From Singulisphaera sp. (lineage in GTDB: Bacteria > Planctomycetota > Planctomycetia > Isosphaerales > Isosphaeraceae), in NCBI GenBank assembly GCA_027451445.1, contig DAIDJG010000020.1, forward strand, positions 1 to 64,000: 64,000 bases of DNA, read 5' to 3'. Under the pieces are notes generated by a model, which was not told where the DNA came from, made no database searches, and worked only from the letters and a program-made list of their open reading frames with translations. Below, in pieces: positions 1-64,000 of the stretch. Made by a program: the position numbers and the translations under genes. Position 1 is the first letter of the stretch. Each line of letters starts with the position of its first letter.

Positions 1-141
1 CAGTTCAATTTAATATTAAGCATATTTCGGTTGATTTCGGCGATGGCCGCACCGAATTGAAAACTCCAACATATTATAAATAGCAATATTCGACTCAAGC
101 CATTGCAGCCATTGGAGTTTCGCCCTTAATGCCATTCGGGA

Positions 142-1176
142 ATGTTTGTCAAAACCCGTCGCGGCAAGGTCATGACGACCTACCAGCTAAAGCCTGAGGC
201 GGTGTCGAGACTTCGCAGGCAGGGAAAGCGGGATGAAGACAAAATCAACAGACGCGAATTGGATGAGCTCATTGCGCGAGGCGAGGCTTATACACAGGGA
301 ACGGGTGCAGGCATAGTTCAAGTTGCGCCACCACAAGCGAAGCCCGAAACTCGCCTTTCTCGCAAAGAGAGGAAACGGTTACGTCACTCATACGGAACAA
401 GCGAACCCTATTCGCCGCCTCTTCGCTCTGCACCTCAGCCTCCGGTATCACCAAGACCCCGTCACGCTCCAACGCCTGCGGCACCCTCGAACGTCATACG
501 TGCCTCGAAGCCACCACTAGGCCCCATTCCCCTGGCGGATGGCCCCCCAGAACCAGAGCTGTATCCATTCCTTGAAGAACCGCCACCGCCGGTCGCCAAA
601 CCTGCACCGAGGCGACGGGACGTGAACGCTACGCCGTGCCCCCTCGCTCGTCCTGAACCTTGGGCTCGGGGACGCAGATCGGAGACGGGTCCGACGCCAC
701 CAGTGCCAGGAGCGAACCTCCGAGTCAACACCCATATTTGCCAGGACGTCACTCCACGACGAAAACGTACCGACTGTCGCGTTTGCGGCTGCACTACCTG
801 TAGCTCGGGAGCCGCCTACTGCTGGCACTGCGGGGCCGAGGCGGCGAGGGCCTTCGGCGTTCAGAAACGACGCGAGCTCGAGTTCGAGACGCATGCGGCC
901 GAGGAGTTGATCGATGTTCTCGCGGACGAGCTGGTGGCGATTAAGAATGACTTTGTTCGGTTGCCTGGCCGGACTCTTCGTGCCATCGATTTTTCGCTGC
1001 TCGGGATACCCGTTTGGCTCTGGGCTTTGATGGTGGTTGGCTTGTCAGTTCCGATCTACCTCCTGTGGCTCGTGGTGAGCCGCGAACCAGAGCCAGGCAA
1101 GCAGGTACATGGAAGCTCGATCGAAGTGAAGGTGGCAAACCGAGGCCCGGATTTTTTGGAAAAGGGACCCATGTAG
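142..1176 (+). CDS. Zinc-ribbon, single-pass membrane hypothetical protein
   Basis: Function unknown. The 344-residue product has a basic N-terminus (about 1-90), a long proline-rich low-complexity stretch (about 90-200), then a four-cysteine cluster CRVCGCTTC...CWHC near residues 210-232 that fits a zinc ribbon. One strongly hydrophobic segment near residues 284-310 (GIPVWLWALMVVGLSVPIYL) should span the membrane and leave a short hydrophilic tail. An in-frame ATG at 172 (MTTYQL) is an equally plausible start, as neither has a clear ribosome binding site. It lies outside the integrative element that begins at 1890 and reads towards it. The architecture (ribbon, proline linker, TM) suggests a regulatory or scaffold role, but that is inference. 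Confidence 0.6.
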   Translation: MFVKTRRGKVMTTYQLKPEAVSRLRRQGKRDEDKINRRELDELIARGEAYTQGTGAGIVQVAPPQAKPETRLSRKERKRLRHSYGTSEPYSPPLRSAPQPPVSPRPRHAPTPAAPSNVIRASKPPLGPIPLADGPPEPELYPFLEEPPPPVAKPAPRRRDVNATPCPLARPEPWARGRRSETGPTPPVPGANLRVNTHICQDVTPRRKRTDCRVCGCTTCSSGAAYCWHCGAEAARAFGVQKRRELEFETHAAEELIDVLADELVAIKNDFVRLPGRTLRAIDFSLLGIPVWLWALMVVGLSVPIYLLWLVVSREPEPGKQVHGSSIEVKVANRGPDFLEKGPM

Positions 1177-1271
1177 AGGTTTAGGTGGTTCTGGGACCCC
1201 GCGATTGGACCCATTACGAATACACCCCCACCATAGTCTGGCCCGCCGAGCGAGCACTTTAAGTTGACGAA

Positions 1272-1312
1272 CAAAAAACCCACCCTCCTTCGTGTCAGCA
1301 AGGAAGGGTTCC
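1272..1312 (-). terminator. Possible minus-strand intrinsic terminator
   Basis: On the minus strand CCCTTCCTT pairs with AAGGAGGG across a short loop and is followed by a GT-rich stretch with TTTTTTG. It could end leftward transcripts such as the remnant at 1629-1889. The stem is imperfect. Confidence 0.3.
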
Positions 1313-1380
1313 GTGTTGGTTGCTTGTTGCGACGGTCGCGTTGAGCCTCAGACACACACGTTCTGTTAGCAGCGGTTGGG

Positions 1381-1539
1381 AACTGAGCCATTATCGCGGC
1401 CTCAGCGATCCACCCTTCCAAGGGGATGCGAACTTGTGTCTCGCCCCAAGTGCCCTCAGCCCAAAGTGAAGGGCACTTGGGGCGAGACACAAGTGCGGAG
1501 TCGGGGTGGCTCAGTTCTGGCCGCGATAATGGCTCAGTT
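1381..1539. repeat. Nested palindromic repeat (MITE-like)
   Basis: Two inverted repeats are nested. The outer arms are 1381-1401 and 1519-1539 (AACTGAGCCATTATCGCGGCC and its complement, 21 bp, perfect). The inner arms are 1432-1456 and 1470-1494 (25 bp, perfect), separated by 13 bases. The roughly 160-bp unit encodes no convincing protein, and its symmetry fits a non-autonomous mobile repeat. A partial further copy of the right outer arm follows at about 1541-1551. Confidence 0.75.
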
Positions 1540-1628
1540 TCTGGCCGCGACCGACACAACGTTCCAAGCTTCACCTGAAGGCGTAGCGTGCGCGGTTTCG
1601 ACGGCGACGGAACGAGCGACACCTCCGG

Positions 1629-1889
1629 TTACGAAGAGACGGAGCCTCCTTGGTCACGGCCCGCTTGCTCGCAAGTGCCGTCGTCAAGCCTTGTCTCCGC
1701 AGTCGCCGAGAAGTAATCTTGAACAAGAGCAAGGACACGGGACGTGACCTCGGACGGTAGAGCGGGCCAGGCCTCCAACAACACCTTCAACTGGGGGTCA
1801 TTTCGCTCTGGGCACTGGCTGGTCACTGCCACTGCGTGGCCGGTTTCTCTTAAGTCCTTTAGTTCTTTACAGTTAGATCGTTCTGACTG
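1629..1889 (-). pseudogene. Remnant of an integrase-type C-terminal tail, opposite strand
   Basis: Reading leftward from the tRNA-derived repeat, the minus strand stays open to a stop at 1629. It encodes a stretch near 1750-1810 (LKVLLEAWPALP...VLALV) that matches in pattern the tail LVIDAWDALPEAVRAGIVAMV on the other side of the repeat. That W-x-x-LP pattern is, as I recall, common at the C-termini of planctomycete integrases. No catalytic domain or start lies upstream, so I read it as the decayed tail of another recombinase from an earlier insertion at this tRNA site. The assignment rests on a short motif only. Confidence 0.4.
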
Positions 1890-1938
1890 CGGAATCATAA
1901 TCCGCGTGTCGGGGGTTCGAGTCCCTCCGCCGCTATTT
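1890..1938 (+). other. Left attachment site (attL), 3' half of a CAU-anticodon tRNA gene
   Basis: These 49 bp are identical to 11956-12004. They hold the anticodon arm (GCGGA / ATCATAA loop with anticodon CAT / TCCGC), the T arm (GGGGG TTCGAGT CCCTC), the 3' acceptor strand CGCCGCT and discriminator A. A matching 5' acceptor (AGCGGCG) and D arm are absent upstream, so this is only a tRNA fragment. Tyrosine integrases commonly use tRNA 3' halves as attB. The CAU anticodon could mean Met or lysidine-modified Ile; I cannot tell which. Confidence 0.85.
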
Positions 1939-2315
1939 GCGAACAGCCCCGAACCACTCCGCAGAACCCCGCACATTTCAGCGGGTTACGTCAAATCGAC
2001 TCGGAGAATTGCAACCCCGCGAACCGCAGGGAACCGCAAGAAACCAAATCCTTCCGCGTCCTGACTGCTACCGCCAGTGCTACCGTTGCGTCAGTTGATG
2101 CGACGCATGAGAAGCCCGTCAAACCCGCTCCCGCGGCCCTATCCGACTCCAGTTTGAGTCTCGTAATCGACGCCTGGGACGCGCTTCCCGAGGCCGTTCG
2201 GGCCGGGATCGTAGCGATGGTCCGCGCGTCCACACCACCCGCTCCATCGACCGTTGACGGAATTGACGAAATCGACGAAAAGGCCCGGCAATCCCGGAAA
2301 GGGGGTGGCCGATGA
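1890..2315 (+). pseudogene. Displaced C-terminal part of the integrase (split at attP)
   Basis: From the first base of the left repeat this frame is open for 141 codons to TGA at 2313-2315. It reads the att sequence in exactly the frame used by the integrase through the right repeat (RNHNPRVGGSSPSAAI). It ends in LVIDAWDALPEAVRAGIVAMV followed by a charged tail. There is no start codon context of its own. Its stop overlaps the next gene's ATG as ATGA (2312-2315), typical of genuine coupled genes. In a circularised element the integrase would run 444 residues to attP plus these 141, giving 585. In the integrated state this part is cut off from its promoter and N-terminus. Confidence 0.7.
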
Positions 2316-2950
2316 CGTCACCAGGGCCACCCGCTTGGGCGCAGCAAGCCGGCGAGCCATCGCGCTGGTATGCGTGCTTCTGGCAGTATTACTGCCTTGC
2401 CGGGCCGGCCCGAACCCTCGAATCCGCCTGGCGCCGGTCACGCTCAACGGCAACAAGTAGCAGCATAGAGCAGCGCGCAAAGCCAACACGCCCGTCGGCC
2501 CATTTTTATGGCTTGGTCTCGGCCTGGCGATGGAGTGAGCGTGCCGCTGCCTACGATCGCGCCGACCGCGAGAAGCAGGCGCTCGCGCGCCGCGTCGCGA
2601 TTGAGGAAGCGAACACGCGCCATGCGATCCTGGCACGAGCAGCGTTCAACAAGACTGCGATGGCCATCAACGCCCTGAAGCCCGAGGCGCTCACCCCAGA
2701 TCAGGTCATCAGGCTTGGCGACTTCGCCATCCGCATGGAACGCCTCGCGCTGGGTCAGCCCCTCGTCACAGAGCGTCACGAGCACATCGGCGTGCCATGC
2801 TCCGGCCCTGCCGACGGGGTCGTTCATCAAAATTACGATCCGACGCCGGAGGACATCGCCAGGGTGCTGGAAATCCTACACGAGCACGGCGCGGTTGAAG
2901 AGCAAGCCCCCGCCCCAATCCCTTTGACAGGAGACGATCCCGATGTCTGA
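2312..2950 (+). CDS. Phage-like hypothetical protein, possibly terminase-small-subunit-like
   Basis: The 212-residue product has an N-terminal region rich in W, Y and A (residues 5-40), a segment SAWRWSERAAAYDRADREKQ near 70-90, and a helical region to about 150. The layout (short region, W..R..AYD motif, long helix) resembles phage-associated small-terminase or packaging-type proteins of planctomycetes and other bacteria, but I see no diagnostic motif. The ATG overlaps the upstream stop in ATGA and follows an AAAGGGGG ribosome binding site, so it was probably coupled to the integrase tail. It overlaps the next gene by 8 bp. Confidence 0.55.
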   Translation: MTSPGPPAWAQQAGEPSRWYACFWQYYCLAGPARTLESAWRRSRSTATSSSIEQRAKPTRPSAHFYGLVSAWRWSERAAAYDRADREKQALARRVAIEEANTRHAILARAAFNKTAMAINALKPEALTPDQVIRLGDFAIRMERLALGQPLVTERHEHIGVPCSGPADGVVHQNYDPTPEDIARVLEILHEHGAVEEQAPAPIPLTGDDPDV

Positions 2951-3362
2951 GCAGATTCTGACCGAGATGACGCCTGCAGAAGCCTCGGCCCTCACGGAAG
3001 CGGCCCGGAAGAACCCTCTGGCCGCCGTGGCGGCGATTCTCGCGGTGCTAGTCGCGAGACGGCACGAGCGCGGTTACAACCATACCGCCATCAAGTCCAT
3101 GATCCTTGGTGGCTTCTCCGATGAGGCCGTCTCAGACGCCGTGCAAGCGATCCTCCGGGACGTCATCTCGGCGATGCTCGAAGTCATCCCGCCACCGTCC
3201 GCGCTTATCGCCACCCCCGTCGCGCACGCGGACGAAAATGCCCACGTGCATACCGCCGCGCCTCAGCGTAGGAGGCCCAACAGCAAGCCCAAGTCGTCCA
3301 AAAGAATGCACCCCGGCCCTAGACCCAAAATCATGCGAAAACGTAAGCGTTCGAATCCGTAA
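2943..3362 (+). CDS. Small hypothetical protein with basic C-terminus
   Basis: Unrecognised 139-residue protein. The first two thirds are predicted helical and alanine-rich, with RGYNHTAIKSMILGGFSDEA near residues 40-60, which could be a small helix-turn-helix. The last 35 residues are very basic and proline-rich (RRRPNSKPKSSKR...), suggesting nucleic acid binding. A GACAGGAG ribosome binding site lies at a good distance before the ATG. It overlaps the preceding gene by 8 bp, so the two are probably co-translated. Confidence 0.55.
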   Translation: MSEQILTEMTPAEASALTEAARKNPLAAVAAILAVLVARRHERGYNHTAIKSMILGGFSDEAVSDAVQAILRDVISAMLEVIPPPSALIATPVAHADENAHVHTAAPQRRRPNSKPKSSKRMHPGPRPKIMRKRKRSNP

Positions 3363-3556
3363 CTATGTCTTCGATTGCGAGATGAGAGGCCGATGCTTAT
3401 GAACGAGTGCTCTTGTTCCGTTCTGACGGGTCGATCAAGTTCCAAGGATGAGACCTTCGCCAACCAACGCCTCCACCGCATACAGTGAAACGACCGCGTT
3501 CCAATCGGGAAGAACGAAGTCCGAGGCTTGCTGGCGTGAGTATGGGCTCACTCGGA

Positions 3557-4867
3557 TCATGATTCCTCATTGTTCATGATATCCTTAGCCCACTGCATCA
3601 TGTCCTTGGCCCACTGCGCGGCTTCGGGACCGTCGAGGACGTCAGCTATCTCCGTCAGGTCCGTCACGGTCCACTTGGCGCCTTCGCGGGTCTCGGAGAG
3701 TAGGGTCGCAACCTGGTCCACCACGTTGTCATCTTCGTCGGCGTCAAGCAATGGCCATTCGTCGGCCCTCTGCATGGCCTGAAGCAGCTCTAGCGCTGAC
3801 TCAAGTTCCCGCGACGCCGCCCGCAACGTCTTCACGGCGACCTCAAGATTTTCCGGAGACAACTCCATGCGCTTGAGCTTGGGCTTCGCGGGCTGGTTCG
3901 CTGGTCGACCCGACCGGGGCAGGTTCTTCTGGGTGACGGACAGTGGGGCCGGCCCCAGGCCCTCTGGCCCGAAGGGATGCTCACCGTCGAGGTCTGGCAA
4001 ATCGCCCACGCCTAGAACGCGGCCTAAACGATCTAAGGTAAAGACTTCTCGAGTCCACTTATCATTCGGGTCGTACGGGCCATGAATTGACCCATAGCAT
4101 CCTTTGGAATGAACTTTGTGATGGAGGTCTGACACTACCCAGTGGACGTAGACCAGATGGTCCTCTGGGTCAATTCGCTTTACGGTTCCAATTGCACGAA
4201 TTTCGATATTAGGGTGTGTGCTTATCTTCTTAATCGCGATGCGGTCGCCCGGCCGAATGCGATTTCTTCGTCTGGTGAACTGCGGTTGGTCTGCGTCCTC
4301 CCAGCCAAGAAGCCAGTAGCCTTTCTGTACGAACTCCTCGTATTGATCCTCTCGCCCACCCCACATTGCCCCTACAACCCAGTATTGAGGGGCGATCGCA
4401 GATTCGGCCCATTCGGGCCAGTCTTGGGCGGTTGCTGCTCGGCGTATGATGAGTAATCCTTCGGGGCTGAACGGCATGAAATAGCCTTGTCGAATCTGCC
4501 CGCGTGATACAATCGGCCCATCCTCGATTTCTAATTCGCCAAGCTCTTCGATGATCTCGCTCTTGAGTATGGGAGGATTAAGTTCAAAGTATTCGGCTTT
4601 GAAGCTATAACCCACTCTCTCTGAGCCCCCGTAGGGGCCCAAGTCGACTTTGCTTTTGACCGCCCTTGTCACCGCGCGACTGAGAGCAACGACACTCTGC
4701 CAACGACCAGACCGGTAGTGGACAGTGACATCGCCGGCGCGAACGTCTCTGACCATGCGCCGGAACTTCATCCCCCTTTCGGTCTGTTCGACATCCGAGC
4801 AAACCAGGCCAGCGCGATGCTCTTCGTCCCAGCATCGTGTTTGGTTGCACCACCAGATTCGTGGCAT
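3557..4867 (-). CDS. Protein with two EVE/PUA-like domains (modified-base reader-like)
   Basis: The 436-residue product starts at ATG 4867, chosen because AAGGGG sits 8 nt upstream; an ATG at 4900 is less well placed. Residues about 1-70 (RIWWCNQTRCWDEE...GDVTVHYRSG) look like the PUA/EVE fold often found fused to McrB-type GTPases. Residues about 160-270 (QYWVVGAMWGG...GYWLLGWED...RPGDRIAIKK) look like a second EVE-like domain. The C-terminal third is charged, probably helical, and carries no nuclease or NTPase motif. EVE domains bind modified bases in DNA or RNA and occur in type IV restriction and other defence proteins. Here it stands alone on the minus strand between plus-strand core genes, so a cargo defence or regulatory role is inferred. 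Its base composition looks more AT-rich than the flanks. Confidence 0.6.
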   Translation of the reverse strand: MPRIWWCNQTRCWDEEHRAGLVCSDVEQTERGMKFRRMVRDVRAGDVTVHYRSGRWQSVVALSRAVTRAVKSKVDLGPYGGSERVGYSFKAEYFELNPPILKSEIIEELGELEIEDGPIVSRGQIRQGYFMPFSPEGLLIIRRAATAQDWPEWAESAIAPQYWVVGAMWGGREDQYEEFVQKGYWLLGWEDADQPQFTRRRNRIRPGDRIAIKKISTHPNIEIRAIGTVKRIDPEDHLVYVHWVVSDLHHKVHSKGCYGSIHGPYDPNDKWTREVFTLDRLGRVLGVGDLPDLDGEHPFGPEGLGPAPLSVTQKNLPRSGRPANQPAKPKLKRMELSPENLEVAVKTLRAASRELESALELLQAMQRADEWPLLDADEDDNVVDQVATLLSETREGAKWTVTDLTEIADVLDGPEAAQWAKDMMQWAKDIMNNEES

Positions 4868-5011
4868 TGAGGAAACCCCTTCGCGCTTCTGCCATCCCAC
4901 GACAAGGCCAAGGTCCCGGCCCAGCGAGTGTTACCGGTTGCTTTGGCGCTAACATGCGCCCGTCGCACGAGGAACATGGAAAGCAGCGTCCAACGGATGT
5001 TCGGCACCCTG

Positions 5012-5060
5012 AAAAAAAAGTCGCCCCCACGCAGGCCACAACTCCCGCGTGAGGGCGAAG
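5012..5060 (-). terminator. Minus-strand intrinsic terminator
   Basis: On the minus strand TCGCCCTCACGC pairs with GCGTGGGGGCGA, followed directly by TTTTTTTT (plus strand A-tract 5012-5019). It lies about 90 bp downstream of the ribbon-helix-helix gene and would separate it from the EVE-like gene. Confidence 0.75.
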
Positions 5061-5151
5061 ACGGGGCAGAACCCCGATCCAGTTTTGGCGTGGTTGTGGG
5101 CACGCTCGATATGGAGAGTACCCACGCACGGATGTCGATGCAAGGGGCCGG

Positions 5152-5388
5152 TTAACGCTTTGGGGCTGTGACCAAGTAGCCGCGCTCGCGAGCATAAGAC
5201 ACAAGCGCCCGGTCGATCAGATCATTGAGCGAAGGGGATCGATCGAAACTCGCGAGTGCTTCCACCCACGACTTCCATTCGGGCGTGCCTCGGATCATGA
5301 GGACCGCCGAGCGAACGCGCGATTCCTCTGCTTTCGGCTCCCCCTTGCCCGCGCCCTTCTTTGGCCTTGCCATTAATCCAGCACCCAC
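5152..5388 (-). CDS. Ribbon-helix-helix (CopG/Arc-like) DNA-binding protein
   Basis: A basic N-terminus (ARPKKGAGKGEPK) precedes a short strand-like segment (SRVRSAVLMIRG) and two helices (WKSWVEALASFDRS, LNDLIDRALVSYARER), the layout of a ribbon-helix-helix dimer that inserts a beta strand in the DNA major groove. The start is GTG at 5388 because CCGGGAGGG sits 8 nt before it; the internal ATG at 5373 has no such site. That gives 78 residues. It is transcribed divergently from the gene at 5662 and may regulate the shared control region and itself. It could also be the antitoxin half of a pair, but no toxin is adjacent. Confidence 0.65.
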   Translation of the reverse strand: MGAGLMARPKKGAGKGEPKAEESRVRSAVLMIRGTPEWKSWVEALASFDRSPSLNDLIDRALVSYARERGYLVTAPKR

Positions 5389-5661
5389 GGTTATGCCCTC
5401 CCGGTGACAATTTGGTCCGCCCACGTGTTCACCGGGATTATACACGAGTGGCTATCCAATGGCAACCTTAAGAGTATCGGCATCGCGAGAGAACTGTCTA
5501 CAAAAAATCAGGGACATTGTGAACTACCTCCTTGCTTAATGGATATCCACTGGATACAATTTGGATGTCGGGTGAGGGAATGGCCCTGACCCAACAAAAA
5601 CGGCCCGCCTCGGTGGTTCAGACCGAGACGAGCCAAGACCAGGTGCTAAGGACACCCAGTC
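5389..5661. promoter_or_regulatory. Divergent control region with TGGAT repeats
   Basis: This AT-richer gap separates the minus-strand RHH gene from the plus-strand gene at 5662. It contains CTATCCAATGG near 5449-5459 and a cluster of TGGAT at about 5540-5565 (TGGATATCCACTGGATAC and TTTGGATG), partly palindromic, which could be the RHH operator. A hairpin CTCGGT...ACCGAG lies at about 5611-5630. Operator function is inferred from position and repetition. Confidence 0.4.
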
Positions 5662-5916
5662 ATGACCACCGTCTTCGATTCGACCCGCCCAGTCAAGCCA
5701 TCCGCGCGCAAGCCCTTCGCCGCTGGTCTCGCCCGGACCCCGGCCCGCCAGCCGCGCTTCGAGCCCACCCCCGACGACTTGGCATGGGCCGCCGCGAACC
5801 TGAACGCCAACACGACGCATTACGAAGTGATCGGCCAGTCTGATGAGGCGATCGACTTCGCTTACGGGTGTGCTCTGGCCACAGCCCGCCACGAGGCCGG
5901 CTTCCGCTGTTACTGA
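5662..5916 (+). CDS. Small hypothetical protein
   Basis: Unrecognised 84-residue protein. The N-terminal 40 residues are basic and proline-rich; the C-terminal half (DDLAWAAANLNANTTHYEVI...) is probably helical and ends with GFRCY. A ribosome binding site AAGGA lies about 11 nt before the ATG, after a hairpin that could attenuate expression. It is the first plus-strand gene after the divergent control region. No known domain is evident. Confidence 0.5.
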   Translation: MTTVFDSTRPVKPSARKPFAAGLARTPARQPRFEPTPDDLAWAAANLNANTTHYEVIGQSDEAIDFAYGCALATARHEAGFRCY

Positions 5917-6367
5917 ACCGCGATGCGTCCCACAAGCCCCTGGCAACGTGCTGGGGGCCTTCCCGGATGGCGACGAAGCGAGGGTTCAGACCGATCCCGA
6001 CAGCTACCAACACTGACGACTTCTCCGCCCGCGTGACCGACCTTCCCACGTAGCGACCCGGCAACGACTCGACCGCACACGCGACGTGTCCCACAACCGC
6101 GACGAAGAGGTCCGACGGGAACAGGACTGGGCCGAGTACCGGCCTGGTCCGACCGGATGTTCCGGCGGATCAACCGCAACGAGCCCGGACCGCAACCCGA
6201 CTGAGTAGCGCGGGGCCATGGACGTCCCCGAAGGCATCTCGTTTTGATACGATGATTGCGGGTCGGCGTAGTGGTGGCCACCGCTGCGTCAAGCGGCCGG
6301 GGTCGCGTGCCAGGTTCTCCTTACTGGTGCGCGGCCCGGGTCGGCCCACTTCAAGGAGACTCCTACC
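5917..6367 (+). other. Apparent non-coding or decayed stretch inside the element
   Basis: No reading frame here has a convincing start, ribosome binding site or protein-like composition on either strand; the open frames are arginine/proline-rich GC artefacts. The end of the stretch supplies the ribosome binding site AAGGAGA (about 6353-6359) for the next gene. I see no RNA gene. Confidence 0.4.
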
Positions 6368-6715
6368 ATGTCTGCGCAACCCTCGCGCATGCCCCTTTCC
6401 ACAATCCGGCTCGAAGACGGGCGAACCGTCCGGATCTTCGCACCAACGGATGACCTGTGGATCGAACTCAATCAGATGACCAGATCATCAGAGCAGAGAC
6501 AGCCCTTTGGCGTGCTTCGCACAATCGTGTCTCATTGCACTGATGCGACCTTCGAGGGCTCGCCCAAAGACCTCGGTCGGCTCGTTCTCGCGCTTCTCAA
6601 GACTTGGGACAACCAAGATCAGATGTTTATTCTGATGTGGTGGCGCAAGAAAGCCAGATTGGAGCTTGAGCAGTTCTACGCGGCGTACAGCGAGTCGAGG
6701 CCCTGGTGGGTCTAG
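6368..6715 (+). CDS. Hypothetical protein, 115 residues
   Basis: Unrecognised protein. An N-terminal part with beta-strand character (STIRLEDGRTVRIFAPTDDLW) precedes a helical C-terminal part with several tryptophans (TWDNQDQMFILMWWRKK). Both the strong ribosome binding site (AAGGAGACTCCTACC before ATG) and protein-like composition support it. It overlaps the next reading frame by 10 bp, so the two may be coupled. The strand-rich start recalls small phage tail or assembly proteins, but nothing specific can be claimed. Confidence 0.6.
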   Translation: MSAQPSRMPLSTIRLEDGRTVRIFAPTDDLWIELNQMTRSSEQRQPFGVLRTIVSHCTDATFEGSPKDLGRLVLALLKTWDNQDQMFILMWWRKKARLELEQFYAAYSESRPWWV

Positions 6716-7050
6716 GCCTCGTTCCGCACCCAGAGCTTACGGAACAGATCGACCGGATAGCCGAACCGCCGCTGGCCCCCAATGGACAGGGGGCGACTCC
6801 GGGCCAGCGAACGCCTGAGAACCCGGACGAAGTCCTTGACTTTGTGACCCTGGATCAAGCTGCCGCCATGGTCAACCGATCGAAGCGAACCCTCGAACGT
6901 TACAAGACGAAAGGGACGCTACCCGTCCCGGCCGTCGAAGGGGGAGGCGGACGAGCCGACCGATGGAACTGGAAGACGATGGGCCCCTGGCTGGAGAAAG
7001 AATTCGGCATCAAACTACCCACGACCTTCCCAGCGAACCACCGAACCTGA
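6706..7050 (+). CDS. MerR-like / excisionase-type HTH protein
   Basis: The 114-residue product has a poorly conserved N-terminus and then a winged-helix core at about residues 45-95: DFVTLDQAAAMVNRSKRTL, followed by ERYKTKGTLPVP, the pattern of helix-turn-helix proteins that read DNA with a MerR-type fold (excisionases, phage regulators). The start used is GTG at 6706, overlapping the preceding stop; an internal start nearer residue 45 cannot be excluded. It could act as a recombination directionality factor for the integrase or as a transcription regulator of the downstream replication genes. Confidence 0.55.
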   Translation: MGLGLVPHPELTEQIDRIAEPPLAPNGQGATPGQRTPENPDEVLDFVTLDQAAAMVNRSKRTLERYKTKGTLPVPAVEGGGGRADRWNWKTMGPWLEKEFGIKLPTTFPANHRT

Positions 7051-7148
7051 CCGACATCTAACCGACAACCGCCGACAACCGCACGCAAGCGCCCCCCTCA
7101 CTCTTACGATCGCCCGCGTGGATCCCATATCTCTACGGAGACACGCGG

Positions 7149-7370
7149 ATGATAGAGCCCGTACTGATCGAGCCCGACGCCCTCTACGATGACGCCGCGC
7201 TGCGCCACGCCATCGGGCTGAGCCCCGCGCGCCTGGCCGCTGCCCGGCGATCGGGAAGCCTGCGGCACACCCGTCAGGGCAAACGCACCCTCTACAAGGG
7301 CGCATGGGTCCTGGAGTGGTTGGAGAGCGAGGCTCGCCCCCAACTTAACCTGGAGGGGGGTGATGCATGA
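7149..7370 (+). CDS. Mini helix-turn-helix protein (first of three)
   Basis: The 73-residue product is a single compact domain: LYDDAALRHAIGLSPARLAAARR (helix-turn-helix) and GSLRHTRQGKRTLYKGAWVLEWL (wing and last helix). The pattern of a short recognition helix followed by R..GK..LY..WVLEWL is that of excisionase or MerR-like DNA-binding domains. A GGAG site precedes the ATG. Its stop overlaps the next ATG (ATGA at 7367), which begins a chain of four overlapping genes ending with the RepA-like ATPase. Confidence 0.6.
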   Translation: MIEPVLIEPDALYDDAALRHAIGLSPARLAAARRSGSLRHTRQGKRTLYKGAWVLEWLESEARPQLNLEGGDA

Positions 7371-7693
7371 CCCAGAGCACCCGAAGCACGCGACTCACGC
7401 TCGCATTGGGAGCGGACCAGCCAGTCGCGCCCGCCGGACCCCCTGATCTATCCCCCGGCGTCGTCCACCTGTCGGAGCCCCTGGCCCGCGTGGCGATCCG
7501 CCTGGCGCTGGGCGGCGTGGAGCCCCTGCTCGAGCTCGACGACTGGACGACGATCCTGGCGTGCTCGCGCCGCCAAGTCGAGACGATGCGCGCGGCCGGA
7601 AAGTTGCCCCCACCCGATCTCCACATCGGCAAGCTCCCGCGCTGGCGGGCCCCGACGGCTCGCGAGTGGCTGGCGAAGGGGGGTGAGCGATGA
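7367..7693 (+). CDS. Mini helix-turn-helix protein (second of three)
   Basis: The 108-residue product has a variable N-terminal half and a C-terminal DNA-binding domain (LLELDDWTTILACSRRQVETM, then RAAGKLPPPDLHIGKLPRWR, TAREWL), again MerR/excisionase-like with the tyrosine-free recognition pattern found in phage regulators. It overlaps the genes on both sides by 4 bp (ATGA at 7367 and 7690), indicating translational coupling. It is not a duplicate of its neighbours at sequence level, though the fold is probably shared. Confidence 0.6.
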   Translation: MTQSTRSTRLTLALGADQPVAPAGPPDLSPGVVHLSEPLARVAIRLALGGVEPLLELDDWTTILACSRRQVETMRAAGKLPPPDLHIGKLPRWRAPTAREWLAKGGER

Positions 7694-7893
7694 GGGAGCC
7701 CACACGCCCCCCCGCCGCCATGCTCGTGCCGCCCCGTGTCGCGTGCGAGATGAGCAGCCTCGACGCTCGCGAGCTGGACCGACTCATCCGGTCAGGCGCG
7801 GTCCGCGTCGAGCGCGTCGACGGCAAGCTGCTCGTGGCCCTCGACGATGTCGAGCAGGCCACCGGCCAGAGCCGAAAGGAAGTAGACCAGTGA
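7690..7893 (+). CDS. Mini DNA-binding-like protein (third of three)
   Basis: The 67-residue product contains AAMLVPPRVACEMSSLDARE, then LDRLIRSGAVRVERVDGKLL, a pattern compatible with a small winged helix in which VERVDGKLLVALDD forms the wing. The stop TGA overlaps the GTG start of the ATPase (GTGA at 7890-7893), and the AAAGGAAG inside this gene is the ribosome binding site of the ATPase. Function is unproven; the shared fold with the two preceding genes is inference. Confidence 0.5.
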   Translation: MREPTRPPAAMLVPPRVACEMSSLDARELDRLIRSGAVRVERVDGKLLVALDDVEQATGQSRKEVDQ

Positions 7894-9140
7894 TACCCTG
7901 CCCCTCTGACTGTTACGTGCTGGCCCGGCTCCTGGCGGGCCAGCACGTGAACGGCGAACTGGCCCAAGTGAGTGAGGCGTGGCGGCCTGCGGTCGATTAT
8001 CTTGTCGAGCTTCGATCTGACGCCCGCGGCGCGGCCTTCGAAGCGATGTGTGCGGCGCCCGGAATCGACCACGATGCGGTGTTAAAGGCGGTTGCGCAAA
8101 TCGACCCCACGGGGCCGGTGCCCGAAGCGCGCGTGCTCCGCCGGTCCGCTCACCTGGGGGATCTCGCCGTCAGCTCGTCGTCCACGCGCTTCGCGTGGCC
8201 CTTCTACATCGTCAGAGGCCACTTCAACCTGCTGTCGTCCGACCCCAAAGTCGGGAAGACCCACATCATGCTCGACCTGGCTCGGCGGCTCTACTTCCGC
8301 GAGCCCTGGCCTGATGGGCATGATCCGACGTTTCCAGCCGGCACGGTGACGCTCTGGGTTTGCGGCGACCGTCACCAGGATGAGCTACGGGAGCGCGCCA
8401 CGGCGTTCGGGTTGCCCGGGGAAGCGGTCAAACTCAACTCGCTGCCCGACAACCCGTACGGTGGCTGGGACCTTGACGAACAAGCCAACATCGACCTCAT
8501 GCGGGACCTGATCATCAGCGAGCGGCCCGGACTGGTGTTCATTGATACGGTTTGGCGAGCGACCCGCCGGCAGCTCCGCCGCGAGGAAGAAGTAAACGCC
8601 CTACTCAATCCCCTGGTGACGATCGCGCAAGACACCGACACGGCCATCATCGGTGCCATGCACCTCTCGAAAGACGGTGACACCCTCGGGAGGCGGCTCG
8701 AAGGGCTTGCGCGGGCGATCCTGAAGCTCTACCGGCCCGATCCTGAAGGGCAACCGAACCGAAGGAAGCTCACCGTAATCGGCAATTTCCGGGAACCCCC
8801 GCCGCTCGGTCTGACGATGGGCGACACCGGATGCGAGTACGACTCCGAACCGCCCTCCGAACCGGCCACCAACAAGGGCGGCAGGCCAGCCGCGGAATGC
8901 ATCAAAGCGCAAGAGTTCATCGTTAAGCACCTGAAGGAGCGGAACGACCGGAAAGGAATCGACCTTATCAACGAATGGACGCAATTAATGGGCGAAGCCA
9001 AGGGCACGATCTTCAATGCCCGCGCGGCGCTCGTGAGTGCGGGTCGTCTGACCGTGGACGACTCCAAGAAACCCCAAATATGGCATCTGGCGGATACGGG
9101 GTCAGAAACGGTCAAGAACCCGGTTTCTGACCGCTTCTGA
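7890..9140 (+). CDS. RepA-like/RecA-fold ATPase (AAA_25 type)
   Basis: Predicted replication ATPase or helicase loader. The GTG start at 7890 is set by the overlapping GTGA and an AAAGGAAG site 7 nt upstream; 416 residues. The Walker A variant SSDPKVGKTHIMLDLARR lies at about residues 112-129, and the Walker B region GLVFIDTVWRA at about 213-223. A polar segment TDTAIIGAMHLSKDGD follows, as in hexameric RepA/DnaB-superfamily ATPases that couple nucleotide hydrolysis to origin opening. The C-terminal 80 residues are probably a winged helix. It precedes a primase gene and a repeated 11-mer lies around its 3' end, so a role in starting replication of the excised element fits. Confidence 0.75.
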   Translation: MIPCPSDCYVLARLLAGQHVNGELAQVSEAWRPAVDYLVELRSDARGAAFEAMCAAPGIDHDAVLKAVAQIDPTGPVPEARVLRRSAHLGDLAVSSSSTRFAWPFYIVRGHFNLLSSDPKVGKTHIMLDLARRLYFREPWPDGHDPTFPAGTVTLWVCGDRHQDELRERATAFGLPGEAVKLNSLPDNPYGGWDLDEQANIDLMRDLIISERPGLVFIDTVWRATRRQLRREEEVNALLNPLVTIAQDTDTAIIGAMHLSKDGDTLGRRLEGLARAILKLYRPDPEGQPNRRKLTVIGNFREPPPLGLTMGDTGCEYDSEPPSEPATNKGGRPAAECIKAQEFIVKHLKERNDRKGIDLINEWTQLMGEAKGTIFNARAALVSAGRLTVDDSKKPQIWHLADTGSETVKNPVSDRF

Positions 9141-9601
9141 CCTCCAAACTTAAAGTCAAGAACCTCCGACCCCTATACCCCCCGAGGTTGTTGACCTGAA
9201 TCCCGGACTCTCAGGCATGACCCAAAGCGCCCAAAACTCAAAGTCTGACAACGGCCGAATTGACTGGTCAGCCGTCAAGGGTGCGCTCGATATGGCGACG
9301 GTCGCGACCCGCGTGCTCGGCACGGCACAGGGACGTAAGGGCGGCAAGGGCCGGCTCTGGTGGCGTTGCCCACTCGGGACCCACGACGACAGAAACCCGT
9401 CGTTCACTATCATCACAGGTGAACAATATTTGCATTGCTTTGGATGCGGTTGGCACGGCGACATGGTTGCATTGGTTCAGGCGCTGAACCCATCAATGAG
9501 TTTTCCTGACGCGGTGAGTTACCTCGTGGGAGCGCCGGCCCCCAAAGTCAGGTCAAGAACCTCTGGCGTGTATGGTTTCGGTGACCGCGAGGTTTCTGAC
9601 C
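9100..9601. repeat. Candidate iterons (11-bp motif, about eight copies)
   Basis: Consensus GGTCARRAACC or its complement GGTTYYTGACC. Exact or near copies: 9100-9110 (GGTCAGAAACG), 9110-9120 (exact), 9122-9132 (complement, exact), 9132-9142 (CGCTTCTGACC), 9154-9164 (aGTCAAGAACC), 9186-9196 (GGTTGTTGACC), 9551-9561 (exact), 9591-9601 (complement, exact). Six lie within 100 bp at the end of the ATPase gene and in the gap before the primase. Clustered short repeats beside a RepA-like gene are typical of iteron origins; function is inferred. Confidence 0.55.
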
Positions 9602-10374
9602 CGCCATCGGGGCTTCCCTATTCCGACGCTCTCGCCCTGACAGAAGAGTCGGAGCGGCGTCTCTGGACACCCGATGGGGCCGGCGCCCTCGATCAGCTCC
9701 ACGGCCGCGGGCTGAGTGATGCGACGATCCGCGCGGCCCGGCTCGGGTTCACGGCCCGCGTCTCGTACCCTACCCGGACCGGGGGGACGGCCCGCGCGTC
9801 GGGCATCGTAATCCCGTGGTTCGACGGCGACCGCCTCGCCCTGGTCAAGATCCGACAGGACCGCCGAAAGCCCCGGTATGCGGAGTGTCACCGGACCCCG
9901 GCTCACGTGACGTGCTATCCCAGCCTGGCGGTCATCCGGCAGGGGGCGCCGCTGGTCGTGACCGAGGGAGAGCTTGACGCTCTCTTTCTCGGCCAAGAAG
10001 TCGCCGGGCTGGCGTGCGTGATCACCTTGGGGAGCGCTTCGAACAAGCTCACGGCGCGGTTATTGACCGCGTGCCTGGTGTGCCCGTCGTGGTTCCTCGC
10101 CACGGACAACGACCCGGCCGGCGATAGGGCTGCCGCTGACTGGCCGGCGCGAGCAGTCCGGGGCCGGCCGCCGAGCCACCACAAGGATTGGACCGAGGCG
10201 CGGCAGGCCCCCCACCCGATCAATCTGCGCCGCTGGTGGAGCGACGTCTTGAGCGGCAATCTCCGGCCCGCGCTCTACACCTGGGATGAGCTGTCGAGTT
10301 GGCGCTGGGGACCCGCCATCGATAACCACGAAGGGGGAATCGTCATCGAGTGGCCCACGTCGGTACACGCTTGA
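9217..10374 (+). CDS. CHC2 zinc-finger / Toprim DNA primase-like protein
   Basis: Predicted primase that makes RNA primers for the element's replication. The 385-residue product opens with a CHC2-type zinc-binding domain: a C..H pair (CPLGTHDDRN, about residues 50-60) and CFGCGWHGD (about 74-82). A Toprim domain follows: VTEGELDALF (glutamate motif, about 248) and ATDNDPAGDRAA (D-x-D motif, about 295-305). Length is shorter than housekeeping DnaG (about 600) and typical of plasmid or phage primases without helicase-binding domains. The gene lies 76 bp after the ATPase across the iteron-like cluster. Confidence 0.85.
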   Translation: MTQSAQNSKSDNGRIDWSAVKGALDMATVATRVLGTAQGRKGGKGRLWWRCPLGTHDDRNPSFTIITGEQYLHCFGCGWHGDMVALVQALNPSMSFPDAVSYLVGAPAPKVRSRTSGVYGFGDREVSDPPSGLPYSDALALTEESERRLWTPDGAGALDQLHGRGLSDATIRAARLGFTARVSYPTRTGGTARASGIVIPWFDGDRLALVKIRQDRRKPRYAECHRTPAHVTCYPSLAVIRQGAPLVVTEGELDALFLGQEVAGLACVITLGSASNKLTARLLTACLVCPSWFLATDNDPAGDRAAADWPARAVRGRPPSHHKDWTEARQAPHPINLRRWWSDVLSGNLRPALYTWDELSSWRWGPAIDNHEGGIVIEWPTSVHA

Positions 10375-10405
10375 CTCTGAGCCAACTATGGGGTAGGATG
10401 TGGGT

Positions 10406-10612
10406 ATGAGCGACGAACCCTTCAGCGAACAGTTGCGCCGAGCGCTCAACGAGTCGGGGTTGACCCGTTACCGCATCGCCAAGGAACTCGGGGTAAGCCA
10501 AGCGACCCTCAGCAAGTTCATGTCGGGACAGCGCGGGTTGTCGATGGCGGTTGTGGACCGGGTGTGCGGCCTGTTGGGGTTGATCATCACGAAGAAGCCT
10601 GAGAGCAAGTAG
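10406..10612 (+). CDS. XRE-family (Cro/CI-type) HTH regulator
   Basis: The 68-residue protein is essentially one helix-turn-helix: SEQLRRALNESGLTRYRIAK, then ELGVSQATLSKFMSGQRGLS, then AVVDRVCGLLGL. The recognition helix is QATLSKFMSG, as in Cro/CI and antitoxin-like regulators. A start at GTG 10400 is also in frame; ATG 10406 is preferred because TAGGA sits 8 nt before it. It lies 11 bp before the integrase, suggesting that the two are co-transcribed and that this protein may control integrase expression. That is inference. Confidence 0.75.
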   Translation: MSDEPFSEQLRRALNESGLTRYRIAKELGVSQATLSKFMSGQRGLSMAVVDRVCGLLGLIITKKPESK

Positions 10613-10623
10613 GGAGGGGACCG

Positions 10624-12021
10624 GTGGCGAGCATCTTCAAGAAGGACAAGCGTCGCAAGGGCGCCCCGTGGTACATCGACTACTTCGACGAGAACGACGT
10701 GCGCCAGCGGGAGAAGGGGTGCCCGGATCGAGCGGCGACCGAGCAGATTGCCCGCAAGCTGGAGACCGACGTTGAGCTGCGCCGGCGCGGTGTTATCGAC
10801 GTCAAGGATGAGCGCCGGGCCGAGGCCAACCTCAGGCCGCTCACGGAACACTTCGACGCCTTCCAAGCCGCCCTCGTGGACCGGGGGAACACGGCCAAGC
10901 ACGTTGACCTCTACGTTGAACGGGCCCGGCGTGTGGCCGCCCTCGTTCTGGGCGCGGCGCTGCCGGAGATCGACCCACCGAAGAAGAAGACGAAGAAGGT
11001 CGAGCGCGATGCGGCCGCCCTGCTGGTGACCTCCGTGCTGAAGACGGGACGTCTTTCCGACATGACCCTGGAGGCGGTCCAGAAAGCGTTGTCGGTTCTG
11101 AAGGATAGCGGTCGATCTCTCGAGACTTGCAACCATCATCGGGCCGCCATCCGGGGGTTTAGCAAGTGGGCCTGGGAGACGGGCCGCACGTCAGCGCACG
11201 TGCTTCTCGGTGTGACTGGTTTCAACGCCAAAGAGGATCGGCGGCACGATCGCCGCACCCTTGGTGTGGACGAGTTGCGTAAGCTCATCAAGACGGCCGA
11301 GCGTGGTCCCGACTACCGCCAGATGACCGGACCCGACCGGGCGCTCTGCTACCGGCTCGCCGTGGCCACGGGCTTGCGGTTCTCGGAAATCCAGACGATC
11401 ACGCCGCGCTCGTTCGATTGGAAGGCGGACCCCGCGACGGTGACGGTAGCCGCCGGCTACACGAAGAACGGTGAACCAGCGACGCTGCCCCTGGCTCCCG
11501 ACCTGGTCACCGACCTGCGTTCCCGCGTGCTCGACATGTCCCAAGACGCTCCGGTGTTCGTCCTGCCGGACCGCGGGGCCACGATGCTTCAGATCGACCT
11601 TGAGGCCGCCGAAATCCCGTACTGCGATGAGTCGGGCCAGTTCTTCGACTTCCACTCGCTACGCTGCCAGACCGCCACGCTGGCGGATGCGGCCGGTAAC
11701 TCGCCGCGCGTGGTTCAGAAGCTCATGCGTCACTCGACGCTGGAACTCACCGGGCGCTACACACGTCCGCGCGCCGTTGACGTGGAACGCGCCGCCCTGA
11801 CCCTGCCCACGCTTCGCCCGATGGCGTCGAACCGTGAGGCCCGCTCCGCCACCGGAACCGACGATTCGGCCCCGAGTGCTACCGCCAGTGCTACCGACGA
11901 GGACGACTTGCCGCGCAAGTCCAATGAGCGTAACATCCTTGTGGCGGTCGCTACACGGAATCATAATCCGCGTGTCGGGGGTTCGAGTCCCTCCGCCGCT
12001 ATTTCTCAACTTCCAAGTTGA
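10624..12021 (+). CDS. int: Tyrosine recombinase / integrase (integrated, shortened form)
   Basis: Catalyses integration and excision at the tRNA att site. The start is GTG at 10624 after AGGGAGGGG. N-terminal arm-binding-type region 1-70 (WYIDYFDENDVRQREKG), core-binding domain about 70-200, catalytic domain about 210-390. Catalytic residues visible: R252 (TGLRFSEI), K281 (YTKNGE), H344 and R347 (FHSLRC), H370 (MRHSTLE) and the tyrosine Y379 (TGRYTRPR). From residue 445 onwards the codons are the att sequence itself; the last four residues (QLPS) and the stop come from flanking chromosome. The frame through att equals the open frame of 1890-2315, so the circular form would carry 141 residues instead of 21 here. 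Confidence 0.92.
   Translation: MASIFKKDKRRKGAPWYIDYFDENDVRQREKGCPDRAATEQIARKLETDVELRRRGVIDVKDERRAEANLRPLTEHFDAFQAALVDRGNTAKHVDLYVERARRVAALVLGAALPEIDPPKKKTKKVERDAAALLVTSVLKTGRLSDMTLEAVQKALSVLKDSGRSLETCNHHRAAIRGFSKWAWETGRTSAHVLLGVTGFNAKEDRRHDRRTLGVDELRKLIKTAERGPDYRQMTGPDRALCYRLAVATGLRFSEIQTITPRSFDWKADPATVTVAAGYTKNGEPATLPLAPDLVTDLRSRVLDMSQDAPVFVLPDRGATMLQIDLEAAEIPYCDESGQFFDFHSLRCQTATLADAAGNSPRVVQKLMRHSTLELTGRYTRPRAVDVERAALTLPTLRPMASNREARSATGTDDSAPSATASATDEDDLPRKSNERNILVAVATRNHNPRVGGSSPSAAISQLPS
11956..12004 (+). other. Right attachment site (attR) within the integrase 3' end
   Basis: This is the second perfect copy of the 49-bp tRNA 3'-half repeat (anticodon arm with CAT, T arm, acceptor strand). 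It encodes integrase residues 445-460 and part of 461. No 5' tRNA half is present upstream on this side either. Confidence 0.88.
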
Positions 12022-12118
12022 TCACGACTTACGCGTAACCCGTCGCATTCACATCTACAAGCCGGTGCCCCACGCTAGGGCACGAAAACGGCGAATTAAC
12101 GGCAGTAATCCGGCAACA

Positions 12119-12193
12119 GAAAAGCCAAGGGTCAAGCTTGGTTTTTTGTTTTTCAAGAAAAGCCAAGGGTCAAGCTTGGTTTTTTGTTTTTCA
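12119..12193 (+). terminator. Tandemly duplicated intrinsic terminators
   Basis: A 38-bp unit is repeated head to tail at 12119-12156 and 12157-12193 (last base altered). Each holds a stem CCAAG...CTTGG followed by TTTTTTGTTTTT on the plus strand, a Rho-independent terminator shape. They lie about 100 bp after the integrase, just outside attR, and would stop transcripts leaving the element or host transcripts entering on this strand. Exact duplication suggests a recent event. Confidence 0.7.
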
Positions 12194-12522
12194 TGGACTA
12201 CGGCTTGAGAACATCCCCGTCGGGGCTTTCGTCTGCGATGGCTGGCGAGTCCGAAGGCTTCACTGGCGCATCCGAGCGGCCTGCTGTCAGCGACGGATGG
12301 ATTTCCAAACCGGTCAGGCGCGACAACTGACTTATGAGAGAGGATGGCTGATCGCGCACTTGGACAGAAATCCTCCACCCGACTACTTCGGTCCGTCGAA
12401 CCAAACACTCGAGCAGCAACGCGAGGATGATCGCCGGGCTGTCGTTGAGAAAACTCGCGGAATCGTTCACCACACGAACGCGTCGACGAGTTTCGTTCGA
12501 GCAGCCCAACTCCCTTGGGTCG
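12194..12522. other. Gap without recognisable gene
   Basis: Open frames on both strands lack ribosome binding sites and protein-like composition. I see nothing else of note between the terminators and the LexA-like gene. Confidence 0.35.
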
Positions 12523-12843
12523 CTATCCCGCGAACTCCGTTTCAGGAATGATCCCTGGATCAGCCACCTCCTCGGCCACCTCGGTAAACCCACGCCAGGG
12601 CCGGCCGTCCGGCGTGAAAACGAACCGGATTGCCTTCGATCGCTGGTATTCGGTCTTTATCCAGCCCTTGCTCTGGAGCGCCTTCAAATGGGGGCAGACG
12701 CCCGCCGACGTGTTGAAGGAGAAATGCTCGCCGATCTCACGTAGTGACGGCTGAAACCCGTTGCGGCATGTGAACTCATAAATGAATCGGTAGAGGGCTT
12801 CCTGGCGCTCGGTAAGCGGCCTGGGTCGTGTTTCAGTTAGCAT
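12523..12843 (-). CDS. LexA-like winged-helix repressor lacking the peptidase domain
   Basis: The 106-residue product matches the LexA N-terminal domain: LTERQEALYRFIYEFTCRNG, FQPSLREIGEHFSFNTSAGV, HLKALQSKGWIKTE, then RSKAIRFVFTPDG. Full LexA is about 200 residues and ends with an S24 serine/lysine self-cleavage domain; that part is absent and the gene ends cleanly after ETEFAG. A GGAGG site precedes the ATG at 12843. The repressor therefore cannot be switched off by RecA-driven self-cleavage and would need another signal. It is divergent from nothing obvious; its own promoter region holds an operator-like repeat. Confidence 0.75.
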   Translation of the reverse strand: MLTETRPRPLTERQEALYRFIYEFTCRNGFQPSLREIGEHFSFNTSAGVCPHLKALQSKGWIKTEYQRSKAIRFVFTPDGRPWRGFTEVAEEVADPGIIPETEFAG

Positions 12844-12860
12844 CGGAACCTCCCTGGAGA

Positions 12861-12901
12861 TTTAGTGTACGGACATTAATACTATGCGCCCGGACACTAA
12901 A
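12861..12901. promoter_or_regulatory. Operator-like inverted repeat upstream of the LexA-like gene
   Basis: TTTAGTGT (12861-12868) and ACACTAAA (12894-12901) form a perfect inverted repeat, and TTAGTGTACGGACATTAA inside it is a second near-palindrome. The position 18-58 bp before the LexA-like start fits autoregulation. The boxes resemble no E. coli-type CTGT-N8-ACAG site; assignment is by position and symmetry. Confidence 0.55.
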
Positions 12902-14247
12902 GAGTCAAGGCACCGCGTGACATTCGGTTTGCGAGGTAGATTTCAGGTGTCGAGACCTCTCCCCCGACCAGACGCATCCGATGACTGCCACGAACGGAGT
13001 TCGCATCGAAGTCGGCGAGACAAGTATCAGGGATTCTGGCCAGGCTTGATATCAGGGAGGTTTGCGAGAAGCGCGTGGTTTTCTGCAGAGGAATCCCGGG
13101 TCACGGTCAAGCAGCGGCTCACGCTGGCCGCAAAAAGCGGCGGAAATCGACGGCTCTTCGCCACCTCCGTCTCGCGTCTCGCCGTTCGGCGGCTCGCTGG
13201 TTCCACTGAGTAAGAAGGCGCCGACCTCGAAGTGATCCGCCGCCCTGGCGGCAACCTCGAGCGTGAGCAGCTAAGGAATCGGAATACCTTCGGCCCGACG
13301 AAAAATCACGAAATCCTTACCATCAAAAATGGTCGGAACTCCTGCGCGTATCGACAATTGATTCAACGTAAGCGGGGCAAGAACTATCGAGCTACCAGGA
13401 GCATATAGAAGGGGAGATTGCGCTCGGTTCACCAACGTCCCAGGGACCCGTTCCGCGACTCGATCGCGGACAGCAGAGGAAGCAGATGAGGATGAGGACG
13501 GAGAAAAACTGCGTTCGGGTCTTGTCCTCATCTTAAATCCTAATCCCATAGGGATTTCCGAAGCGGATGCGCGGCCGTCCACCGCGGAGCGCCTCGCGCC
13601 GCTGCGCGGCGTTCCGACCCACCCTCCGTCTCCCGTGCGTCGCACACGTTCGGTCGACGCTCTGGGGAACCCGAAAGTTCACCCCTCTCGTGAGTGCGAT
13701 CGTCCGGATGATGAAGACTGTCAACCCGTCCTCAACCCGCGAAGTTCTCCGCACACCCCGGGCATCCCCACCGGGCGATGAACCGAAACGAGCGCGCGCC
13801 CGCGCAGCGCGGTATTCGGCGACTCGGAGCCCCAAGGCGGACAATGAGTTGCGATTCCGAGTAGCGGAATGGGAGCGGCTCTTCGGAGCGCCAGGGGAAA
13901 CAAGGGTTACGACAGGACAACGGCTCTCGCGCGGCGCCATCGCGTTAAATGAAAGCACTTAACACCCTCTATCGCAACGCACGAATAGGCCACTCTCCCT
14001 TCCTTGTCCGGGTATATAATGGATTTATTGTAAATACTGGAGCGATTCTTGCACTTTTCGGCCACCCATCAAGGCGTGATAGAGCTGCGAGCTGGAACAG
14101 TGCTCCCATGCCAAGATCGGCTAAACAATGCGCCATGGGGTATTGGCTGTTCTCGCACGCGGCGCTGACGTTTGATGAAGAATCATGACCTACCGAGCCA
14201 TGTCGGACAGCCATGATCCCCCGATCTCGGCGATCACAGGGCCTGTG
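12902..14247. other. Long stretch without convincing genes
   Basis: About 1.3 kb of GC-rich DNA between the LexA-like gene and the integrase scrap. Frames at 13271-13645 (minus) and 13567-13962 (plus) are open but rich in arginine, serine and proline in the manner of non-coding high-GC DNA, and they oppose each other. I see no start context, RNA gene or clear repeat. It may be decayed accessory DNA. Confidence 0.35.
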
Positions 14248-14315
14248 TTCAAGTCTCACTCGCTCCGGTGCCAGACCGCTACGCACGTTGACCAGGCCGG
14301 CAATTCGCCGAGGCA
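14248..14315 (+). pseudogene. Short remnant of an integrase catalytic domain
   Basis: The plus frame reads SHSLRCQTATHVDQAGNSPR, matching the integrase's own HSLRCQTATLADAAGNSPR, the catalytic H-x-x-R segment. The frame then breaks within about 10 residues, with no tyrosine motif in phase. It lies 2.2 kb outside attR, so it is the trace of a different, older insertion related to the present element. Confidence 0.6.
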
Positions 14316-14567
14316 CAGGGTCAGCGACCACTCACTACCTGCTCGCCCATTGCGCCGGGGGCCACGGGTCGCTCGCGGGCGGCTACGTCCAGGCGGTGTC
14401 GTTCGCGGGGCACATCGATATCCGCGACAACGTCGTCTACGACCGGGGCCACCGCACTGAGGCAATCCGCTCTGCCTGGCGATTTCTCGGACTCGAACGC
14501 CGACCCGGAGAGCGACGGCTTCACGCTCCTCGAGCCGAGTCTTCACGAGCTCAATCTTCGCCCGGCC
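14316..14567. other. Probable decayed coding fragments
   Basis: After the integrase scrap one frame reads AGHIDIRDNVVYDRG, resembling a rung of a right-handed beta-helix (pectate lyase-like) protein; this suggests a truncated secreted-protein gene. No start and no continuation is found. The assignment is weak and based on a single short motif. Confidence 0.3.
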
Positions 14568-15341
14568 TCAATTCGCGTTGTCAAGGACGGCATGCGCCTT
14601 GTTGCGACACAGGTTCAGCCCTTGCAGGAGCTTCTTGACGCTTTTCTGGTAATCCGGGTTCTGGTCATCGTCGTGGCCCCCCTCGTCGTCCTCGTTCACG
14701 ACGACCCCTTTCTGAACCGCGACGAGCTTGGCATAGGCCTTGGCTTTGGTGTCGAGTGCGAGCAGCGCCTTCCGCAAAGCCGCCACGTTGTTCTTCTTGG
14801 TCGCCAGGTCCACCGCCTTGAGCGCGGTTTCCAGACCACTGCTGGCGCGGATCTTCTTGAGGTACGTCGCGCTCGGTTTCTTCTGTCCGGTCTCGGCCTC
14901 GAACAGCTTCTTGACGCCGACCCACTGGCTGTAGAGTGCGGTGGTCTCGAGCGAGTTGTCCTCCTCGCCCTTGTCGGTCGCGAGCGACTGGACCTTCTGG
15001 GGCGTGTGCTGTTCCTCGGTGAGCAGTTGCGAGAGGAGCAAGGTTGTATCGGCGAAGGCATCCGTGTCCTCGGCGCCCTCCGCTTTCTTCTTGATCTTGG
15101 TGAGCTCCCCGGCGATTTTCCCCCGATACACACCCGCGTGTTTCAGGAAATCCGACAGCGCCGACCGCGCTTTCGCGCCGTCCTTGGCGTCGATCGCCTT
15201 GTCCAGGGCCCCCATGGACGCCTCGAGCTTGGAGTAGTCCTTCACCAGCTTGAGCATCGCGGCAAAGTCCTTTTCGCCCTTGAGGCTCGCCTCGGCCGTC
15301 TTCCGCTTGGCCTGAAAATCCTTGAGAATCTTGCTCGCCAC
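14568..15341 (-). CDS. Helical hypothetical protein with acidic C-terminal segment
   Basis: Unrecognised. The start is taken as GTG at 15341 because GGAGGAAGCC lies directly before it, giving 257 residues (VASKILKDFQAKRKT...). The protein is almost wholly alpha-helical, rich in K, A, E and L, with heptad-like stretches; a short acidic/histidine run NEDDEGGHDDD lies about 30 residues from the end. No signal peptide or membrane segment. Such proteins occur in planctomycetes as orphan cytoplasmic helical proteins; I do not know a function. It is transcribed leftward, alone, towards the decayed region. Confidence 0.6.
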   Translation of the reverse strand: MASKILKDFQAKRKTAEASLKGEKDFAAMLKLVKDYSKLEASMGALDKAIDAKDGAKARSALSDFLKHAGVYRGKIAGELTKIKKKAEGAEDTDAFADTTLLLSQLLTEEQHTPQKVQSLATDKGEEDNSLETTALYSQWVGVKKLFEAETGQKKPSATYLKKIRASSGLETALKAVDLATKKNNVAALRKALLALDTKAKAYAKLVAVQKGVVVNEDDEGGHDDDQNPDYQKSVKKLLQGLNLCRNKAHAVLDNAN

Positions 15342-15651
15342 GGCTTCCTCCACGTCTGAAATCAGAGACCAACGGCCGCACCGTTTGCTCGGAGAATGGG
15401 CTGTGCACCACGGGGTTCGCCGGGTGACACGGTTCACGGACGGGGGAGAATACTAACCGAAGCTTCACTGTGTGACATAGCGGAGTTGATCGCTTTGAGC
15501 GAAATCTTCTGTCAGTCGCCCCAGACGTCTTCGGCGCTGTAGCGCAGTGGGATCGGGGATATCTGTAGTCGTGTCCTCAGTAGCCGACAATTCCGGATAA
15601 AGATGCTAGTCTCTGGTCCAAACGCTTAATACCAAAGAAGGGATCAGGCCC

Positions 15652-17439
15652 ATGAAAGTTGTGCGTGCCGTTGTCTTGTTAAGCCTCATCGTCGCGAGCC
15701 AGAGATCGGCGAACGTGTACGGCTCGGCCGCCGACTGGCCCACATACAACCACGACGCGGCGGGCTGGCGTTTCAATTCCGCCGAGAAGACGCTTGGACC
15801 CGACAATGTCGGCACGCTCATCGAGAAGTGGCGTTTTCCGGCCGCCGGCTCGGGCGAGACGATTGGCGTCGTCCACGCGACGCCGAGCGTCGTCGCGGGC
15901 GAGGTCTACTTCGGCACGGCCACGTTTCCGGCGTTCTACAAGCTCGGGCCGGACGGCACACTCCGGTGGGTCTACCGCAACCCGACGCGGAAGTCTGTCC
16001 TGCCACCGACAGACGGCGCCCCCGTCACCGAGAAGCTGCGAGTCGCAGGCTCGGACGGCGGCATCTTCGCGTCGGCGCTGGTGACCGACGATTCCGTCTA
16101 CTTTGCCGACACCGTCGGTTGGATATACTGCCTCGACACCCAGACGGGCGCCGAGCGGTGGAAGGTCGACACCCGCGCTTCCACTTTTCCCGACGCGCAC
16201 TGGAACAACCTGCTGATGGCCTCGCCGATCCTGGCCGACGGCAAAATCATCTTCGGCGGGGGAACGCTCGAGCAGCTCTTCGCCGGCAGTTTGCTCTACC
16301 CGGGGAGCACCGGCCGCGGCTTCCTCGTCGCGCTCGACCCCAGGGATGGCAAGATCGTCTGGAAATACGATGTCGGCCTGAAACCCGAGAAGCTTGACCC
16401 GCCAGTCGTCATCGAGCACCCCTGGGGCAAGGCCCGGTTCACTTCGGGGCCAGCGACCAGCAGCGTCTGGTCGACGCCGTCGTATGACGCGGAATCGAAC
16501 ACGCTGTTCTTCGGCACCGATGTGAATATCGCACCTCGACAACCCACCCACGATAACCCCGCGCTCCACACCGAGGACTCGTGCGCCATCGTCGCCGTCG
16601 ATGCCGCCAGCGGCAAACGGAAGTGGAACACACAGCTCAACTCTTGCGATGTGTGGACCAACTCCATGTGTGCCTACGACCCCAAGACGGGACTCTACAA
16701 GGACCAGTCCATCGGCGACACCCCCAAGGTCTTCACCATCACCCTCGACGGCAAACCCACGAAGGTCGTGGGAGCCGGCTGCAAGAACGGGGCGTTTTAC
16801 GTGTTGCGGGCTGACGACGGGACGATCGTCAAGCACACGCCGGTCTACAACGGCCCACCCACGGAGCCTCCTGCGCAGCATGATCCGCGTGTCCTGGCTC
16901 TCCCGAGCCCGATCGGGGGCTTGCAATCGGGATGTGCGACCGACGGCCGGACGATCTTCACGAACGGCATCGATGCGGTGCGGCTGGCCACTCAGAGCAG
17001 CGCAAGAGCCTCCGGACAGCTCCCGACCGGAGGCCGGGTCACGGCGACCTCGGCCGACCTTGCGACCGAGCTCTGGCGACACGAGCGGCCCAAGATCCCC
17101 GAGATGGGGGGCACGCCGGGTAAGCCCTTGTATCGTGATGTGGGCGATATCGTCGCCTCGGGTATCGCCGTCGGCAACGGTGTGGTCTACTTCACGGCTG
17201 TCGGGAGCGGCAAGCTCCTGGCGCTCAACGCCGCGACCGGGGCCGTGCTGAAAGAGATCGAGCTCGGCCCTGTGTTTGGCGGACCCTCACTGTCGCGCGG
17301 GCGGGTCTACATCGGCGGCGGTAATACTCTTTTTACCCCGAGCGAGTTCGAGTGCTTCTTGCCCAAGCAGTACACCGGGAGCGTCCGCTGCTTCGGGCTG
17401 CCTGGTGAGGGCAATCAGCGCGACAACAGCGATCGCTGA
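15652..17439 (+). CDS. Secreted PQQ-type beta-propeller protein
   Basis: Likely exported propeller protein of the PQQ-dependent dehydrogenase / BamB superfamily. The 595-residue product opens with a signal peptide (about 1-24) and then DWPTYNHDAAGWRFN, the typical entry to PQQ alcohol or polyvinyl-alcohol dehydrogenase propellers. Blade signatures recur: FYKLGPDGTLRWVYR, IYCLDTQTGAERWKV, LVALDPRDGKIVWKY, IVAVDAASGKRKWNT, KLLALNAATGAVL. No heme CxxCH is present, so it is a quinoprotein without a cytochrome domain, if it binds PQQ at all; disulphide-type vicinal cysteines of classic methanol dehydrogenases are not seen. A GGGATCAGGC region provides a modest ribosome binding site. A terminator follows the gene. 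Confidence 0.75.
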   Translation: MKVVRAVVLLSLIVASQRSANVYGSAADWPTYNHDAAGWRFNSAEKTLGPDNVGTLIEKWRFPAAGSGETIGVVHATPSVVAGEVYFGTATFPAFYKLGPDGTLRWVYRNPTRKSVLPPTDGAPVTEKLRVAGSDGGIFASALVTDDSVYFADTVGWIYCLDTQTGAERWKVDTRASTFPDAHWNNLLMASPILADGKIIFGGGTLEQLFAGSLLYPGSTGRGFLVALDPRDGKIVWKYDVGLKPEKLDPPVVIEHPWGKARFTSGPATSSVWSTPSYDAESNTLFFGTDVNIAPRQPTHDNPALHTEDSCAIVAVDAASGKRKWNTQLNSCDVWTNSMCAYDPKTGLYKDQSIGDTPKVFTITLDGKPTKVVGAGCKNGAFYVLRADDGTIVKHTPVYNGPPTEPPAQHDPRVLALPSPIGGLQSGCATDGRTIFTNGIDAVRLATQSSARASGQLPTGGRVTATSADLATELWRHERPKIPEMGGTPGKPLYRDVGDIVASGIAVGNGVVYFTAVGSGKLLALNAATGAVLKEIELGPVFGGPSLSRGRVYIGGGNTLFTPSEFECFLPKQYTGSVRCFGLPGEGNQRDNSDR

Positions 17440-17447
17440 TCGTGTAG

Positions 17448-17468
17448 GGTGGGCAAGGCCCACCGGTT
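17448..17468 (+). terminator. Intrinsic terminator or REP-like hairpin
   Basis: GGTGGGC-AAG-GCCCACC (7-bp perfect stem) followed by GGTTTT, located 9 bp after the propeller gene stop. The same GTAGGGTGGGCAAGGCCCACC motif is, to my knowledge, frequent in bacterial intergenic repeats, so it may also be a mobile hairpin. Confidence 0.65.
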
Positions 17469-17526
17469 TTCATATCATGTCGTCGCCGGTGCGCACTCGA
17501 CGTCGATCGCACCTTGAGGAGATCCG

Positions 17527-18507
17527 ATGCGACCTCTCCGAATCCGCATGCTGTTGACCCTGATCGTCGTGCTGGCGCCCGGCGCGCTCCGAGCTCGAGC
17601 GGACAAACCCTCCGGGTTCAAGGCGCCGGATGATGTCGCCGTGCGATCGGCCGACATCATCAGCGAAGGCACCCGCATGTCCGCGGAAGTTTTCGCGCCC
17701 AAGGATCCGCCCACCGAGAAGCTGCCCACGATCGTCATGAGCCACGGCTGGGGCGGCACTGCGTCGGCGCTCCGGCCGGACGCAATCGTGTTCGCGAGGG
17801 CGGGTTACCTCGTCGTCGCGTTCGATTACCGAGGCTGGGGCAAGAGCGACTCGCGACTGGTCCTCGCCGGGTCCAGGCCGGAGCTGAAGGATGGTAAGCT
17901 GGTCGCCGAGGTGAAGGAGGTCCGCGAGGTCGTCGACCCAATCGACCAGACGACCGACATCCTGAACGCCATCCACTGGGTCGCGGGCGAGCCGCAATGC
18001 GACGCGGGTCGCATCGGGATCTGGGGCTCGTCGTTCTCGGGTGGCCACGTCGTCTACGTCGCGGCCCGCGACCGTCGCGTGAAGGCGTTCGTCAGCCAGG
18101 TCGGCTCGATGGACGGGCGGTGGGCCGTCGCCAACCCGCAGATGCGGGCCTACACCTTCGCCCAGGGGATCGCACGTACGCACGGCAAGGTCGGTTACCC
18201 TCAACCCAGGGAAAAATTCGGGACGCTCACCGGCGCACCCGTCATCGAAAAGTTCCCCGCGTTTGCACCGATCGAGGACATCGGGCGCTGCAAGGACTGC
18301 GCCAAGCTCTTCATGATCGCCGAAAACGAGGAGCTGTTCGACAATAAGGATCACGCGATCCTGGCTCACGAACGGGCAACCGGTGTGAAGAAGCTGATTA
18401 CGATCCCGGGCATCAAGCACTACGGCATCTACAACGAGGCTCGCGAACGGGCCCAGAAGGAGGCCGTCGCCTGGTTTGACGAGCACCTCAAGCCGGCGCA
18501 CCCGTGA
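17527..18507 (+). CDS. Exported alpha/beta hydrolase (dienelactone hydrolase-like)
   Basis: Predicted ester or amide hydrolase acting outside the cytoplasm. The 326-residue product has a signal peptide (about 1-25), oxyanion-type HGWGG (about residues 77-81) after PTIVMS, and strand-turn VVAFDYRGWGKSDS. The nucleophile elbow GSSFSGG is at about 166-172 (serine nucleophile) and a late histidine in GIKHYGIY (about 300) would complete a Ser-Asp/Glu-His triad; the acid is perhaps in ENEELFD. The start has a GAGGAGATCC site. It follows the propeller gene by about 90 bp, but the intervening hairpin suggests separate transcription. Confidence 0.8.
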   Translation: MRPLRIRMLLTLIVVLAPGALRARADKPSGFKAPDDVAVRSADIISEGTRMSAEVFAPKDPPTEKLPTIVMSHGWGGTASALRPDAIVFARAGYLVVAFDYRGWGKSDSRLVLAGSRPELKDGKLVAEVKEVREVVDPIDQTTDILNAIHWVAGEPQCDAGRIGIWGSSFSGGHVVYVAARDRRVKAFVSQVGSMDGRWAVANPQMRAYTFAQGIARTHGKVGYPQPREKFGTLTGAPVIEKFPAFAPIEDIGRCKDCAKLFMIAENEELFDNKDHAILAHERATGVKKLITIPGIKHYGIYNEARERAQKEAVAWFDEHLKPAHP

Positions 18508-18661
18508 TTTGCCTGATCGTGGTCAACGGAGCGTCCGCGACGTTCCGGTTGCCGGATGGACTTCGTTTGCTCGTTCTCGACATATCTTTATCTCCGAATT
18601 CGACCACGCGGATTCACTGCGTGAGTAAGTCCCCGCATAAACTCTCAGGAACCGCTGAAGT

Positions 18662-19423
18662 ATGATGTCGCTGAACGTCGGACTGATCACGGTGTTGTCG
18701 CTTTGCGCAGGGGGACTGCTGGGCTCGCTGCTCCGCCATCGCATCCCCGATCACCACATACGCGACGACTCCAAGGATGTGGTGAAGACAACCTCCGGGA
18801 TGATCGCAACCCTCGTCGCCCTGGTGATTGGTTTGCTGGTGAGCTCGGCGAAATCGTCGTTCGACCAGGCGAACGACGCGATCACGCAGGCCGGTGCGAA
18901 GATGATCCTGCTTGACCGCACTCTCAGTCGTTATGGACCGGAAACGCGGGCGATCCGTACTCGGATGAAAGAGACCATCGAGGCGACCGTCAAGCATCTC
19001 TGGCCCTCTGAACGCCGCGACAGCGAGGGGATCGCAGTTGTCGAAAAAGGGCGTGGAATCGACGAGGTCCAGGACATGATCGAGCAACTCGACACGAGCG
19101 GCGAACTTCACCGCGAGATGCGCAGCTCAGCGCTTCAGACGTGCAACGACCTTATGCATTCGCGCTGGCTCACGATCGAAAGGGCGCAAGACGGATTGCC
19201 AATGCCCCTCCTGGTGATGTTGATCTTCTGGCTCACCGTGCTTTTCATCAGCCTTGGCCTACTGGCGCCACGCAACGCGACGGCCGTGATCTGCCTCGTC
19301 GTGTGCGCCGTTTCCATGGCCGGGGCGATTGCGCTCCTCGTCGAGCTCGACGACCCGTTCAGCGGGCTCTTGCGGGCCTCACCGGCGCCCTTGCTCAAGG
19401 CAGTATCGGTGATCGCCCGTTAA
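18662..19423 (+). CDS. Bestrophin-like (DUF4239-type) membrane protein
   Basis: The 253-residue product has four hydrophobic segments: LITVLSLCAGGLLGSLL (about 7-24), TSGMIATLVALVIGLLVSS (about 44-62), LLVMLIFWLTVLFISLGLL (about 182-200) and AVICLVVCAVSMAGAIALL (about 208-227). Two pairs flank a charged cytoplasmic-type helical middle (SFDQANDAI...). This arrangement is that of the DUF4239 bestrophin-like family, whose members are putative anion channels; no function is proven. The start has AGGAA about 11 nt upstream. No close operon partner. Confidence 0.75.
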   Translation: MMSLNVGLITVLSLCAGGLLGSLLRHRIPDHHIRDDSKDVVKTTSGMIATLVALVIGLLVSSAKSSFDQANDAITQAGAKMILLDRTLSRYGPETRAIRTRMKETIEATVKHLWPSERRDSEGIAVVEKGRGIDEVQDMIEQLDTSGELHREMRSSALQTCNDLMHSRWLTIERAQDGLPMPLLVMLIFWLTVLFISLGLLAPRNATAVICLVVCAVSMAGAIALLVELDDPFSGLLRASPAPLLKAVSVIAR

Positions 19424-19468
19424 CGCGACTCGCAATCAAACCGCGCACTTCATGCGGCCAACACTCTT

Positions 19469-19537
19469 ATAATAACCCAAAGCGCGATCGAAAACATTAT
19501 ATAATTATCCATCGATCGCGCCTCGGGTTAGTATTAT
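19469..19537. repeat. Palindromic intergenic repeat, copy 1
   Basis: Imperfect arms 19469-19490 and 19513-19537 (ATAATAACCCAAAGCGCGATCG against CGATCGCGCCTCGGGTTAGTATTAT). The core ACCC-AAGCGCGA... is shared with the repeat at 20329-20387. The two copies flank the gene at 19591-20133 on either side. Confidence 0.65.
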
Positions 19538-19590
19538 GTCTGACAACTCCTCCGACGCGAGATATCGTATCAACGCGCCAACATTTTTAT

Positions 19591-20133
19591 TCAGGGAATT
19601 CGGAAAGCGGGTCGCCCTTTGCTCGCGATTTCGAAGCTCGCCAGACCATTCGGATTGACGACGCCGACCAGTCGCCCTTCATTATTCTTGATCATGAGCG
19701 TGCATCGGGAATCCGGTCCGCTCACCACGTCGATTTCGCGACCGTCGGGTCCTCTCAGGACAATCCCCGTCCCCTTTTCTTTGCTGACGGTCATGATCAT
19801 GTCGCCATTTCCTGGATCTCCGACCAGTCGCAGGCTGGGTTCGCCTGCCTGCACGGAGAGAGAGGCCCGCTTGTTGCCTTGAGAATCCATCAAGGACAAC
19901 GAGGGCTGGAAAAGGAGGCAGCCCAGCACAGCCCGTTTGCGCCCGTGGGCATCCTTGACGATAAACTCCCTCGCCTCGATCGACTCGACCTCGCCCTCGC
20001 CTGCTCGCGCAAGGAAGATCACAAGCCCGACGCTCATCAAAACCGCCAGCGCGGTGGCCAGGCGCCGAGTGGTCCGCTCGAGCCTCGCCACTCGGTCCGC
20101 AAGTGGATCGTTCGCCACGGAAGCTTCCATCAT
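19591..20133 (-). CDS. Membrane-anchored repeat protein
   Basis: The start is ATG at 20133 after GGGGACTC (a second ATG follows at once), giving 180 residues. A coiled-coil-like N-terminus (ADRVARLERTTRRLATA) leads into a membrane anchor (LATALAVLMSVGLVIFLARA, about 30-48). The exposed part is built of short beta repeats of about 25 residues with DxxGxxRAxLxx: FIVKDAHGRKRAVLG, LSLMDSQGNKRASLS, IVLRGPDGREIDVV, LMIKNNEGRLVGVV. This layout is found in planctomycete hypotheticals of unknown role. It sits alone between two related palindromic repeats. Confidence 0.6.
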   Translation of the reverse strand: MMEASVANDPLADRVARLERTTRRLATALAVLMSVGLVIFLARAGEGEVESIEAREFIVKDAHGRKRAVLGCLLFQPSLSLMDSQGNKRASLSVQAGEPSLRLVGDPGNGDMIMTVSKEKGTGIVLRGPDGREIDVVSGPDSRCTLMIKNNEGRLVGVVNPNGLASFEIASKGRPAFRIP

Positions 20134-20328
20134 CAGAGTCCCCGAACAGCCCACACCGAGCGCCTCGCCAACAGCGCCCCGTCCATCAACACCGTCACCC
20201 TACAGAGGGCCCGACCGTGATGCAAGGAAGCGCGACAGGCTGGTTCGACCTGGAGCGATGTGGCTTCGTTCCGGGAGCCGAAGCTTCATTTCACCGTATC
20301 GCACCGCCCGCATTTCTTTGGAACAACG

Positions 20329-20387
20329 CTAACCCGAAGCGCTAGCGATGGATTCTTATGTATTTCCTCGCTCGCGCTTCGGGTTAG
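20329..20387. repeat. Palindromic intergenic repeat, copy 2
   Basis: Arms 20329-20348 (CTAACCCGAAGCGCTAGCGA) and 20368-20387 (TCGCTCGCGCTTCGGGTTAG) are inverted with one mismatch over 20 bp. It carries the same CTAACCCGAAGCGC core as copy 1 at 19469-19537. The rest of the 20155-20788 gap shows no gene I can support. Confidence 0.75.
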
Positions 20388-20788
20388 TGTAAGAGCATGG
20401 GCCTCTCGACAAACGCCAGCCTATCAGTAAGGCACTCGCTGCCGGACCACCATCAATCGATGCGATCTTGCATGCAATCGAAACATACCTCCGAGCCTTC
20501 GGGCTGGCACACATCTTGCTAGTAAACCACCCAAGCAGGCCGAATCCGTCTCCCCCCTCCCATGGTCATGCGACCTTGGGCGGGGGATATTTGCGCGCTC
20601 ACGATTTCCGCGCAATTTCTTTTAATTTTTGGACTTGTGATTTTTTTCTGTCACATCGCGGGGCTCGCCACCGTAATCATCACGCAAGCGATTGATAAGT
20701 CCAATGGATTGGTTCAATCGCTCATGTCGGTTCTCACTTCTCAACCGGGTGCATTTACGGCATCCCAAAACGAGGAAAGGGGTTTCCT

Positions 20789-21052
20789 ATGCGTTCGCGT
20801 CGTTTTGCCTTGCAGCTCGAAACCATGGAAGACCGAATCGCTCTCAGCACCGCCACCGCAGCCGTGTCCGCGACGGTCGACGTGTCGTCGATCACGATCC
20901 CGAGTGAGACCATTTCGACCAGTGGTGGCGGTTCGACCAGCGTCGGCGGCCTGGCTACCGTCGCCGATAGCGGCTCAGCTTCCGTCACGACGCCGAGCGT
21001 CACGATTCCGGGCGTCTCCGTGACCACATCGGCAAACGGCAGCGTTTCGTGA
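20789..21052 (+). CDS. Small secreted-type protein with planctomycete N-terminal motif
   Basis: The 87-residue protein starts RSRRFALQLETMEDRIALS, the basic lead and LExxEDRxxLS motif that in planctomycetes marks proteins with large extracellular portions. The rest is low-complexity serine/threonine/valine-rich (SSITIPSETISTSGGGS...) with no transmembrane segment. The motif is followed by stop after only 65 residues, so this may be a truncated member or a genuinely small one. An AGGAAAGG site about 10 nt before the ATG supports translation. Function is unknown. Confidence 0.55.
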   Translation: MRSRRFALQLETMEDRIALSTATAAVSATVDVSSITIPSETISTSGGGSTSVGGLATVADSGSASVTTPSVTIPGVSVTTSANGSVS

Positions 21053-21200
21053 GCACCCATTCTCGACAACCGTCCTCCGGCGCCGTTTTGCGCGGCGCCG
21101 TAGCGCGTTCGAACTCGATCGAATTCGACGCGCGGGCGTCCGAAACGAATACGCTCCGTGCGTGGCTTCCGTTTCGCGCGTTTCGGCGCGCCACGGTGCC

Positions 21201-22127
21201 TCAACGAAACTCGCCGCGTTCGCGCGCACAGTACCGAACGTAAGCGACGGTGCTCCAGTTCAGCACACCCCCGACAAGCAGTTGGGCGCCGTGAATCGCG
21301 ATCAGAGGAGCGACGAACGGAGGGCCGGCAGCATCCGCCCAGAACTGCATCGTCTGATCGGTCAACAAGAGTATCGCCGCCAAACCGATCCCAACGCAAT
21401 CGGCCCAGCAACGCACGGGACGCGGTGTCTGCCGAACCGCGGCCAACGCGGCGCAGGCCGGGATACCCAGGAGCAGATAGAGGGGAAAGCGATCGAACGC
21501 TTCGTAAATCAAGAATCGCAAGTCCTCGGAGATCCAGAGCATCACCCCGATTCGGTCGCTCCCCCAGGCGATCACGTCAGGAACGGTCGCGCGCAGCCCG
21601 AGACTCGCAAGGACCAACAAGACGGCGTTCGTGAGCCCCTGGAACGCCTTCTGCCTTAACAGAAGCAGCGTCGAAGCCGTCAATCCCGTGGCCGAGGCGC
21701 CGACCTTCCAGTGCCATAACGGCCATGCCGGTACGGTGACCACCACCTTCGTCCCCCCCCGGCTAAACGTGCGAAGGTAAAACGAGTTGGCGATCCAGGG
21801 CACGCTTTCCACGACCCTGATGAGCTCCGTGCTGGCGCAGAAAACGACCAGCCATTCAACGGCCCACGTTCGCCCCGGCGATCGTACGCGCCGTATGAAA
21901 AACACCGGCGTCAGGGCCAGACACGCTTTGCGGATCGTCTCGTCAACGACTCCCAGGCAAGCGAATGCCGAGGGCATCAAGCCGCTGGCGAAACGGATTC
22001 GGTCCGACGCCGAGCTATGCCAGGGCAGTGCGAGCGCAAGCGAGCTACCGATCACCAGCGCAATCAGGTCGGCCGTGGTAAATCCTCGGGGTTCCGTCAA
22101 CACGGCTTGCGACGGTGCGCCTGTCAT
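21201..22127 (-). CDS. Multi-pass membrane hypothetical protein
   Basis: Unrecognised 308-residue integral membrane protein. Hydrophobic segments include LIALVIGSSLALALPW, FACLGVVDETIRKACLALTP (partly polar), WAVEWLVVFCASTELIRVV, ATGLTASTLLLLRQ, LTNAVLLVLASLGLRA, FPLYLLLGIPACAALAAV, CVGIGLAAILLLTD and LIAIHGAQLLVGGVLNW, suggesting six to eight crossings. No transporter or enzyme motif is evident. It starts at ATG 22127, is transcribed leftward, and precedes the short LExxEDR protein's region in opposite orientation. Confidence 0.6.
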   Translation of the reverse strand: MTGAPSQAVLTEPRGFTTADLIALVIGSSLALALPWHSSASDRIRFASGLMPSAFACLGVVDETIRKACLALTPVFFIRRVRSPGRTWAVEWLVVFCASTELIRVVESVPWIANSFYLRTFSRGGTKVVVTVPAWPLWHWKVGASATGLTASTLLLLRQKAFQGLTNAVLLVLASLGLRATVPDVIAWGSDRIGVMLWISEDLRFLIYEAFDRFPLYLLLGIPACAALAAVRQTPRPVRCWADCVGIGLAAILLLTDQTMQFWADAAGPPFVAPLIAIHGAQLLVGGVLNWSTVAYVRYCARERGEFR

Positions 22128-22287
22128 CGAGGCCTCCCAACGAGCGCGTCGACATCTGTCTTCTCATCAACGCGCACAAGCGAAGACTTTCGTGATGACG
22201 CCCGTCGACCGCTGAACTGACCGTGGAACGCGTCGTCCAGGACCGTACTCAAGCAATTCCAAAGCGCACAGGCGACCGCGACTCGGC

Positions 22288-22752
22288 TCACTTCGCGTCG
22301 AGGCGGAACGGCTCCAACTGGTTCGGTTCCGCCTTCACCGTCGCGGTCAGGCCCGTGTCGCCGTCATCATCGCGATACCTGGCGGCAAAGGGAAGGGGTT
22401 GCGGCTTGCCATTCTTGCGCACGGACATTTCGATGCTCGGCTCGATCCGCACCTTGTACTGGCCCGGCGCTGCGCCCTCGCGTTTGTCGAGGGAAGTCAG
22501 GGCAAAAGTTCCGTCCTTCGCGATCGGACCCGACGCAAGCAGGCCCCCTGGCTGGGGAATGAACTGAACGGCGCCTCCCGTCAACGGTTTGCCGTTGGCG
22601 AGCAAAATCTGCCCCTTCACCGGGTAGACCGGCCCTGAATACGAACCGTTTCCGCACCCGGATGCGCTCAACGCGCAGAGTATTGGCACCAACACCCGCC
22701 ATGTCGTCGACCGAAAACCAAGACACCGCGCCTTCGATACACCCGAAATCAT
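22288..22752 (-). CDS. Lipoprotein with carboxypeptidase-regulatory-like domain
   Basis: The 154-residue product starts at ATG 22752, which has GAGGG 6 nt upstream; longer starts at 22764 and 22812 are less well placed. The N-terminal signal ends in a lipobox, LCALSASGC, so it should be lipidated and exported. The mature part (VYPVKGQILLANGKPLTGGA, AVQFIPQP...) is the single beta-sandwich unit common in planctomycete lipoproteins, annotated as carboxypeptidase-regulatory-like or Ig-like. It probably has no catalytic activity. It is next to, and in the same orientation as, the membrane protein at 21201-22127. Confidence 0.7.
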   Translation of the reverse strand: MISGVSKARCLGFRSTTWRVLVPILCALSASGCGNGSYSGPVYPVKGQILLANGKPLTGGAVQFIPQPGGLLASGPIAKDGTFALTSLDKREGAAPGQYKVRIEPSIEMSVRKNGKPQPLPFAARYRDDDGDTGLTATVKAEPNQLEPFRLDAK

Positions 22753-22897
22753 AATTGCCCTCATGACCGATCGACTCAATCGCAGATTCTCACCAGGCGA
22801 ACCGTTGCCCAATCACAGGACTGGCCCTGCAAGAGGCGCAGGCAACGAAAGCGTTGGAAAGACGCGTCTCCTCTCGGGTCTCCGCGCGATGGATCCG

Positions 22898-23956
22898 TCA
22901 GACGATCCGTTCCAGCTCGCCCGAGACGGCGCTGTTGTAACCGGGCAGGTCCCCCAGGGCGCGGCGGTAGTTCGAGGAGCGGACGATGTTCACCAGCGCC
23001 CGCAAGCGGTGGTCGCTTTTCCAGGAGCCGGGCAGGCAGAGGTCGTAAACCTCTTCGCGGACGCCAAGGAAATCGAGCCCGGCTTCCTCGCTGGTGAGTC
23101 GCAGGCAAACACCCGCGTCAGCCCACCCATTGCGCACGGCCTCGGTCACGCCTCGATGGTCGGACGCCAGCTTCTTGGGGACTCGGCCTTCGAGCAGCTC
23201 ATCGAGACACTGCCGTGCGCCCGAGCCGCTCTCGCGGCCGACCCACGAGAGGTCCGAATGCACCGCCGCCTGGACCGAGCCAAAACTTCGACCTGGAGAG
23301 AACGTAATGCCCTCCTCCCAGCGCGCGACTCGCAGCAGCGTGTACCCCGGTCCGAGCTCGTCCTTCACGACGGAGGCGTTTCCTCCTTGCCCATCGGCGC
23401 GCGACAGATGGACCCCCGCGGCGTGCACCAGGCCCTGGCCGAGCAAGGCGAGCGCAGCACGGCTCGGCCTTGGCAACACGATCAGGCGGACGTCCGCCGT
23501 ACGCGCCAGCGCCGCGGCCAGCAGCCCGACCGCCGGGTCGCAACTGGCCATGATCAAGGTCCGGCCCGGCTCCGTTTCCGCCTGTCCGACAAGCTTGCCG
23601 TCCTCGTAGACCCCGTCGTGGGGAACGACACCCAGCGGAGTCGCCTCGACGGGGTAAAGCCGGGTGCCGTCACCGCACTCCGCCGCCCAGTACCGGCAAC
23701 GGGAACGCGCGGGGGCCCATGCCCAGGACGCCCCCTCCGGCTTGGTCAACGGTCGCCGAAAGAGATCCTCGACGCGGCACCCAAAAGCCGTCGCCAGCGC
23801 CAGCGCCGCCGCCGTGGACGGAACCAGCCGACCCATTTCGATCGCACTGATCCCCGCCCGCGACAGTCCGGCCGCGCGCGCGAGCTCCTCCTGCGACCAA
23901 TTGCGCCGCAGGCGCCACACGCGCACGAAGTTCTCGAGCTCCATCGGTTCTGCCAT
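22898..23956 (-). CDS. XRE HTH regulator fused to periplasmic-binding-like domain
   Basis: Predicted transcription regulator sensing a small ligand. The 352-residue product has an XRE helix-turn-helix at about residues 8-62 (VWRLRRNWSQEELARAAGLS, RAGISAIEMG, PSTAAALALATAFG) followed by a long segment of the type II periplasmic-binding fold (PF12727-like, best known for molybdate-type substrate-binding sensors): GRTLIMASCDPAVGLL (about 133-148), GVHLSRADGQGG (about 181-192), DHRGVTEAVRNGWADAGVCL (about 270-290). Ligand could be molybdate or tungstate, but no Mod transporter or molybdopterin gene lies in the window, so this is only by family. No autoregulatory site is obvious upstream. Confidence 0.75.
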   Translation of the reverse strand: MAEPMELENFVRVWRLRRNWSQEELARAAGLSRAGISAIEMGRLVPSTAAALALATAFGCRVEDLFRRPLTKPEGASWAWAPARSRCRYWAAECGDGTRLYPVEATPLGVVPHDGVYEDGKLVGQAETEPGRTLIMASCDPAVGLLAAALARTADVRLIVLPRPSRAALALLGQGLVHAAGVHLSRADGQGGNASVVKDELGPGYTLLRVARWEEGITFSPGRSFGSVQAAVHSDLSWVGRESGSGARQCLDELLEGRVPKKLASDHRGVTEAVRNGWADAGVCLRLTSEEAGLDFLGVREEVYDLCLPGSWKSDHRLRALVNIVRSSNYRRALGDLPGYNSAVSGELERIV

Positions 23957-24094
23957 GATCGTGTCAGATTACGATACTATTGCAACGGGGTCAAGAATCC
24001 GATTTAATACCCGAGCCGCCATGATCGTAGCGGTCCCCTTGACACGATCGTGGAGATTCCAAAAGCTCATCCGTTTCTTCTTCGAGGGGGTTTT

Positions 24095-25183
24095 ATGCAA
24101 GTGCTGAAAAGGCGCCACGGTTTCACCTTGATCGAACTCCTGGTCGTCATTGCGATTATCGCGGTTTTGATCGCGTTGCTGCTGCCGGCCGTGCAGGCAG
24201 CGCGCGAAGCGGCGCGGCGAGCCCAGTGCACCAACAACCTGAAGCAGATTGGTCTGGCCCTCCACAACTACGTTTCGGCAAACAACGTCTTCTCGCCGGG
24301 GCGGGTCAACACCCACATCTCGGGCCTTGGCGACTGCTGGGGCGCGTACTCCCAGCTCCTCGGTCAACTGGAGCAGCAGTCGATCTTCAACTCGTTCAAC
24401 TTCTTCTTCGCCCCCGACACCGACCCGACCACCACCGCCGCCGCAGCCAACTCAACGGGGTTCATGAACAACATCAATTCGCTGATCTGCCCTTCCGACC
24501 CCGCCCCGACGAACCTCGTGCAGATCGCCGGCGGGTTCTACGGGGTACATAATTATAATATGTGCACTGGATCAACATACGCTCTCGCTCAGAATCCTCT
24601 GACGACGAGCGGAGCCGGCATCCCTGCGAACGGCGTGTTTTTCGAGAACGTCGCCGTGTCGATCGCGATGATCACCGACGGGACGTCGGGGACGGTCGCG
24701 GTGGCGGACACGTTGCGGTCGACGGCCGGCTCACCTCCAGGCGCGAACAACCTGGCGTTCTTCCAGCAGAACCCGCTGAGTGGTTTCGTGGTCACGGGCG
24801 ACAACAAGACGTCGGGACCACCGCTCACCTCCGACGCCGACTACCAGGCGATGTGCCTGACCAATTCGCCCCCGCAGTTTCAGGCCACGCGTGGGGTGCG
24901 CTGGCACTTCGGAGCCCCCGGGCACAGCCTGTTCAACACGCGCCGGCCTCCCAATGACCGCGGTTACGACTGCCGCGGCGGCCTGCCGCACAGCGACAAG
25001 TCGGACCCGAACTGGAGCTACCTCTCGCTCAACGTCACCGCGAGGAGCCAGCACCCCGGCGGGGCCAATGTGCTCATGTGCGACGGCCACGTGATGTTCG
25101 TCAAGAACTCGGTCAGCGTCACGGTCTGGCAGGCCGTCGGCAGCCGCAACGGGGGCGAGGTCGTGAGCAGCGACAGCTTCTAG
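24095..25183 (+). CDS. DUF1559 prepilin-like protein
   Basis: Type IV pilin-like protein of the planctomycete DUF1559 family. The start is ATG at 24095 (GAGGGGG 6 nt upstream), 362 residues. The prepilin signal is [20 protein letters not shown] (about residues 7-26) with glutamate at +5, then a long N-terminal helix ([20 protein letters not shown]). The rest is the globular DUF1559 domain, ending in the family's C-terminal H-x9-DG region ([16 protein letters not shown]). Planctomycetes carry very many copies per genome; role in surface structures or secretion is inferred. It stands alone. Conserved cysteines occur late (CRGG). Confidence 0.92.
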
Positions 25184-25256
25184 ATGCGTTCATGTTCGGA
25201 TTACGCACGGTATCGCGTCGTGCCACTCCTTCGAAAGCGGAGGGAATCTCATAACT

Positions 25257-25435
25257 CCCCCCCTTGGGAATTCTGAAGTTGCGCGTTTTGATCGAACCGC
25301 ACGGAAAACGCGATGCGGCAGCGAAAGTCGACTCTCGCTGCCCGTACACCCGCAATCGTCCATTCTCCGCGAACGCTCAGCCCCGGCGCAGGGGGCGACG
25401 CAGTACGCGCAACTTCAGAACTTGGGAAGGGGGGG
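25257..25435. repeat. Inverted repeat just 3' of the dead IS4-type transposase
   Basis: Arms 25257-25285 (CCCCCCCTTGGGAATTCTGA...GCGCG) and 25406-25435 (CGCGCAACTTCAGAACTTGG...GGGGGG) are near-perfect complements. The 180-bp unit between the DUF1559 gene and the transposase has no protein. It is MITE-like; the right arm ends 9 bp before the transposase stop, so it could also represent IS end sequence. Confidence 0.55.
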
Positions 25436-25443
25436 CTGGGGGC

Positions 25444-26845
25444 TCACTGGGGTAGGTTTTTGTTTGATGGGTTGGCATGCCCCGTACGTCGTGGCGTGCG
25501 AACGATGGTCGGCCAACGTTCGGGATACGAATTCTCGAGGTTCGGGAATCGGCTTTCGAGAAACGCGGCTTGAACCACTGCAATTCCTTGTTGGAGGATG
25601 CTAACCTTTCGGTCGGTGTTGATGCTTTCCGGGCGCTCTTTGGAATGCTTTGCGACATGTCGATCTGGATCGGTCTCCTGGCAGTCTCTCTCATAATCGT
25701 GTTCTCCTCCCACGGCGACCACGCAGAGACTCGCCACAGCCATGGCCAACCAGATTCGGCTGGCGCGCTCGGGAATCGTGATCCGTGTCTTCTGCCATTG
25801 CCATCCCGTCGATTTGAATTGCTCGAAACCATGCTCGATCCACGCCCGCAGTCCGTACCGTGCAACTTTGGCGTGCCGTAGACTTAGAGTCCGTCCCGGA
25901 AGTGAAGCGGAGCCGGAAAAGGGGGGACTGGCTCCGAGTCTTCGAGGTGCCTGTCCCCCTTTTCCGGCGGAGCGAGAGCGTGAAAATGGGGACAGGCACC
26001 GTCCGAAGACGTCCGGAGCCAGTCCCCATTTCCACGCTTCTCGCACTATCGGGACAGACTCTTAGATCGGTCAAAACGTACCAGCCGTCCTTGTACCCTT
26101 CGGCCCAATAGGCCAAAAGTGTACACGCCAAACAGCTTTGGGGCGTGCTGGGAAACGCGATCCCTCGGCCCGTCCAACTCTGGCCTGCGCGGCATACGAA
26201 ATGGCGGAATTTCTGGAGTTTGGTACAGCCGTTGGGGAGGAAAGTACCGCCGTGCGTGACGCGCAGTACGGGATGCCAGCCGAAGGCGACGATCACCTGA
26301 AACAGCCACCGGGCGTATAACCCGCGGTCGGTCATGACGATCACCGACCACGAAGGAGGAACTTCGTTGGCGAACCGGCGCAACAGCTCGAGCCATCCGG
26401 GTCTCCAGGAATGTCGTTTGTTTCCCGGAAGAATCTTTCAAGCCACTGGGATCGCACTGCCCCGGTAGACCACGCTCAGGGAGAGAACAGTTAAGCAGTC
26501 GGCCCGAGTCGTTGCATCGAGCACCAACGCCAGTTGCGGATTTGGCCAGTCTTTGAGAATCCAGGCCAACAACGGGGAGAAACAGGACGAAACATCAAAC
26601 TCGCGACGATGATCTCCGGTCTTGGTGGGGGCCTCCTTATACCATTCGCAGAGCCGCTGACGAACCGTCTCATGGCGCTTTTTCAAAATCGGATCGAGCG
26701 TGTTGGCAACCGCTGAAAGCGTACACCGATGGGCGAACACGATCCCGAAGCTCCAGAGCGCCAGGACCGCCTGCGGCGTGCTCAAATGCGGAAAATGAGC
26801 GGAGACCTCGACGGTCCACTCGTAGAGTGGAACGAGGCGAGACAT
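25444..26845 (-). pseudogene. Broken IS4-type transposase
   Basis: DDE transposase of the IS4/DDE_Tnp_1 type, inactive. The first segment (26845 to 26438) opens MSRLVPLYEWTVEVSAHFPH and carries LALVLDATTRADCLTVLSLS, with the first catalytic aspartate in VLDAT. It ends at TGA 26438-26440, in a position where the phase continues: the next codons read KILPGNKRHSWRPGWLELLR, so a TGG to TGA change explains it. The second segment continues in frame (IVMTDRGLYAR, second aspartate) to YKDGWYVLTDL, where a 181-bp MITE interrupts it. The last segment (YGLRAWIEHGFEQFKSTGWQ) holds the E-box helix and runs to 25444. Terminal inverted repeats of the IS could not be fixed. Confidence 0.85.
25884..26064. mobile_element. 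MITE inserted in the transposase
   Basis: Terminal inverted repeats of about 20 bp: left TTAGAGTCCGTCCCGGAAGTG, right CACTATCGGGACAGACTCTTA (a few mismatches), each flanked by TTA/TA that may be a target duplication of the IS630/Tc1 TA type. Internal arms GGGGACTGGCTCCGAGTC... and ...GGAGCCAGTCCCC, plus GGGGACAGGCACC, form further palindromes. The unit has no reading frame of its own and it shifts the transposase frame. Confidence 0.75.
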
Positions 26846-26941
26846 CCCTGCGCTCCATTACAGGGGAGTAGCCATTTCCAGCCTCCGTTGTAATGATCGC
26901 GAGATGTCTCGCCAACCTCCAATGAATTTACTATTACTCAT

Positions 26942-27397
26942 TTATGTTATATAAACGTATCGAACAAAAATGGCACACGTCTCTTCGATCGTCAACGTAC
27001 CTCGGAACGCCGGCATGCACGCTCCGCGGCCTTCGATGACGATGCGCGCGATCTGCGGATCGGGGCGAGACGTCTGCCAGCGGGGTTCGGTGAAGTTGGG
27101 CACGTCGGGGATGTCGCACACGCCCCGTCCATCGACGCCGTGGCAGCGGACGCAATAGCGGTTGTAGAGCGACATGACCACGCGCGGTTGCTGATCGGGG
27201 CTTCGTACCCAGTGCCACTCACCGGCCCACTCCGCCGATTGGACGCACTGACCCGGCCCGCAGCCCGCGTGCCCACAGTGCTTCTTCCACGGCCAATTCC
27301 ACCCGGCTGAGGCCGCAGGAACCATGGCAAAGGCCAGCAGGAACACTCCGACGACTCCGCCCAACGCAAGCTTATAAGATTGAGGGCGACGGACCAT
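26942..27397 (-). CDS. Exported c-type cytochrome
   Basis: Predicted electron carrier outside the cytoplasm. The start is ATG 27397 (AGGGAG about 9 nt upstream; ATGs at 27403 and 27406 are too close to it), giving 151 residues. A signal peptide LALGGVVGVFLLAFAMVPAA ends at about residue 30. One heme-binding CxxCH is present, YCVRCHGVDGRG (about 85-96), followed by DIPDVPNFTEPRWQ and a late methionine in CMPAFRGTLT that can serve as the axial ligand. Several further cysteines (KKHCGHAGCGPGQC) precede it. It is monocistronic and converges on the dead IS. Confidence 0.75.
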   Translation of the reverse strand: MVRRPQSYKLALGGVVGVFLLAFAMVPAASAGWNWPWKKHCGHAGCGPGQCVQSAEWAGEWHWVRSPDQQPRVVMSLYNRYCVRCHGVDGRGVCDIPDVPNFTEPRWQTSRPDPQIARIVIEGRGACMPAFRGTLTIEETCAIFVRYVYIT

Positions 27398-27720
27398 TGC
27401 CATCATCTCCCTCTTGTAAGTGTTTTTCGCGAGCGCATCCGAATGGCCGTTCAGAAGGGCCACGGATAGGGGATATTCTCAAAATATCGGATGCCGGTAC
27501 CGGTTATCGCGAGCGAAACGGCGGTCTCAACCTCGGGTGTTTCATCCCAAACGGGCGCCGGCCGTCGAAAACTTTTTCGCCCCCCTGTCGACGAATCGTC
27601 TTCGACCGCGTTTCTCAACGCAACGAGGCTGCGACGACTCATGATTGCAGTCACATCGAAGAGCGTTGCATATTAATTTAACAACTCTATGGGACTTATC
27701 CGAGTCGAGGAGAGAACGCG

Positions 27721-28800
27721 ATGAACGGCCGGATTTCCGCTTCCATTCGCTGGCTCTTGGGCGGTCGAACGGATTCCAGGCGAGCGCGCAGCCACAAGGC
27801 GCGACCGGCGTGCTGGGGGTTTGATGCGCTCGAGGGACGCGTGGTGCTCTCGACCGGGCCGGCCCCCACGCTCGGGGGAAGCCTGGCGATCCTGGGCGTG
27901 ATTCCGTCCACTGCACCTCCGCCGCAGGCGACTGCCGGATCGCAGCTCGCCAAGGACGTCGCGAAGCTTCAAAGCGATACGCTCGCGGTGCAGAGCAAGT
28001 CGAGCGTCACCGTCGCGCAACTCACAGCGCTCAGGGGCGACGACAACGGTCTGGACAGCATCGTCACCAACGGCCAAACCCTGATGACGGCCCAGACCGC
28101 CCTCGTCAACGCCGTATTGGCCGGCAATCCCAGCGCGGCTCAGAGCCAGTTCGCCGCCGCATTCAGCGGGACGGCCACCTCCAACCAGATCAACAAGGCG
28201 TTCAACGACGAAGTGAACATCGTCAAGAGCTCGCACATCACGCCAGCAGCCCTCAGCACAATCGCGGCCGACAATGCCGCCGTTCAAAAAGACCTGGCCG
28301 GCACGACGCCTCCCCCACCGCCGCCTCCGCCGCCACCCCCACCGGCCGGCTCGCAGCTCGCCAAGGACACCGCCAAGCTCCAGGCCGATGTTCTGGCCGT
28401 GCAGAGCAAGTCGGGCGTCACCGTGGCCGAGCTCACCGCGCTCGGCGGCGACGATCAGGCCATCGCGGCCACCGGATTCAAGTTCAACGGCGCAGCGATC
28501 ATCAAGGCCCAGACCGACCTCGCCAACGCCGTCCTGGCCGGGAATCCGAGCACAGCCCAGGCGGAGTTCGTCGCCCTCTTCGGCGGCAAGGTCCCCGCGA
28601 GCGTTGTCACCAAGGCGTTCAACGACGAGGTACAGATCATCAAGGACTCACACATCACGACCGCCGCCCTCAACGCGATCGCCGCCGACGTCACCGCCAT
28701 TCAGAAAGATCTGGCCAGCCAGTCAGGATCGAACACCAACACGCCCCCGCCCCCCAGCCTCGGAGGCAGCCTCGGAATCCTGGGCGTGATCCCGAGCTGA
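27721..28800 (+). CDS. Secreted protein with duplicated domain around a poly-proline linker
   Basis: The 359-residue product begins with a basic region and the planctomycete motif LDALEGRVVLS (about residues 37-47). After it comes LGGSLAILGVIPS; the same peptide in almost identical form (LGGSLGILGVIPS) ends the protein. Between lie two copies of a roughly 115-residue helical domain: GSQLAKDVAKLQSDTLAVQS (about 78) and GSQLAKDTAKLQADVLAVQS (about 210), each ending SHIT.AAL..IAADN/VAA.QKDLA. They are joined by 12 prolines (about 194-205). The start follows a GAGGAGAGAACGCG site. Function unknown; the duplication is clear at DNA level too. Confidence 0.7.
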   Translation: MNGRISASIRWLLGGRTDSRRARSHKARPACWGFDALEGRVVLSTGPAPTLGGSLAILGVIPSTAPPPQATAGSQLAKDVAKLQSDTLAVQSKSSVTVAQLTALRGDDNGLDSIVTNGQTLMTAQTALVNAVLAGNPSAAQSQFAAAFSGTATSNQINKAFNDEVNIVKSSHITPAALSTIAADNAAVQKDLAGTTPPPPPPPPPPPPAGSQLAKDTAKLQADVLAVQSKSGVTVAELTALGGDDQAIAATGFKFNGAAIIKAQTDLANAVLAGNPSTAQAEFVALFGGKVPASVVTKAFNDEVQIIKDSHITTAALNAIAADVTAIQKDLASQSGSNTNTPPPPSLGGSLGILGVIPS

Positions 28801-29289
28801 AGCTGACCACGGACGGGACTCATGTCACGGCAGGGTCGCAAATGGCGGTGAGGTGCCTCTCAACACCGAATTGGGGGGCATCTCGCCGCCGTTCCGTGCG
28901 CGTTGACGAATCGCGTCGGTCGAGTTCCCTGGAATGCCCCAAGACCCGCGCATCCCATCACGTGTGTGATTGGTGAGCCAACCCTCGTCAGGCTCGTCGA
29001 AAAAAATCCCGTTCGAACAGAATCTCGGGACCAAACTCTGGACCGCAGCGCTCGTACATAGTAATGTGGGAACTGCACCAAACAATGCAACCACACCCAC
29101 ACTCATGGCCTAAGGTCCGCTTGCCATGAGTACTGTGCCTTTTTCTCTTCCCTGGGCGCAACCCGCTGTTACGGCGTGGTAGCTGGGAACGGACAGACCG
29201 ACAAACCTTCCTCCCGCTTCACCTCTCCCCCGAGAGGTCAGATCTGATCGACTCTCGTGAACTTTTGATCCAAAGGGATTAAGAAATCC
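28801..29289. other. Intergenic region without recognised gene
   Basis: About 490 bp between the duplicated-domain gene and the PVC cytochrome gene. Open frames here are short and show no ribosome binding site or protein-like composition. I see no hairpin or repeat of note. Confidence 0.35.
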
Positions 29290-32200
29290 ATGGCAGACCG
29301 TCTGTCCCGTAAATCCTGCGCGCCCGTTGTCCGCCGTTTGGCCCAGACGGCGGCGCTACTGGGATTGGCGGCAGCGATCGGGATCGGCTGGTCCGTGCGA
29401 CGCGGCCTGCCGTCGTTCCAAACGGCAGTTTCCTCGACGTACGTCAGCACATCGTCACAGCCTGCGGTTGAGGAAGTCATCCTCGAGTCGACAGCGGAAC
29501 CCGAACCGGGGGATACTCTGCCGCTCTCTCTTCCCGCGGGATACACGGCCGAGCGAATCGCCGCGCACCCGCTCATCAAGCACCCCATGTTCGCTTGCTT
29601 CGATGACCGCGGCCGCCTTTATGTGGCGTGCTCGACGGGGACGAATCTCGATCCCCAAGCGCGGAGTGCCGACCCGCCGGACATGATCCGCCGCCTTGAA
29701 GACCGGGACGGGGACGGCCGGTTCGAGAGAAGCGTCGTGTTTGCCGACAGACTGACGTTTCCGCAAGGGATTCTCTGGCACGATGGCGCGATCTATACGG
29801 CCTCGCCGCCGAGCCTCTGGAAGCTGGAGGACCGCGACGGCGACGGGGTTGCCGACCATCGCGAGGAACTCGCGACCGGCTTCCCGTTCACGGGCATCGC
29901 CGACGATATGCACGGACCGAGCCTCGGTCCGGACGGCCGGATTTACTGGGGCACGGGCCGGTTCCCCCACGAGATCCGCAAGCCGGGAGGACCGGTGATC
30001 CACCAGGGAAGCTCGCCGCTCATCCTGCGCTGCCGGACGGATGGGAGCGAGCTCGAAGTCTTCAGCGCGGCGATGGGAAATCCCGTGAAGCTGGCCTTCA
30101 GCGACGAGGGCGAGCCCTTCGCCAGCGGGACCTTCTTCGCGCCGGTCGAGATGGGAGTCGGCCTGCGCGATGCAGTCATTCATTGCGTCGAAGGGGGCGT
30201 TTACCCCGTCCGCGGTTGTGAATTCTTTGAACTGAACCGAACGGGCCCCTTGCTTCCTGCTGTCGCCCAACTTGGCCTGGCGGCCGTATCAGGGATCACG
30301 CGCGGCCGGGGACCGGCGTTCGGGGGCGACGCCACGCCTATCCTCTACGCCGCGCAGTTTAATACGCACTCGGTTCCCCGCCTGAAGCTGAAGCGCGAAG
30401 GGTCCACCTTTGCGGCCTCAATCGAGCAATTCCTGGAATCCGAGGCTTCCGACTTCCACCCGACCGACGTCGTCGAAGACGCCGATGGCTCGCTGCTGGT
30501 CATCGACACCGGAGCCTGGTTCAAGCATTGCCCGACCTCGCAGATCGACCGTCAAAACGTGTTCGGGGGAATCTACCGCATTCGCCCCCAAGCGGCCTCG
30601 AAGACGGAAGATCCATGGGGAAAAGCGATTGCGTGGGACCACCTGGACACCAGGGGCCTTACCGAGCGCCTCGACGATCCCCGGTTCGCCGTGCAGGACA
30701 AGGCGGTCGCACGGTTGTCGGCGGCCGGAGCGAAGGCCATCCCGGCGCTCTCGAATGCGATCCGGAAGGGGCGCACGGCCCTCTCGCGACGCAACGCCGT
30801 CTGGGCCCTGGGACGGATCGATGCGCCCGCGGCTCGTGAGGCGGCCAACCAGGGTTTGTCGGACGCCGATGCAGGCGTTCGCACCGCCGCCGCGCACGTC
30901 GCGGGGTTGAATCGCGACCCTCGGGCCGTCGCTCGCCTCGAAACGATCTGCACGAGTGATGTTCCCGCAGCGCGCCGAGAGGCGGCGACGGCCCTCGGCC
31001 GGATCGGCCGTCCAGGCGCTGTACCTGCACTGCTGGCCGCCGTTCGAGGGACGCCGGACCGATTTGTCGAACACGCGGCGATCGATGCATTGATCCGCCT
31101 CGACGACCCCGAAGCGACCCGGAACGGCCTGACCGCCTCCGACCCCTCCCAGCGACGTGCCGCAGTGGTCGCCCTCATCCAGATGAATCACGGCGGACTG
31201 ACCCCGGGCCTGGCGGCTGGGGTGTTCGATCGGAGCGACCCCGACCTCCAGGACGCTGTGATGGGCGTTCTCGGTTCCCGCCCCGAATTCGCGACCCTGA
31301 TGGCGGGTGTACTCCGGGGGTGGCTCCAGCGTCCCGGGTTGTCGGGACCGCGGCTGGAATCGACGCGGCGGGTCCTGATGGCGAGTTGCCGCGACCGGGG
31401 CGTGCAAGACATGGTGGGTGGTCTGCTCGCAGCGCGCACGACACCGACGGCGTCACGCCTGCTCCTACTGGAGGTGATCGGTCAGGCGCCCGTGACGTCG
31501 ACACCGCAGACTTGGCACGACGCTCTCGCCAAAGTGCTCGCCGAAAATGACGAGCGGCTACTCGAGCAGGCCCTTACCGTTTACCGCAGCAAGCCGCTGA
31601 TGAGTTGCGATGCCGCCGTGCAACGGCTCGGGGGCGATCGCAGGAGGCCTGCCCATCTACGGGTCGCTGCGCTCGATGCGTACGCAACGCGTTTGGTCCG
31701 GCTCGACGTGGAAAGCTTTCATCTTCTGATCGCGTCGCTCGACTCCGAGGCTCCTCCGCTCCAGCGTCTTTCGGCGGCGCGAGCCCTGGGACGGGCGAGC
31801 CTCGACGACGAACAATTGCTGACGCTCGCCGGTGTGATCCATGACCTTGGCGCACTGGTGTTGCCCCGGATCCTGCCTGCGTTCGGCAAGAGTCGCAACC
31901 CGGCCGTCGGCGCCAGGCTGGTCGCCGCCCTGGGCAGCTCGCCCGGCTTTCGGAGCTTGAGCGCAGACGCCTTGCAGCACAGCCTGAAGGACTACCCGGA
32001 GGAAATTCAGCGACAGGCTGAGCCCCTGTCTCGTGAGTTGAATCTGGAGGTTGAGGAGAAGTCGAAGATCCTCGAAACACTTCTCCCTCAGGTTGCCAAC
32101 GGCGACCCGCGCCGGGGTCACGACGTGTTCCTGAGCGCGCGTGCCTCCTGCTCCACGTGCCACTCCGTCGGTTCGGAAGGGGGCCACGTCGGACCCGACC

Positions 32201-32517
32201 TCACCAACATTGGTAAGATCCGGACCGATCGCGACCTTCTGGAAGCGATCGTCTTCCCAAGCTCCAGCTTCGCCCGCGGTTTCGAGCCCTATCAAATCGC
32301 CACCCACGACGGGCGAGTATTTTCCGGAATCATCAAGCGCGAAAACGCCGACGCCCTCTTCCTGACCGGCGCCGACCGCCTCGAAACGGTGATCCCGCGC
32401 CAGGATGTCGAGCTCATCGAGCCCGCAACCGAGTCGGTCATGCCCCGGGGTCTCGACGCGAACCTGAGCCGCACGGAATTGGCGGACCTGATCGCGTTCC
32501 TCAAGGCGCTGCGTTGA
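29290..32517 (+). CDS. PVC-type propeller/HEAT/heme-binding protein
   Basis: Large exported protein of the planctomycete/verrucomicrobial membrane-bound dehydrogenase type. The 1075-residue product has a signal or anchor near residues 15-35 (LAQTAALLGLAAAIGIGW), a propeller-like part about 75-430 (PAGYTAERIAAHPLIKHPMF; PDMIRRLEDRDGDGRFERSV; KLEDRDGDGVADHREELATG), HEAT-type repeats about 450-750 (AIPALSNAIRKGRTALSRRN, DAGVRTAAAHVAGLNRDPRA) and a C-terminal heme module with CSTCHSVGSEGGHVGPDLT (CxxCH at about residue 955). GIIKRENADALFLTGAD and GLDANLSRTELADLIAFLKA near the end are the usual family finish. Substrate is unknown; such proteins are thought to oxidise sugars or other organics. No partner gene adjoins. 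Confidence 0.9.
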   Translation: MADRLSRKSCAPVVRRLAQTAALLGLAAAIGIGWSVRRGLPSFQTAVSSTYVSTSSQPAVEEVILESTAEPEPGDTLPLSLPAGYTAERIAAHPLIKHPMFACFDDRGRLYVACSTGTNLDPQARSADPPDMIRRLEDRDGDGRFERSVVFADRLTFPQGILWHDGAIYTASPPSLWKLEDRDGDGVADHREELATGFPFTGIADDMHGPSLGPDGRIYWGTGRFPHEIRKPGGPVIHQGSSPLILRCRTDGSELEVFSAAMGNPVKLAFSDEGEPFASGTFFAPVEMGVGLRDAVIHCVEGGVYPVRGCEFFELNRTGPLLPAVAQLGLAAVSGITRGRGPAFGGDATPILYAAQFNTHSVPRLKLKREGSTFAASIEQFLESEASDFHPTDVVEDADGSLLVIDTGAWFKHCPTSQIDRQNVFGGIYRIRPQAASKTEDPWGKAIAWDHLDTRGLTERLDDPRFAVQDKAVARLSAAGAKAIPALSNAIRKGRTALSRRNAVWALGRIDAPAAREAANQGLSDADAGVRTAAAHVAGLNRDPRAVARLETICTSDVPAARREAATALGRIGRPGAVPALLAAVRGTPDRFVEHAAIDALIRLDDPEATRNGLTASDPSQRRAAVVALIQMNHGGLTPGLAAGVFDRSDPDLQDAVMGVLGSRPEFATLMAGVLRGWLQRPGLSGPRLESTRRVLMASCRDRGVQDMVGGLLAARTTPTASRLLLLEVIGQAPVTSTPQTWHDALAKVLAENDERLLEQALTVYRSKPLMSCDAAVQRLGGDRRRPAHLRVAALDAYATRLVRLDVESFHLLIASLDSEAPPLQRLSAARALGRASLDDEQLLTLAGVIHDLGALVLPRILPAFGKSRNPAVGARLVAALGSSPGFRSLSADALQHSLKDYPEEIQRQAEPLSRELNLEVEEKSKILETLLPQVANGDPRRGHDVFLSARASCSTCHSVGSEGGHVGPDLTNIGKIRTDRDLLEAIVFPSSSFARGFEPYQIATHDGRVFSGIIKRENADALFLTGADRLETVIPRQDVELIEPATESVMPRGLDANLSRTELADLIAFLKALR

Positions 32518-32652
32518 GGAAGTCGAGGGGACGAGAATCGAGTCAGAGCGGCGGGAAAATAGCACGCTAGGGAACACGCTCGGAATGATTCCCCGATCTC
32601 CAACACGATCAAGAGGCAGGCGAGCTCAATTCGGGTGGTGATCGTAGTTGTC

Positions 32653-32878
32653 TTTGTCCCGTAGGGACATTTGATAATAGCCCAGCGTTTTAACGCTGGG
32701 GCGGCGACCGACTCACCCTATCATTCTCAGTGCCGGAGGGACGGTGGGAGAGTGCGTCGTGAAGCCCACCGCGTCGGTTTCAGGCGCCCCTACGGGGCAA
32801 ATAAAGAGGTTCCGCGGTTATCGCGTCGAACCCAGCGTTGAAACGCTGGGCTATTATCAAATGTCCCTACGGGACAAA
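32653..32878. repeat. Long inverted repeat (MITE-like)
   Basis: 48-bp arms at 32653-32700 and 32831-32878, near-perfect complements (TTTGTCCCGTAGGGACATTT... and its mirror). Each arm is itself built from two small palindromes: TGTCCC-GTA-GGGACA and CCCAGCGTT-AACGCTGGG. The 130-bp centre holds related CGGAGGGAC and CCCCTACGGGG pieces. No gene lies within. This kind of unit is common between genes in planctomycetes in my recollection. Confidence 0.8.
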
Positions 32879-32914
32879 TGCGAAACACGATCAAACCTCG
32901 TCCCGAATTCGTGG

Positions 32915-33184
32915 CTAGGAAAAGTCCCGACCACTCTGGGCCCGAACGATCGCCGCGTCTAACTCGTCGACGTCCGCGTCGGAGAGCCCCTGGTAGATGT
33001 TACACCATTCTGGCAACTCAATCGCTCTCGCCGCGCTCTCCGCGATCTCGCCATTCGGTAACGGTACGACCTGGATGATGAGCTGGTGGCCCGCGCTCAA
33101 TTCATGCCCCACAACACGCTCGAGAACCGAGCGGTCAGCCTGATCCAGATCACGGACGTTTTTCACGATGGATTCCATAGTCAT
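32915..33184 (-). CDS. Small hypothetical protein
   Basis: The 89-residue reading MTMESIVKNVRDLDQADRSVL...QIVPLPNGE..., starting at ATG 33184 (a second ATG at 33178), is more protein-like than the longer upstream extension. Composition: helix, two strands (HQLIIQVVPL), helix, and acidic tail (DADVDELDAAIVRAQSGRD). It could be a small antitoxin-like protein, as such chains often are, but no toxin is adjacent. No good ribosome binding site is seen. Confidence 0.5.
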   Translation of the reverse strand: MTMESIVKNVRDLDQADRSVLERVVGHELSAGHQLIIQVVPLPNGEIAESAARAIELPEWCNIYQGLSDADVDELDAAIVRAQSGRDFS

Positions 33185-33524
33185 AGTGTAGCAGGGGATG
33201 ACTCTCCGAGCGAGCCTATGCAATACCGGTATCCGAACACAGGACAAAACGCGTCCATCCATACCCAACGTATCGCATCACGTGTGCGCGAGTTCCGCGC
33301 TGCGCGAGGCTTGTCGCTCGACGCCCGCCGTTCCAACTGTGGGCGGCGCAACTGTGAAGCGCCTGGGCGATGGCTGCGACTTACTCGCATATTGATTCGA
33401 AAGGTTCAACGCGCTTGCGGCCACTTGCTCATCGACTGAGGGATTTCGTCGCGTTAAAATCCCCGGCACGTGCGGGCGCTGAACGATGAGATCGAATCGG
33501 ACTCACGGCGGTCGAGAGGTCCCC

Positions 33525-35027
33525 ATGAACGACATGCTTTACCGTTACTTGTTCGGCAACCCGGGGCGCACCTTGCGCACGGTTTTCTTTGCCGTTTGCC
33601 TCGTGCACCTCTTATATTTCGGCATCATTCCTTATCTATTGACCCGACGCAGGGTGCGGAGTCCCCGGCTGCGCCGCTATCTGGAGTGGGTGGTCGCCAC
33701 GCCATCGCTTCTCGGCGGAGCGATCAAGGTGCAGGCGCGGCTCGACTTGATGCGGCTGGCCCAGCAGGAACGCCGATACGAACAGGCGGCCGATCAGGGG
33801 TTCGCGATCCTCGGTTACACGCTCGTCCCGACGCCGACGAAGGCCGAAGTGCGCCGAGGGCTCGCCGAAGCGCTCGAAATGCTGGGCCGGCACGACGAGG
33901 CCCGTGAACAGCGCCGTCAGGCCGAGGCGGACTTGCAGGGATCGACGCAAGATGCGTCCTGGTACCTTACGCGCGGCCGTCAGCTCGAGGCTCAGCGCGA
34001 CCATGCCGGAGCCTGCCGCGCTTTCGAAGAGGGGCTGGCCATCGCGCCGGCAGGGCCGAACGACGCGCGCGGCTTGCTCACCGCCCAACTGGCCACAGCA
34101 CTCTACATGGCGGGCCGTGTCGAAGAGTCGGCCCAGCGTGCCGAGGAAGCTTTGGGAGTGCTCAAGGGCACGGACCTCCTCTATCTAATGCACCGCCAGG
34201 CCGCCGCGTCGTACGCCACGCTTCACCGGCTCGAAGAATCCGAGGTCCACCGCCATCATGCGGTCGCCCTGGCCGAAAAATCCGGCGACAATGCCAAGAT
34301 CGCCGATAGTTTGGCAGACCTCGCGGAACTGCAACGCAAGCGAGGACAGCTCCGTGAGGCCCTCGCCGCGTGCGACCGCGCCTCGGCGATCCAGAACACC
34401 CGCCATATCGAGACGATTCGCTACGAGATCTTCCGCTCGTGGGGCAACTTCGACGAGGCGTTCGCCGCGAACATGCGCGCAACCCGCACCGATCCCAACC
34501 CGACTCTTCGGGCGGAACAGATGATGCAAGGCATCTACGCTTATGGCCGGGCCTGGCTGCGCATGGATCAAGGACAACTCGACGAAGTGCCGGCCCTTCT
34601 GGAGGCCGCCCGCGCCGGGGTGCGAGGCGATGCGAAGCTCACGCTCTGGTGCGACACTGCCAACGTGCGCTTTGAGGCCCTCCGCGGTCACCGTGATGAA
34701 GCGCTCCAGGGGCTCGACCAGTTCGAGCCAAGACTCGCGGAGTACGCCCAGGACCCGAACACCCGCGCCGTGATCCTGAGCAATCTCGGCCGTGCCGCGC
34801 TCGCGCTCGGGGTCTACGATAGGGCGCTCCACTTCTGGGAGCAGTATTTGGCTCTCCCTCCCACGCCGGTTGACAAGCCGATCGCCTACTACCACCTCGG
34901 CGAGGCCCTTCGCGGCCTCGGCAATGAATCCGCAGCCCGCACCCGCTACCGCGAGGCCGTCGACACCGGCCTCGACACGCATTACGTGCGCCTTGCTCAA
35001 TCACGGCTCCGCAACGTCCTGGTGTGA
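33525..35027 (+). CDS. TPR-repeat membrane protein
   Basis: The start is ATG 33525 (GAGAGGTCCCC directly upstream); 500 residues. One membrane segment near the N-terminus (TVFFAVCLVHLLYFGIIPYLL, about residues 18-38) is followed by a long helical part of tetratricopeptide repeats: QERRYEQAADQGFAILGYTL, GRHDEAREQRRQAEADLQGS, RDHAGACRAFEEGLAIAPAG, LREALAACDRASAIQNTRHI, GNFDEAFAANMRATRTDPNP. TPRs bind partner proteins. It is the first gene of the cluster that also holds the coiled-coil, FHA and kinase genes, all on this strand, so it may be a scaffold for them; this is inference. Confidence 0.8.
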   Translation: MNDMLYRYLFGNPGRTLRTVFFAVCLVHLLYFGIIPYLLTRRRVRSPRLRRYLEWVVATPSLLGGAIKVQARLDLMRLAQQERRYEQAADQGFAILGYTLVPTPTKAEVRRGLAEALEMLGRHDEAREQRRQAEADLQGSTQDASWYLTRGRQLEAQRDHAGACRAFEEGLAIAPAGPNDARGLLTAQLATALYMAGRVEESAQRAEEALGVLKGTDLLYLMHRQAAASYATLHRLEESEVHRHHAVALAEKSGDNAKIADSLADLAELQRKRGQLREALAACDRASAIQNTRHIETIRYEIFRSWGNFDEAFAANMRATRTDPNPTLRAEQMMQGIYAYGRAWLRMDQGQLDEVPALLEAARAGVRGDAKLTLWCDTANVRFEALRGHRDEALQGLDQFEPRLAEYAQDPNTRAVILSNLGRAALALGVYDRALHFWEQYLALPPTPVDKPIAYYHLGEALRGLGNESAARTRYREAVDTGLDTHYVRLAQSRLRNVLV

Positions 35028-35377
35028 GGCACTCTGCACCTCACATTGCAACGACTCAAGTCGGGCAGGCCCAGGGCAGGGGATTAGGCTCCAGGCTCGA
35101 CCCAAGTCGCCTGCCGGTTTCGACGCGCCCGCGCTCGCACAGTTTTCCCAAGAATTCCCCCACGATCTGGCCCCAAGAAACCGCCACCGCCTCCGAATTC
35201 CTTATGGAGACGGACGGAGACGCCAAAACGGTGGGCGATTTTCCGGAAGTTCGACGAAATATTGGGAACCGACGCTCGAATGACCTTCATGGGGGGCTAC
35301 TCAATCCTCTCTGGTACCCCCCAACAACTCACCGCAAGGCCGTAGGTTAGGCAATTCGGGCATTTAGGAGAAACAGC
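35028..35377. other. Intergenic stretch
   Basis: No gene with credible start context on either strand. The last bases (GGAGAAACAGC before ATG 35378) give the ribosome binding site of the next gene. Nothing else seen. Confidence 0.35.
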
Positions 35378-36193
35378 ATGGCTTGCTCAATGATCAAGAA
35401 GGGTGTGCTTGGGGCTGCATTGGCGGCCGGGGCGCTGTATCTGGCGTTTGGCACGTCGGCGCCGAGCTACGTGCGGACGGCCTTCCACAAGGTGCGTGGG
35501 CACGCGCATGATGCCGTGCCGGTCCAGTTTGAGATCGACCGGGCGCGTGAGGAGATCGTGCGGCTGGAGAAGCCGATCAAGGAAACCGCGGAGGTCTATT
35601 TCCGCACTGAGGTGGAAAGTGAACAACTCGAGCGCGAGATTACGCTGACCCGGGCGAATCTCGACAAGGAGCAGAACGCGCTGATGGCGCTGAAGGACCA
35701 AGTGAAGACGGGTGACCTCAAGCTGACTGGCAACGTCCGCTACACCACGGACGAGGTCAAGGCGGAGCTGGCCCGCCGGTGGGACCACTATCGCATCAAC
35801 TCGAGCACGCTGCGCGAGAAGGAAGCAACCCTCAAGACCAAGCGGAAGATCATGGAAGCGGCCCATCAGCAGCTCGATACCCTCAGGAGCCAGCGCCGGG
35901 AGATGGCCGCCAAGCTGAATTCCATCGAAGCACGGCTCCAGCAGATCGAGGCGGCGAAGCAGAAGAATGAGTTCAACTTCAAGGAAGACGACAGCCAGCT
36001 CGCCGCCGCCCGGGCCAATCTCGCGGACCTGGAAAAGCGCGTTGAGGTCCAGGCTCGGATGGCTGAGGTCGAAGGCCGGTTCGCGGATCCCGCGATCCCC
36101 GTCTTCATCGAGCCCAGCCGCGATGTCGTGAAGGAAATCGAAGACGAGCTCGGCGCTCCTTCGAAGGATGTGAAGTCGGATAAGAGCCTGTAA
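35378..36193 (+). CDS. Membrane-anchored coiled-coil protein
   Basis: Unrecognised beyond architecture. The 271-residue product starts with an anchor (GVLGAALAAGALYLAFGTSA, residues about 9-28), then a segment with YVRTAFHKVRGHAHD, then a nearly continuous coiled coil from about residue 55 to 235 rich in E, K, R and L (REEIVRLEKPIKET, VESEQLEREITLTRANLDKE, RREMAAKLNSIEARLQQIEA). The tail is acidic-basic (ELGAPSKDVKSDKSL). GGAGAAACAGC precedes ATG. Similar anchored coiled coils are frequent in planctomycetes. It follows the TPR gene and precedes the FHA gene. Confidence 0.65.
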   Translation: MACSMIKKGVLGAALAAGALYLAFGTSAPSYVRTAFHKVRGHAHDAVPVQFEIDRAREEIVRLEKPIKETAEVYFRTEVESEQLEREITLTRANLDKEQNALMALKDQVKTGDLKLTGNVRYTTDEVKAELARRWDHYRINSSTLREKEATLKTKRKIMEAAHQQLDTLRSQRREMAAKLNSIEARLQQIEAAKQKNEFNFKEDDSQLAAARANLADLEKRVEVQARMAEVEGRFADPAIPVFIEPSRDVVKEIEDELGAPSKDVKSDKSL

Positions 36194-36474
36194 CGAATAG
36201 GCGGTGGCCGATGGCAGATCCGAAAGGTCTGATGCAGGATGAGCGCAAGGGATTCCCGCATCGGTCGTTTCGATCAAAAAGTCGGCCACGCCCGTAGAAT
36301 GCCCATGGATCCTTCGGTCTCAAGCGCCCCGGCATCCTGCTCGAAACGACGACATGATGCCGGGGCGGCGGTCCCCTTGGGGCGTAGGGCTGGATTGTGA
36401 TTCGGGACTTGCGGAAGATGAACGCACAAGACACGGCGGGTGCTCCCCGCAACACGGTGGAGTAAGACTCCCCC

Positions 36475-37998
36475 ATGGTCAAACCGGGTGGCAATCGAAC
36501 CATGTTGGGACAATGGCGAATCGTCTTGCGACAGGCTGAAGAAGCCGCTCGAGCGGGTCGCTACGGTGAGGCGCTCGCCCTGGTGAGCCGGCCTGACGTC
36601 GCGGACCACCATCACGCCGTGCAGCTTCGGAACCGGCTGGCTCCCGAGCTGATCGCGCGAGCCTCGCGCCGAGGGGGAGCCGACGACGTGGCGGGGGCCG
36701 TCGAAGACCTGGACCTCGCCGAACGACTCGGAGCGCCTCCCGACGCGCTCGCCGCGGCACGCTTGAGCCTGGCGGACCTGGTCGCTCCCGAAATCCGGGC
36801 CGACCTCGACGCCGGTGAACCGGCACGCGTCGTCGATCGGATCGAGGGTCTCGCCAAGCACAAGGTCAGCGGGCCGTCGCTCCGGCGCACTCGAGAGATC
36901 GCCGAGGCGTGGCAGGCCGCGCTCGACGAGCAACGACGAGGCGAGTTCGGCCGGGCCCAGGAACAACTCGACCGCGCCGAGCGGCTCGCCGCGGCCCAAT
37001 GTCCCGACGCGCTCGGAAAGGCCCGCACCGAGCTGGAGGCCCGCCAGAAGGCCGCCGTGCCCAAGATCGAAGCGCTCTACCAGGCGCTGGCCGGGGGCAA
37101 GTGGCCCGAAATCCTCGCGGCGGCTGAGGCCGTGCTCGATACGGTGCCCGAACATCCGGCCGCCCGCCAGTCGCGGGCGAACGCCTGGCAGCAAATCGCG
37201 GCGATCGCGCCGGCGGCCAAGGCGGCGTTCCCGCAACCCGGGGCCCGCGTGCCCCAGGTCGTTGCCGAGCGGCCAGAGGCCGTGTCCTCGGAAGGGATCG
37301 TCTGGCTCAACTCCACGCCTGGGCCAGGAACGCGCGCCCTGCCGGCCAGGCCGGCGGCGCCCGCTCCGGCTCGGGTACCTGTCCGTTCCGGCGATCCGGG
37401 ACCGACCGGCCGTTTTCTCATGTGGGTCGACGCTGTGGGAGGCTACCTCGTCTGCCTCGATAACCAGGTCATCATCGGCCGGGCCGGCGCGGACAGCCAT
37501 GCTGACGTCCCCTTGATGGGAGATCTTTCACGCACCCATGCGACCATCGTTCGCGATGGCGAGAGCTACATGATTCGGGCTCAGCAGCCGACGTACGTGA
37601 ACGGCAAGAAAGTCGATGCGGCTCCCCTCCGTGATGGGGATGTGATCCGCCTGGGGCCAACGGTCGAGCTCGAGTTCCGTCAGCCCAGCCCCGTCAGCGC
37701 GACGGCACGGTTGATGGTCCTCAGCCGGCACCGGCTCCCCTTGGCCGTGGACGGGGTACTGCTGATGGGTGACACGTGCATCATCGGCCCGTCACCGCAG
37801 GCACACATTCCGGCTAAGAACCTGAATGCCCCGGTCGTTGTCTATCGGCAAGGGACTGCGCTCTGGTGCCGGGCTCCCGGCGCGTTCGAGGTCGACGGCC
37901 GCGCTTGCTCCGCACGCGCCCCCTTGACGCTCCGTTCCAACGTGCTTGGGGAAGGATTTTCGTTCAGCCTGGAGAGTCTGGGGCCGAAAACCGTCTAA
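36475..37998 (+). CDS. FHA-domain protein with helical N-terminus
   Basis: Phosphothreonine-reader protein. The 507-residue product has a helical, TPR-like part (about 10-250: QAEEAARAGRYGEALALVSR, EEQRR..EFGRAQEQLDRAER), a proline/alanine-rich linker (about 265-315), then an FHA domain at about 329-395 with the usual core: NQVIIGRAGADSHADVPLMG, DLSRTHATIVRDG, TYVNGKKVDAAPLRDGDVIR. A second FHA-like but degenerate unit follows (residues about 420-500). FHA domains bind phosphothreonine made by Hanks-type kinases such as the one encoded next. It starts with an ATG at 36475; an in-frame ATG at 36502 is an alternative. It directly precedes the kinase by 220 bp. Confidence 0.85.
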   Translation: MVKPGGNRTMLGQWRIVLRQAEEAARAGRYGEALALVSRPDVADHHHAVQLRNRLAPELIARASRRGGADDVAGAVEDLDLAERLGAPPDALAAARLSLADLVAPEIRADLDAGEPARVVDRIEGLAKHKVSGPSLRRTREIAEAWQAALDEQRRGEFGRAQEQLDRAERLAAAQCPDALGKARTELEARQKAAVPKIEALYQALAGGKWPEILAAAEAVLDTVPEHPAARQSRANAWQQIAAIAPAAKAAFPQPGARVPQVVAERPEAVSSEGIVWLNSTPGPGTRALPARPAAPAPARVPVRSGDPGPTGRFLMWVDAVGGYLVCLDNQVIIGRAGADSHADVPLMGDLSRTHATIVRDGESYMIRAQQPTYVNGKKVDAAPLRDGDVIRLGPTVELEFRQPSPVSATARLMVLSRHRLPLAVDGVLLMGDTCIIGPSPQAHIPAKNLNAPVVVYRQGTALWCRAPGAFEVDGRACSARAPLTLRSNVLGEGFSFSLESLGPKTV

Positions 37999-38220
37999 TT
38001 CCATGGCACATCGAGACGGCGACAGGACAGATCCAGATCAGGGGTGAAAAAGTCCAATAATCCCCGGTTCGGAAAGAATGTATCCGGAACGACCAGCAAG
38101 AATCGTCCAAAACTCGGGGGTTGAATCGCAGCGTCGGGGGTGGGGTGGTTTCCTTTGTGAAGAGCCCGACAACGCCAGGCGGACCTTCCGGACGTGGTTT
38201 CGAGCTTCTGGGGTGCTGGA

Positions 38221-40095
38221 ATGAGACCGACGGCCCAAGACATTCCCGATGCTTCCTTGACCGAAACGATTGCCTACGAGCCTCTTCCAGAGTCGGGCCC
38301 GAAACGGCCCGCGGGGTCATCCGACATGCCCATGAACAGCCCGCAGGGGGTCCACCGCTATACGTTTGGGTCGGGAGCCCGTCCCCTCGACGGCTACACG
38401 ATCAAACGCGCCGTTGGCCGCGGCGGCTTCGGCGAGGTTTACTACGCCACCTCCGACTCCGGCAAGGAAGTCGCGCTGAAGCTCATCCTCCATAACCTGG
38501 AGGTCGAGCGCCGGGGGGTGGCCCAGTGCATGAACCTCAAGTGCCCCAACCTGTTGACGATTTACGACCTGAAGACCAACGACGCGGGTGAGTCGTTCGT
38601 CGTCATGGAGTACGTCGCCGGTCCGAGCCTGGCCCAGGCGCTCGCGAGCCACCCGAACGGGATGCCTCTCGACGAGGTACGCCACTGGCTCAAGGGCTTG
38701 GTGGAAGGCGTGGCGTACTTGCACGACCACGGCATTGTCCATCGCGACCTGAAGCCGGCCAACATCTTCATGGAAGAGGGGATCGTCAAGATCGGCGACT
38801 ACGGACTCGCCAAGCTGATCACGCCGGGGCAGGCGACCGGGCATTCCGAGAGCATCGGCACGTGCCAGTACATGGCCCCCGAGATCGCGTCGGGCAAGTA
38901 CAACAAGCCGATCGACGTCTACGCGATTGGGATCATCCTTTATGAGATGCTCACCGGCAACGTCCCCTTCCAGGGCGAGTCGGTGGGCGAGATCCTCATG
39001 AAGCACCTGACCGCCCGCCCGGACCTCTCCCCGCTCGCCGAGCCGTACCGGTCGATCGTCGGTCGGGCGTTGGCCAAGGACCCGGTGCACCGGCCATCGC
39101 GGGTTTACGACCTGCTTCCCTCGGACGATGCACCTCGCAAGCCGGACGTACGGTTCATCGGCGACGGCCAGGCTCCGCCCAAGCAGCCCGAGGTGAAGGA
39201 AGACATCTTGCGGATCGGGATGGATGAACCCGTCTTCTACATTGGCCCGGAGACCCGACCGCCACGCCAGGGGCGGCAGCCCCGCCCGGCGCCGAACCGG
39301 CTCCGGGCGCAGTGGGCCGAGATGCGCCGGCAGCAAGAGCTGCGGCGCGCACGCCAGGCCGCACAGCGACGGCCCGCCCCACAACCGGTCGTCCTGCGAC
39401 CCGTCGCGCCGGCGGTCCCGCTCGAGCCCCCGACGCTGCCGAGTCCTCGGATTCGCGTGGCGGAGCTGGCGAGCTCGATGATCTGGGCGACGTTCCTCTC
39501 GGCGCTGCTGGCGGTTCCCGTGGCAGCGATGCTGGGGATCGACGTGTCGCGAAACCCGCAGCAACTGGCCTACCTGGCCGGCATGGCGATGCTTGGGACC
39601 TGGGGCATCCTGATCCCCTCCAAGCTGATGGAAGGGCGAACGATCGAGTCATCGACAAAGCGATTGCTTTTCCTCTGTGTTGGCGTCGGTCTGGGTGCGG
39701 CGGGGCTGGGTCTGAGCGAATGGGTTCGGGTGGGCCTGACGCCTGGGAATGCGCTTCGGGATTTGCACTTCGACCTCGTCCGGATCTCGTCAGTGTTCGA
39801 CCAGGCGACTCTGCCGCTTCATCATCTGAGCTACTTCGGCTTGCTCTATTTCGCAAACGGCTGGTGGAAGCTCGCGGCACGCGATCGCAAGGCACGTTTC
39901 CGCATCTGGTCGACGGTGCTTGCCACGACGATCGGGGCTCTGTTGCTGCCGTTCTGGCCGTATGAGCAGCCCCAAGGGGTTGCGGTGACCGCCTTGATCG
40001 CCGTCGTCACTCAACTGGTCAGCCCCTGGAGTGCAAGCGCTGCGGCGTATGCACGGTGGAGCCAGAAGAATCGTCCCAAGACCCAGATCGCCTGA
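38221..40095 (+). CDS. Membrane Ser/Thr protein kinase
   Basis: Hanks-type kinase. Start taken at ATG 38221 (GTG at 38194 is in frame but weaker), 624 residues. The kinase domain, about residues 57-310, has the glycine loop GRGGFGEVYY (66-75), VALKLI with the catalytic lysine (K87), HRDLKPAN (174-181), DYG instead of DFG (193-195) and APE (219-221). A linker rich in proline and arginine (about 340-410) leads to several transmembrane segments: SMIWATFLSALLAVPVAAML, LAYLAGMAMLGTWGILI, LLFLCVGVGLGAAGLGL, TVLATTIGALLLPFWPY. It has no sensor domain of known type at the C-terminus. It probably phosphorylates the neighbouring FHA protein or others. Confidence 0.93.
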   Translation: MRPTAQDIPDASLTETIAYEPLPESGPKRPAGSSDMPMNSPQGVHRYTFGSGARPLDGYTIKRAVGRGGFGEVYYATSDSGKEVALKLILHNLEVERRGVAQCMNLKCPNLLTIYDLKTNDAGESFVVMEYVAGPSLAQALASHPNGMPLDEVRHWLKGLVEGVAYLHDHGIVHRDLKPANIFMEEGIVKIGDYGLAKLITPGQATGHSESIGTCQYMAPEIASGKYNKPIDVYAIGIILYEMLTGNVPFQGESVGEILMKHLTARPDLSPLAEPYRSIVGRALAKDPVHRPSRVYDLLPSDDAPRKPDVRFIGDGQAPPKQPEVKEDILRIGMDEPVFYIGPETRPPRQGRQPRPAPNRLRAQWAEMRRQQELRRARQAAQRRPAPQPVVLRPVAPAVPLEPPTLPSPRIRVAELASSMIWATFLSALLAVPVAAMLGIDVSRNPQQLAYLAGMAMLGTWGILIPSKLMEGRTIESSTKRLLFLCVGVGLGAAGLGLSEWVRVGLTPGNALRDLHFDLVRISSVFDQATLPLHHLSYFGLLYFANGWWKLAARDRKARFRIWSTVLATTIGALLLPFWPYEQPQGVAVTALIAVVTQLVSPWSASAAAYARWSQKNRPKTQIA

Positions 40096-40208
40096 GTATA
40101 TGGTGCCGGGGGTCATGCAGGCGACCGGCCCGGCCCAACTTCAACGGTTGACTCTAAGGCCTGAGCGTCCGCTTGGATTTTCACGGACCCGGCAAGGATC
40201 AGTTTGCG

Positions 40209-41015
40209 ATGAAACGCTTCTTCCTCGGGATGCTGATCGGGTGGCTCGTCGTCTCAGTGCTTTGGCTCAAGGCGAGCGCAGTGTCGCCGGCGTACGCTCC
40301 GCCGAGATCGGTCCCGCCACCCATGCGACCACTCTATGCACTGAACGACCAAAACCAGGGCTTTCCCCCCGTCGCTAATGAGGCGGTTGGCGATATCCCC
40401 GTGCCGATCGTGCCCGGTAGCCGTGTGACGGACGCCCAGATCGCGCCGCCCAATGCCACACCGCGTCGCGCGCCCGGCCCGCCGGCCCGCCGCCGGTTTG
40501 CGCCCCGGGTGTTGCCACCGCCGGTGACCACGCCGCCGGTGCGGGCAGTTTCACGCGAGATCACCGGGCAGCTTTCCGTAACTGAGGATCGGGCCAGGGA
40601 AGACGCACGCAAGAAACTGGACGAGGCGCTGGCGAAGTGGCTCGCTCCGGAGGTTCCCTCCTCATGGGACGTCCCCGCGAGACTGCGCGACGCCCTCGTG
40701 CTCAAGACCGAGGTCCGGAGTGTCGAGAAAAACCTGGACGGCGAGAGCGTGACGCTCTACGAAGCCACGATCACCGCCGATCTCGGTCCGCACCGCCGTA
40801 CCGAGATCCTCCAGACGTACCACCACGAGCTCGTCGCACGCCGGTTGGCGATTCTCGGCGGCATCCTCGCGTTCATCATTGCTTGTCTCGCTGCCCTGGC
40901 CGGCTACATCCGAGCCGACGAGGCGACCAAGGGCTACTACACGAACCGTCTCCGGCTGGCGAGTGCGGCGGGAGTCGGTGCGGCGGGGGTTTTGATCTAT
41001 CAGCTCTTGGTTTGA
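40209..41015 (+). CDS. Membrane hypothetical protein of the kinase cluster
   Basis: The start is ATG 40209 (AAGGATC about 10 nt upstream), 268 residues. An N-terminal signal/anchor FFLGMLIGWLVVSVLWLKAS, then a proline-rich region (about 45-120), then a helical/strand domain (LSVTEDRAREDARKKLDEAL; SVEKNLDGESVTLYEATITA), and at the end two membrane segments (LAILGGILAFIIACLAALAG, ASAAGVGAAGVLIYQLLV). No known family recognised. It follows the kinase by 113 bp on the same strand, so a link is likely but unproven. Confidence 0.6.
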   Translation: MKRFFLGMLIGWLVVSVLWLKASAVSPAYAPPRSVPPPMRPLYALNDQNQGFPPVANEAVGDIPVPIVPGSRVTDAQIAPPNATPRRAPGPPARRRFAPRVLPPPVTTPPVRAVSREITGQLSVTEDRAREDARKKLDEALAKWLAPEVPSSWDVPARLRDALVLKTEVRSVEKNLDGESVTLYEATITADLGPHRRTEILQTYHHELVARRLAILGGILAFIIACLAALAGYIRADEATKGYYTNRLRLASAAGVGAAGVLIYQLLV

Positions 41016-41072
41016 AACGACGTCGCTACACTCGCGGGTTGCTTGTGGATGCCGAAACGGGAGCCTCCAAGC

Positions 41073-41360
41073 ATGACGCGTCTGATCATCGAACTACCCG
41101 ATGAACTCGCCGTCGTCTTAGCAGAGCGTGCAAAGGCGGCTGGACACCAAGGTGCGGAAGCCTACCTGGTGGCGATCGCGACCCAGGAGGCCAAACGCTC
41201 GTCCAGCCCTGAGCCGTATGAGCCTCACACATGGGATCAAATCGAAGCCAAAGTCTTCGAGGCGTTGGACGACCCCAGTCCTCGTATCGTGGTGACGGCG
41301 GAGTTCTGGGAGTCGATTCGACGCGGAGGGAAGGAACGAGCCGCCCGCTCGAATCCGTAG
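41073..41360 (+). CDS. Small antitoxin-like protein
   Basis: The start is ATG 41073 (GGGAGCCTCCAAGC upstream), 95 residues; ATG 41043 adds ten residues without support. It reads TRLIIELPDELAVVLAERAK, then AAGHQGAEAYLVAIATQEAK, typical for the N-terminus of small ribbon-helix-helix antitoxin-like proteins, and continues with an acidic, proline-containing tail (SSSPEPYEPHTWDQIEAKVF). No toxin gene follows before the sigma factor. Name and function are inferred from the N-terminal resemblance only. Confidence 0.5.
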   Translation: MTRLIIELPDELAVVLAERAKAAGHQGAEAYLVAIATQEAKRSSSPEPYEPHTWDQIEAKVFEALDDPSPRIVVTAEFWESIRRGGKERAARSNP

Positions 41361-41460
41361 GCAAACGCAGCCGGCATGTTTAGAATAGACCCCGTGGTCT
41401 TGACGAAGACCCGGCACACGCGCCGGTCCCTTTGCGAACGATCGAGGGCGACCCAACCCG

Positions 41461-42090
41461 ATGGCCATCTCCGACGCCGAGGCATTGGTGGTCCGGCAAG
41501 TCCGCGCGGGGGATGCCACGGCCTGGCGCCAGCTTATCGAGCGGTATGAGGGACGGCTCCTGGCGTTCGTGGACAGCCGACTGCGCAACCGGGCCGCGAG
41601 CGAGGACGTGGTGCAGGAGACCTTTATCGGGTTCCTCACGAGCTTGCCGCATTACGACGAGAAACGGGACATGGAGGCCTACCTCTTCTCGATCGCGGCG
41701 CACAAGTTGACCGACCACCTCCGCAAGCAAGGGCGGCGGCCGGTCGACCAGTTCGGGTCGGACGATCACGGCCGGCCGCTGGACGAAGTGCCGGGCGACG
41801 GCCGGCCGGCGTCGAGCATCGCCCGGAGCGGTGAGCGGCAAAAGGCCGAGGAGCGGCTCCTCACCGAGGCGCTGGGCCAGCTCGTGAAGGAATGGCTCGC
41901 CCGGAACGATTACGACCGCCTGCGCTGTCTCGAACTGCTGATCGTCAAGGGGCTGGCCAACAAGGATGTCGCCAAGTACCTTGGCCTGACCGAACAGGCC
42001 GTGGCCAGCTACAAGTTCCAGACCATCGCCCGGCTCAAGGACATGGCGCGCAAGGCCGGGTTGAGTCTCGAAGAGCTCGGCGGCGATTGA
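41461..42090 (+). CDS. ECF-type RNA polymerase sigma factor
   Basis: The 209-residue product has sigma region 2 at about 8-80 (WRQLIERYEGRLLAFVDSRL; EDVVQETFIGFLTSLPHYDE; YLFSIAAHKLTDHLRKQGRR) and region 4 at about 138-200 (CLELLIVKGLANKDVAKYLG; LTEQAVASYKFQTIARLKDM). It lacks region 1 and 3, as for ECF factors. The linker (about 82-115) is longer than usual. The partner at 42128 follows 37 bp later and probably is its anti-sigma-type gene. Targets are unknown; the membrane export genes downstream are candidates. There is no strong ribosome binding site before the ATG. Confidence 0.88.
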   Translation: MAISDAEALVVRQVRAGDATAWRQLIERYEGRLLAFVDSRLRNRAASEDVVQETFIGFLTSLPHYDEKRDMEAYLFSIAAHKLTDHLRKQGRRPVDQFGSDDHGRPLDEVPGDGRPASSIARSGERQKAEERLLTEALGQLVKEWLARNDYDRLRCLELLIVKGLANKDVAKYLGLTEQAVASYKFQTIARLKDMARKAGLSLEELGGD

Positions 42091-42127
42091 CGCGAACGAG
42101 GGGGGCTCCGAACCCGGGGCGCGACGG

Positions 42128-42553
42128 ATGAACCAGGCGACGATCATCGACGACGCCATGCTGCGAGCCTATCTGAGTGACTCGCTCCCAGCGGAGGAGT
42201 CGGCCCGGGTCGAAAAGGCGCTGCGTGACTCGTCCGAGCTGCGTGCGCGGTTGGAGGACGTTCGCGCGAATCGAGGCGACGGCCAACTTCATACGTTGGG
42301 AGCCATCTGGCGGAGGGGGCGCCTGACCTGCCCGAGCCGGCAGCAGTTGGGGAGCTATTTGCTCGACGTGCTCGATCCGGACTACACCGCGTACGTGAAG
42401 TTCCATATCGAGGTCGTCGAGTGCCCGTTCTGCCACGCCAATCTGACCGACCTCGAAGCCAGGACCACCCCCGCGGCCGCCGCGGCGCAGACCCGGCAGA
42501 ACCGCATCCTCCGGTCGAGTCAGCATTTGCTCGGGGACGAGGGGCGAGTGTAA
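42128..42553 (+). CDS. Probable anti-sigma-like partner with late cysteine motif
   Basis: The 141-residue product sits right after the sigma factor. N-terminal half: helical with AMLRAYLSDSLPAEESARVE (about 10-29), as in ZAS-like anti-sigma starts. A Cys/His set occurs late: CPSRQQLGSYLLDVL then FHIEVVECPFCHANLTDLE (about 95-115), which might bind zinc or contact the sigma factor. No transmembrane segment is visible, so it is cytoplasmic. Adjacent position and this pattern suggest it holds the sigma factor inactive; proof is lacking. Confidence 0.6.
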   Translation: MNQATIIDDAMLRAYLSDSLPAEESARVEKALRDSSELRARLEDVRANRGDGQLHTLGAIWRRGRLTCPSRQQLGSYLLDVLDPDYTAYVKFHIEVVECPFCHANLTDLEARTTPAAAAAQTRQNRILRSSQHLLGDEGRV

Positions 42554-42604
42554 GCGTGAGATCATCCAGATAGTGGTAAACCTCGGAAACGCAGGAACAT
42601 AAAT

Positions 42605-42709
42605 ACTCCCTCCCCCCTTGTGGGGGAGGGCCGGGGTGGGGGGGTTCCGGTAGCCAAGGGAGGCGCGATACCCCCCACCCCAGCCCTCCCCCACAAGGGG
42701 GGAGGGAGT
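42605..42709. repeat. G/C-homopurine inverted repeat
   Basis: Arms 42605-42643 and 42671-42709 (ACTCCCTCCCCCCTTGTGGG... and its complement, 39 bp, about one mismatch). The loop is 27 bp. It separates the anti-sigma-like gene from the ExbD genes and could terminate or modulate transcription. The unit's C-rich strand could also form unusual structure. Such hairpins are frequent repeats in GC-rich planctomycete genomes as I recall. Confidence 0.8.
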
Positions 42710-42744
42710 TAAATCTTTCACTGGCGGTGCTGAAGCGAGGCCGT

Positions 42745-43215
42745 ATGTCCTTCCGTCGCGCTCGGCGAGACTCCGATGCCTTTCAGTTGAACCTCACGCC
42801 GCTGCTCGACGTGGTGCTCCAGCTCATCACGTTCTTCATGATGCTGATCCACTTCGGCACGAAGCTCGAGGGTTCGACGAAAACCGTCCATCTTCCCGTG
42901 ACCCCCGCCGCCTTGCCAGGGGCCGACCTGGCGCTCGATCGCCTGACCGTCGTGCTCGACGCCCGCGGCCGCTTGCTTCTGAGCAACGAGACGCTGGAGG
43001 GACCAGGGGCCGAACGCTGGTGGGCCGAAGAGGCGAGAAAACGGCGCGAGGGGCAAGAGACGCTGGGCGGCCCGGTCCAGGAATTGCCCACGATCGTCGT
43101 TGTACGGGCCGATCGTAACGCTTCGTACGGCACCATCCGCCGGACCTTGGCGCAGGCCCAGGAGCGGGGGTTCGCCCATTTCAGCCTGGTCACCTTGCGG
43201 AGCCGGGAGCCATGA
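42745..43215 (+). CDS. ExbD/TolR-type protein (first)
   Basis: Biopolymer-transport component that with ExbB/TolQ uses the proton gradient. The start is ATG 42745 (CGAGGCCGT upstream), 156 residues. The single membrane helix (FQLNLTPLLDVVLQLITFFM, about 14-33) carries the family's aspartate in LTPLLDV. The periplasmic part has VTPAALPGADLALDRLTVVL and ends ATFSLVTLRS-like (HFSLVTLRSREP). It overlaps the next ExbD by 4 bp (ATGA at 43212). No ExbB/TolQ gene is present in the cluster. Confidence 0.85.
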   Translation: MSFRRARRDSDAFQLNLTPLLDVVLQLITFFMMLIHFGTKLEGSTKTVHLPVTPAALPGADLALDRLTVVLDARGRLLLSNETLEGPGAERWWAEEARKRREGQETLGGPVQELPTIVVVRADRNASYGTIRRTLAQAQERGFAHFSLVTLRSREP

Positions 43216-43751
43216 GCAGCCTGGCCACTCGCAGCACGGGGCGCAGAAGCGCGCGCCGAATGGGTGCCGACGAGGGCGTGCAGTTCCCGGTCACGCCGAT
43301 GCTCGACATGGCGTTCCAGCTCCTCGCGTTCTTCATCCTGACGTTCCAGGCCCCCTCGGCCGAGACGCACCTTGACCTCGACCTCCCGGCAACGCCCGCC
43401 GCGCTCCCGGGCGCACCGCAGGGGAAAGCCCGGCCGACAGCCGCCCGGCAGGTCGACACCGACCTCGAGAACGACCTCTGGGTCCGCGCGGAAGCCAGTG
43501 AGCTTGGCGATCTCAAGGCCGTACGTCTGGGTGACGCGTCGGTTCCCGACCTGCCGACCCTCGGTGAGCGCCTTCATCGCTATGCCCGGCTCCTGGAAGG
43601 CCGACCGCTCCGCGTCCGGCTCGTCGCCGACGACCATCTGCGTTACGAAGAGGCCGCGCGGGTCATCGCCACCTGTTCGGCGGCTGGCGTCGCGGCGGTC
43701 CGCCTGTCCGATCCCGCAAGCATCACGCCGGAGCCGAAAGGGCAAAAATGA
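43212..43751 (+). CDS. ExbD/TolR-type protein (second)
   Basis: A second ExbD-like protein, 179 residues. Membrane helix with the functional aspartate: FPVTPMLDMAFQLLAFFILT (about 24-43). The exported part is DLDLPATPAALPGAPQGKAR and PLRVRLVADDHLRYEEAARV. It shares the ALPG turn with the first ExbD but differs elsewhere. The gene begins inside the preceding gene (ATGA) and ends inside the next (overlap 43748-43751), so the block is one operon. Two ExbD paralogues together suggest hetero-oligomeric use; inference. Confidence 0.85.
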   Translation: MSSLATRSTGRRSARRMGADEGVQFPVTPMLDMAFQLLAFFILTFQAPSAETHLDLDLPATPAALPGAPQGKARPTAARQVDTDLENDLWVRAEASELGDLKAVRLGDASVPDLPTLGERLHRYARLLEGRPLRVRLVADDHLRYEEAARVIATCSAAGVAAVRLSDPASITPEPKGQK

Positions 43752-44446
43752 CCGGCAAGACGTTGGGGATCCTGGTTCCCATCCTTTGCGCCATCGGGGT
43801 CTCCCCGTGCCTCGGCGAGGAGCAAGGACCGCTGGGACTTGCCGACCTGCCCGCACTTCAAGCCGCGATCAGCGGGCGGGGCGAGGCCTCCGAGCCAGCC
43901 GTGCCCGTTGGATTTCGCCAGCTCTGGGACCACCCGGAGACCTATCGAGGCCGTCGCGTGATCGTGACGGGCCGGATCGTTCGGCGGTTCCAGCAAGGCG
44001 CCTACGGCGTCTTCCCCGCGCTCTGCGAGGCCTGGATCGTCTCGCCGCCGGGCAACCTGATGTGCGTGGAGTTTCCATCCGAGACCGGCCCAAAGACAAG
44101 CAACCTCGATGACACCGTTCGGTTCGAGGGTACGTACCTGCGACAGATCGAATACCAGGGTAACGAGGCACGGCTCGCCCCCCTGATTGCTGGACCCCAT
44201 CCCCCGCTGGTGATTACGCCCGCGCCGGTCCATTCGAATCGGGCGGATCATGTCTTCTCGCCCTGGAACTGGACGCTAGGCGTCGTGCTGGCCGCGATTG
44301 TCGTGCTGGTCCTGGTGCGGCAGCATCTCCGGCTTCCCTCGCGCAGGCCTTTTCGCGAGCATGTGCCCGATCCGGAGCCGATTTTCAACGATCAAGTGCT
44401 CCGAAACGGCGCCGCCCGCGTAGAATGGAACGAACCCCCGGAGTAA
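43748..44446 (+). CDS. Exported hypothetical protein with OB-like domain and TM helix
   Basis: The 232-residue product begins with a signal peptide (KTLGILVPILCAIGVSPCLG), then a small domain with RVIVTGRIVRRFQQGAYGVF and DTVRFEGTYLRQIEYQGNEA, a beta-barrel-like pattern as in OB folds (about residues 60-155). A C-terminal membrane helix (WTLGVVLAAIVVLVLVRQHL, about 175-195) leaves a short charged tail. It sits between the ExbD genes and the vWA gene, overlapping the former; probably a structural partner of the complex. Family not known to me. Confidence 0.6.
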   Translation: MTGKTLGILVPILCAIGVSPCLGEEQGPLGLADLPALQAAISGRGEASEPAVPVGFRQLWDHPETYRGRRVIVTGRIVRRFQQGAYGVFPALCEAWIVSPPGNLMCVEFPSETGPKTSNLDDTVRFEGTYLRQIEYQGNEARLAPLIAGPHPPLVITPAPVHSNRADHVFSPWNWTLGVVLAAIVVLVLVRQHLRLPSRRPFREHVPDPEPIFNDQVLRNGAARVEWNEPPE

Positions 44447-44450
44447 TCCC

Positions 44451-45473
44451 TTGCCAAGCAAGCGCTGGAAGTCCTGGCTCAACCCTTCGCCCCTCACGGA
44501 CCCTCGATCGCTCGGCGTTTCGCTGTTCCTCCATGCGCTTTTGCTGGTGGTGGCCTCGCTGCTCGCCCTGAGCGTCCGGGCCACCGAGCGCCCGGAATTG
44601 CCCCATACGTTGCGAGGCGAGCTTGATCCGGTCGATAACCGCGCGGCCCACGAAGCGGGCGGCTCGCCCGGCGCAATGGGTGGCGTCGGAGCGTTGGAGG
44701 CGATCCCGTCGGCCAGCGGTACCACCAAGCGCGGCATGACGCGCGACGCGGCCGCCGACGCGTTGTTGGCAGAAATCCTGCCCAATCCCACACCGGACAC
44801 GCGCAGCGAGCTGACCCTCCCCGGCCCCCGCACAACCGGGCTCGGCGTACTGCCGGGCGAAGGCCTGGGTGGAGGCGGCGGCTCGGGGGGCGGGTCCGGC
44901 GGCGGCATTGGGCGGGGGATCGGTCCGGGTACCGAGTTCTTCGGCGCTCGCGAGCACGCCGGCTCGTTCGCCTACGTCATCGACTGCTCCGGCAGCATGG
45001 CGTCGTATGGAGCACTCGAAATGGCCAAGCGCGAGCTCATGGCCAGCCTGAATCAGCTCCCTCCGGACGCCAAGTTTTGCGTCATCTTCTACAGCCTACA
45101 GGCCACCACCCTGACCGACGCCAAGGGCCGAGAAGGCCTGATGCCCGCGACCAGCGTCAACAAAGGGCGGGTGGCCACCCAGCTCTCGGCGATCGAGCCG
45201 GTCGGGGGCACCGATCACATGCTCGCCCTGCGCACGGCCCTGGCGTTCCAGCCCGAGGTCATCTTCTTTCTGACCGATGCTGCGCAGATGACCCACAAGG
45301 ACGTCGGCGACATCCTCGCCGAGCGAGGCCAGACGCGCATCCACGCGATCGAGTTCGGCGTGGGTGCCGACATCGCCTATGCCACAGCCCCCTTGCGCAA
45401 GATGGCGGCCTCGACCGGTGGCCAGTACCGGTATCTGGACGTGGTCAAATTCTCCAAGACGACCCGTCAATGA
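44451..45473 (+). CDS. von Willebrand factor A domain protein
   Basis: The start is TTG at 44451, with GGAG 7 nt before it; 340 residues. A signal-anchor (SLGVSLFLHALLLVVASLLA, about 21-40) is followed by a glycine-rich spacer (about 140-165, with GGGGGSGGGSGGGIGRG) and a vWA domain (about 165-335) with the metal-binding MIDAS start DCSGSMAS, the family's D-x-S-x-S. Further pieces: FCVIFYSLQATTL, GGTDHMLALRTALAF, IFFLTDAAQMTHKDVG. vWA domains bind proteins through a metal ion. It closes the ExbD operon and may be the effector or assembly subunit powered by ExbD-type proteins. Overlap-free, 4 bp after the previous stop. Confidence 0.85.
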   Translation: MPSKRWKSWLNPSPLTDPRSLGVSLFLHALLLVVASLLALSVRATERPELPHTLRGELDPVDNRAAHEAGGSPGAMGGVGALEAIPSASGTTKRGMTRDAAADALLAEILPNPTPDTRSELTLPGPRTTGLGVLPGEGLGGGGGSGGGSGGGIGRGIGPGTEFFGAREHAGSFAYVIDCSGSMASYGALEMAKRELMASLNQLPPDAKFCVIFYSLQATTLTDAKGREGLMPATSVNKGRVATQLSAIEPVGGTDHMLALRTALAFQPEVIFFLTDAAQMTHKDVGDILAERGQTRIHAIEFGVGADIAYATAPLRKMAASTGGQYRYLDVVKFSKTTRQ

Positions 45474-45768
45474 TCGTTCTGCTCAGGGGCCTGCACGCCT
45501 CATCCAGGCTCGACTCGCCGTCCCACGTCCCACACATCCTCTCCAGATCCGCCTTGCTTTCCCGACCTACTCCCTTCCCCACGGGAGACCGGTTGTGTCT
45601 AATCCTGAGTGTCGCCGGTTGGAATCCCGGCATCAGTTGAGGAATGAACCTCGGATCTTCGAAGAACGCACCGCGACGCCGGACGAGATCCCCCTCGTCA
45701 GATCACGACGGCTAGCGCTCGTTCCCCCCTCTCTCCCTCGAGGCACCCAGGATGCGGAGGCGTTTCTG

Positions 45769-48450
45769 ATGCGACGTTGGCACACATTCTTGGCTCTGAC
45801 CGTTGGGCTCGCCCTGTTTTCCGCTCCCGGCCGGGTTCTGGCCCAGTTATCCGAAGCTCCCCCCGCGGCGGCACAGCTCCCGGCCCCTGCGGAAAAAGAG
45901 TTCAAATTCTTCAACTTCATGAACGACCCACAGTACGCGCAGGGCGAGAAAATCGCCCTCTGGGTCGTGCTCGGAGTCGCCGTTGCGGGCTTGATCTACG
46001 CCGGGCTGCTCGTCTTCCAGGTCATCGGTGCCGATCAAGGGACCGAAAAGATGCGCACGGTCGGCCGCGCCATCAAGTCGGGGGCCAACGCGTACCTCGG
46101 GCGCCAGTTCAAGGCGATCATCTTCCTCGTCTTCCTGATCACGGCCATCCTCTATTTCGCCACGAGCGGCGACGAAGGATGGCAGGTCCCGGCGGGCAGG
46201 GCAGGGGCGTTCTTCGTCGGTGCCACGTTCTCCTGGCTGGTCGGCTACGTGGGGATGAGCCTGGCGGTTCGAGGCAACCTCCGCGTCGCCGCCGCTGCAC
46301 GCACGAGCTACGGCGGCGCACTCCAGCTCGGCTACCGCACCGGCACGATCACCGGCATGCTCACCGACGGCCTCGGTCTGCTCGGCGGCACGGTCATCTT
46401 CATGGCGTTTGGCGAACACGCCTACGAGGTGTTGCTCGGCTTCGGCTTCGGCGGCACCTTGCTCGCGCTCTTCATGCGAGTCGGCGGCGGCATCTATACG
46501 AAGGCGGCCGACGTCGGTGCCGACCTCGTGGGTAAGGTCGAGGCGGGCATTCCCGAAGATGACCCCCGCAACGCCGCGACGATCGCCGATAACGTCGGCG
46601 ACAACGTCGGCGACTGCGCCGGGATGGCCGCCGACATCTTCGAGAGCTACGAGGTGACCATCGTCGCCGCGATGATCCTCGGCTACGCCAGCTTCGGGCA
46701 TAAAGGTGTGATCTTCCCGCTGCTCGTCCGTGCCATCGGCGTCGTCGGCTCGATCATCAGCACCTACAGCGTGAAGGCCGGGCCCGACAGCACCAGCGAC
46801 GAGGCACTCCACTCCGTCCACCGGGGATTCATCCTCGGCTCGATCATCAGCGTCGTGGGCTTCTTCCTGCTCGGGCTGGGATACCTCCACTTCGACGACA
46901 ATTACATCAGGGAGTATCCCCAGGCGCTTGGCGGCTATACCCAGACCGAGAAATTCACTGCGGACCGTACCGAGTGGGAAAACGGACATACAGCGCTCCT
47001 GAAGTCTGACCCCTCCAAGTACGCCGCCGAGTTCAAGAGCTTCCTCGGCAGCTACAAGGGCGAGATCCTCTCCAAGAGTCAGCCGATCTGGTCCAACTTC
47101 GGCTGGGGCGGCCTCGACATGCGACCTGCGTTGACCTGTTTGATCGGGATCATCCTCGCCGTCGGTTTGAACAAGGTGACAAGCTACTACACCCACACGC
47201 AGTATGAGCCGGTGAAGTCGCTGGCCAAGGCGTGTCAAACCGGCCACGCGACGAACATCATCCAGGGGTTCGCCGTCGGCTATGAGTCGACCGTGGTGGC
47301 GGTCGTGGTCATCGCCGTGGCCATCCTGCTCTCGGTCCTGATCTACTCAGGATACAGCGCGATCTTCATCGCTTATGGCGTGGCGATGTGCGGCATCGGC
47401 ATGCTGACCCTGACCGGCAATACGATCAGCATGGACGTCTTCGGCCCTGTCGCTGACAACTCCAACGGCATCGGCGAGATGGGCTACGACCGCGAAGAGA
47501 TGGGCGAGGAAAACTACAAGCGAGCCCGACAGATCCTGGCCGACCTCGACGCCGTGGGCAACACGACCAAGGCCGAGACGAAGGGGATCGCGATCGGCTC
47601 CGCCGTCATTGCGGCGGTGAGCCTGTTCGCCAGCTTCATCGCCGTGCTCGCCGTGAAGAGCGAAGCGAAGATCGGCGAAATGACCACCGCGCAATACGCT
47701 GCGGAAGCGGCCAAGCTGTCTGTGGCCCAACCTGAAGTCTTCATCGGCATGCTGATCGGTGCGGCGGTGCCGTTCCTGTTCAGCTCGATGCTGATTCGCG
47801 CTGTGGGCCGTGCGGCGTTCCTGATCGTGAAGGAGTGCCGCATTCAGTTCCGCGACCGCGAGATCTGGGCCGGGACCAAGACGCCCGACTACGGCAAGGT
47901 CGTCAACATCTGCACGGCGGCCGCCCAGGGCGAATTGATCGGCCCGGGTCTGCTGGCGATCGTGATGCCGATCCTGGTTGGCATCTACCTTGGCCCCTAC
48001 GCGCTCGGCGGCTACCTCGCCGGCATGATCGTCTCGGGTCAGCTCCTGGCCGTCTTCATGGCCAACGCCGGCGGCGCGTGGGACAACGCCAAGAAGACGA
48101 TCGAGGACGGCATCTACGGCGGCAAGGGGTCCGAGGCGCACAAGGCGAGCGTCACCGGCGACACCGTCGGCGACCCGCTCAAGGACACTGCCGGTCCCGC
48201 CCTGAACCCGCTGATCAAGGTCATGAACATGGTCGCCCTGCTGGCGATCGCGCCGATCGTGGCGATGAAAGGCTCGTCCAGCGCCTGGATGCTCTATCTC
48301 GGCGGCCTGATCGGCGTCGCGGCCGTCGGCTGGGCCGTCTGGCGGAGCAAGACCGAGTCGAAGGAGTTCCGCGAAATGGAAGCCGAGCTCTCCGGCTCCG
48401 CCGACGCCGCCAAGAGTCTCGACGCCGTCGGCACCGCGAGCGAGGTCTGA
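45769..48450 (+). CDS. hppA: Membrane-bound proton-pumping pyrophosphatase
   Basis: Hydrolyses pyrophosphate and pumps protons across a membrane. Start ATG 45769 (GGAGG 8 nt upstream), 893 residues, longer than usual (650-770) through an N-terminal signal-type extension (about 1-25) and an inserted loop near residues 375-450. Signature DVGADLVGKVEAGIPEDDPR (about 247-266), NVGDNVGDCAGMAADIFESY (about 278-297) and the late GDTVGDPLKDTAGPALN (about 797) contain the Mg-pyrophosphate-binding aspartates. GNTTKAETKG (about 596) has lysine and threonine, the pattern of potassium-independent proton pumps. About 16 membrane helices expected. It stands alone, with a 295-bp leader. Confidence 0.95.
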   Translation: MRRWHTFLALTVGLALFSAPGRVLAQLSEAPPAAAQLPAPAEKEFKFFNFMNDPQYAQGEKIALWVVLGVAVAGLIYAGLLVFQVIGADQGTEKMRTVGRAIKSGANAYLGRQFKAIIFLVFLITAILYFATSGDEGWQVPAGRAGAFFVGATFSWLVGYVGMSLAVRGNLRVAAAARTSYGGALQLGYRTGTITGMLTDGLGLLGGTVIFMAFGEHAYEVLLGFGFGGTLLALFMRVGGGIYTKAADVGADLVGKVEAGIPEDDPRNAATIADNVGDNVGDCAGMAADIFESYEVTIVAAMILGYASFGHKGVIFPLLVRAIGVVGSIISTYSVKAGPDSTSDEALHSVHRGFILGSIISVVGFFLLGLGYLHFDDNYIREYPQALGGYTQTEKFTADRTEWENGHTALLKSDPSKYAAEFKSFLGSYKGEILSKSQPIWSNFGWGGLDMRPALTCLIGIILAVGLNKVTSYYTHTQYEPVKSLAKACQTGHATNIIQGFAVGYESTVVAVVVIAVAILLSVLIYSGYSAIFIAYGVAMCGIGMLTLTGNTISMDVFGPVADNSNGIGEMGYDREEMGEENYKRARQILADLDAVGNTTKAETKGIAIGSAVIAAVSLFASFIAVLAVKSEAKIGEMTTAQYAAEAAKLSVAQPEVFIGMLIGAAVPFLFSSMLIRAVGRAAFLIVKECRIQFRDREIWAGTKTPDYGKVVNICTAAAQGELIGPGLLAIVMPILVGIYLGPYALGGYLAGMIVSGQLLAVFMANAGGAWDNAKKTIEDGIYGGKGSEAHKASVTGDTVGDPLKDTAGPALNPLIKVMNMVALLAIAPIVAMKGSSSAWMLYLGGLIGVAAVGWAVWRSKTESKEFREMEAELSGSADAAKSLDAVGTASEV

Positions 48451-48543
48451 GCGCAGACCGCTCGCGAACGTGAGTTACTCTCCACGCACGGCCAATCCGG
48501 TGACGCGTTCACCGGAAGCCGTGCGTTTCTCATCGATGGGCGA

Positions 48544-48927
48544 TCACTTCCGATGGTGCGGTGGGACGAACATCCCAGGGAAAAACTGCCCGTCCGTGGC
48601 GGCTTCGAGCCCAGCCAGAGCGCCGAGCGGAACGAGGAGGACAAGACCCACACGTTCGACAACGCGCACCGATCGTTCCACGGCCTTCTCTCGCACTTCT
48701 TGCAGGCGCCGGCGATCGCGATCGGTCATCTTGATGTGCGGGATCGCGATCGGTTTCTTCTTCGCCTTCGGCTTTGCCTTGGCACTCGGTTTACCGCCCG
48801 GTGCCGGCACGGACCTGGGCTTCTGCTCGGAAGCCTTCGTTTCCGCGTTCGCCTGCGCCACTTGACTCGCCAGCAACGCGAGTATGAGCGGCACGCTCAC
48901 CCGTTCGCGCAATCGTTTCAGGTTCAT
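48544..48927 (-). CDS. Small exported basic hypothetical protein
   Basis: The 127-residue product has a signal peptide (VSVPLILALLASQVAQANA, about 10-28), a lysine/proline/alanine-rich stretch (GKPSAKAKPKAKKKP), then IKMTDRDRRRLQEVREKAVE (helix) and a hydrophobic segment RVVERVGLVLLVPLGALAGL (about 88-107) that could anchor it, ending with DGQFFPGMFVPPHHRK. No known family. It converges on the pyrophosphatase gene. Low-complexity composition raises doubt but the signal peptide supports it. Confidence 0.5.
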   Translation of the reverse strand: MNLKRLRERVSVPLILALLASQVAQANAETKASEQKPRSVPAPGGKPSAKAKPKAKKKPIAIPHIKMTDRDRRRLQEVREKAVERSVRVVERVGLVLLVPLGALAGLEAATDGQFFPGMFVPPHHRK

Positions 48928-49675
48928 CCGTGCACCTGTTAGGTCCCTCGGCGGGGAGACTTCGCGCGCAGAGCCATTGGTGAGAGGAGGTCGACCCCCG
49001 CATTTGGAAAGATGGGAAAGATTTTGCCCTCATGCTTGAGGACGCAACCTACTCTATAGACGGTGGAACAAAGTCCGTCAAGATCCAGCCTGCAAGCCTA
49101 AGAAATCCAACCGAATCCATTATAATGCCAGAGGGCGGCAAGAGATGAACTTATCACAACGACAAGCGCGGTCGGACGGCTCATCACGAAGGAATCCGGC
49201 AAATGGTTTCACCAATAGCCGACTAGACTCAACGCGTTTTACCTGCACCACTAACTTTATTAAAGTCGTTGAGAAGTACTTTTTATAGGACAGCATCTAC
49301 AATGCTTTCCAAGGGGAGGTGTGGCGCTTTGAAACTATACCAAGATTTTTCTTGACTGGTGTTAGACGGTCCAAACATAATCGCAATACGTCGCTGACCC
49401 ATGAAATCATCTCGCCAGACCATCGGGGCCTTGTCGAGAATGGTTTGGTTTTGGAATTGCGATTGCCCATAACATCTCAGTGCAATCGCTCGCTGTGCGA
49501 TTTACTTTTCGCGAATCGTGGTATCTGAGATTTGGTTAATACTGCATCGATAAGATGCAATATAGGTCACACGGAGCAGAAGTGCTCACGACCTCAGGGT
49601 CGCTCGCTTGAACGGTTTGGGTGTCAGCGAGTTCGGGACGTTCTTCATCACGGGCATGAAAGAGGGACAGCATCA
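48928..49675. other. AT-richer intergenic region before the giant gene
   Basis: About 750 bp, clearly lower in GC from about 49,050 to 49,560 than all neighbours. No supported gene on either strand. The end supplies AAAGAGGGACAGC as the ribosome binding site of the giant gene. The region probably holds its promoter, but I cannot place -10/-35 elements with confidence. Confidence 0.4.
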
Positions 49676-52600
49676 ATGGCGATGCCTCATGATTCTGCGC
49701 GCGGCTCGATCGTACCTGAGGAAGAGCTCGGCACGACCCGGAGGAGGCACACGCCACGACGGCCGAAGGGAACGCGGCAGAGACGATGGCTCTCTTTCCT
49801 GGAGCTCGAGCCCAGGACCCTGCTTTCCAACCTGCCTGACCTTACCGTCACCAGTGCAACCGCTCCCAGTACCGCAGTGGCCGGCAACGGTGACACGATC
49901 CCCCTGAGTTGGACGGTTGCCAATCAGGGAGCGAACATCGCAGCCCCGAGTTCGTGGACGGACTCGGTCTACATCGCGCCCAGCCCGACGTTCGACAAGT
50001 TGGCCGATTACGAGCTCACCCAAAACGACCACAGCGTCGTACTCGGGCTGAACGACGGCAGCAGCTACATGGTGTCCGATACGGTGACCGTGCCAAACGT
50101 ACCCGCAGGGTTCGTCGGCAGTGAATACCTGTTGTTTGTGGCCAACAGCGATGGCAACCTCCAGGAATCGAACACGGCGAACAACGTGAAGGCCGTGCCG
50201 ATCACACTGACCGCGCCGAACGTCGACCTCGCCATCTCGAGTCCGACCGCAACGCAAACGACCGTCGTTGCGGGCAATGGCGATTCGATCGGACTCTCCT
50301 GGACCGTCACGAATAAGGGGACAGACCCGGCGGCGGCAGACTACAAGAATCGGGTTTTCCTGGCGAATGCGTCAACGCTCAGCGCCGCGACGAGCACCTG
50401 GACGCTGGGCTCCGAGTTTGCCGACATCCTGCCGGCGCTCCCCGGCGGCGCGAGCAGGTCCGAAGCGATTCAGGCCACGATCCCCAACGTCCCCGCCGGC
50501 AACTACTTCCTGGTCTACGAGCTCAACACCAACGGCGTGCAATCGGAGACCGACGCCGCCAACGACACGAACAACGACGCGTCGCTCCCGATCACAGTGA
50601 CTCGTCCCAACGTCGACCTGAGCGTAACCTCGGCATCGATCGGGGCCACCGGAACGATCACCGAAGGAAGCCAGGTGTCGCTCACCTACACCGTCAAGAA
50701 TCAGGGGAGCGACTCCGCGGGTGCGGCCTGGACCGACGCGGTTTATCTGTCCAACACGCCCACCCTGGGCACCGGCTCGAACTCGATCCGGATCGACACG
50801 ATCTTTCCTCCCTCGTCCACCATCCCCCTGGGCGCAGGCGCGAGCTACACCAAGAATGAGACGTTCTCGATCCCTCAGTTTGCAACCGGGGCGCAGTACC
50901 TGGTCGTCGTCGCGAACGACGGCGACGTGCAGGCGGAGACCGACGATGCTGCGGACACGAACGACGTTCAAGCCATCCCAGTCACGCTCGCTGCTCCAGA
51001 CCTGACCGTGGCGATCAAGACCAGCCCGGCGACAGCGGTCGAAGGCGCGACGATCCCCATCACCTACACGGTGACGAACCAGGGTTCCGTCGCCACGGTC
51101 GATCACTGGGAAGATTCGGTGTATCTGTCGAATTCGTCGACCTTCAGTTACCAGACCGCAACGCTCGTGGCCTCGTTCCCGACCAACAGTTCCGCCAACG
51201 ACCTCGCCCCTCTCGCGGCAGGCGCGAGCTACACCAATACGGTCAACGTCGCCCTGCCCGCATTCGCCACGGGGAGCCAGTTCGTATTCGTCGTGACCAA
51301 CGACAATCAAGTCGCCGACTCAGGGGGGGATTTCTTCCAGAATCGCCAACCCGAGTCGAACCTGACGAACAACACCGCGTCGGCGCCAATCACGTTGAGC
51401 GCACCCGACCTGTCAATGGTCACCGCTAGTGCACCGAGCTCGGCCGTCACCAACGGCCAGGTCAGCGTCTCGTACACGGTCAAGAATCTCGGCAGCGTGA
51501 CCGCGCCGGGGTCGTGGTTCGACGCGGTTTATCTGAGCAGTTCGCCCAACCTCGACGATTCGGCGACGTATCTCACAAACTTCGAGCAGACCAACACATC
51601 CGGTCTGGCCGCGAATGCAACCTATACGAATAACGAATCCTTCACACTTCCTGACGTGGGTCCAGGGAGCGAATACCTGATCTTCGTCGCCAACGACATC
51701 CACGACAACAACTACGGGGGCGAGGATCAACACGGGCAGGGCGAGACCGACTACACGAACAATACGTTCGCCGTCCCCATCACGATTTCCGCCCCCGACC
51801 TCACCGTGAGCACGGCGACCGCGCCGTCGTCGGCCGTGGTCGGGAGTCAGATCAATGTCTCGTACACCGTCCAGAACACCGGCTCCGCCGCCGCGCTCGG
51901 ACCGTGGTTCGATGATGTCTATATCGGCAGCAGCTCAACATTCGACCCCTCTTCGGATACGTTTGTCACCGAGATCAACCAGACGAACAACGCGCCACTT
52001 GCCGCCGGTGGGAGCTACTCGGAGTCGAACTTCGCCATCTCCATCCCGTCAACGGCAACGGGCAACCGCTACCTGATCTTCGTCACCAACGAGAATGCCG
52101 TCGCGGGGAACACGTTCGACGCGCAGGGCGAGTCGAACCTCGCCAACAACGCGTTCGCGGTGCCCATCACACTAACCGCTCCCGACCTGACCGTGACGAC
52201 CGCCACCGCACCTTCGACGGCGGTTGAGGGGAGCTCGATCAATGTCTCATACACGGTCAAGAATCTCGGCTCGGTGGCTGCACCGGGTAACTGGACCGAC
52301 AACGTGTACCTCGGCACGACGCCGTCATCGGATACTTCGTCCGACACGTTCGTCACCAGCTTCAACCACAGCAGCAATTCGCCGCTTGCCGCGGGGGCGA
52401 GTTACTCCGAGTCGAATCAGGCGATCATCGTCCCCTCCGCAGCACCGGGTGCGTACTACCTCATCTTTGTGACGAATGCGAACGCCGTTCAGAGCATCGG
52501 CTCCGGTGCCCAGGGCGAAACCGATTACACGAACAACGCGTTTGCCGTTCCGATCACGTTGTCCGCGCCTGACCTGACGATCACGACCGCGAGCGCCCCC

Positions 52601-55600
52601 GCGTCAGCGCTCGAAGGGAGCACGATCAGTGTTTCGTACACGGTCAAGAATCTCGGCTCGGTGGCTGCGCAGGGGCATTGGTCCGACGCGGTTTATGTCG
52701 GCAGCAGCCCCACGTTCGACCCCGGAACCGATACCGCGGTGACGACCTTCAACGAGAGCAGCAACGCGCCGCTCGCCGCGGGTGCGACTTATTCGGTCAC
52801 CAACCAGGCGATCACGATCCCCTCGACAGCCGCGGGGGCGCGCTACCTCATTTTCGTGACCAACGAAAACAGCATCGACAACTTCGGCAACGGCTTCCAG
52901 GGCGACACCAACTTCACGAACAACACGTTCGCGGTGCCGATCACCCTTACGGCCCCGGACCTGACGATCACCACGGCGACCGCGCCCTCGTCAGCGATCG
53001 AAGGGAGTACGATCAACGTCTCCTATTCCGTCAAGAACATCGGTTCCGTCACCTCGCTGGGGCCGTGGACCGACGCGGTCTACATCGGCGCCAGTCCGAC
53101 GTTCGACCCGTCCAACGACACGTTCGTGACCACATTCGATGAGAGCGCCAATGCGCCGCTGGCCTCGGGGGCAAGCTATTCCGATACCAATCAGTCGATC
53201 ACAATCCCATCGACGACCACGGGAGCTCGGTATCTCATCTTTGTGACGAATGTCAACGGTGTGGATAGCTCCGAATTCCAGGCGCAAGGTGAGACGAACT
53301 TCACGAACAACACGTTCGCCGTGCCGATCACACTATCGGCGCCCGACCTGACCGTCACAACGGCCACGGCGCCTTCGTCCGCGATTGAAGGGAGTACGGT
53401 CAACGTCTCGTACACGGTCCAGAACACCGGCGCCGTGGCCGCGCCGGGGTCCTGGAACGATGCGGTCTATATCGGCAGCAGTCCGACATTCGACTCGTCC
53501 TCCGACACGTTCGTGACCAGCTTCAGCGGCAATGCAAACTCGACACTGGCGGCGGGCGCATCCTACGTCGCGAATCGGTCGATCATCATCCCGAGCACCG
53601 CCACGGGGGCACGCTACCTCATTTTCGTGGCCAACTACCAGGCTGTTCTCGAGAACGGCGTCACGGGTCAGGGTGAGACGAGCTACGCGAACAATACGTT
53701 CGCCGTCCCCATCACCTTGACCGCCCCGGACTTAACGCTCACCACCGCCTCCGCACCGGCGACCGCGGTCGAGGGCAGTCCGATCAACGTCTCCTATACA
53801 GTCAAGAATATCGGCTCAGTCGCGTCGCCCGGTCAATGGTATGACGCGGTTTTCGTCGGCAACAGCGCAACGTTTGATCCGAATACCGACACATTTGTTA
53901 CGCAATTCAACGCAATTGCCAACGCGCCTCTCGCCGCGGGCGCGAGCTACTCCGAAACCAATCAGTCGATCACGATCCCGTCGACAGCAACCGGAGCGCG
54001 CTACCTCATCTTCGTGACCAACTACGATGGTGTCGAAAACTCCACGTACAACGCACAGGGCGAAACCAGCTTCAGCAACAACACGTTCGCTGTTCCAATC
54101 ACCCTTTCCGCCCCCGACCTGGCGCTGGAGTCGATCACCACTCCGGCCTCGGGCGCATCGATCACGGTCGACAGCACGGTGCCGATCTCCTGGAAAGTCA
54201 CCAACGTGGGGTCAGTGCCTGCGAGCGCCCAGTGGTTCGATGATGTGTACATTTCCAACACACCGACGGTCGATTCATCAGCGCAATTCGTCACCGAGTA
54301 CGACGCCAGCGGCAATTCCCCCCTGGCGGCGGGTGCGAGCTACACCGCCGCGCCGAACGTGACGATCCCGGCCGACATCACGCCGGGAAGCCGTTATCTG
54401 GTCATCGAGACCAACGCGGGCGGCAGCCAGCCCGAGTCGGATAACGGCAATGGTACCCTCGACGCGAACAACGTGATGGCGATCCCGATCACGATCGCGG
54501 CTCCCGATCTTGTCGTTTCCAGCGCCCACATCACGCCCACTGCCGCCGAGGTCGGCAACGGCCAGTCGGTTTCCTTGACCTACACCGTGAAGAACCAGGG
54601 GACCGTCCCCGCCCTGGGCACCTGGACTGACGCATTCTACCTCTCCGATACAGCCACGTTCGACTCCTCCCAGGACACCCAGATCGGAACGTTCGACGCC
54701 AGCACCGAGAGTGGACTCGCCGCCGGCACCAGTTACTCGCAGACGCAGTCGCTGACCATTCCCAACACCACCGCAGGCGCGCGCTTCGTGATCGTCGTCA
54801 CGAACGTCTATCAGTTCGACCAGGGCGAAACCAGCTACGCCAACGATACCTTCGCGATTCCGATCACGCTGACTGTGCCGAATGTCGCGCTCGTGGTTTC
54901 GAACGCCAGCGCTCCAGGTTCGGCCAACACCAATGATTCGATTCCGATCGGCTACAAGGTCACAAACAACGGGACCGAAACCGCCCAGGGTCCCTGGACC
55001 GATATCGTCTACATTTCCAAGAACCCGACGCCGTCGAGTAACGACCAGGAACTGCTGAATTACTTCACGAGCAACAATAGCGACACGCCACTGGCGGCAG
55101 GCGCGAGCTATACCGTCAGCCAAAGCGTCAATCTACCGAGTCTCTCGCCGGGCAGTTACTACATCGATATCGTCGCCGACGGCGAACACGCGCAGGGGCA
55201 ATCGAGCACAGCCGGTAATTTGGTCTCCTTGCCGATCACGATCTCCGCGCCGGACTTGACCGTCTCGACGGCCTCGTTGTCCAACGACCCCACGAGCGTC
55301 TTGCTTCTGAGCAATACGTACACGGTTAGTTACACGGTCAAGAACATTGGGTCCATTCCCGCCGACGGCTCGTGGTATGACGACTTCTATCTGTCTCCGA
55401 CTCCGACTTACAATTCCGCGACCGCGACGTTCCTGACCGACAACTACGAGGGTTCCCAGAGTCCTCTGGCCGCCGGCGCGAGCTACTCGGACACCGCGAG
55501 CCTCGCAATCCCGAGCACGGCTGCCACTGGGGACGAGTACCTGCTCGTCTATACCAACGCCAACGGCTCCGGGCAGGGTGAGAGCAACCTCACCAACAAT

Positions 55601-58600
55601 ATCGACGCGATCCCCGTCCACGTCAGCGCCCCCGCGCCTGACTTCACGATCTCCACCGCCCATGCGCCGGCGACGGCGACACTGGGGCAATCCATCCCCG
55701 TCTCTTGGACCGTCGCCAACCAGGGTGAAGACTCCGCTAACGGCACCTGGTACGATGCAGTCTACATCTCGAATGACACTTCGCTGGACGCGTCCTCCCA
55801 ACTCATCACGAGCTTCAGCGAGTCGAGCCACACCGGCCTGCCGGCGACCGGCAACAACACCTACACCGACAGTGAGAACATCACCATTCCCGCCACGGCC
55901 ACCGGTGCGCGCTATCTCATCTTCGACACGAACTACACCGGTTCCCAGGCCGAGACCGACCCGGACAACAATACATACGCAGTGCCGATCACTCTCTCGT
56001 CTCCCAACCTCGTCGTCACCGGCTTGACCGGGCCCGCCAACGCGACACCGGGCCAGTCGATCCAGGTCTCGTGGACAGTGAAGAACGAGGGAAGCGTGGC
56101 GACTGTCGACAACTGGTCCGACGTGCTCTTCCTGTCGACCGACCAGACGCTCAGCGGTTCAGTAGCCGACCTCGGCTCTTTCAGCGTCTCGAGCCCGACA
56201 ACTCCGTTGGCCCCGGGCGCCTCCTACACGCTCACGGAAAACGTGACGGTCCCGGGAACCATCTCCGGCAACGCCTACCTGGTCGTCTCGCCCGACTTCG
56301 GCGGCGGGCAGCCCGAACCTTCATCGAGCCCCGTCTTCGCCGAGCCAATCAGCGTGAACCCCTCTCCCGACCTGACCGTCACGTCGGTCGCAGTCTCAGC
56401 GAACCCGATTTTTGGTCAACCGGTCACGGTCACATGGGTCGACGACAATATCGGCCAGGGTCCCACTGGATCGAGCTGGACCGATGCCGTATACCTCTCG
56501 ACGAAGACGACCATTGACAATTCGGCCGAGTTCCTCGGCACCGTCTCCTCGTCCGCAATCGGCACCCTCGCGGCGGGTGCGACCGGCAATCAATCGCTGA
56601 CGGTCACGCTGCCGCTAAACGTGGCCTCGACGACGGGAACGTACAACATCCTCGTCAAGACGAATTCCACGAACAGCCTGATCGAAACGAACACGAACAA
56701 CGACGTCGGCTTCACGTCAACCACGATCGACGAGCCGCCCCTTCCCAACCTGGTGCCGACCGGCGTGAGCGCGCCGAGCACCGGCTTCAACGGCCAGAAA
56801 GTGCTCGTTTCCTGGACCGACGCCAACAACGGGAACGCAACCGCGACCGGCCCCTGGAACGACGACATCTTCCTGACCAGCGACGCCAAGGGCAACAACC
56901 CGGTCTTCGTGGCCCAGGTGAACTATCCCAGCTCGTTGGCCGCCGGGCAGCAATCCGTGACGCTCACGCAGCCGATCTATCTCCCGAGCGCACCGGGCAC
57001 GTACTACCTCGAAGTCGTCGCCGACGCCAGCGGCATCAACGAGGGCCCGAACGCGCTGAACGATACGACGGTGGATCCCACGCCGATCACCGTCGTCCAG
57101 ACGCCGCTTCCCGACCTGGTCGTGACCAGCATCACGCCGCCGACCAACGTGGTCGGGGGGACGACCGTGCCGGTGACCTATACCGTGACCAACCAGGGGG
57201 ACGCGCCCACGAACTCAGCGCAATGGCTGGACGCCGTCTTCCTGTCGCAATCGCCCACGCTGACCCTTTCGGGCAACGACTTCGCCGATGGCTACGAGAT
57301 CATGACTCAACCTCTGGGTGTGCCGGTCTTCGCGAATAACCCCAGCTACCTCGAGCCCGGTCAAAGCTACAGCCAGACCGTCAACGTGCCATTCCCGGTT
57401 TCCGCGTCGGGCACCTGGTACGTGTACGTGGTGACGAACCGCTCGTTCACGCACACGCCGCTCGACAACTTCATCGACGTCGGATCGGTCGTCGAAATCA
57501 ACTCTGTCAACGACATGACCGCGAGCACACCGTTCACGGTGACTCAGGCCCCGGTTCCGGACATCGTCGTGGCACCCGTTCAGACGCCACCCCAGGCGTT
57601 CTCGGGACAACCGTTGAACATCTCGTGGACGGTGACGAACCAGGGGTCGGCCATCGCAATCGGGCAGCCCCTGCACGTGGGTTTCGCGCCGGTGACGCCC
57701 TATCAGCCCGCGACGCCCTCGCAGTCCTACTGGACTGATGAAGTGTTCATGTCTCCCAACCCGACCCTGGACAGCAAGGCCGTCTCGCTGGGGACGTTCA
57801 CGCACAACGGCGCCCTCGACCCGAACGCGAGCTACACCGATTCTGAGCAGGTCACCCTGCCAGTGGGCGTGAGCGGCAGCTTCTACTTCATCGTTCAGAC
57901 CGACATCAACGGTCAGGTGTTCGAGAGCGGCTCGACCGCGAAAAAAGTTAACTCGACCCCCAGCGCCATCACCGTCAACCTCACGCCGCCTCCTGACCTG
58001 CAAACGACGATCACGTCGGCACCAAGCACCGCGCTGGCCAGCCACGCCCTGACCTTTACCTATCAGGTCGACAACATCGGTGCAGGAGCAACGGTCAAGG
58101 CCGATCCCAGCGCGATCTGGACCGATACCTTTTATCTCTCGCCCACTGCAACCTACAACTCCAGCACCGCCATCTCGCTCGGCCAGCAAACCTACAATGA
58201 CAAGCTCAACGCCGGCGCCAGCTACCAGAACACGATTACCGAGACACTGCCTAACGGGCTCAGCGGCAGCTACTACCTGATCGTCGACGCGGACAACGGC
58301 AATTCCGTTTTCGAGCTCGACCAGACCAGCAAATTCGGCGCAACCGCCAGCCCGATCCAGGTGGCGTCGAAGCCGGCCGACCTTGTTGTCTCCTCCGCGA
58401 GTGCGCCGGCGGCCGGACAAGCCGGAGGCGGCGTAATCGTGAACTGGACCGTGACCAACCAGGGTACGGGTGACTCGGCCGTCACCGGTTGGCAAGACAA
58501 CGTCTACGCTGACACTGGATCAACCCTGGACAGCAACGCGATCTTGCTCGCCTCGTACACCCATTCGGGCCTTCTGGACGCCGGTGCGTCGTACAGCCAG

Positions 58601-61600
58601 TCGCAGGTGGTGCCGCTACCGATCAGTCTGTCGGGACCTTACCACCTGTTCGTGGTCACCAACGAGCCTTTGCTTACGCCCGGACAGCCCGTGCCGCCGC
58701 CGCCGGTGTATGAGAGCAGTTTCACCAACGACGCCTCGACGGCCCTGCCCATCGCGATCACCCAGAAACTGGCCGACCTGCAGATCACTTCAGTCGCCGC
58801 CCCCACGACCGTCGAGACCGGCGGCAGCGCTACGATCCAATGGACCGTGACGAACGCCGGCACGGGAGCGACCAACTCGAATTACTGGTATGACGACATC
58901 TGGCTGTCGACGAAGACGACGATCGGCAGCGGCGGCACCGACGTGTACCTCGGTACGCTCCAGCGCACGAATCCGCTGGCGCCCGGCGCCAACTACTCGG
59001 CTTCGCTGACCGTCGCGATTCCCGCGAATTTGCCGGTCGGAAGCTACAACGTCATCGTTGCCGTGGACCGGCCCGTGCTACCGCCGGGCAAGGACCAAAA
59101 GACGGAAAACCTGGTCTACGAGAGCAACGAGAGCAACAACGAACAGGACGCGCCCTCCCCGACCACCGTCACGGCCGGCCCGAGCCTCGCCGTCACCAAC
59201 GTGACCGCGCCGGCCTCCGTCATCATTGGGCAACCACTGGCCGTCAGTTGGACCGTCACGAACAACGGCGCGGGTGGCACGGGCGACGTCCCGATTCAGG
59301 ACTCGGTCTACCTGTCCTACGACCAGATCTTCAGCAACAGCAGCATCTATGTCGGCAGCGTCACGCAAAACGGCGGCCTCGCGGCGGGTGCGAGCTACAC
59401 ACAGAACGCGTCGCTCTCGTTGCCCTCGGGATTGCAAGGCACATTCTACGTGTTCGTGGTTGACGATACGAATCAGAGTATCTTCGAATCGAGCCCCGTC
59501 ATGGCGCTCGACACCACGCCGCTGCAGATCCTGCCCACCCCGCCGGCGGACCTGGTCGCGGGTACTGTGACGATCCCCGCCAACGCCGTTCCGGGTCAAA
59601 GCTTCACCATCACCTACCAGGTGACCAACAACGGCGCCAACCCGGCCAACGGCGCCTGGAGAGATACGCTGTACCTGTCGCCGACCCCGAACTGGAGCGT
59701 CAACGATCCCATTCTCGGCTCGGTCGACGAGGACCGCGATCTCGCCGCCGGCGCGAGCTACTCCGGCACGTTGACGGCCCCGTTGCCCGGTGTCGACCCC
59801 GGTTCTTATTACGTCATCGTCCGCACTAACATCCTCGACGCCATTCCCGAAACCACTCTTTCAAACAACCTCAGCGCATCCCTGACGCAGACAGCGATCA
59901 GCGTGCCTGCGCTGACCCTGGGTACGCCGGTCAACGGAACTCTCGGTGAGAAACAGTCTGCGTTTTACGAGATCACCGTGGACGCCGGCCAGACGCTTCA
60001 GATCAAATTCAACAGCGAGTCACCGGACTCGCTAAACGAGCTGTACGTCAACTTCGGAAGCATGGCCACGCGCGGCAGTTCGGAATACGCGTTCACCACC
60101 CAGGGTGCAAACCAACTCATCACCGTGCCAGCAACACAGGCTGGCACGTATTACGTTCTCGCCTACGGCTCGTCCCTTCCCGATGGACCGGAAAACTATT
60201 CGATCGCTGCGGCTGAAATCCCTTTCACCGTCCAGGCGGTCGCCCCCGCGAACATCGCGAACACCGGCCCGACCACGCTGGAAATCGATGGAGCGAGATT
60301 CGATCGAGGCACGACATTCCAACTCGTCGGTCCGAGCGGACAGGTCATCGACTCAACGGCTGCGGAGGTGCAGGATGCGGCGACGGCGTACGTTACGTTC
60401 GATCTCACGCAGGCTCCCGTCGGGGTATACTCTGTGGTCGCCACGTCGTCAATGGGCACGCAAGCTCAACTCGCGACCGGGTTGAACGTGACGGCCGGTC
60501 AGGGCGGAATGCTCTCGACAAGTCTGAGCGGACCGGCATCCGTACTGCCTGGGGCCACTGGCATCGCTACGGAAAGTTACGGCAACATCGGGACCGCCGA
60601 CGTGGGCGCCCCATTGATCTTTGTTCAGTCAAATGATGGCACACATCTGGGCCTCACACCCGACTCGGCCCCGTACGATCATCCCCCGGTTTTCCTTGCC
60701 GTCAGCCCGACCGGTCCCGCAGGCACGCTCCGGCCAGGCGAACAGCTAAGCCGTTCGATCTACTTCCAGGGTAGCACAACCGACGGTACCTCGAACGAGA
60801 TCGAGGACGCGGTGGTCGACACCACGAACACGACCCCCATCGATTGGTCGCAGATCGAGACGAATTGGATCGCCTCAACCTGGACGCAGTCACCAAATTG
60901 GCCTGCCGTTCTCTCCCTTCTGCAACAACAGGCAGGCCCAACCTGGGGCACCTTTGTCCGGCTTCTGGATCGAAATGCAACACTTTTGCCTGCAAGTGCG
61001 GGCGATCCATCTCACGTTCCCGCCGTGCTCAACGTTCAAATCGAGCATGACATCGCTTCGATGAGTACGTCGATCAGTGGGATTGTTCAAGCGACCGACC
61101 TGTCGATACCTCTCTCCAACGTCCAAATCGTTGCGAGCAACACGACCACGGGCGACGTGTTCGTGACGAACACTTACACCGATGGCTCGTTTGTCTTTGA
61201 CACCGTAACTCCGGGGACTTACACGTTTACGTACCAGGGGGCGATTGTCGGAACGATGGCTTCCGTGGACGTTGCATCAGATCAGGCGGTCACGGGAGTG
61301 AAGGTGCCGCTCTCACGCGGTGCTTCTCTGACAGGGGTTATTACTGCGGCGGGCACTTCGACCTTGATTGGCGACGCGTTGGTCACCGCTGTCGCGAGCA
61401 GTGGCACATCCTATACCACCGTGACGAACGCTCTCGGGCAGTATCAGATTCCCGGTCTGGCACCCGATACATATACCCTCATCGCCACAGCTTCGGGAGA
61501 GGCACAGACCTATCTTCCAGGCGTAAGCGTGGGCGACAGCGATGTCTCTCAAGCGATTAGCATGAGCCCGGAAGGAATCGTCTCCGGAACGCTGGTCTTG

Positions 61601-64000
61601 CCCACGGACGTCGCGAGCAATCCCGAGTTCACGATCACTGCCGTACCCGTGGGGGCAGTCACTGCACTCCAAGATCTGGAAACTCACTCGTTTGCTGGAA
61701 ACTTCTCGCTGGGTGGTCTTCCCGCCGGTACTTACACCATCACGATCCAAAGCCCTGCCTTCGTCACTCAGTCTTTCGCGAACGTCATCATCAATCAGGG
61801 TCAGATGACGAGTCTGGGCACGATCAACCCTCAACTTGGAGCATCGATCAAAGGGACCGTCACCTCGGACTCGAGTGTCTTCAGCGCGGAGGGTGCTGCC
61901 GTTGAGGCCTTTCAAGGCGGCACCGAGGTCGCTATGGCTAATGCCGACCAGAACGGCAACTTCGATTTCACCGGTTTGCCCGCAGGCACCTACACCATCG
62001 AAGTCTCAACGGTCCTCGGTTTCGCCAACACCGTTTCGGTCACTGCGCAGGCGGGTGCTCTGACGACGGGGGTTTTGTTACAAGTCGAACCGGGCGCAGT
62101 GATCACCGGCCACGTGACCGATAGCATCACGAAGGACGCGCTGGCAAACATCCCCGTCTTCTTGACACAAGCCGACGGGACGCAGTTGCAGACAGTGACC
62201 GATAACAACGGCGATTACCGATTCACCGGTCTCGCACCAGCGACCTACGCCGTTTCGCTTGAAATTGCCGGCGCCGGTGCCTATCAAACCGTACCCATCA
62301 CCAGCACCAATCAGAACGCCAGCGTGAATTTACAGGAGAGTTATCCAGAGAGTATCCGCGGCATGCTCCTCACTTCAGACGGAGCACCAGTGGCTGACGG
62401 CTCGCTGGCACTCTACTCGAGCGGCCAGTTCATCGCCTCGGTTCTATCCGGGACGGATGGGTCTTACACGTTCTTACTGACGCAGCCCGGTACGTTTGAC
62501 ATCCAGGCGACCGCCGACGGACCCAGCTTCCAGGCTGTGACAGGCATCAGCGTGAGTGCCGGTCAATCCGTAACCCAGGACATCAAGGGCGGAGACAACT
62601 CGCTTCAATGCAATGTCCAGGGCTCGGGGCAGAGCAACGATACTAATAATGTCGTCTTATCCTACGAGATCGCCCCCGACCAATGGGTTCAAACAGGCTG
62701 GCTCTCCGTCACCGGCAATGGTTCAACAACATTTACCGGGCTCGTCCCTGGAAACTACAAGGTCAGCGTGTTCGGACCGAACAACCGCGGCACGACCGTG
62801 AACGCGACGATTACCGAGAGTTCACCAGCCACGGTGACCGGAACCTTGGGAGCCTTGGGGCAGATCAGCGGCACGGTTACCGGCTCAACTGGTGTTCCTC
62901 TCGCCGGTGCACAGTTGTCCCTCACGATGCCGGGCGATCCCAACTTCCAGCAAGTTGCCTTGACTCAGTCCGATGGTGCTTACGTTCTTCCCTATCTCGC
63001 CGACGGAACGTACGACCTCACCACTGTGCTTGACGGTTACCAGGCAGCCGTGCTCACGTCGTTGACGATCACCAATGGCGCCGCGCTGACGAAGCCGATT
63101 ACCCTGAGCACAAGCACCTCGAAGCTCTCGGGTATCGTCGTCGACCCTTCCGGAAACCCAATACCGACGGCGACTGTCCAGGTCCAAGACGCCAGCGGTC
63201 ACGTTCTTGGTATGGCCGCAGTGCAGCCTAACGGGTCTTTCACGCTCTCCACAGGCACAGGGACTAACCTCACCCTCGTGGTCGCTGCCACAGGATATGC
63301 GCCAGATGCCGTGAACAACCTCACCGTCGCCGCCGGGATGGACGTCAATGCCGGGACGATCATGCCCCAACCCGTCGCTGACCCAGATCCCGTCACCGGA
63401 TTCATCACCGGTCTCGTTACCAGCGTCAGCGGCATGATCTCTGCTCAAACGAATGCTTGGTACAAATTTGTGAACGACGAGTTGAGTCGGGTCCAGTCAG
63501 AGATTGACGGGCGCGATCGGAATCCACTTCCTCCACCCGACTGTCCTGAGTGCAACTCAGCCTACAATGCGATGATCGACGCTTTCAACAAGCAGGAACA
63601 GGCGGCGACAACCCTGCAGTCCATTCATGACGCCACCCAAACGTTGCTCACCGGTTACGGCACCGCGTGGGTAGGCGACTTCGAGGCGATTGCGTCGTCG
63701 GTGTTATCCGTTTACACCGCTGAGCTCGCCTTCTTGCCAATCGCCGCCAAGTTGCCCACGGCATTGGGAGTGGCGACCGCGCTCATTCCGCTGTTCTCCA
63801 ACCTGGCAAACGTCACAACGTCCCTTATAAGCAACTACAACAATCTTACAACACCGAGCAACTGGTCCAGCTCGAATGGCCTCCTGGGAGTGATTAGCAG
63901 TGAATATCAACTCATCACCAACTCGCTCTCGGCGGCCCTCTCGGGAGTCAATGCTTACCTTGACTTGGCCGCGCTTACCAACCTGAAAAACATCAGCGCA
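49676..64000 (+). CDS. Giant CARDB-repeat surface protein (3' end beyond window)
   Basis: One unbroken frame of 4,775 codons from ATG 49676 (GAGGGACAGC upstream) to the window edge, which cuts it. Residues 1-40: very basic leader with RRWLSFLELEPRTLLS, the planctomycete exported-protein motif. Then 26 CARDB-like beta-sandwich repeats of about 129 residues (about 50-3410), each opening APDLTVTTATAPSSA..., then SYTVKNxG. After that a PPC-like segment (about 3415-3510: GEKQSAFYEITVDAGQTLQI), a mixed part, about nine carboxypeptidase-regulatory-like modules (about 3800-4565: SGTVTG..G.PLAGA...L..G.Y...) and a helical part. CARDB modules occur in adhesion or surface proteins. No signal peptide of standard type is obvious. 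Probably a giant cell-surface protein. Confidence 0.9.
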   Translation, partial: MAMPHDSARGSIVPEEELGTTRRRHTPRRPKGTRQRRWLSFLELEPRTLLSNLPDLTVTSATAPSTAVAGNGDTIPLSWTVANQGANIAAPSSWTDSVYIAPSPTFDKLADYELTQNDHSVVLGLNDGSSYMVSDTVTVPNVPAGFVGSEYLLFVANSDGNLQESNTANNVKAVPITLTAPNVDLAISSPTATQTTVVAGNGDSIGLSWTVTNKGTDPAAADYKNRVFLANASTLSAATSTWTLGSEFADILPALPGGASRSEAIQATIPNVPAGNYFLVYELNTNGVQSETDAANDTNNDASLPITVTRPNVDLSVTSASIGATGTITEGSQVSLTYTVKNQGSDSAGAAWTDAVYLSNTPTLGTGSNSIRIDTIFPPSSTIPLGAGASYTKNETFSIPQFATGAQYLVVVANDGDVQAETDDAADTNDVQAIPVTLAAPDLTVAIKTSPATAVEGATIPITYTVTNQGSVATVDHWEDSVYLSNSSTFSYQTATLVASFPTNSSANDLAPLAAGASYTNTVNVALPAFATGSQFVFVVTNDNQVADSGGDFFQNRQPESNLTNNTASAPITLSAPDLSMVTASAPSSAVTNGQVSVSYTVKNLGSVTAPGSWFDAVYLSSSPNLDDSATYLTNFEQTNTSGLAANATYTNNESFTLPDVGPGSEYLIFVANDIHDNNYGGEDQHGQGETDYTNNTFAVPITISAPDLTVSTATAPSSAVVGSQINVSYTVQNTGSAAALGPWFDDVYIGSSSTFDPSSDTFVTEINQTNNAPLAAGGSYSESNFAISIPSTATGNRYLIFVTNENAVAGNTFDAQGESNLANNAFAVPITLTAPDLTVTTATAPSTAVEGSSINVSYTVKNLGSVAAPGNWTDNVYLGTTPSSDTSSDTFVTSFNHSSNSPLAAGASYSESNQAIIVPSAAPGAYYLIFVTNANAVQSIGSGAQGETDYTNNAFAVPITLSAPDLTITTASAPASALEGSTISVSYTVKNLGSVAAQGHWSDAVYVGSSPTFDPGTDTAVTTFNESSNAPLAAGATYSVTNQAITIPSTAAGARYLIFVTNENSIDNFGNGFQGDTNFTNNTFAVPITLTAPDLTITTATAPSSAIEGSTINVSYSVKNIGSVTSLGPWTDAVYIGASPTFDPSNDTFVTTFDESANAPLASGASYSDTNQSITIPSTTTGARYLIFVTNVNGVDSSEFQAQGETNFTNNTFAVPITLSAPDLTVTTATAPSSAIEGSTVNVSYTVQNTGAVAAPGSWNDAVYIGSSPTFDSSSDTFVTSFSGNANSTLAAGASYVANRSIIIPSTATGARYLIFVANYQAVLENGVTGQGETSYANNTFAVPITLTAPDLTLTTASAPATAVEGSPINVSYTVKNIGSVASPGQWYDAVFVGNSATFDPNTDTFVTQFNAIANAPLAAGASYSETNQSITIPSTATGARYLIFVTNYDGVENSTYNAQGETSFSNNTFAVPITLSAPDLALESITTPASGASITVDSTVPISWKVTNVGSVPASAQWFDDVYISNTPTVDSSAQFVTEYDASGNSPLAAGASYTAAPNVTIPADITPGSRYLVIETNAGGSQPESDNGNGTLDANNVMAIPITIAAPDLVVSSAHITPTAAEVGNGQSVSLTYTVKNQGTVPALGTWTDAFYLSDTATFDSSQDTQIGTFDASTESGLAAGTSYSQTQSLTIPNTTAGARFVIVVTNVYQFDQGETSYANDTFAIPITLTVPNVALVVSNASAPGSANTNDSIPIGYKVTNNGTETAQGPWTDIVYISKNPTPSSNDQELLNYFTSNNSDTPLAAGASYTVSQSVNLPSLSPGSYYIDIVADGEHAQGQSSTAGNLVSLPITISAPDLTVSTASLSNDPTSVLLLSNTYTVSYTVKNIGSIPADGSWYDDFYLSPTPTYNSATATFLTDNYEGSQSPLAAGASYSDTASLAIPSTAATGDEYLLVYTNANGSGQGESNLTNNIDAIPVHVSAPAPDFTISTAHAPATATLGQSIPVSWTVANQGEDSANGTWYDAVYISNDTSLDASSQLITSFSESSHTGLPATGNNTYTDSENITIPATATGARYLIFDTNYTGSQAETDPDNNTYAVPITLSSPNLVVTGLTGPANATPGQSIQVSWTVKNEGSVATVDNWSDVLFLSTDQTLSGSVADLGSFSVSSPTTPLAPGASYTLTENVTVPGTISGNAYLVVSPDFGGGQPEPSSSPVFAEPISVNPSPDLTVTSVAVSANPIFGQPVTVTWVDDNIGQGPTGSSWTDAVYLSTKTTIDNSAEFLGTVSSSAIGTLAAGATGNQSLTVTLPLNVASTTGTYNILVKTNSTNSLIETNTNNDVGFTSTTIDEPPLPNLVPTGVSAPSTGFNGQKVLVSWTDANNGNATATGPWNDDIFLTSDAKGNNPVFVAQVNYPSSLAAGQQSVTLTQPIYLPSAPGTYYLEVVADASGINEGPNALNDTTVDPTPITVVQTPLPDLVVTSITPPTNVVGGTTVPVTYTVTNQGDAPTNSAQWLDAVFLSQSPTLTLSGNDFADGYEIMTQPLGVPVFANNPSYLEPGQSYSQTVNVPFPVSASGTWYVYVVTNRSFTHTPLDNFIDVGSVVEINSVNDMTASTPFTVTQAPVPDIVVAPVQTPPQAFSGQPLNISWTVTNQGSAIAIGQPLHVGFAPVTPYQPATPSQSYWTDEVFMSPNPTLDSKAVSLGTFTHNGALDPNASYTDSEQVTLPVGVSGSFYFIVQTDINGQVFESGSTAKKVNSTPSAITVNLTPPPDLQTTITSAPSTALASHALTFTYQVDNIGAGATVKADPSAIWTDTFYLSPTATYNSSTAISLGQQTYNDKLNAGASYQNTITETLPNGLSGSYYLIVDADNGNSVFELDQTSKFGATASPIQVASKPADLVVSSASAPAAGQAGGGVIVNWTVTNQGTGDSAVTGWQDNVYADTGSTLDSNAILLASYTHSGLLDAGASYSQSQVVPLPISLSGPYHLFVVTNEPLLTPGQPVPPPPVYESSFTNDASTALPIAITQKLADLQITSVAAPTTVETGGSATIQWTVTNAGTGATNSNYWYDDIWLSTKTTIGSGGTDVYLGTLQRTNPLAPGANYSASLTVAIPANLPVGSYNVIVAVDRPVLPPGKDQKTENLVYESNESNNEQDAPSPTTVTAGPSLAVTNVTAPASVIIGQPLAVSWTVTNNGAGGTGDVPIQDSVYLSYDQIFSNSSIYVGSVTQNGGLAAGASYTQNASLSLPSGLQGTFYVFVVDDTNQSIFESSPVMALDTTPLQILPTPPADLVAGTVTIPANAVPGQSFTITYQVTNNGANPANGAWRDTLYLSPTPNWSVNDPILGSVDEDRDLAAGASYSGTLTAPLPGVDPGSYYVIVRTNILDAIPETTLSNNLSASLTQTAISVPALTLGTPVNGTLGEKQSAFYEITVDAGQTLQIKFNSESPDSLNELYVNFGSMATRGSSEYAFTTQGANQLITVPATQAGTYYVLAYGSSLPDGPENYSIAAAEIPFTVQAVAPANIANTGPTTLEIDGARFDRGTTFQLVGPSGQVIDSTAAEVQDAATAYVTFDLTQAPVGVYSVVATSSMGTQAQLATGLNVTAGQGGMLSTSLSGPASVLPGATGIATESYGNIGTADVGAPLIFVQSNDGTHLGLTPDSAPYDHPPVFLAVSPTGPAGTLRPGEQLSRSIYFQGSTTDGTSNEIEDAVVDTTNTTPIDWSQIETNWIASTWTQSPNWPAVLSLLQQQAGPTWGTFVRLLDRNATLLPASAGDPSHVPAVLNVQIEHDIASMSTSISGIVQATDLSIPLSNVQIVASNTTTGDVFVTNTYTDGSFVFDTVTPGTYTFTYQGAIVGTMASVDVASDQAVTGVKVPLSRGASLTGVITAAGTSTLIGDALVTAVASSGTSYTTVTNALGQYQIPGLAPDTYTLIATASGEAQTYLPGVSVGDSDVSQAISMSPEGIVSGTLVLPTDVASNPEFTITAVPVGAVTALQDLETHSFAGNFSLGGLPAGTYTITIQSPAFVTQSFANVIINQGQMTSLGTINPQLGASIKGTVTSDSSVFSAEGAAVEAFQGGTEVAMANADQNGNFDFTGLPAGTYTIEVSTVLGFANTVSVTAQAGALTTGVLLQVEPGAVITGHVTDSITKDALANIPVFLTQADGTQLQTVTDNNGDYRFTGLAPATYAVSLEIAGAGAYQTVPITSTNQNASVNLQESYPESIRGMLLTSDGAPVADGSLALYSSGQFIASVLSGTDGSYTFLLTQPGTFDIQATADGPSFQAVTGISVSAGQSVTQDIKGGDNSLQCNVQGSGQSNDTNNVVLSYEIAPDQWVQTGWLSVTGNGSTTFTGLVPGNYKVSVFGPNNRGTTVNATITESSPATVTGTLGALGQISGTVTGSTGVPLAGAQLSLTMPGDPNFQQVALTQSDGAYVLPYLADGTYDLTTVLDGYQAAVLTSLTITNGAALTKPITLSTSTSKLSGIVVDPSGNPIPTATVQVQDASGHVLGMAAVQPNGSFTLSTGTGTNLTLVVAATGYAPDAVNNLTVAAGMDVNAGTIMPQPVADPDPVTGFITGLVTSVSGMISAQTNAWYKFVNDELSRVQSEIDGRDRNPLPPPDCPECNSAYNAMIDAFNKQEQAATTLQSIHDATQTLLTGYGTAWVGDFEAIASSVLSVYTAELAFLPIAAKLPTALGVATALIPLFSNLANVTTSLISNYNNLTTPSNWSSSNGLLGVISSEYQLITNSLSAALSGVNAYLDLAALTNLKNISA
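51403..54110 (+). repeat. Seven near-identical CARDB repeats in tandem
   Basis: Repeats begin at about 51403, 51791, 52178, 52565, 52952, 53339 and 53723. Period is 387 bp (129 codons) except for one of 384. Each starts APDLT(V/I)xTA(T/S)AP, and they keep GARYLIFVTN-type and TNFTNNTFAVPITL-type segments. The neighbours outside this block diverge strongly. This suggests recent duplication by unequal crossing-over or slippage, whereas the flanking 19 are old. Confidence 0.85.

Follow-up and report, generated by a model that had tools for sequence, protein, structure and literature searches.

An integrated element in a contig of Singulisphaera sp. (GCA_027451445.1, DAIDJG010000020.1:1-64000) raises the question of what becomes of a tyrosine integrase when the attachment site at which it recombines lies within its own reading frame. 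The whole stretch of 64,000 nucleotides that was analysed is referred to as the window; the element is bounded by two copies of a 49-bp repeat, and the following features define its ends.

1890 to 1938, + strand: left att core (attL), exact copy of the 49-bp repeat, in the same frame as int
1939 to 2315, + strand: detached C-terminal coding part of int following the core, stop included, open in phase with int
10624 to 12021, + strand: tyrosine integrase, integrated form, 465 aa (PF00589, E 9e-13; phrog_1 integrase, 8e-31)
11956 to 12004, + strand: right att core (attR), inside int, 3' part of a tRNA-Met(CAT), exact copy of the 49-bp repeat

The reading frame across the attachment core

Codons 1-444 of the integrated int gene are encoded by the element, codons 445-460 by the core, and the last five residues (SQLPS) are host-derived, comprising one mixed codon and four host codons. 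The catalytic domain is located entirely upstream of the core; PF00589 was matched above cut-off, and the catalytic motif DFHSLR ... MRHS ... GRYT is kept across the integrase alignments. Reading the left copy of the repeat in the int frame revealed 141 open residues followed by a stop at 2313-2315, and joining int, core and tail in silico yielded a stop-free frame of 585 residues. An earlier note on this DNA had claimed that attP lies inside int, with the frame entering the right copy at codon 445 and the left copy staying open for 141 codons to 2315, and that the integrase would have 585 residues in the circle and 465 with a four-residue host-derived end in the integrated state; these claims were confirmed in each point, with the first codon of SQLPS being mixed. 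Its wording that integration amputates the integrase holds for the C-terminal tail but is too strong for the enzyme, as the catalytic domain stays intact after integration.

The tRNA-Met(CAT) gene from which the repeat is derived is intact elsewhere in the genome, on contig C365, and there a different integrase enters it from the opposite side. Neither att copy in the window represents a complete tRNA, and the element therefore occupies a decayed or partial tRNA copy; given this, the copy in the window may no longer be active. An empty integration site was sought in relatives, but the right flank was found in none of them.

Several other structures were observed in the flanks. Just right of the element (12118-12193), a 38-bp terminator-like unit is present in two copies, perfect and in tandem, and a 26-bp piece of it was found again on several other contigs of the genome. 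Further to the right (14221-14316), a short integrase fragment with the catalytic motif SHSLRCQTATHVDQAGNSPR probably remains from an older island. On the other side, immediately left of the element (1358-1562), long inverted repeats are nested in one another (44 nt at 80% and 28 nt at 96%) and may represent a miniature transposon or a large hairpin, with an Rfam miRNA match below cut-off.

A frame that stays open across a repeat could arise by chance, and a rival explanation of the locus is that attP just overlaps the 3' end of int, as it does in some phages, with the frame past the core being non-functional read-through. Two further elements of the same genome, integrated at unrelated tRNA cores of 48 and 47 bp, are organised alike: their int genes run into the right-hand repeat, and reading on from the left-hand repeat in the int frame leads to a tail homologous to that of the window element. 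Within the family, the shared repeat is covered by the int frame and by the tail frame alike in 26 pairs, of which 24 were in phase, including the window element and the two elements just mentioned; with an expectation of one in three per pair, this corresponds to a chance probability of ~5e-10. Of the two out-of-phase pairs, one has an 18-bp repeat that is not derived from a tRNA, and the other is a composite locus containing integrase debris. Beyond the 26 pairs, five more in-phase pairs were found, four of them in other families (L115, L124, L126 and L127) and the fifth at L190.

Departures from the layout were also detected. At one locus (G006, contig C272) the frame agrees but int stops before the core, two integrases (L217 and L234) terminate ahead of the downstream tRNA, and some relatives are without detectable tail. 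As judged from these sequences, the split int design is frequent but not universal. In a separate case (L170, 8328-10087), an integrase ORF enters the tail region in another frame, which fits two different elements lying side by side. In another (L002, contig C218, 950-1330), the integrase runs antisense into a tRNA-like gene interrupted by ~280 bp, perhaps by a self-splicing intron; a search for a catalogued intron in this interrupted tRNA gave no Rfam match at gathering score. The integrase of L233 has the same terminal peptide as that of L002.

Coding repeats and the conserved tail

The coding sequence on both sides of the core carries short direct repeats, and the tail contains a conserved motif.

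2066 to 2085, + strand: putative P' arm site, TGCTACCGCCAGTGCTACCG, inside the tail ORF, matching 11877-11896
2142 to 2237, + strand: conserved tail motif, LSLVIDAWDALPEAVRAGIVAMVRAS region (profile match E 1.5e-15), predicted to form a helical hairpin in relatives
11877 to 11896, + strand: putative P arm site, TGCTACCGCCAGTGCTACCG, an 8-bp repeat occurring twice at a period of 12, inside int, exact 20-bp match to 2066-2085

In most elements, shared tandem direct repeats that recur every 11-12 bp are present in the coding sequence before the core and after it. For 20-mers, the best match inside one element had a median of 18/20 compared to ~14/20 between elements (p 6e-9), single between-element matches reaching 20/20 because related elements have the motif in common; in inverted orientation, the paired flanks matched at 15/20 at most. 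Where int is antisense to the tRNA, the repeats are located at about -160 and +60, and where int runs along the tRNA, at about -79 and +127 to +182. The geometry is similar relative to the tRNA, and therefore attP is inverted relative to int between the two classes. On the int tree this orientation has switched at least two times, and the frame is open in both classes. The paired repeats are inferred to be arm-type sites that bind Int, and in most elements the whole attP, comprising the core and both putative arm sets, seems to be situated within the int coding sequence.

The separated tails follow the consensus PDLAxVVxAWPxLPEAIRAGILAMVRA. A profile built from three tails retrieved ~75 matches in 28 of the 45 family genomes, mostly in short frames, and the integrases of the family tails are located downstream on the same strand. 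Tails, again mostly in short frames, were present in 193 out of 398 sampled genomes of the class, and the layout is class-wide. The association of the tail with planctomycete integrases that the earlier note had made is supported. Scanning GTDB contigs resulted in 112 confirmed tail places; among the 80 listed, nearly all belong to Planctomycetota (Planctomycetia and Phycisphaerae). A few tails lie on MAG contigs assigned to Latescibacterota, Zipacnadia and Actinomycetes (L185, L205, L187 and L193) and represent either inter-phylum transfer or misbinning. A tRNA T-loop motif was located within 350 bp upstream of 56 out of 77 GTDB-wide tails, compared to 2.6% of control windows.

Codon-position identities of 0.72/0.82/0.47 among 75 non-redundant tails point to conservation at the level of the protein. 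The median dN/dS of closer tail pairs (~0.27) indicates purifying selection, collecting tails by peptide similarity being a bias that shifts this value downwards. AlphaFold2 modelling of a natural undivided ORF (L172) placed two terminal helices with pLDDT 96-97 and the rest at low confidence; the tail is thus predicted to be a helical hairpin. Comparing the tail with PDB sequences gave no significant match, its ORF had no match in Pfam, and IMG/VR contigs yielded two detached tails and nothing else.

These data bear directly on the possibility of a simple overlap between attP and the end of int. The ends that the host provides range from 0 to 70 residues and show no conservation, and since such ends are tolerated, the exact terminus of Int appears not to be critical in the integrated state, as read-through would have it. 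The tail, however, is conserved as protein despite unrelated cores, the family pairs are overwhelmingly in phase, and the end encoded by the circle after the core is nearly constant in length (mostly 60-78 aa in the antisense class, with exceptions of 97 and 153 aa). We therefore regard non-functional read-through as unlikely, and favour a tail that belongs to the integrase.

Most members of a sister integrase clade (L236-L261) run into tRNA-like peptides (AAGIAPASR, GGGGNCTRVPRS and WRRRESNPRPV). Their tails are missed by the profile, and the split design may extend beyond the counted cases.

Undivided frames and the genes of the element

A single polypeptide linking tail and catalytic segment, which the earlier note had named as the homologue to look for, was seen in several genomes. 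ORFs in which the segment with the catalytic tyrosine is joined to a tRNA-derived core and to the tail were found in a member of the Phycisphaerales (L172), in Paludisphaera soli (L148) and in a member of the Isosphaeraceae (L158), all three without their N-terminal parts. A further case, on a 3.5-kb contig (L253), comprises 507 residues with a nearly complete integrase, a T-arm-like core and a variant of the tail; this ORF begins at the contig edge, and the same genome also has separate copies of the tail variant. Undivided ORFs may represent tandem junctions, excised forms or relics. These frames show that nature does encode polypeptides of the predicted kind, with catalytic segment, core and tail. 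Two sister integrases (L225 and L227) have a weaker tail-like end right after the catalytic domain and no att. Undivided int-tail genes were sought in PLSDB plasmids and INPHARED phages, and none was found. A frame of 668 aa (G073), the longest open one surrounding any tail, was examined as a candidate and proved not to be an intact int.

Between its two ends, the window element encodes the following proteins.

2312 to 2950, + strand: terminase-small-subunit-like gene (phrog_6299, E 1.8e-7), with an ATGA overlap with the tail stop
6706 to 7050, + strand: excisionase/regulator-like HTH protein, candidate directionality factor (phrog_66, E 9.5e-5; HTH_17 below cut-off)
7683 to 9140, + strand: AAA / DnaB-like ATPase (PF13481, 8e-16; phrog_19, 1e-5)
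9217 to 10374, + strand: DNA primase with CHC2 zinc finger and Toprim (PF01807, PF13155; phrog_47, 3e-17)
10406 to 10612, + strand: small Cro/C1-type HTH regulator, immediately ahead of int (PF13560, PF01381)

By its predicted genes the element resembles a phage satellite. In common with the PICI satellites, it carries int, an Xis-like gene, primase/replication genes and a TerS-like gene in about 10 kb, the xis and terS matches being weak. It differs in that attP would bring int and the TerS-like gene side by side in the circle.

A second explanation is that the tail embeds the P' arm and lets translation or transcription of int continue into the genes at the left end of the circle, which would be switched on only after excision. 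Such a logic has been reported for Tn916. The ATGA overlap between the tail stop and the TerS-like gene speaks for it, as int in the circle would lead straight into the left-end genes, and the coupling of int to the gene at 2312, as the earlier note had proposed, is to this extent real in the window. As a rule, translational coupling had to be rejected: overlapping downstream ORFs were found for 27 out of 70 tails compared to 43% of control stops. A conserved gene following the tail was likewise discarded, as the downstream gene differs between elements. An expression-carrying tail would moreover leave the conserved hairpin sequence unexplained, and we judge it improbable, slightly more so than a simple overlap.

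One gene in two DNA states

We propose that the locus is a small integrating element. Its attP would comprise a tRNA-derived core with a tandem-repeat arm site on either side and would, within the int frame, separate the catalytic domain from a conserved hairpin, predicted to be helical, at the C-terminus. The circle would thus encode a tailed integrase of 585 residues. Recombination at the tRNA-derived site splits the gene: the catalytic part remains at attR, where the host supplies a short end (465 aa in all), and the hairpin part comes to lie at attL, about 10 kb away. Excision would restore the long form. The tailed Int, made from the circle only, may favour integration or act in the free state, whereas the tailless Int made from the integrated copy may excise the element, perhaps together with the Xis-like protein, or be quiet, so that the state of the DNA itself would decide which form is made. 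The split, the common frame, the paired repeats, the conservation and spread of the tail and the undivided ORFs are seen in the sequences themselves; the explanation as a whole, with the state deciding the form of Int, we consider probable. We infer from the sequences that the tail alters recombination according to the state of the element; a switch of direction or a lock on integration through loss of the tail is plausible. The more far-reaching view of a phylum-wide integrase family, in which the state of its own gene serves as directionality switch, the two forms differ in recombination, and Int, attP and switch form one mobile cassette, is put forward tentatively as a possibility somewhat short of even.

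The design has its closest counterpart in the suicidal integrases with attP in int, which according to a review of 2021 are exclusively archaeal (PMC8371274). In the SSV-type integrases of SSV1, pTN3 and pT26-2, integration separates an int(N) part from a catalytic int(C) part, and the truncated forms are reported to be inactive in vitro (PMC8371274). Here as there, att lies inside the integrase gene, which is divided on integration and would be made whole again by excision. In contrast, the planctomycete catalytic domain stays whole and only the C-terminal hairpin is removed, the host is a bacterium, and paired arm-like repeats are present in the coding sequence.

Mycobacteriophage BPs offers a further parallel, as integration removes a degradation tag from its gp33 repressor (PMC4557955). 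In both cases attP is within a gene whose product is shortened C-terminally, here from 585 to 465 aa, with a different activity of the shortened form in BPs and possibly in Int; the BPs gene, however, is a repressor that loses a degradation tag, whereas the planctomycete gene is int itself and loses a conserved predicted hairpin. That the tail is likewise a stability tag which destabilises the Int made from the circle and is removed by integration would follow the logic established for gp33 (PMC4557955), but the C-ends of the tails vary widely (GGGR, ACKQ, ASK, VPE, GHDA), none of them resembling ssrA, and what is conserved is the predicted hairpin, making this the least likely of the explanations considered and a very improbable one.

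Phage lambda has its attP outside int, and its integrase gene remains intact. Lambda Int and the split integrases have in common the catalytic fold family of tyrosine integrases and tandem repeats on both sides of the core; in the planctomycete elements, the core and both repeat sets are coding. A bacterial integrase of the design described here was not found in the open-access papers searched; subscription reports of phages with an attP overlapping the end of int may exist.

For planctomycete genomes, the detached tail provides a practical marker for the far end of integrated elements, and the split design accounts for short ORFs starting with tRNA-derived peptides, e.g., GGTRTPDTRIM. A design comparable to the archaeal self-disrupting integrases is widespread in Bacteria, with the catalytic domain spared and a conserved predicted hairpin detached. 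One gene in two DNA states would thereby provide a natural pair of tailed and tailless enzymes, with which control of integration versus excision is directly testable.

Follow-up and report, generated by a model that had tools for sequence, protein, structure and literature searches.

A probable iteron origin of replication behind an AAA_25 ATPase gene in a 10-kb integrative element of Singulisphaera sp.

The window analyzed here, a 64-kb (64,000-nucleotide) stretch of Singulisphaera sp. DNA, contains a 49-bp exact direct repeat (1890-1938 and 11956-12004) that bounds an element of 10,066 bp. The left copy (attL, 1890..1938, + strand) is the 3' half of tRNA-Met(CAT) and the right copy is attR (11956..12004, +), both delimited by exact repeat matching. 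Neither copy is a whole tRNA, and the genome has its intact tRNA-Met(CAT) elsewhere, on a different contig. A tyrosine integrase gene (10624..12021, +; Phage_integrase, E 9.2e-13) reads through attR. The element also encodes an AAA_25 (RecA-fold) ATPase, a candidate initiator helicase (7890..9140, +; AAA_25, E 7.7e-16; presumed GTG start), followed by a DnaG-type primase with Zn ribbon (Zn_ribbon_DnaG) and Toprim_2 matches in Pfam (9217..10374, +). Three genes code for HTH-type proteins: a Cro/C1-type HTH regulator (10406..10612, +; HTH_31, E 6.6e-10; HTH_3, E 3.2e-9), a small HTH_17-like protein (7149..7370, +; HTH_17, E 6.1e-4, below the Pfam cut-off), and a small AlpA/HTH_17-like DNA-binding protein (7367..7693, +; phrog_597 "DNA binding protein", HTH_17 only at E 0.074) that has relatives in 13 other elements.

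The 212-aa product of 2312..2950 (+) resembles a terminase small subunit (phrog_6299, E 1.8e-7). It had no Pfam match at 0.001 and no NCBIfam support, and phmmer found no homologue in the ORFs near the primase of 28 other loci, a good number of which are truncated. A 447-aa cargo protein (3557-4900, -) matched nothing in Pfam, PADLOC or NCBIfam, and the remaining genes gave no informative match in these collections. Given its integrase, att repeats, terminase-small-subunit-like gene and overall gene set, the element is plausibly a phage satellite. A tblastn search of 50,697 phage records with the ATPase returned no match. A tRNA lies near the element in seven relatives, and in three of the seven the locus contains a second copy of the tRNA end (47-70 bp): G041 at tRNA-Cys, G039 at the same tRNA-Met and G023 at tRNA-Arg. 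The G039 element (L228, 45-10196), from another genus, has the same tRNA-Met att sequence but a DUF3987 ATPase and a different iteron. Close to the window element on its left, at 1380-1560, a long hairpin (CTTGTGTCTCGCCCCAAGTGCCCT...AGGGCACTTGGGGCGAGACACAAG) sits in a larger imperfect repeat with CTGAGCCATTATCGCGGCC and looks like a small non-autonomous insertion. Beyond the right end, AAAAGCCAAGGGTCAAGCTTGGTTTTTTGTTTTTC is duplicated in tandem, nearly identically, at 12120-12195.

The ATPase matches phrog_19 (DnaB-like, E 7.6e-6), and a PDB profile search returned RadA, with DnaB at E 0.08. The full-length structural model is poor (pTM 0.42). Residues 334-400 (8889..9089, +) are nevertheless predicted to fold as a winged helix in the order helix-helix-helix-beta-beta; the three helices and the hairpin have pLDDT values of 76-90 over residues 341-400, and the domain modeled alone has a mean pLDDT of 69.6. 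A structure search with the winged-helix model returned nothing significant from the PDB (best E 0.78). Among relatives, the C-terminal domain of L080 matches HTH_IclR and TrmB above the Pfam cut-off, and L081 (HTH_IclR), L070 and L078 (both LexA_DNA_bind) have sub-threshold winged-helix matches. The window ATPase therefore probably ends in a winged helix. Its predicted recognition helix is the third, KGTIFNARAALVS (residues 371-383; 9000..9038, +), which covaries with the repeats described below.

The first-pass annotation reported about eight copies of the 11-mer GGTCARRAACC in both orientations, six of them within 100 bp around the 3' end of the ATPase gene and the gap before the primase. 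This count held: allowing two mismatches, six units lie in 9100-9196 and two within the primase gene. The placement was also correct, with the refinement that the array begins inside the last ATPase codons (stop codon 9138-9140; intergenic gap 9141-9216) and that its units form inverted pairs. Only four sites in the whole window are exact, and all belong to this cluster (9110+, 9122-, 9551+ and 9591-); in the shuffled control that the annotation had proposed, the mean was 0.16 and four or more sites were reached in 0 of 100 shuffles. With up to one mismatch, 16 sites were found against a chance mean of 4.31, nine of them in 9100-10068, the only part of the element (1890-12004) that contains any. 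Genome-wide (10.9 Mb), the 37 sites are no enrichment over the 27 found for the reversed pattern, so the 11-mer belongs to this element. The one-mismatch site at 9843 was left out of the unit count because it is conserved primase coding sequence (GGTCAAGATCC is shared by five relatives' primases), and the one at 10058 is probably due to chance.

Read by eye, the first cluster comprises two nested inverted pairs and one separate pair. The nested pairs (GGTCAGAAAC GGTCAAGAACC / GGTTTCTGACC GCTTCTGACC) are formed by units at 9100..9110 (+, one mismatch), 9110..9120 (+, exact), 9122..9132 (-, exact) and 9133..9143 (-); the last has two mismatches, was read by eye and is part of the scored inverted repeat. 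In the gap, AGTCAAGAACC ... GGTTGTTGACC (9154..9164, +, and 9186..9196, -, each found with one mismatch) flank the spacer CCCCTATACCCCCC (9170..9183, no strand, read by eye). A third pair, in the primase linker, has exact units at 9551..9561 (+) and 9591..9601 (-), in agreement with the earlier statement that copies partly overlap coding DNA and that two fall within the primase gene. The similarity between the window's own gap and linker exceeded that of all 50 cross pairs.

A search of 45 genomes from the family to which the window belongs (contigs named as Isosphaeraceae, Paludisphaera or Planctomycetes MAGs) identified about 27 true primase relatives, and two more (G178 and G092) came from 397 genomes of the wider class. 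Paludisphaera soli is one of the carriers of a relative. The gene upstream of the relatives' primase encodes either an AAA_25 ATPase or a protein of DUF3987, a family still "of unknown function" in Pfam. Almost none of these relatives carry GGTCARRAACC. Because the repeat sequence differs among them, their clusters escape a search with this 11-mer, and nine-mer counting was too blunt. We therefore scored the best inverted and the best tandem 8-11-bp repeat in the 260 bp before each primase, with 60 shuffles per locus, for 26 of the 29 loci (G030b, G015b and G015c were without upstream sequence). The inverted-repeat score exceeded all 60 shuffles in 19 of the 26 loci and tied in G026; the tandem score exceeded all shuffles in three more (G026, G029 and G178). 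Significant repeats thus precede the primase in 22 of 26 loci, in both ATPase classes and mostly with a motif of their own, such as GAAACCCTTGAAACCCTGG in G019, CTCAAGAACTCAAGAAC in G013b, GACGAAATTGACGCAATT in G030a and GGACAAAACCC in G006. Four loci are without them: G021 has no ATPase, the primase of G010b is truncated, G013a lies at a contig edge, and in G018 the inverted-repeat score was 11.0 and the shuffle maximum 12.0. Conservation of the cluster among relatives, proposed earlier as a check, was thus found for its place, nearly every relative with both genes having a cluster there, but not for its sequence; the Chloroflexi-type loci C733 and C397e have ATPase and primase yet no repeats behind the ATPase. 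The annotation had named two outcomes as refuting, a chance expectation similar to the count and related elements with both genes but no repeats, and its reading survived both tests. Distant primase relatives from Anaerolineae and one Deltaproteobacterium show the same order of ATPase, 8-9-bp repeats and primase, for example ATGACGAAATGACGAAATGAC in L072 and L074-L077, with repeats scored without a shuffle control. Patescibacteria relatives in the same list had low repeat scores.

A C-TA-G centre (C3+ W2-6 G2+) was found in 14 of 35 gaps and in 67 of 1100 control windows, a count that rests on gaps partly selected for repeats because repeat-less loci had been dropped. This 35-gap set is without G010b, G013a, G021, C673, C733, C397e and C560 (no ATPase, truncated, or no repeats seen) and without L071 and L080, duplicates of C398 and C399. 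In the window, the regular expression matches another place, and CCCCTATACCCCCC is the likely counterpart of the relatives' centre. We rejected a family-wide skeleton, TCAGAACC: it occurs in 20 of the 35 gaps with up to one mismatch (5.7 expected), and the best k-mers of single shuffles reach 17 to 21. Sharing of the motif between gap and primase linker was likewise rejected as a general rule, with own similarity above all 50 cross pairs in only 6 of 23 loci (the window, G019, G178, G003, G018 and G031) and the repeat motif itself in only the window, G019 and G178; G028 was borderline (2 of 50). By eye, the primase linkers of L020 and L024 contain an inverted repeat, GTATCACTG..CAGTGATAGAGCAGTGATAC, unlike their own gap motif.

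To follow the repeats independently of the primase, we collected further ATPases by profile search. Eleven had a usable 3' flank (L277 and L289 had none), and their repeats were compared with 40 shuffles each, dinucleotide in one batch and mononucleotide in the other. The repeat score exceeded all 40 shuffles behind six of the eleven (L267, L278, L280, L281, L282 and L287). The L279 score did not, yet its flank reads GAGGTCAAGGTTA..ACCCCTATAGGG..TAACCTTGACC, also given as GAGGTCAAGG..ACCCCTATAGGG. No repeats were found behind L290, a fragment, or behind the larger proteins L283, L286 and L291, for which the frame, picked by motif in the mononucleotide batch, is possibly not the matched one. 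The genomes of L279, L280, L281 and L287 each have a single primase-profile match with E values of 3e-27 to 9.5e-21, typical of host DnaG, whereas the listed element primases match at 1e-43 or better; in the L279 genome this match sits on a contig other than that of the ATPase. Conversely, primases without an ATPase upstream (G021 and C560) have no repeats. C673 also lacks repeats and, by eye, a winged helix. It is thus the ATPase, and not the primase, that the repeats accompany.

The repeat motif also changes with the C-terminal domain of the ATPase. The window and G026 share the helix AKGT[IL]FNA and the motif GGTCAAGAACC at a core identity of 42%, and G006 and G017a share the helix KTFWRAVDEM and the motif GGACARAAYCC at 43%. 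In contrast, motifs differ between ATPases whose cores are alike but whose helices are not (G040-G017a, core identity 66%; G018-G017a, 58%). The helix and unit strings of this first comparison were picked after seeing the data, and we rely on a partial Mantel test that compares the whole C-terminal 95 residues with unread gap sequence. C517, L069, G017b and G015d, for which no C-terminal domain was read, were left out, as was L092 from the set of all AAA_25 loci. Given the core, motif and winged helix were correlated in the AAA_25 class (partial r 0.30, p 0.021, n=12; 0.25, p 0.011, n=17) and in the DUF3987 class (0.51, p 0.0005, n=9; 0.45, p 0.0002, n=13). Given the winged helix, motif and core were not significantly correlated (0.11 and 0.15 for AAA_25, 0.03 and -0.26 for DUF3987). 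Several pairs of ATPases are mosaics, with core/winged-helix identities of 66/27, 60/17 and 72/37 per cent and, in the reverse sense, 35/61 and 44/59. In a held-out test with six ATPases, the element with the nearest helix ranked 8, 1, 3, 3, 1 and 12 of 17 by gap similarity. The support is weak, since L278, which gave one of these first ranks, is nearly a copy of G018. Together, these covariations suggest that the winged helix reads the repeats.

The repeats could instead be bound by the primase or by another protein of the element, which we regard as quite unlikely. Two units do lie inside the primase gene, and in the DUF3987 class primase similarity given the core strongly predicts the motif (partial r 0.83, n=9; 0.39, n=13), the winged helix given the primase giving 0.11 and 0.19, neither significant. 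Because the primase competes as a predictor there, the Mantel test does not settle the reader in that class. In the AAA_25 class, however, little is gained from the primase (0.22, p 0.08; 0.13, p 0.10), and the winged-helix correlation keeps its significance once the primase is accounted for (0.24, p 0.04; 0.25, p 0.009). The repeats behind ATPases found independently of the primase, and their absence before primases without an ATPase, speak for the ATPase as the reader.

Those same ATPases outside the primase set also argue against an operator that controls primase transcription and is bound by the Cro-like or the AlpA/HTH_17-like protein. Inverted 10-11-bp pairs upstream of a gene resemble repressor sites, and the element encodes both candidate proteins, but BLAST relatives of the Cro-like protein occur in only 8 other elements, compared with repeats in 22 of 26 loci. 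The recognition region of the HTH_17-like protein is nearly constant while the repeats differ in almost every element, and we rejected the AlpA/HTH_17-like protein as their reader on this ground. An operator is thus unlikely. That the inverted repeats act as RNA, by folding between the genes into a hairpin that terminates or attenuates transcription, appears very improbable. Some loci have long perfect or near-perfect inverted repeats after the stop codon (22 bp in L280, for example), but in the window a search for terminator-like sites in 8900-9700 and an Rfam scan of 1500-12500 both came back empty, the second cluster falls within coding sequence, and the units of G029 and G178 are tandem direct repeats with little inverted symmetry.

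The feature is most likely an iteron origin, the kind of site proposed in the first-pass annotation. More specifically, we estimate a probability of about 0.72 that the cluster forms the iteron array of an origin belonging to the element itself, served by an AAA_25 initiator whose winged helix reads it, and that winged helix and array can be swapped as a pair. The ATPase encoded just upstream would be a RecA-fold helicase-like initiator whose C-terminal winged helix, judging from the covariation, binds the 9-10-bp units, which overlap the 3' end of the ATPase gene and extend beyond it. Several subunits may then assemble on the inverted pairs and open the DNA around the C/G-rich centre, where the TOPRIM primase encoded next would prime; the pair in the primase linker would form a second, optional binding cluster. 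The integrase would excise the element at the tRNA-Met half repeats, after which the element could, as the first-pass annotation proposed, copy itself as a circle. These model steps of assembly, melting, priming and excision are drawn by analogy from SaPI Rep and Cch2 and from PICI origins. Winged helix and iterons would change and swap together while the ATPase core stays, which would give each element a private origin. The driver of this diversification may be incompatibility or origin-targeting by rivals.

The RepA protein of plasmid RSF1010 is a hexameric AAA_25-type helicase with a RecA fold; the iterons of this plasmid, about 20 bp long, are bound by a separate RepC, and its primase belongs to another family. 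An AAA_25 helicase is found here by Pfam, but a RepB'-type primase and RepC with ~20-bp iterons are not: the element has Zn_ribbon_DnaG plus Toprim_2 and 9-10-bp units. RepA, RepB' and RepC of RSF1010 are three separate polypeptides, as mentioned in the available text of PMC4234260, whereas helicase and origin reader would here be one chain.

According to the accessible parts of PMC7581432, SaPI Rep and Cch2 bind iterons behind their own gene via a C-terminal domain, SaPIbov1 Rep being related to DUF927 proteins and SaPI5 Rep having a Primase_Cterm/D5-like helicase. The arrangement proposed here resembles the Rep-ori of SaPIs and PICIs, as far as it is described in the available text of PMC6092414 and PMC7581432, in its helicase-type initiator with a C-terminal domain that would read iterons directly behind the gene, and in its two iteron sets, adjacent primase and integrase with att. 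Some SaPIs and PICIs also carry terS, to which the terminase-small-subunit-like gene of the window may correspond. In the window, iterons lie directly 3' of the presumed initiator gene, where they would act as the origin, and the integrase and flanking att repeats are present. The initiator families of SaPIs and PICIs are not matched, since Pfam gives AAA_25 or DUF3987 only. Their origin centre is AT-rich, whereas the two sets here go with a C/G-rich one (CCCCTATACCCCCC in the window, C-TA-G in 14 of the 35 partly preselected gaps). Here the primase follows the origin, and SaPIs and PICIs are induced and packaged by helper phages, while no helper phage is known for this element. SCCmec Cch2 is similarly an oligomeric helicase whose C-terminal domain binds direct repeats behind its operon, but it is of the D5 type and has 5-nt iterons, and its origin is highly similar among the elements compared in the accessible sections of PMC7581432.

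In PLE of Vibrio cholerae, the RepA DNA-binding domain and the origin are exchanged, and an origin-directed phage nuclease that mimics RepA has been proposed as the driver (PMC8263062, available portion). It is possible, by analogy, that a similar pressure acts here. The likeness, a DNA-binding domain that covaries with the origin while the rest is conserved, is a shared way of working and not membership. PLE RepA is a RepA_N protein that is not a predicted helicase, with an N-terminal variable domain and iterons of ~30 bp (available text of PMC8263062 and PMC7145576), in contrast to the C-terminal winged helix on an ATPase, the 8-10-bp units and the spread over more than one phylum seen here. 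None of the window element proteins scanned had a RepA_N match. ORF904 of pRN1 also has a C-terminal winged helix, and the inverted repeat behind its gene is kept in shape and not in sequence; ORF904 differs in joining an archaeo-eukaryotic primase and an SF3 helicase in one protein and in having one large stem-loop and no iterons (PMC4234260, as far as accessible).

A broader proposal, to which we assign odds slightly short of even, is that AAA_25 and DUF3987 ATPases in elements of Planctomycetes and Chloroflexi generally carry a swappable winged helix that reads private 8-10-bp iterons behind its own gene, so that winged helix and origin would move and diversify as a single cassette. If so, both families would join the initiators that choose their own origin, and initiator/origin swapping of the PLE type would prove to be common practice among small integrative elements of at least two phyla. 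More than 20 matched winged-helix/iteron pairs would then be at hand for predicting and testing binding specificity and element compatibility, and a protein-DNA recognition code could be read from them, with helicase and origin reader united in one protein. The new point is a helicase-initiator origin in AAA_25/DUF3987, and what makes it interesting is how many matched pairs there are and how widely they occur. A literature search from which subscription papers were mostly absent found no description of AAA_25 or DUF3987 origins. Viral contigs contained only distant primases and one ATPase. The latter, L267, is an IMG/VR contig on which the ATPase relative is followed by inverted repeats of the GTACACTAGTACGGTTTA type, and origins of this kind may also travel in viral DNA.
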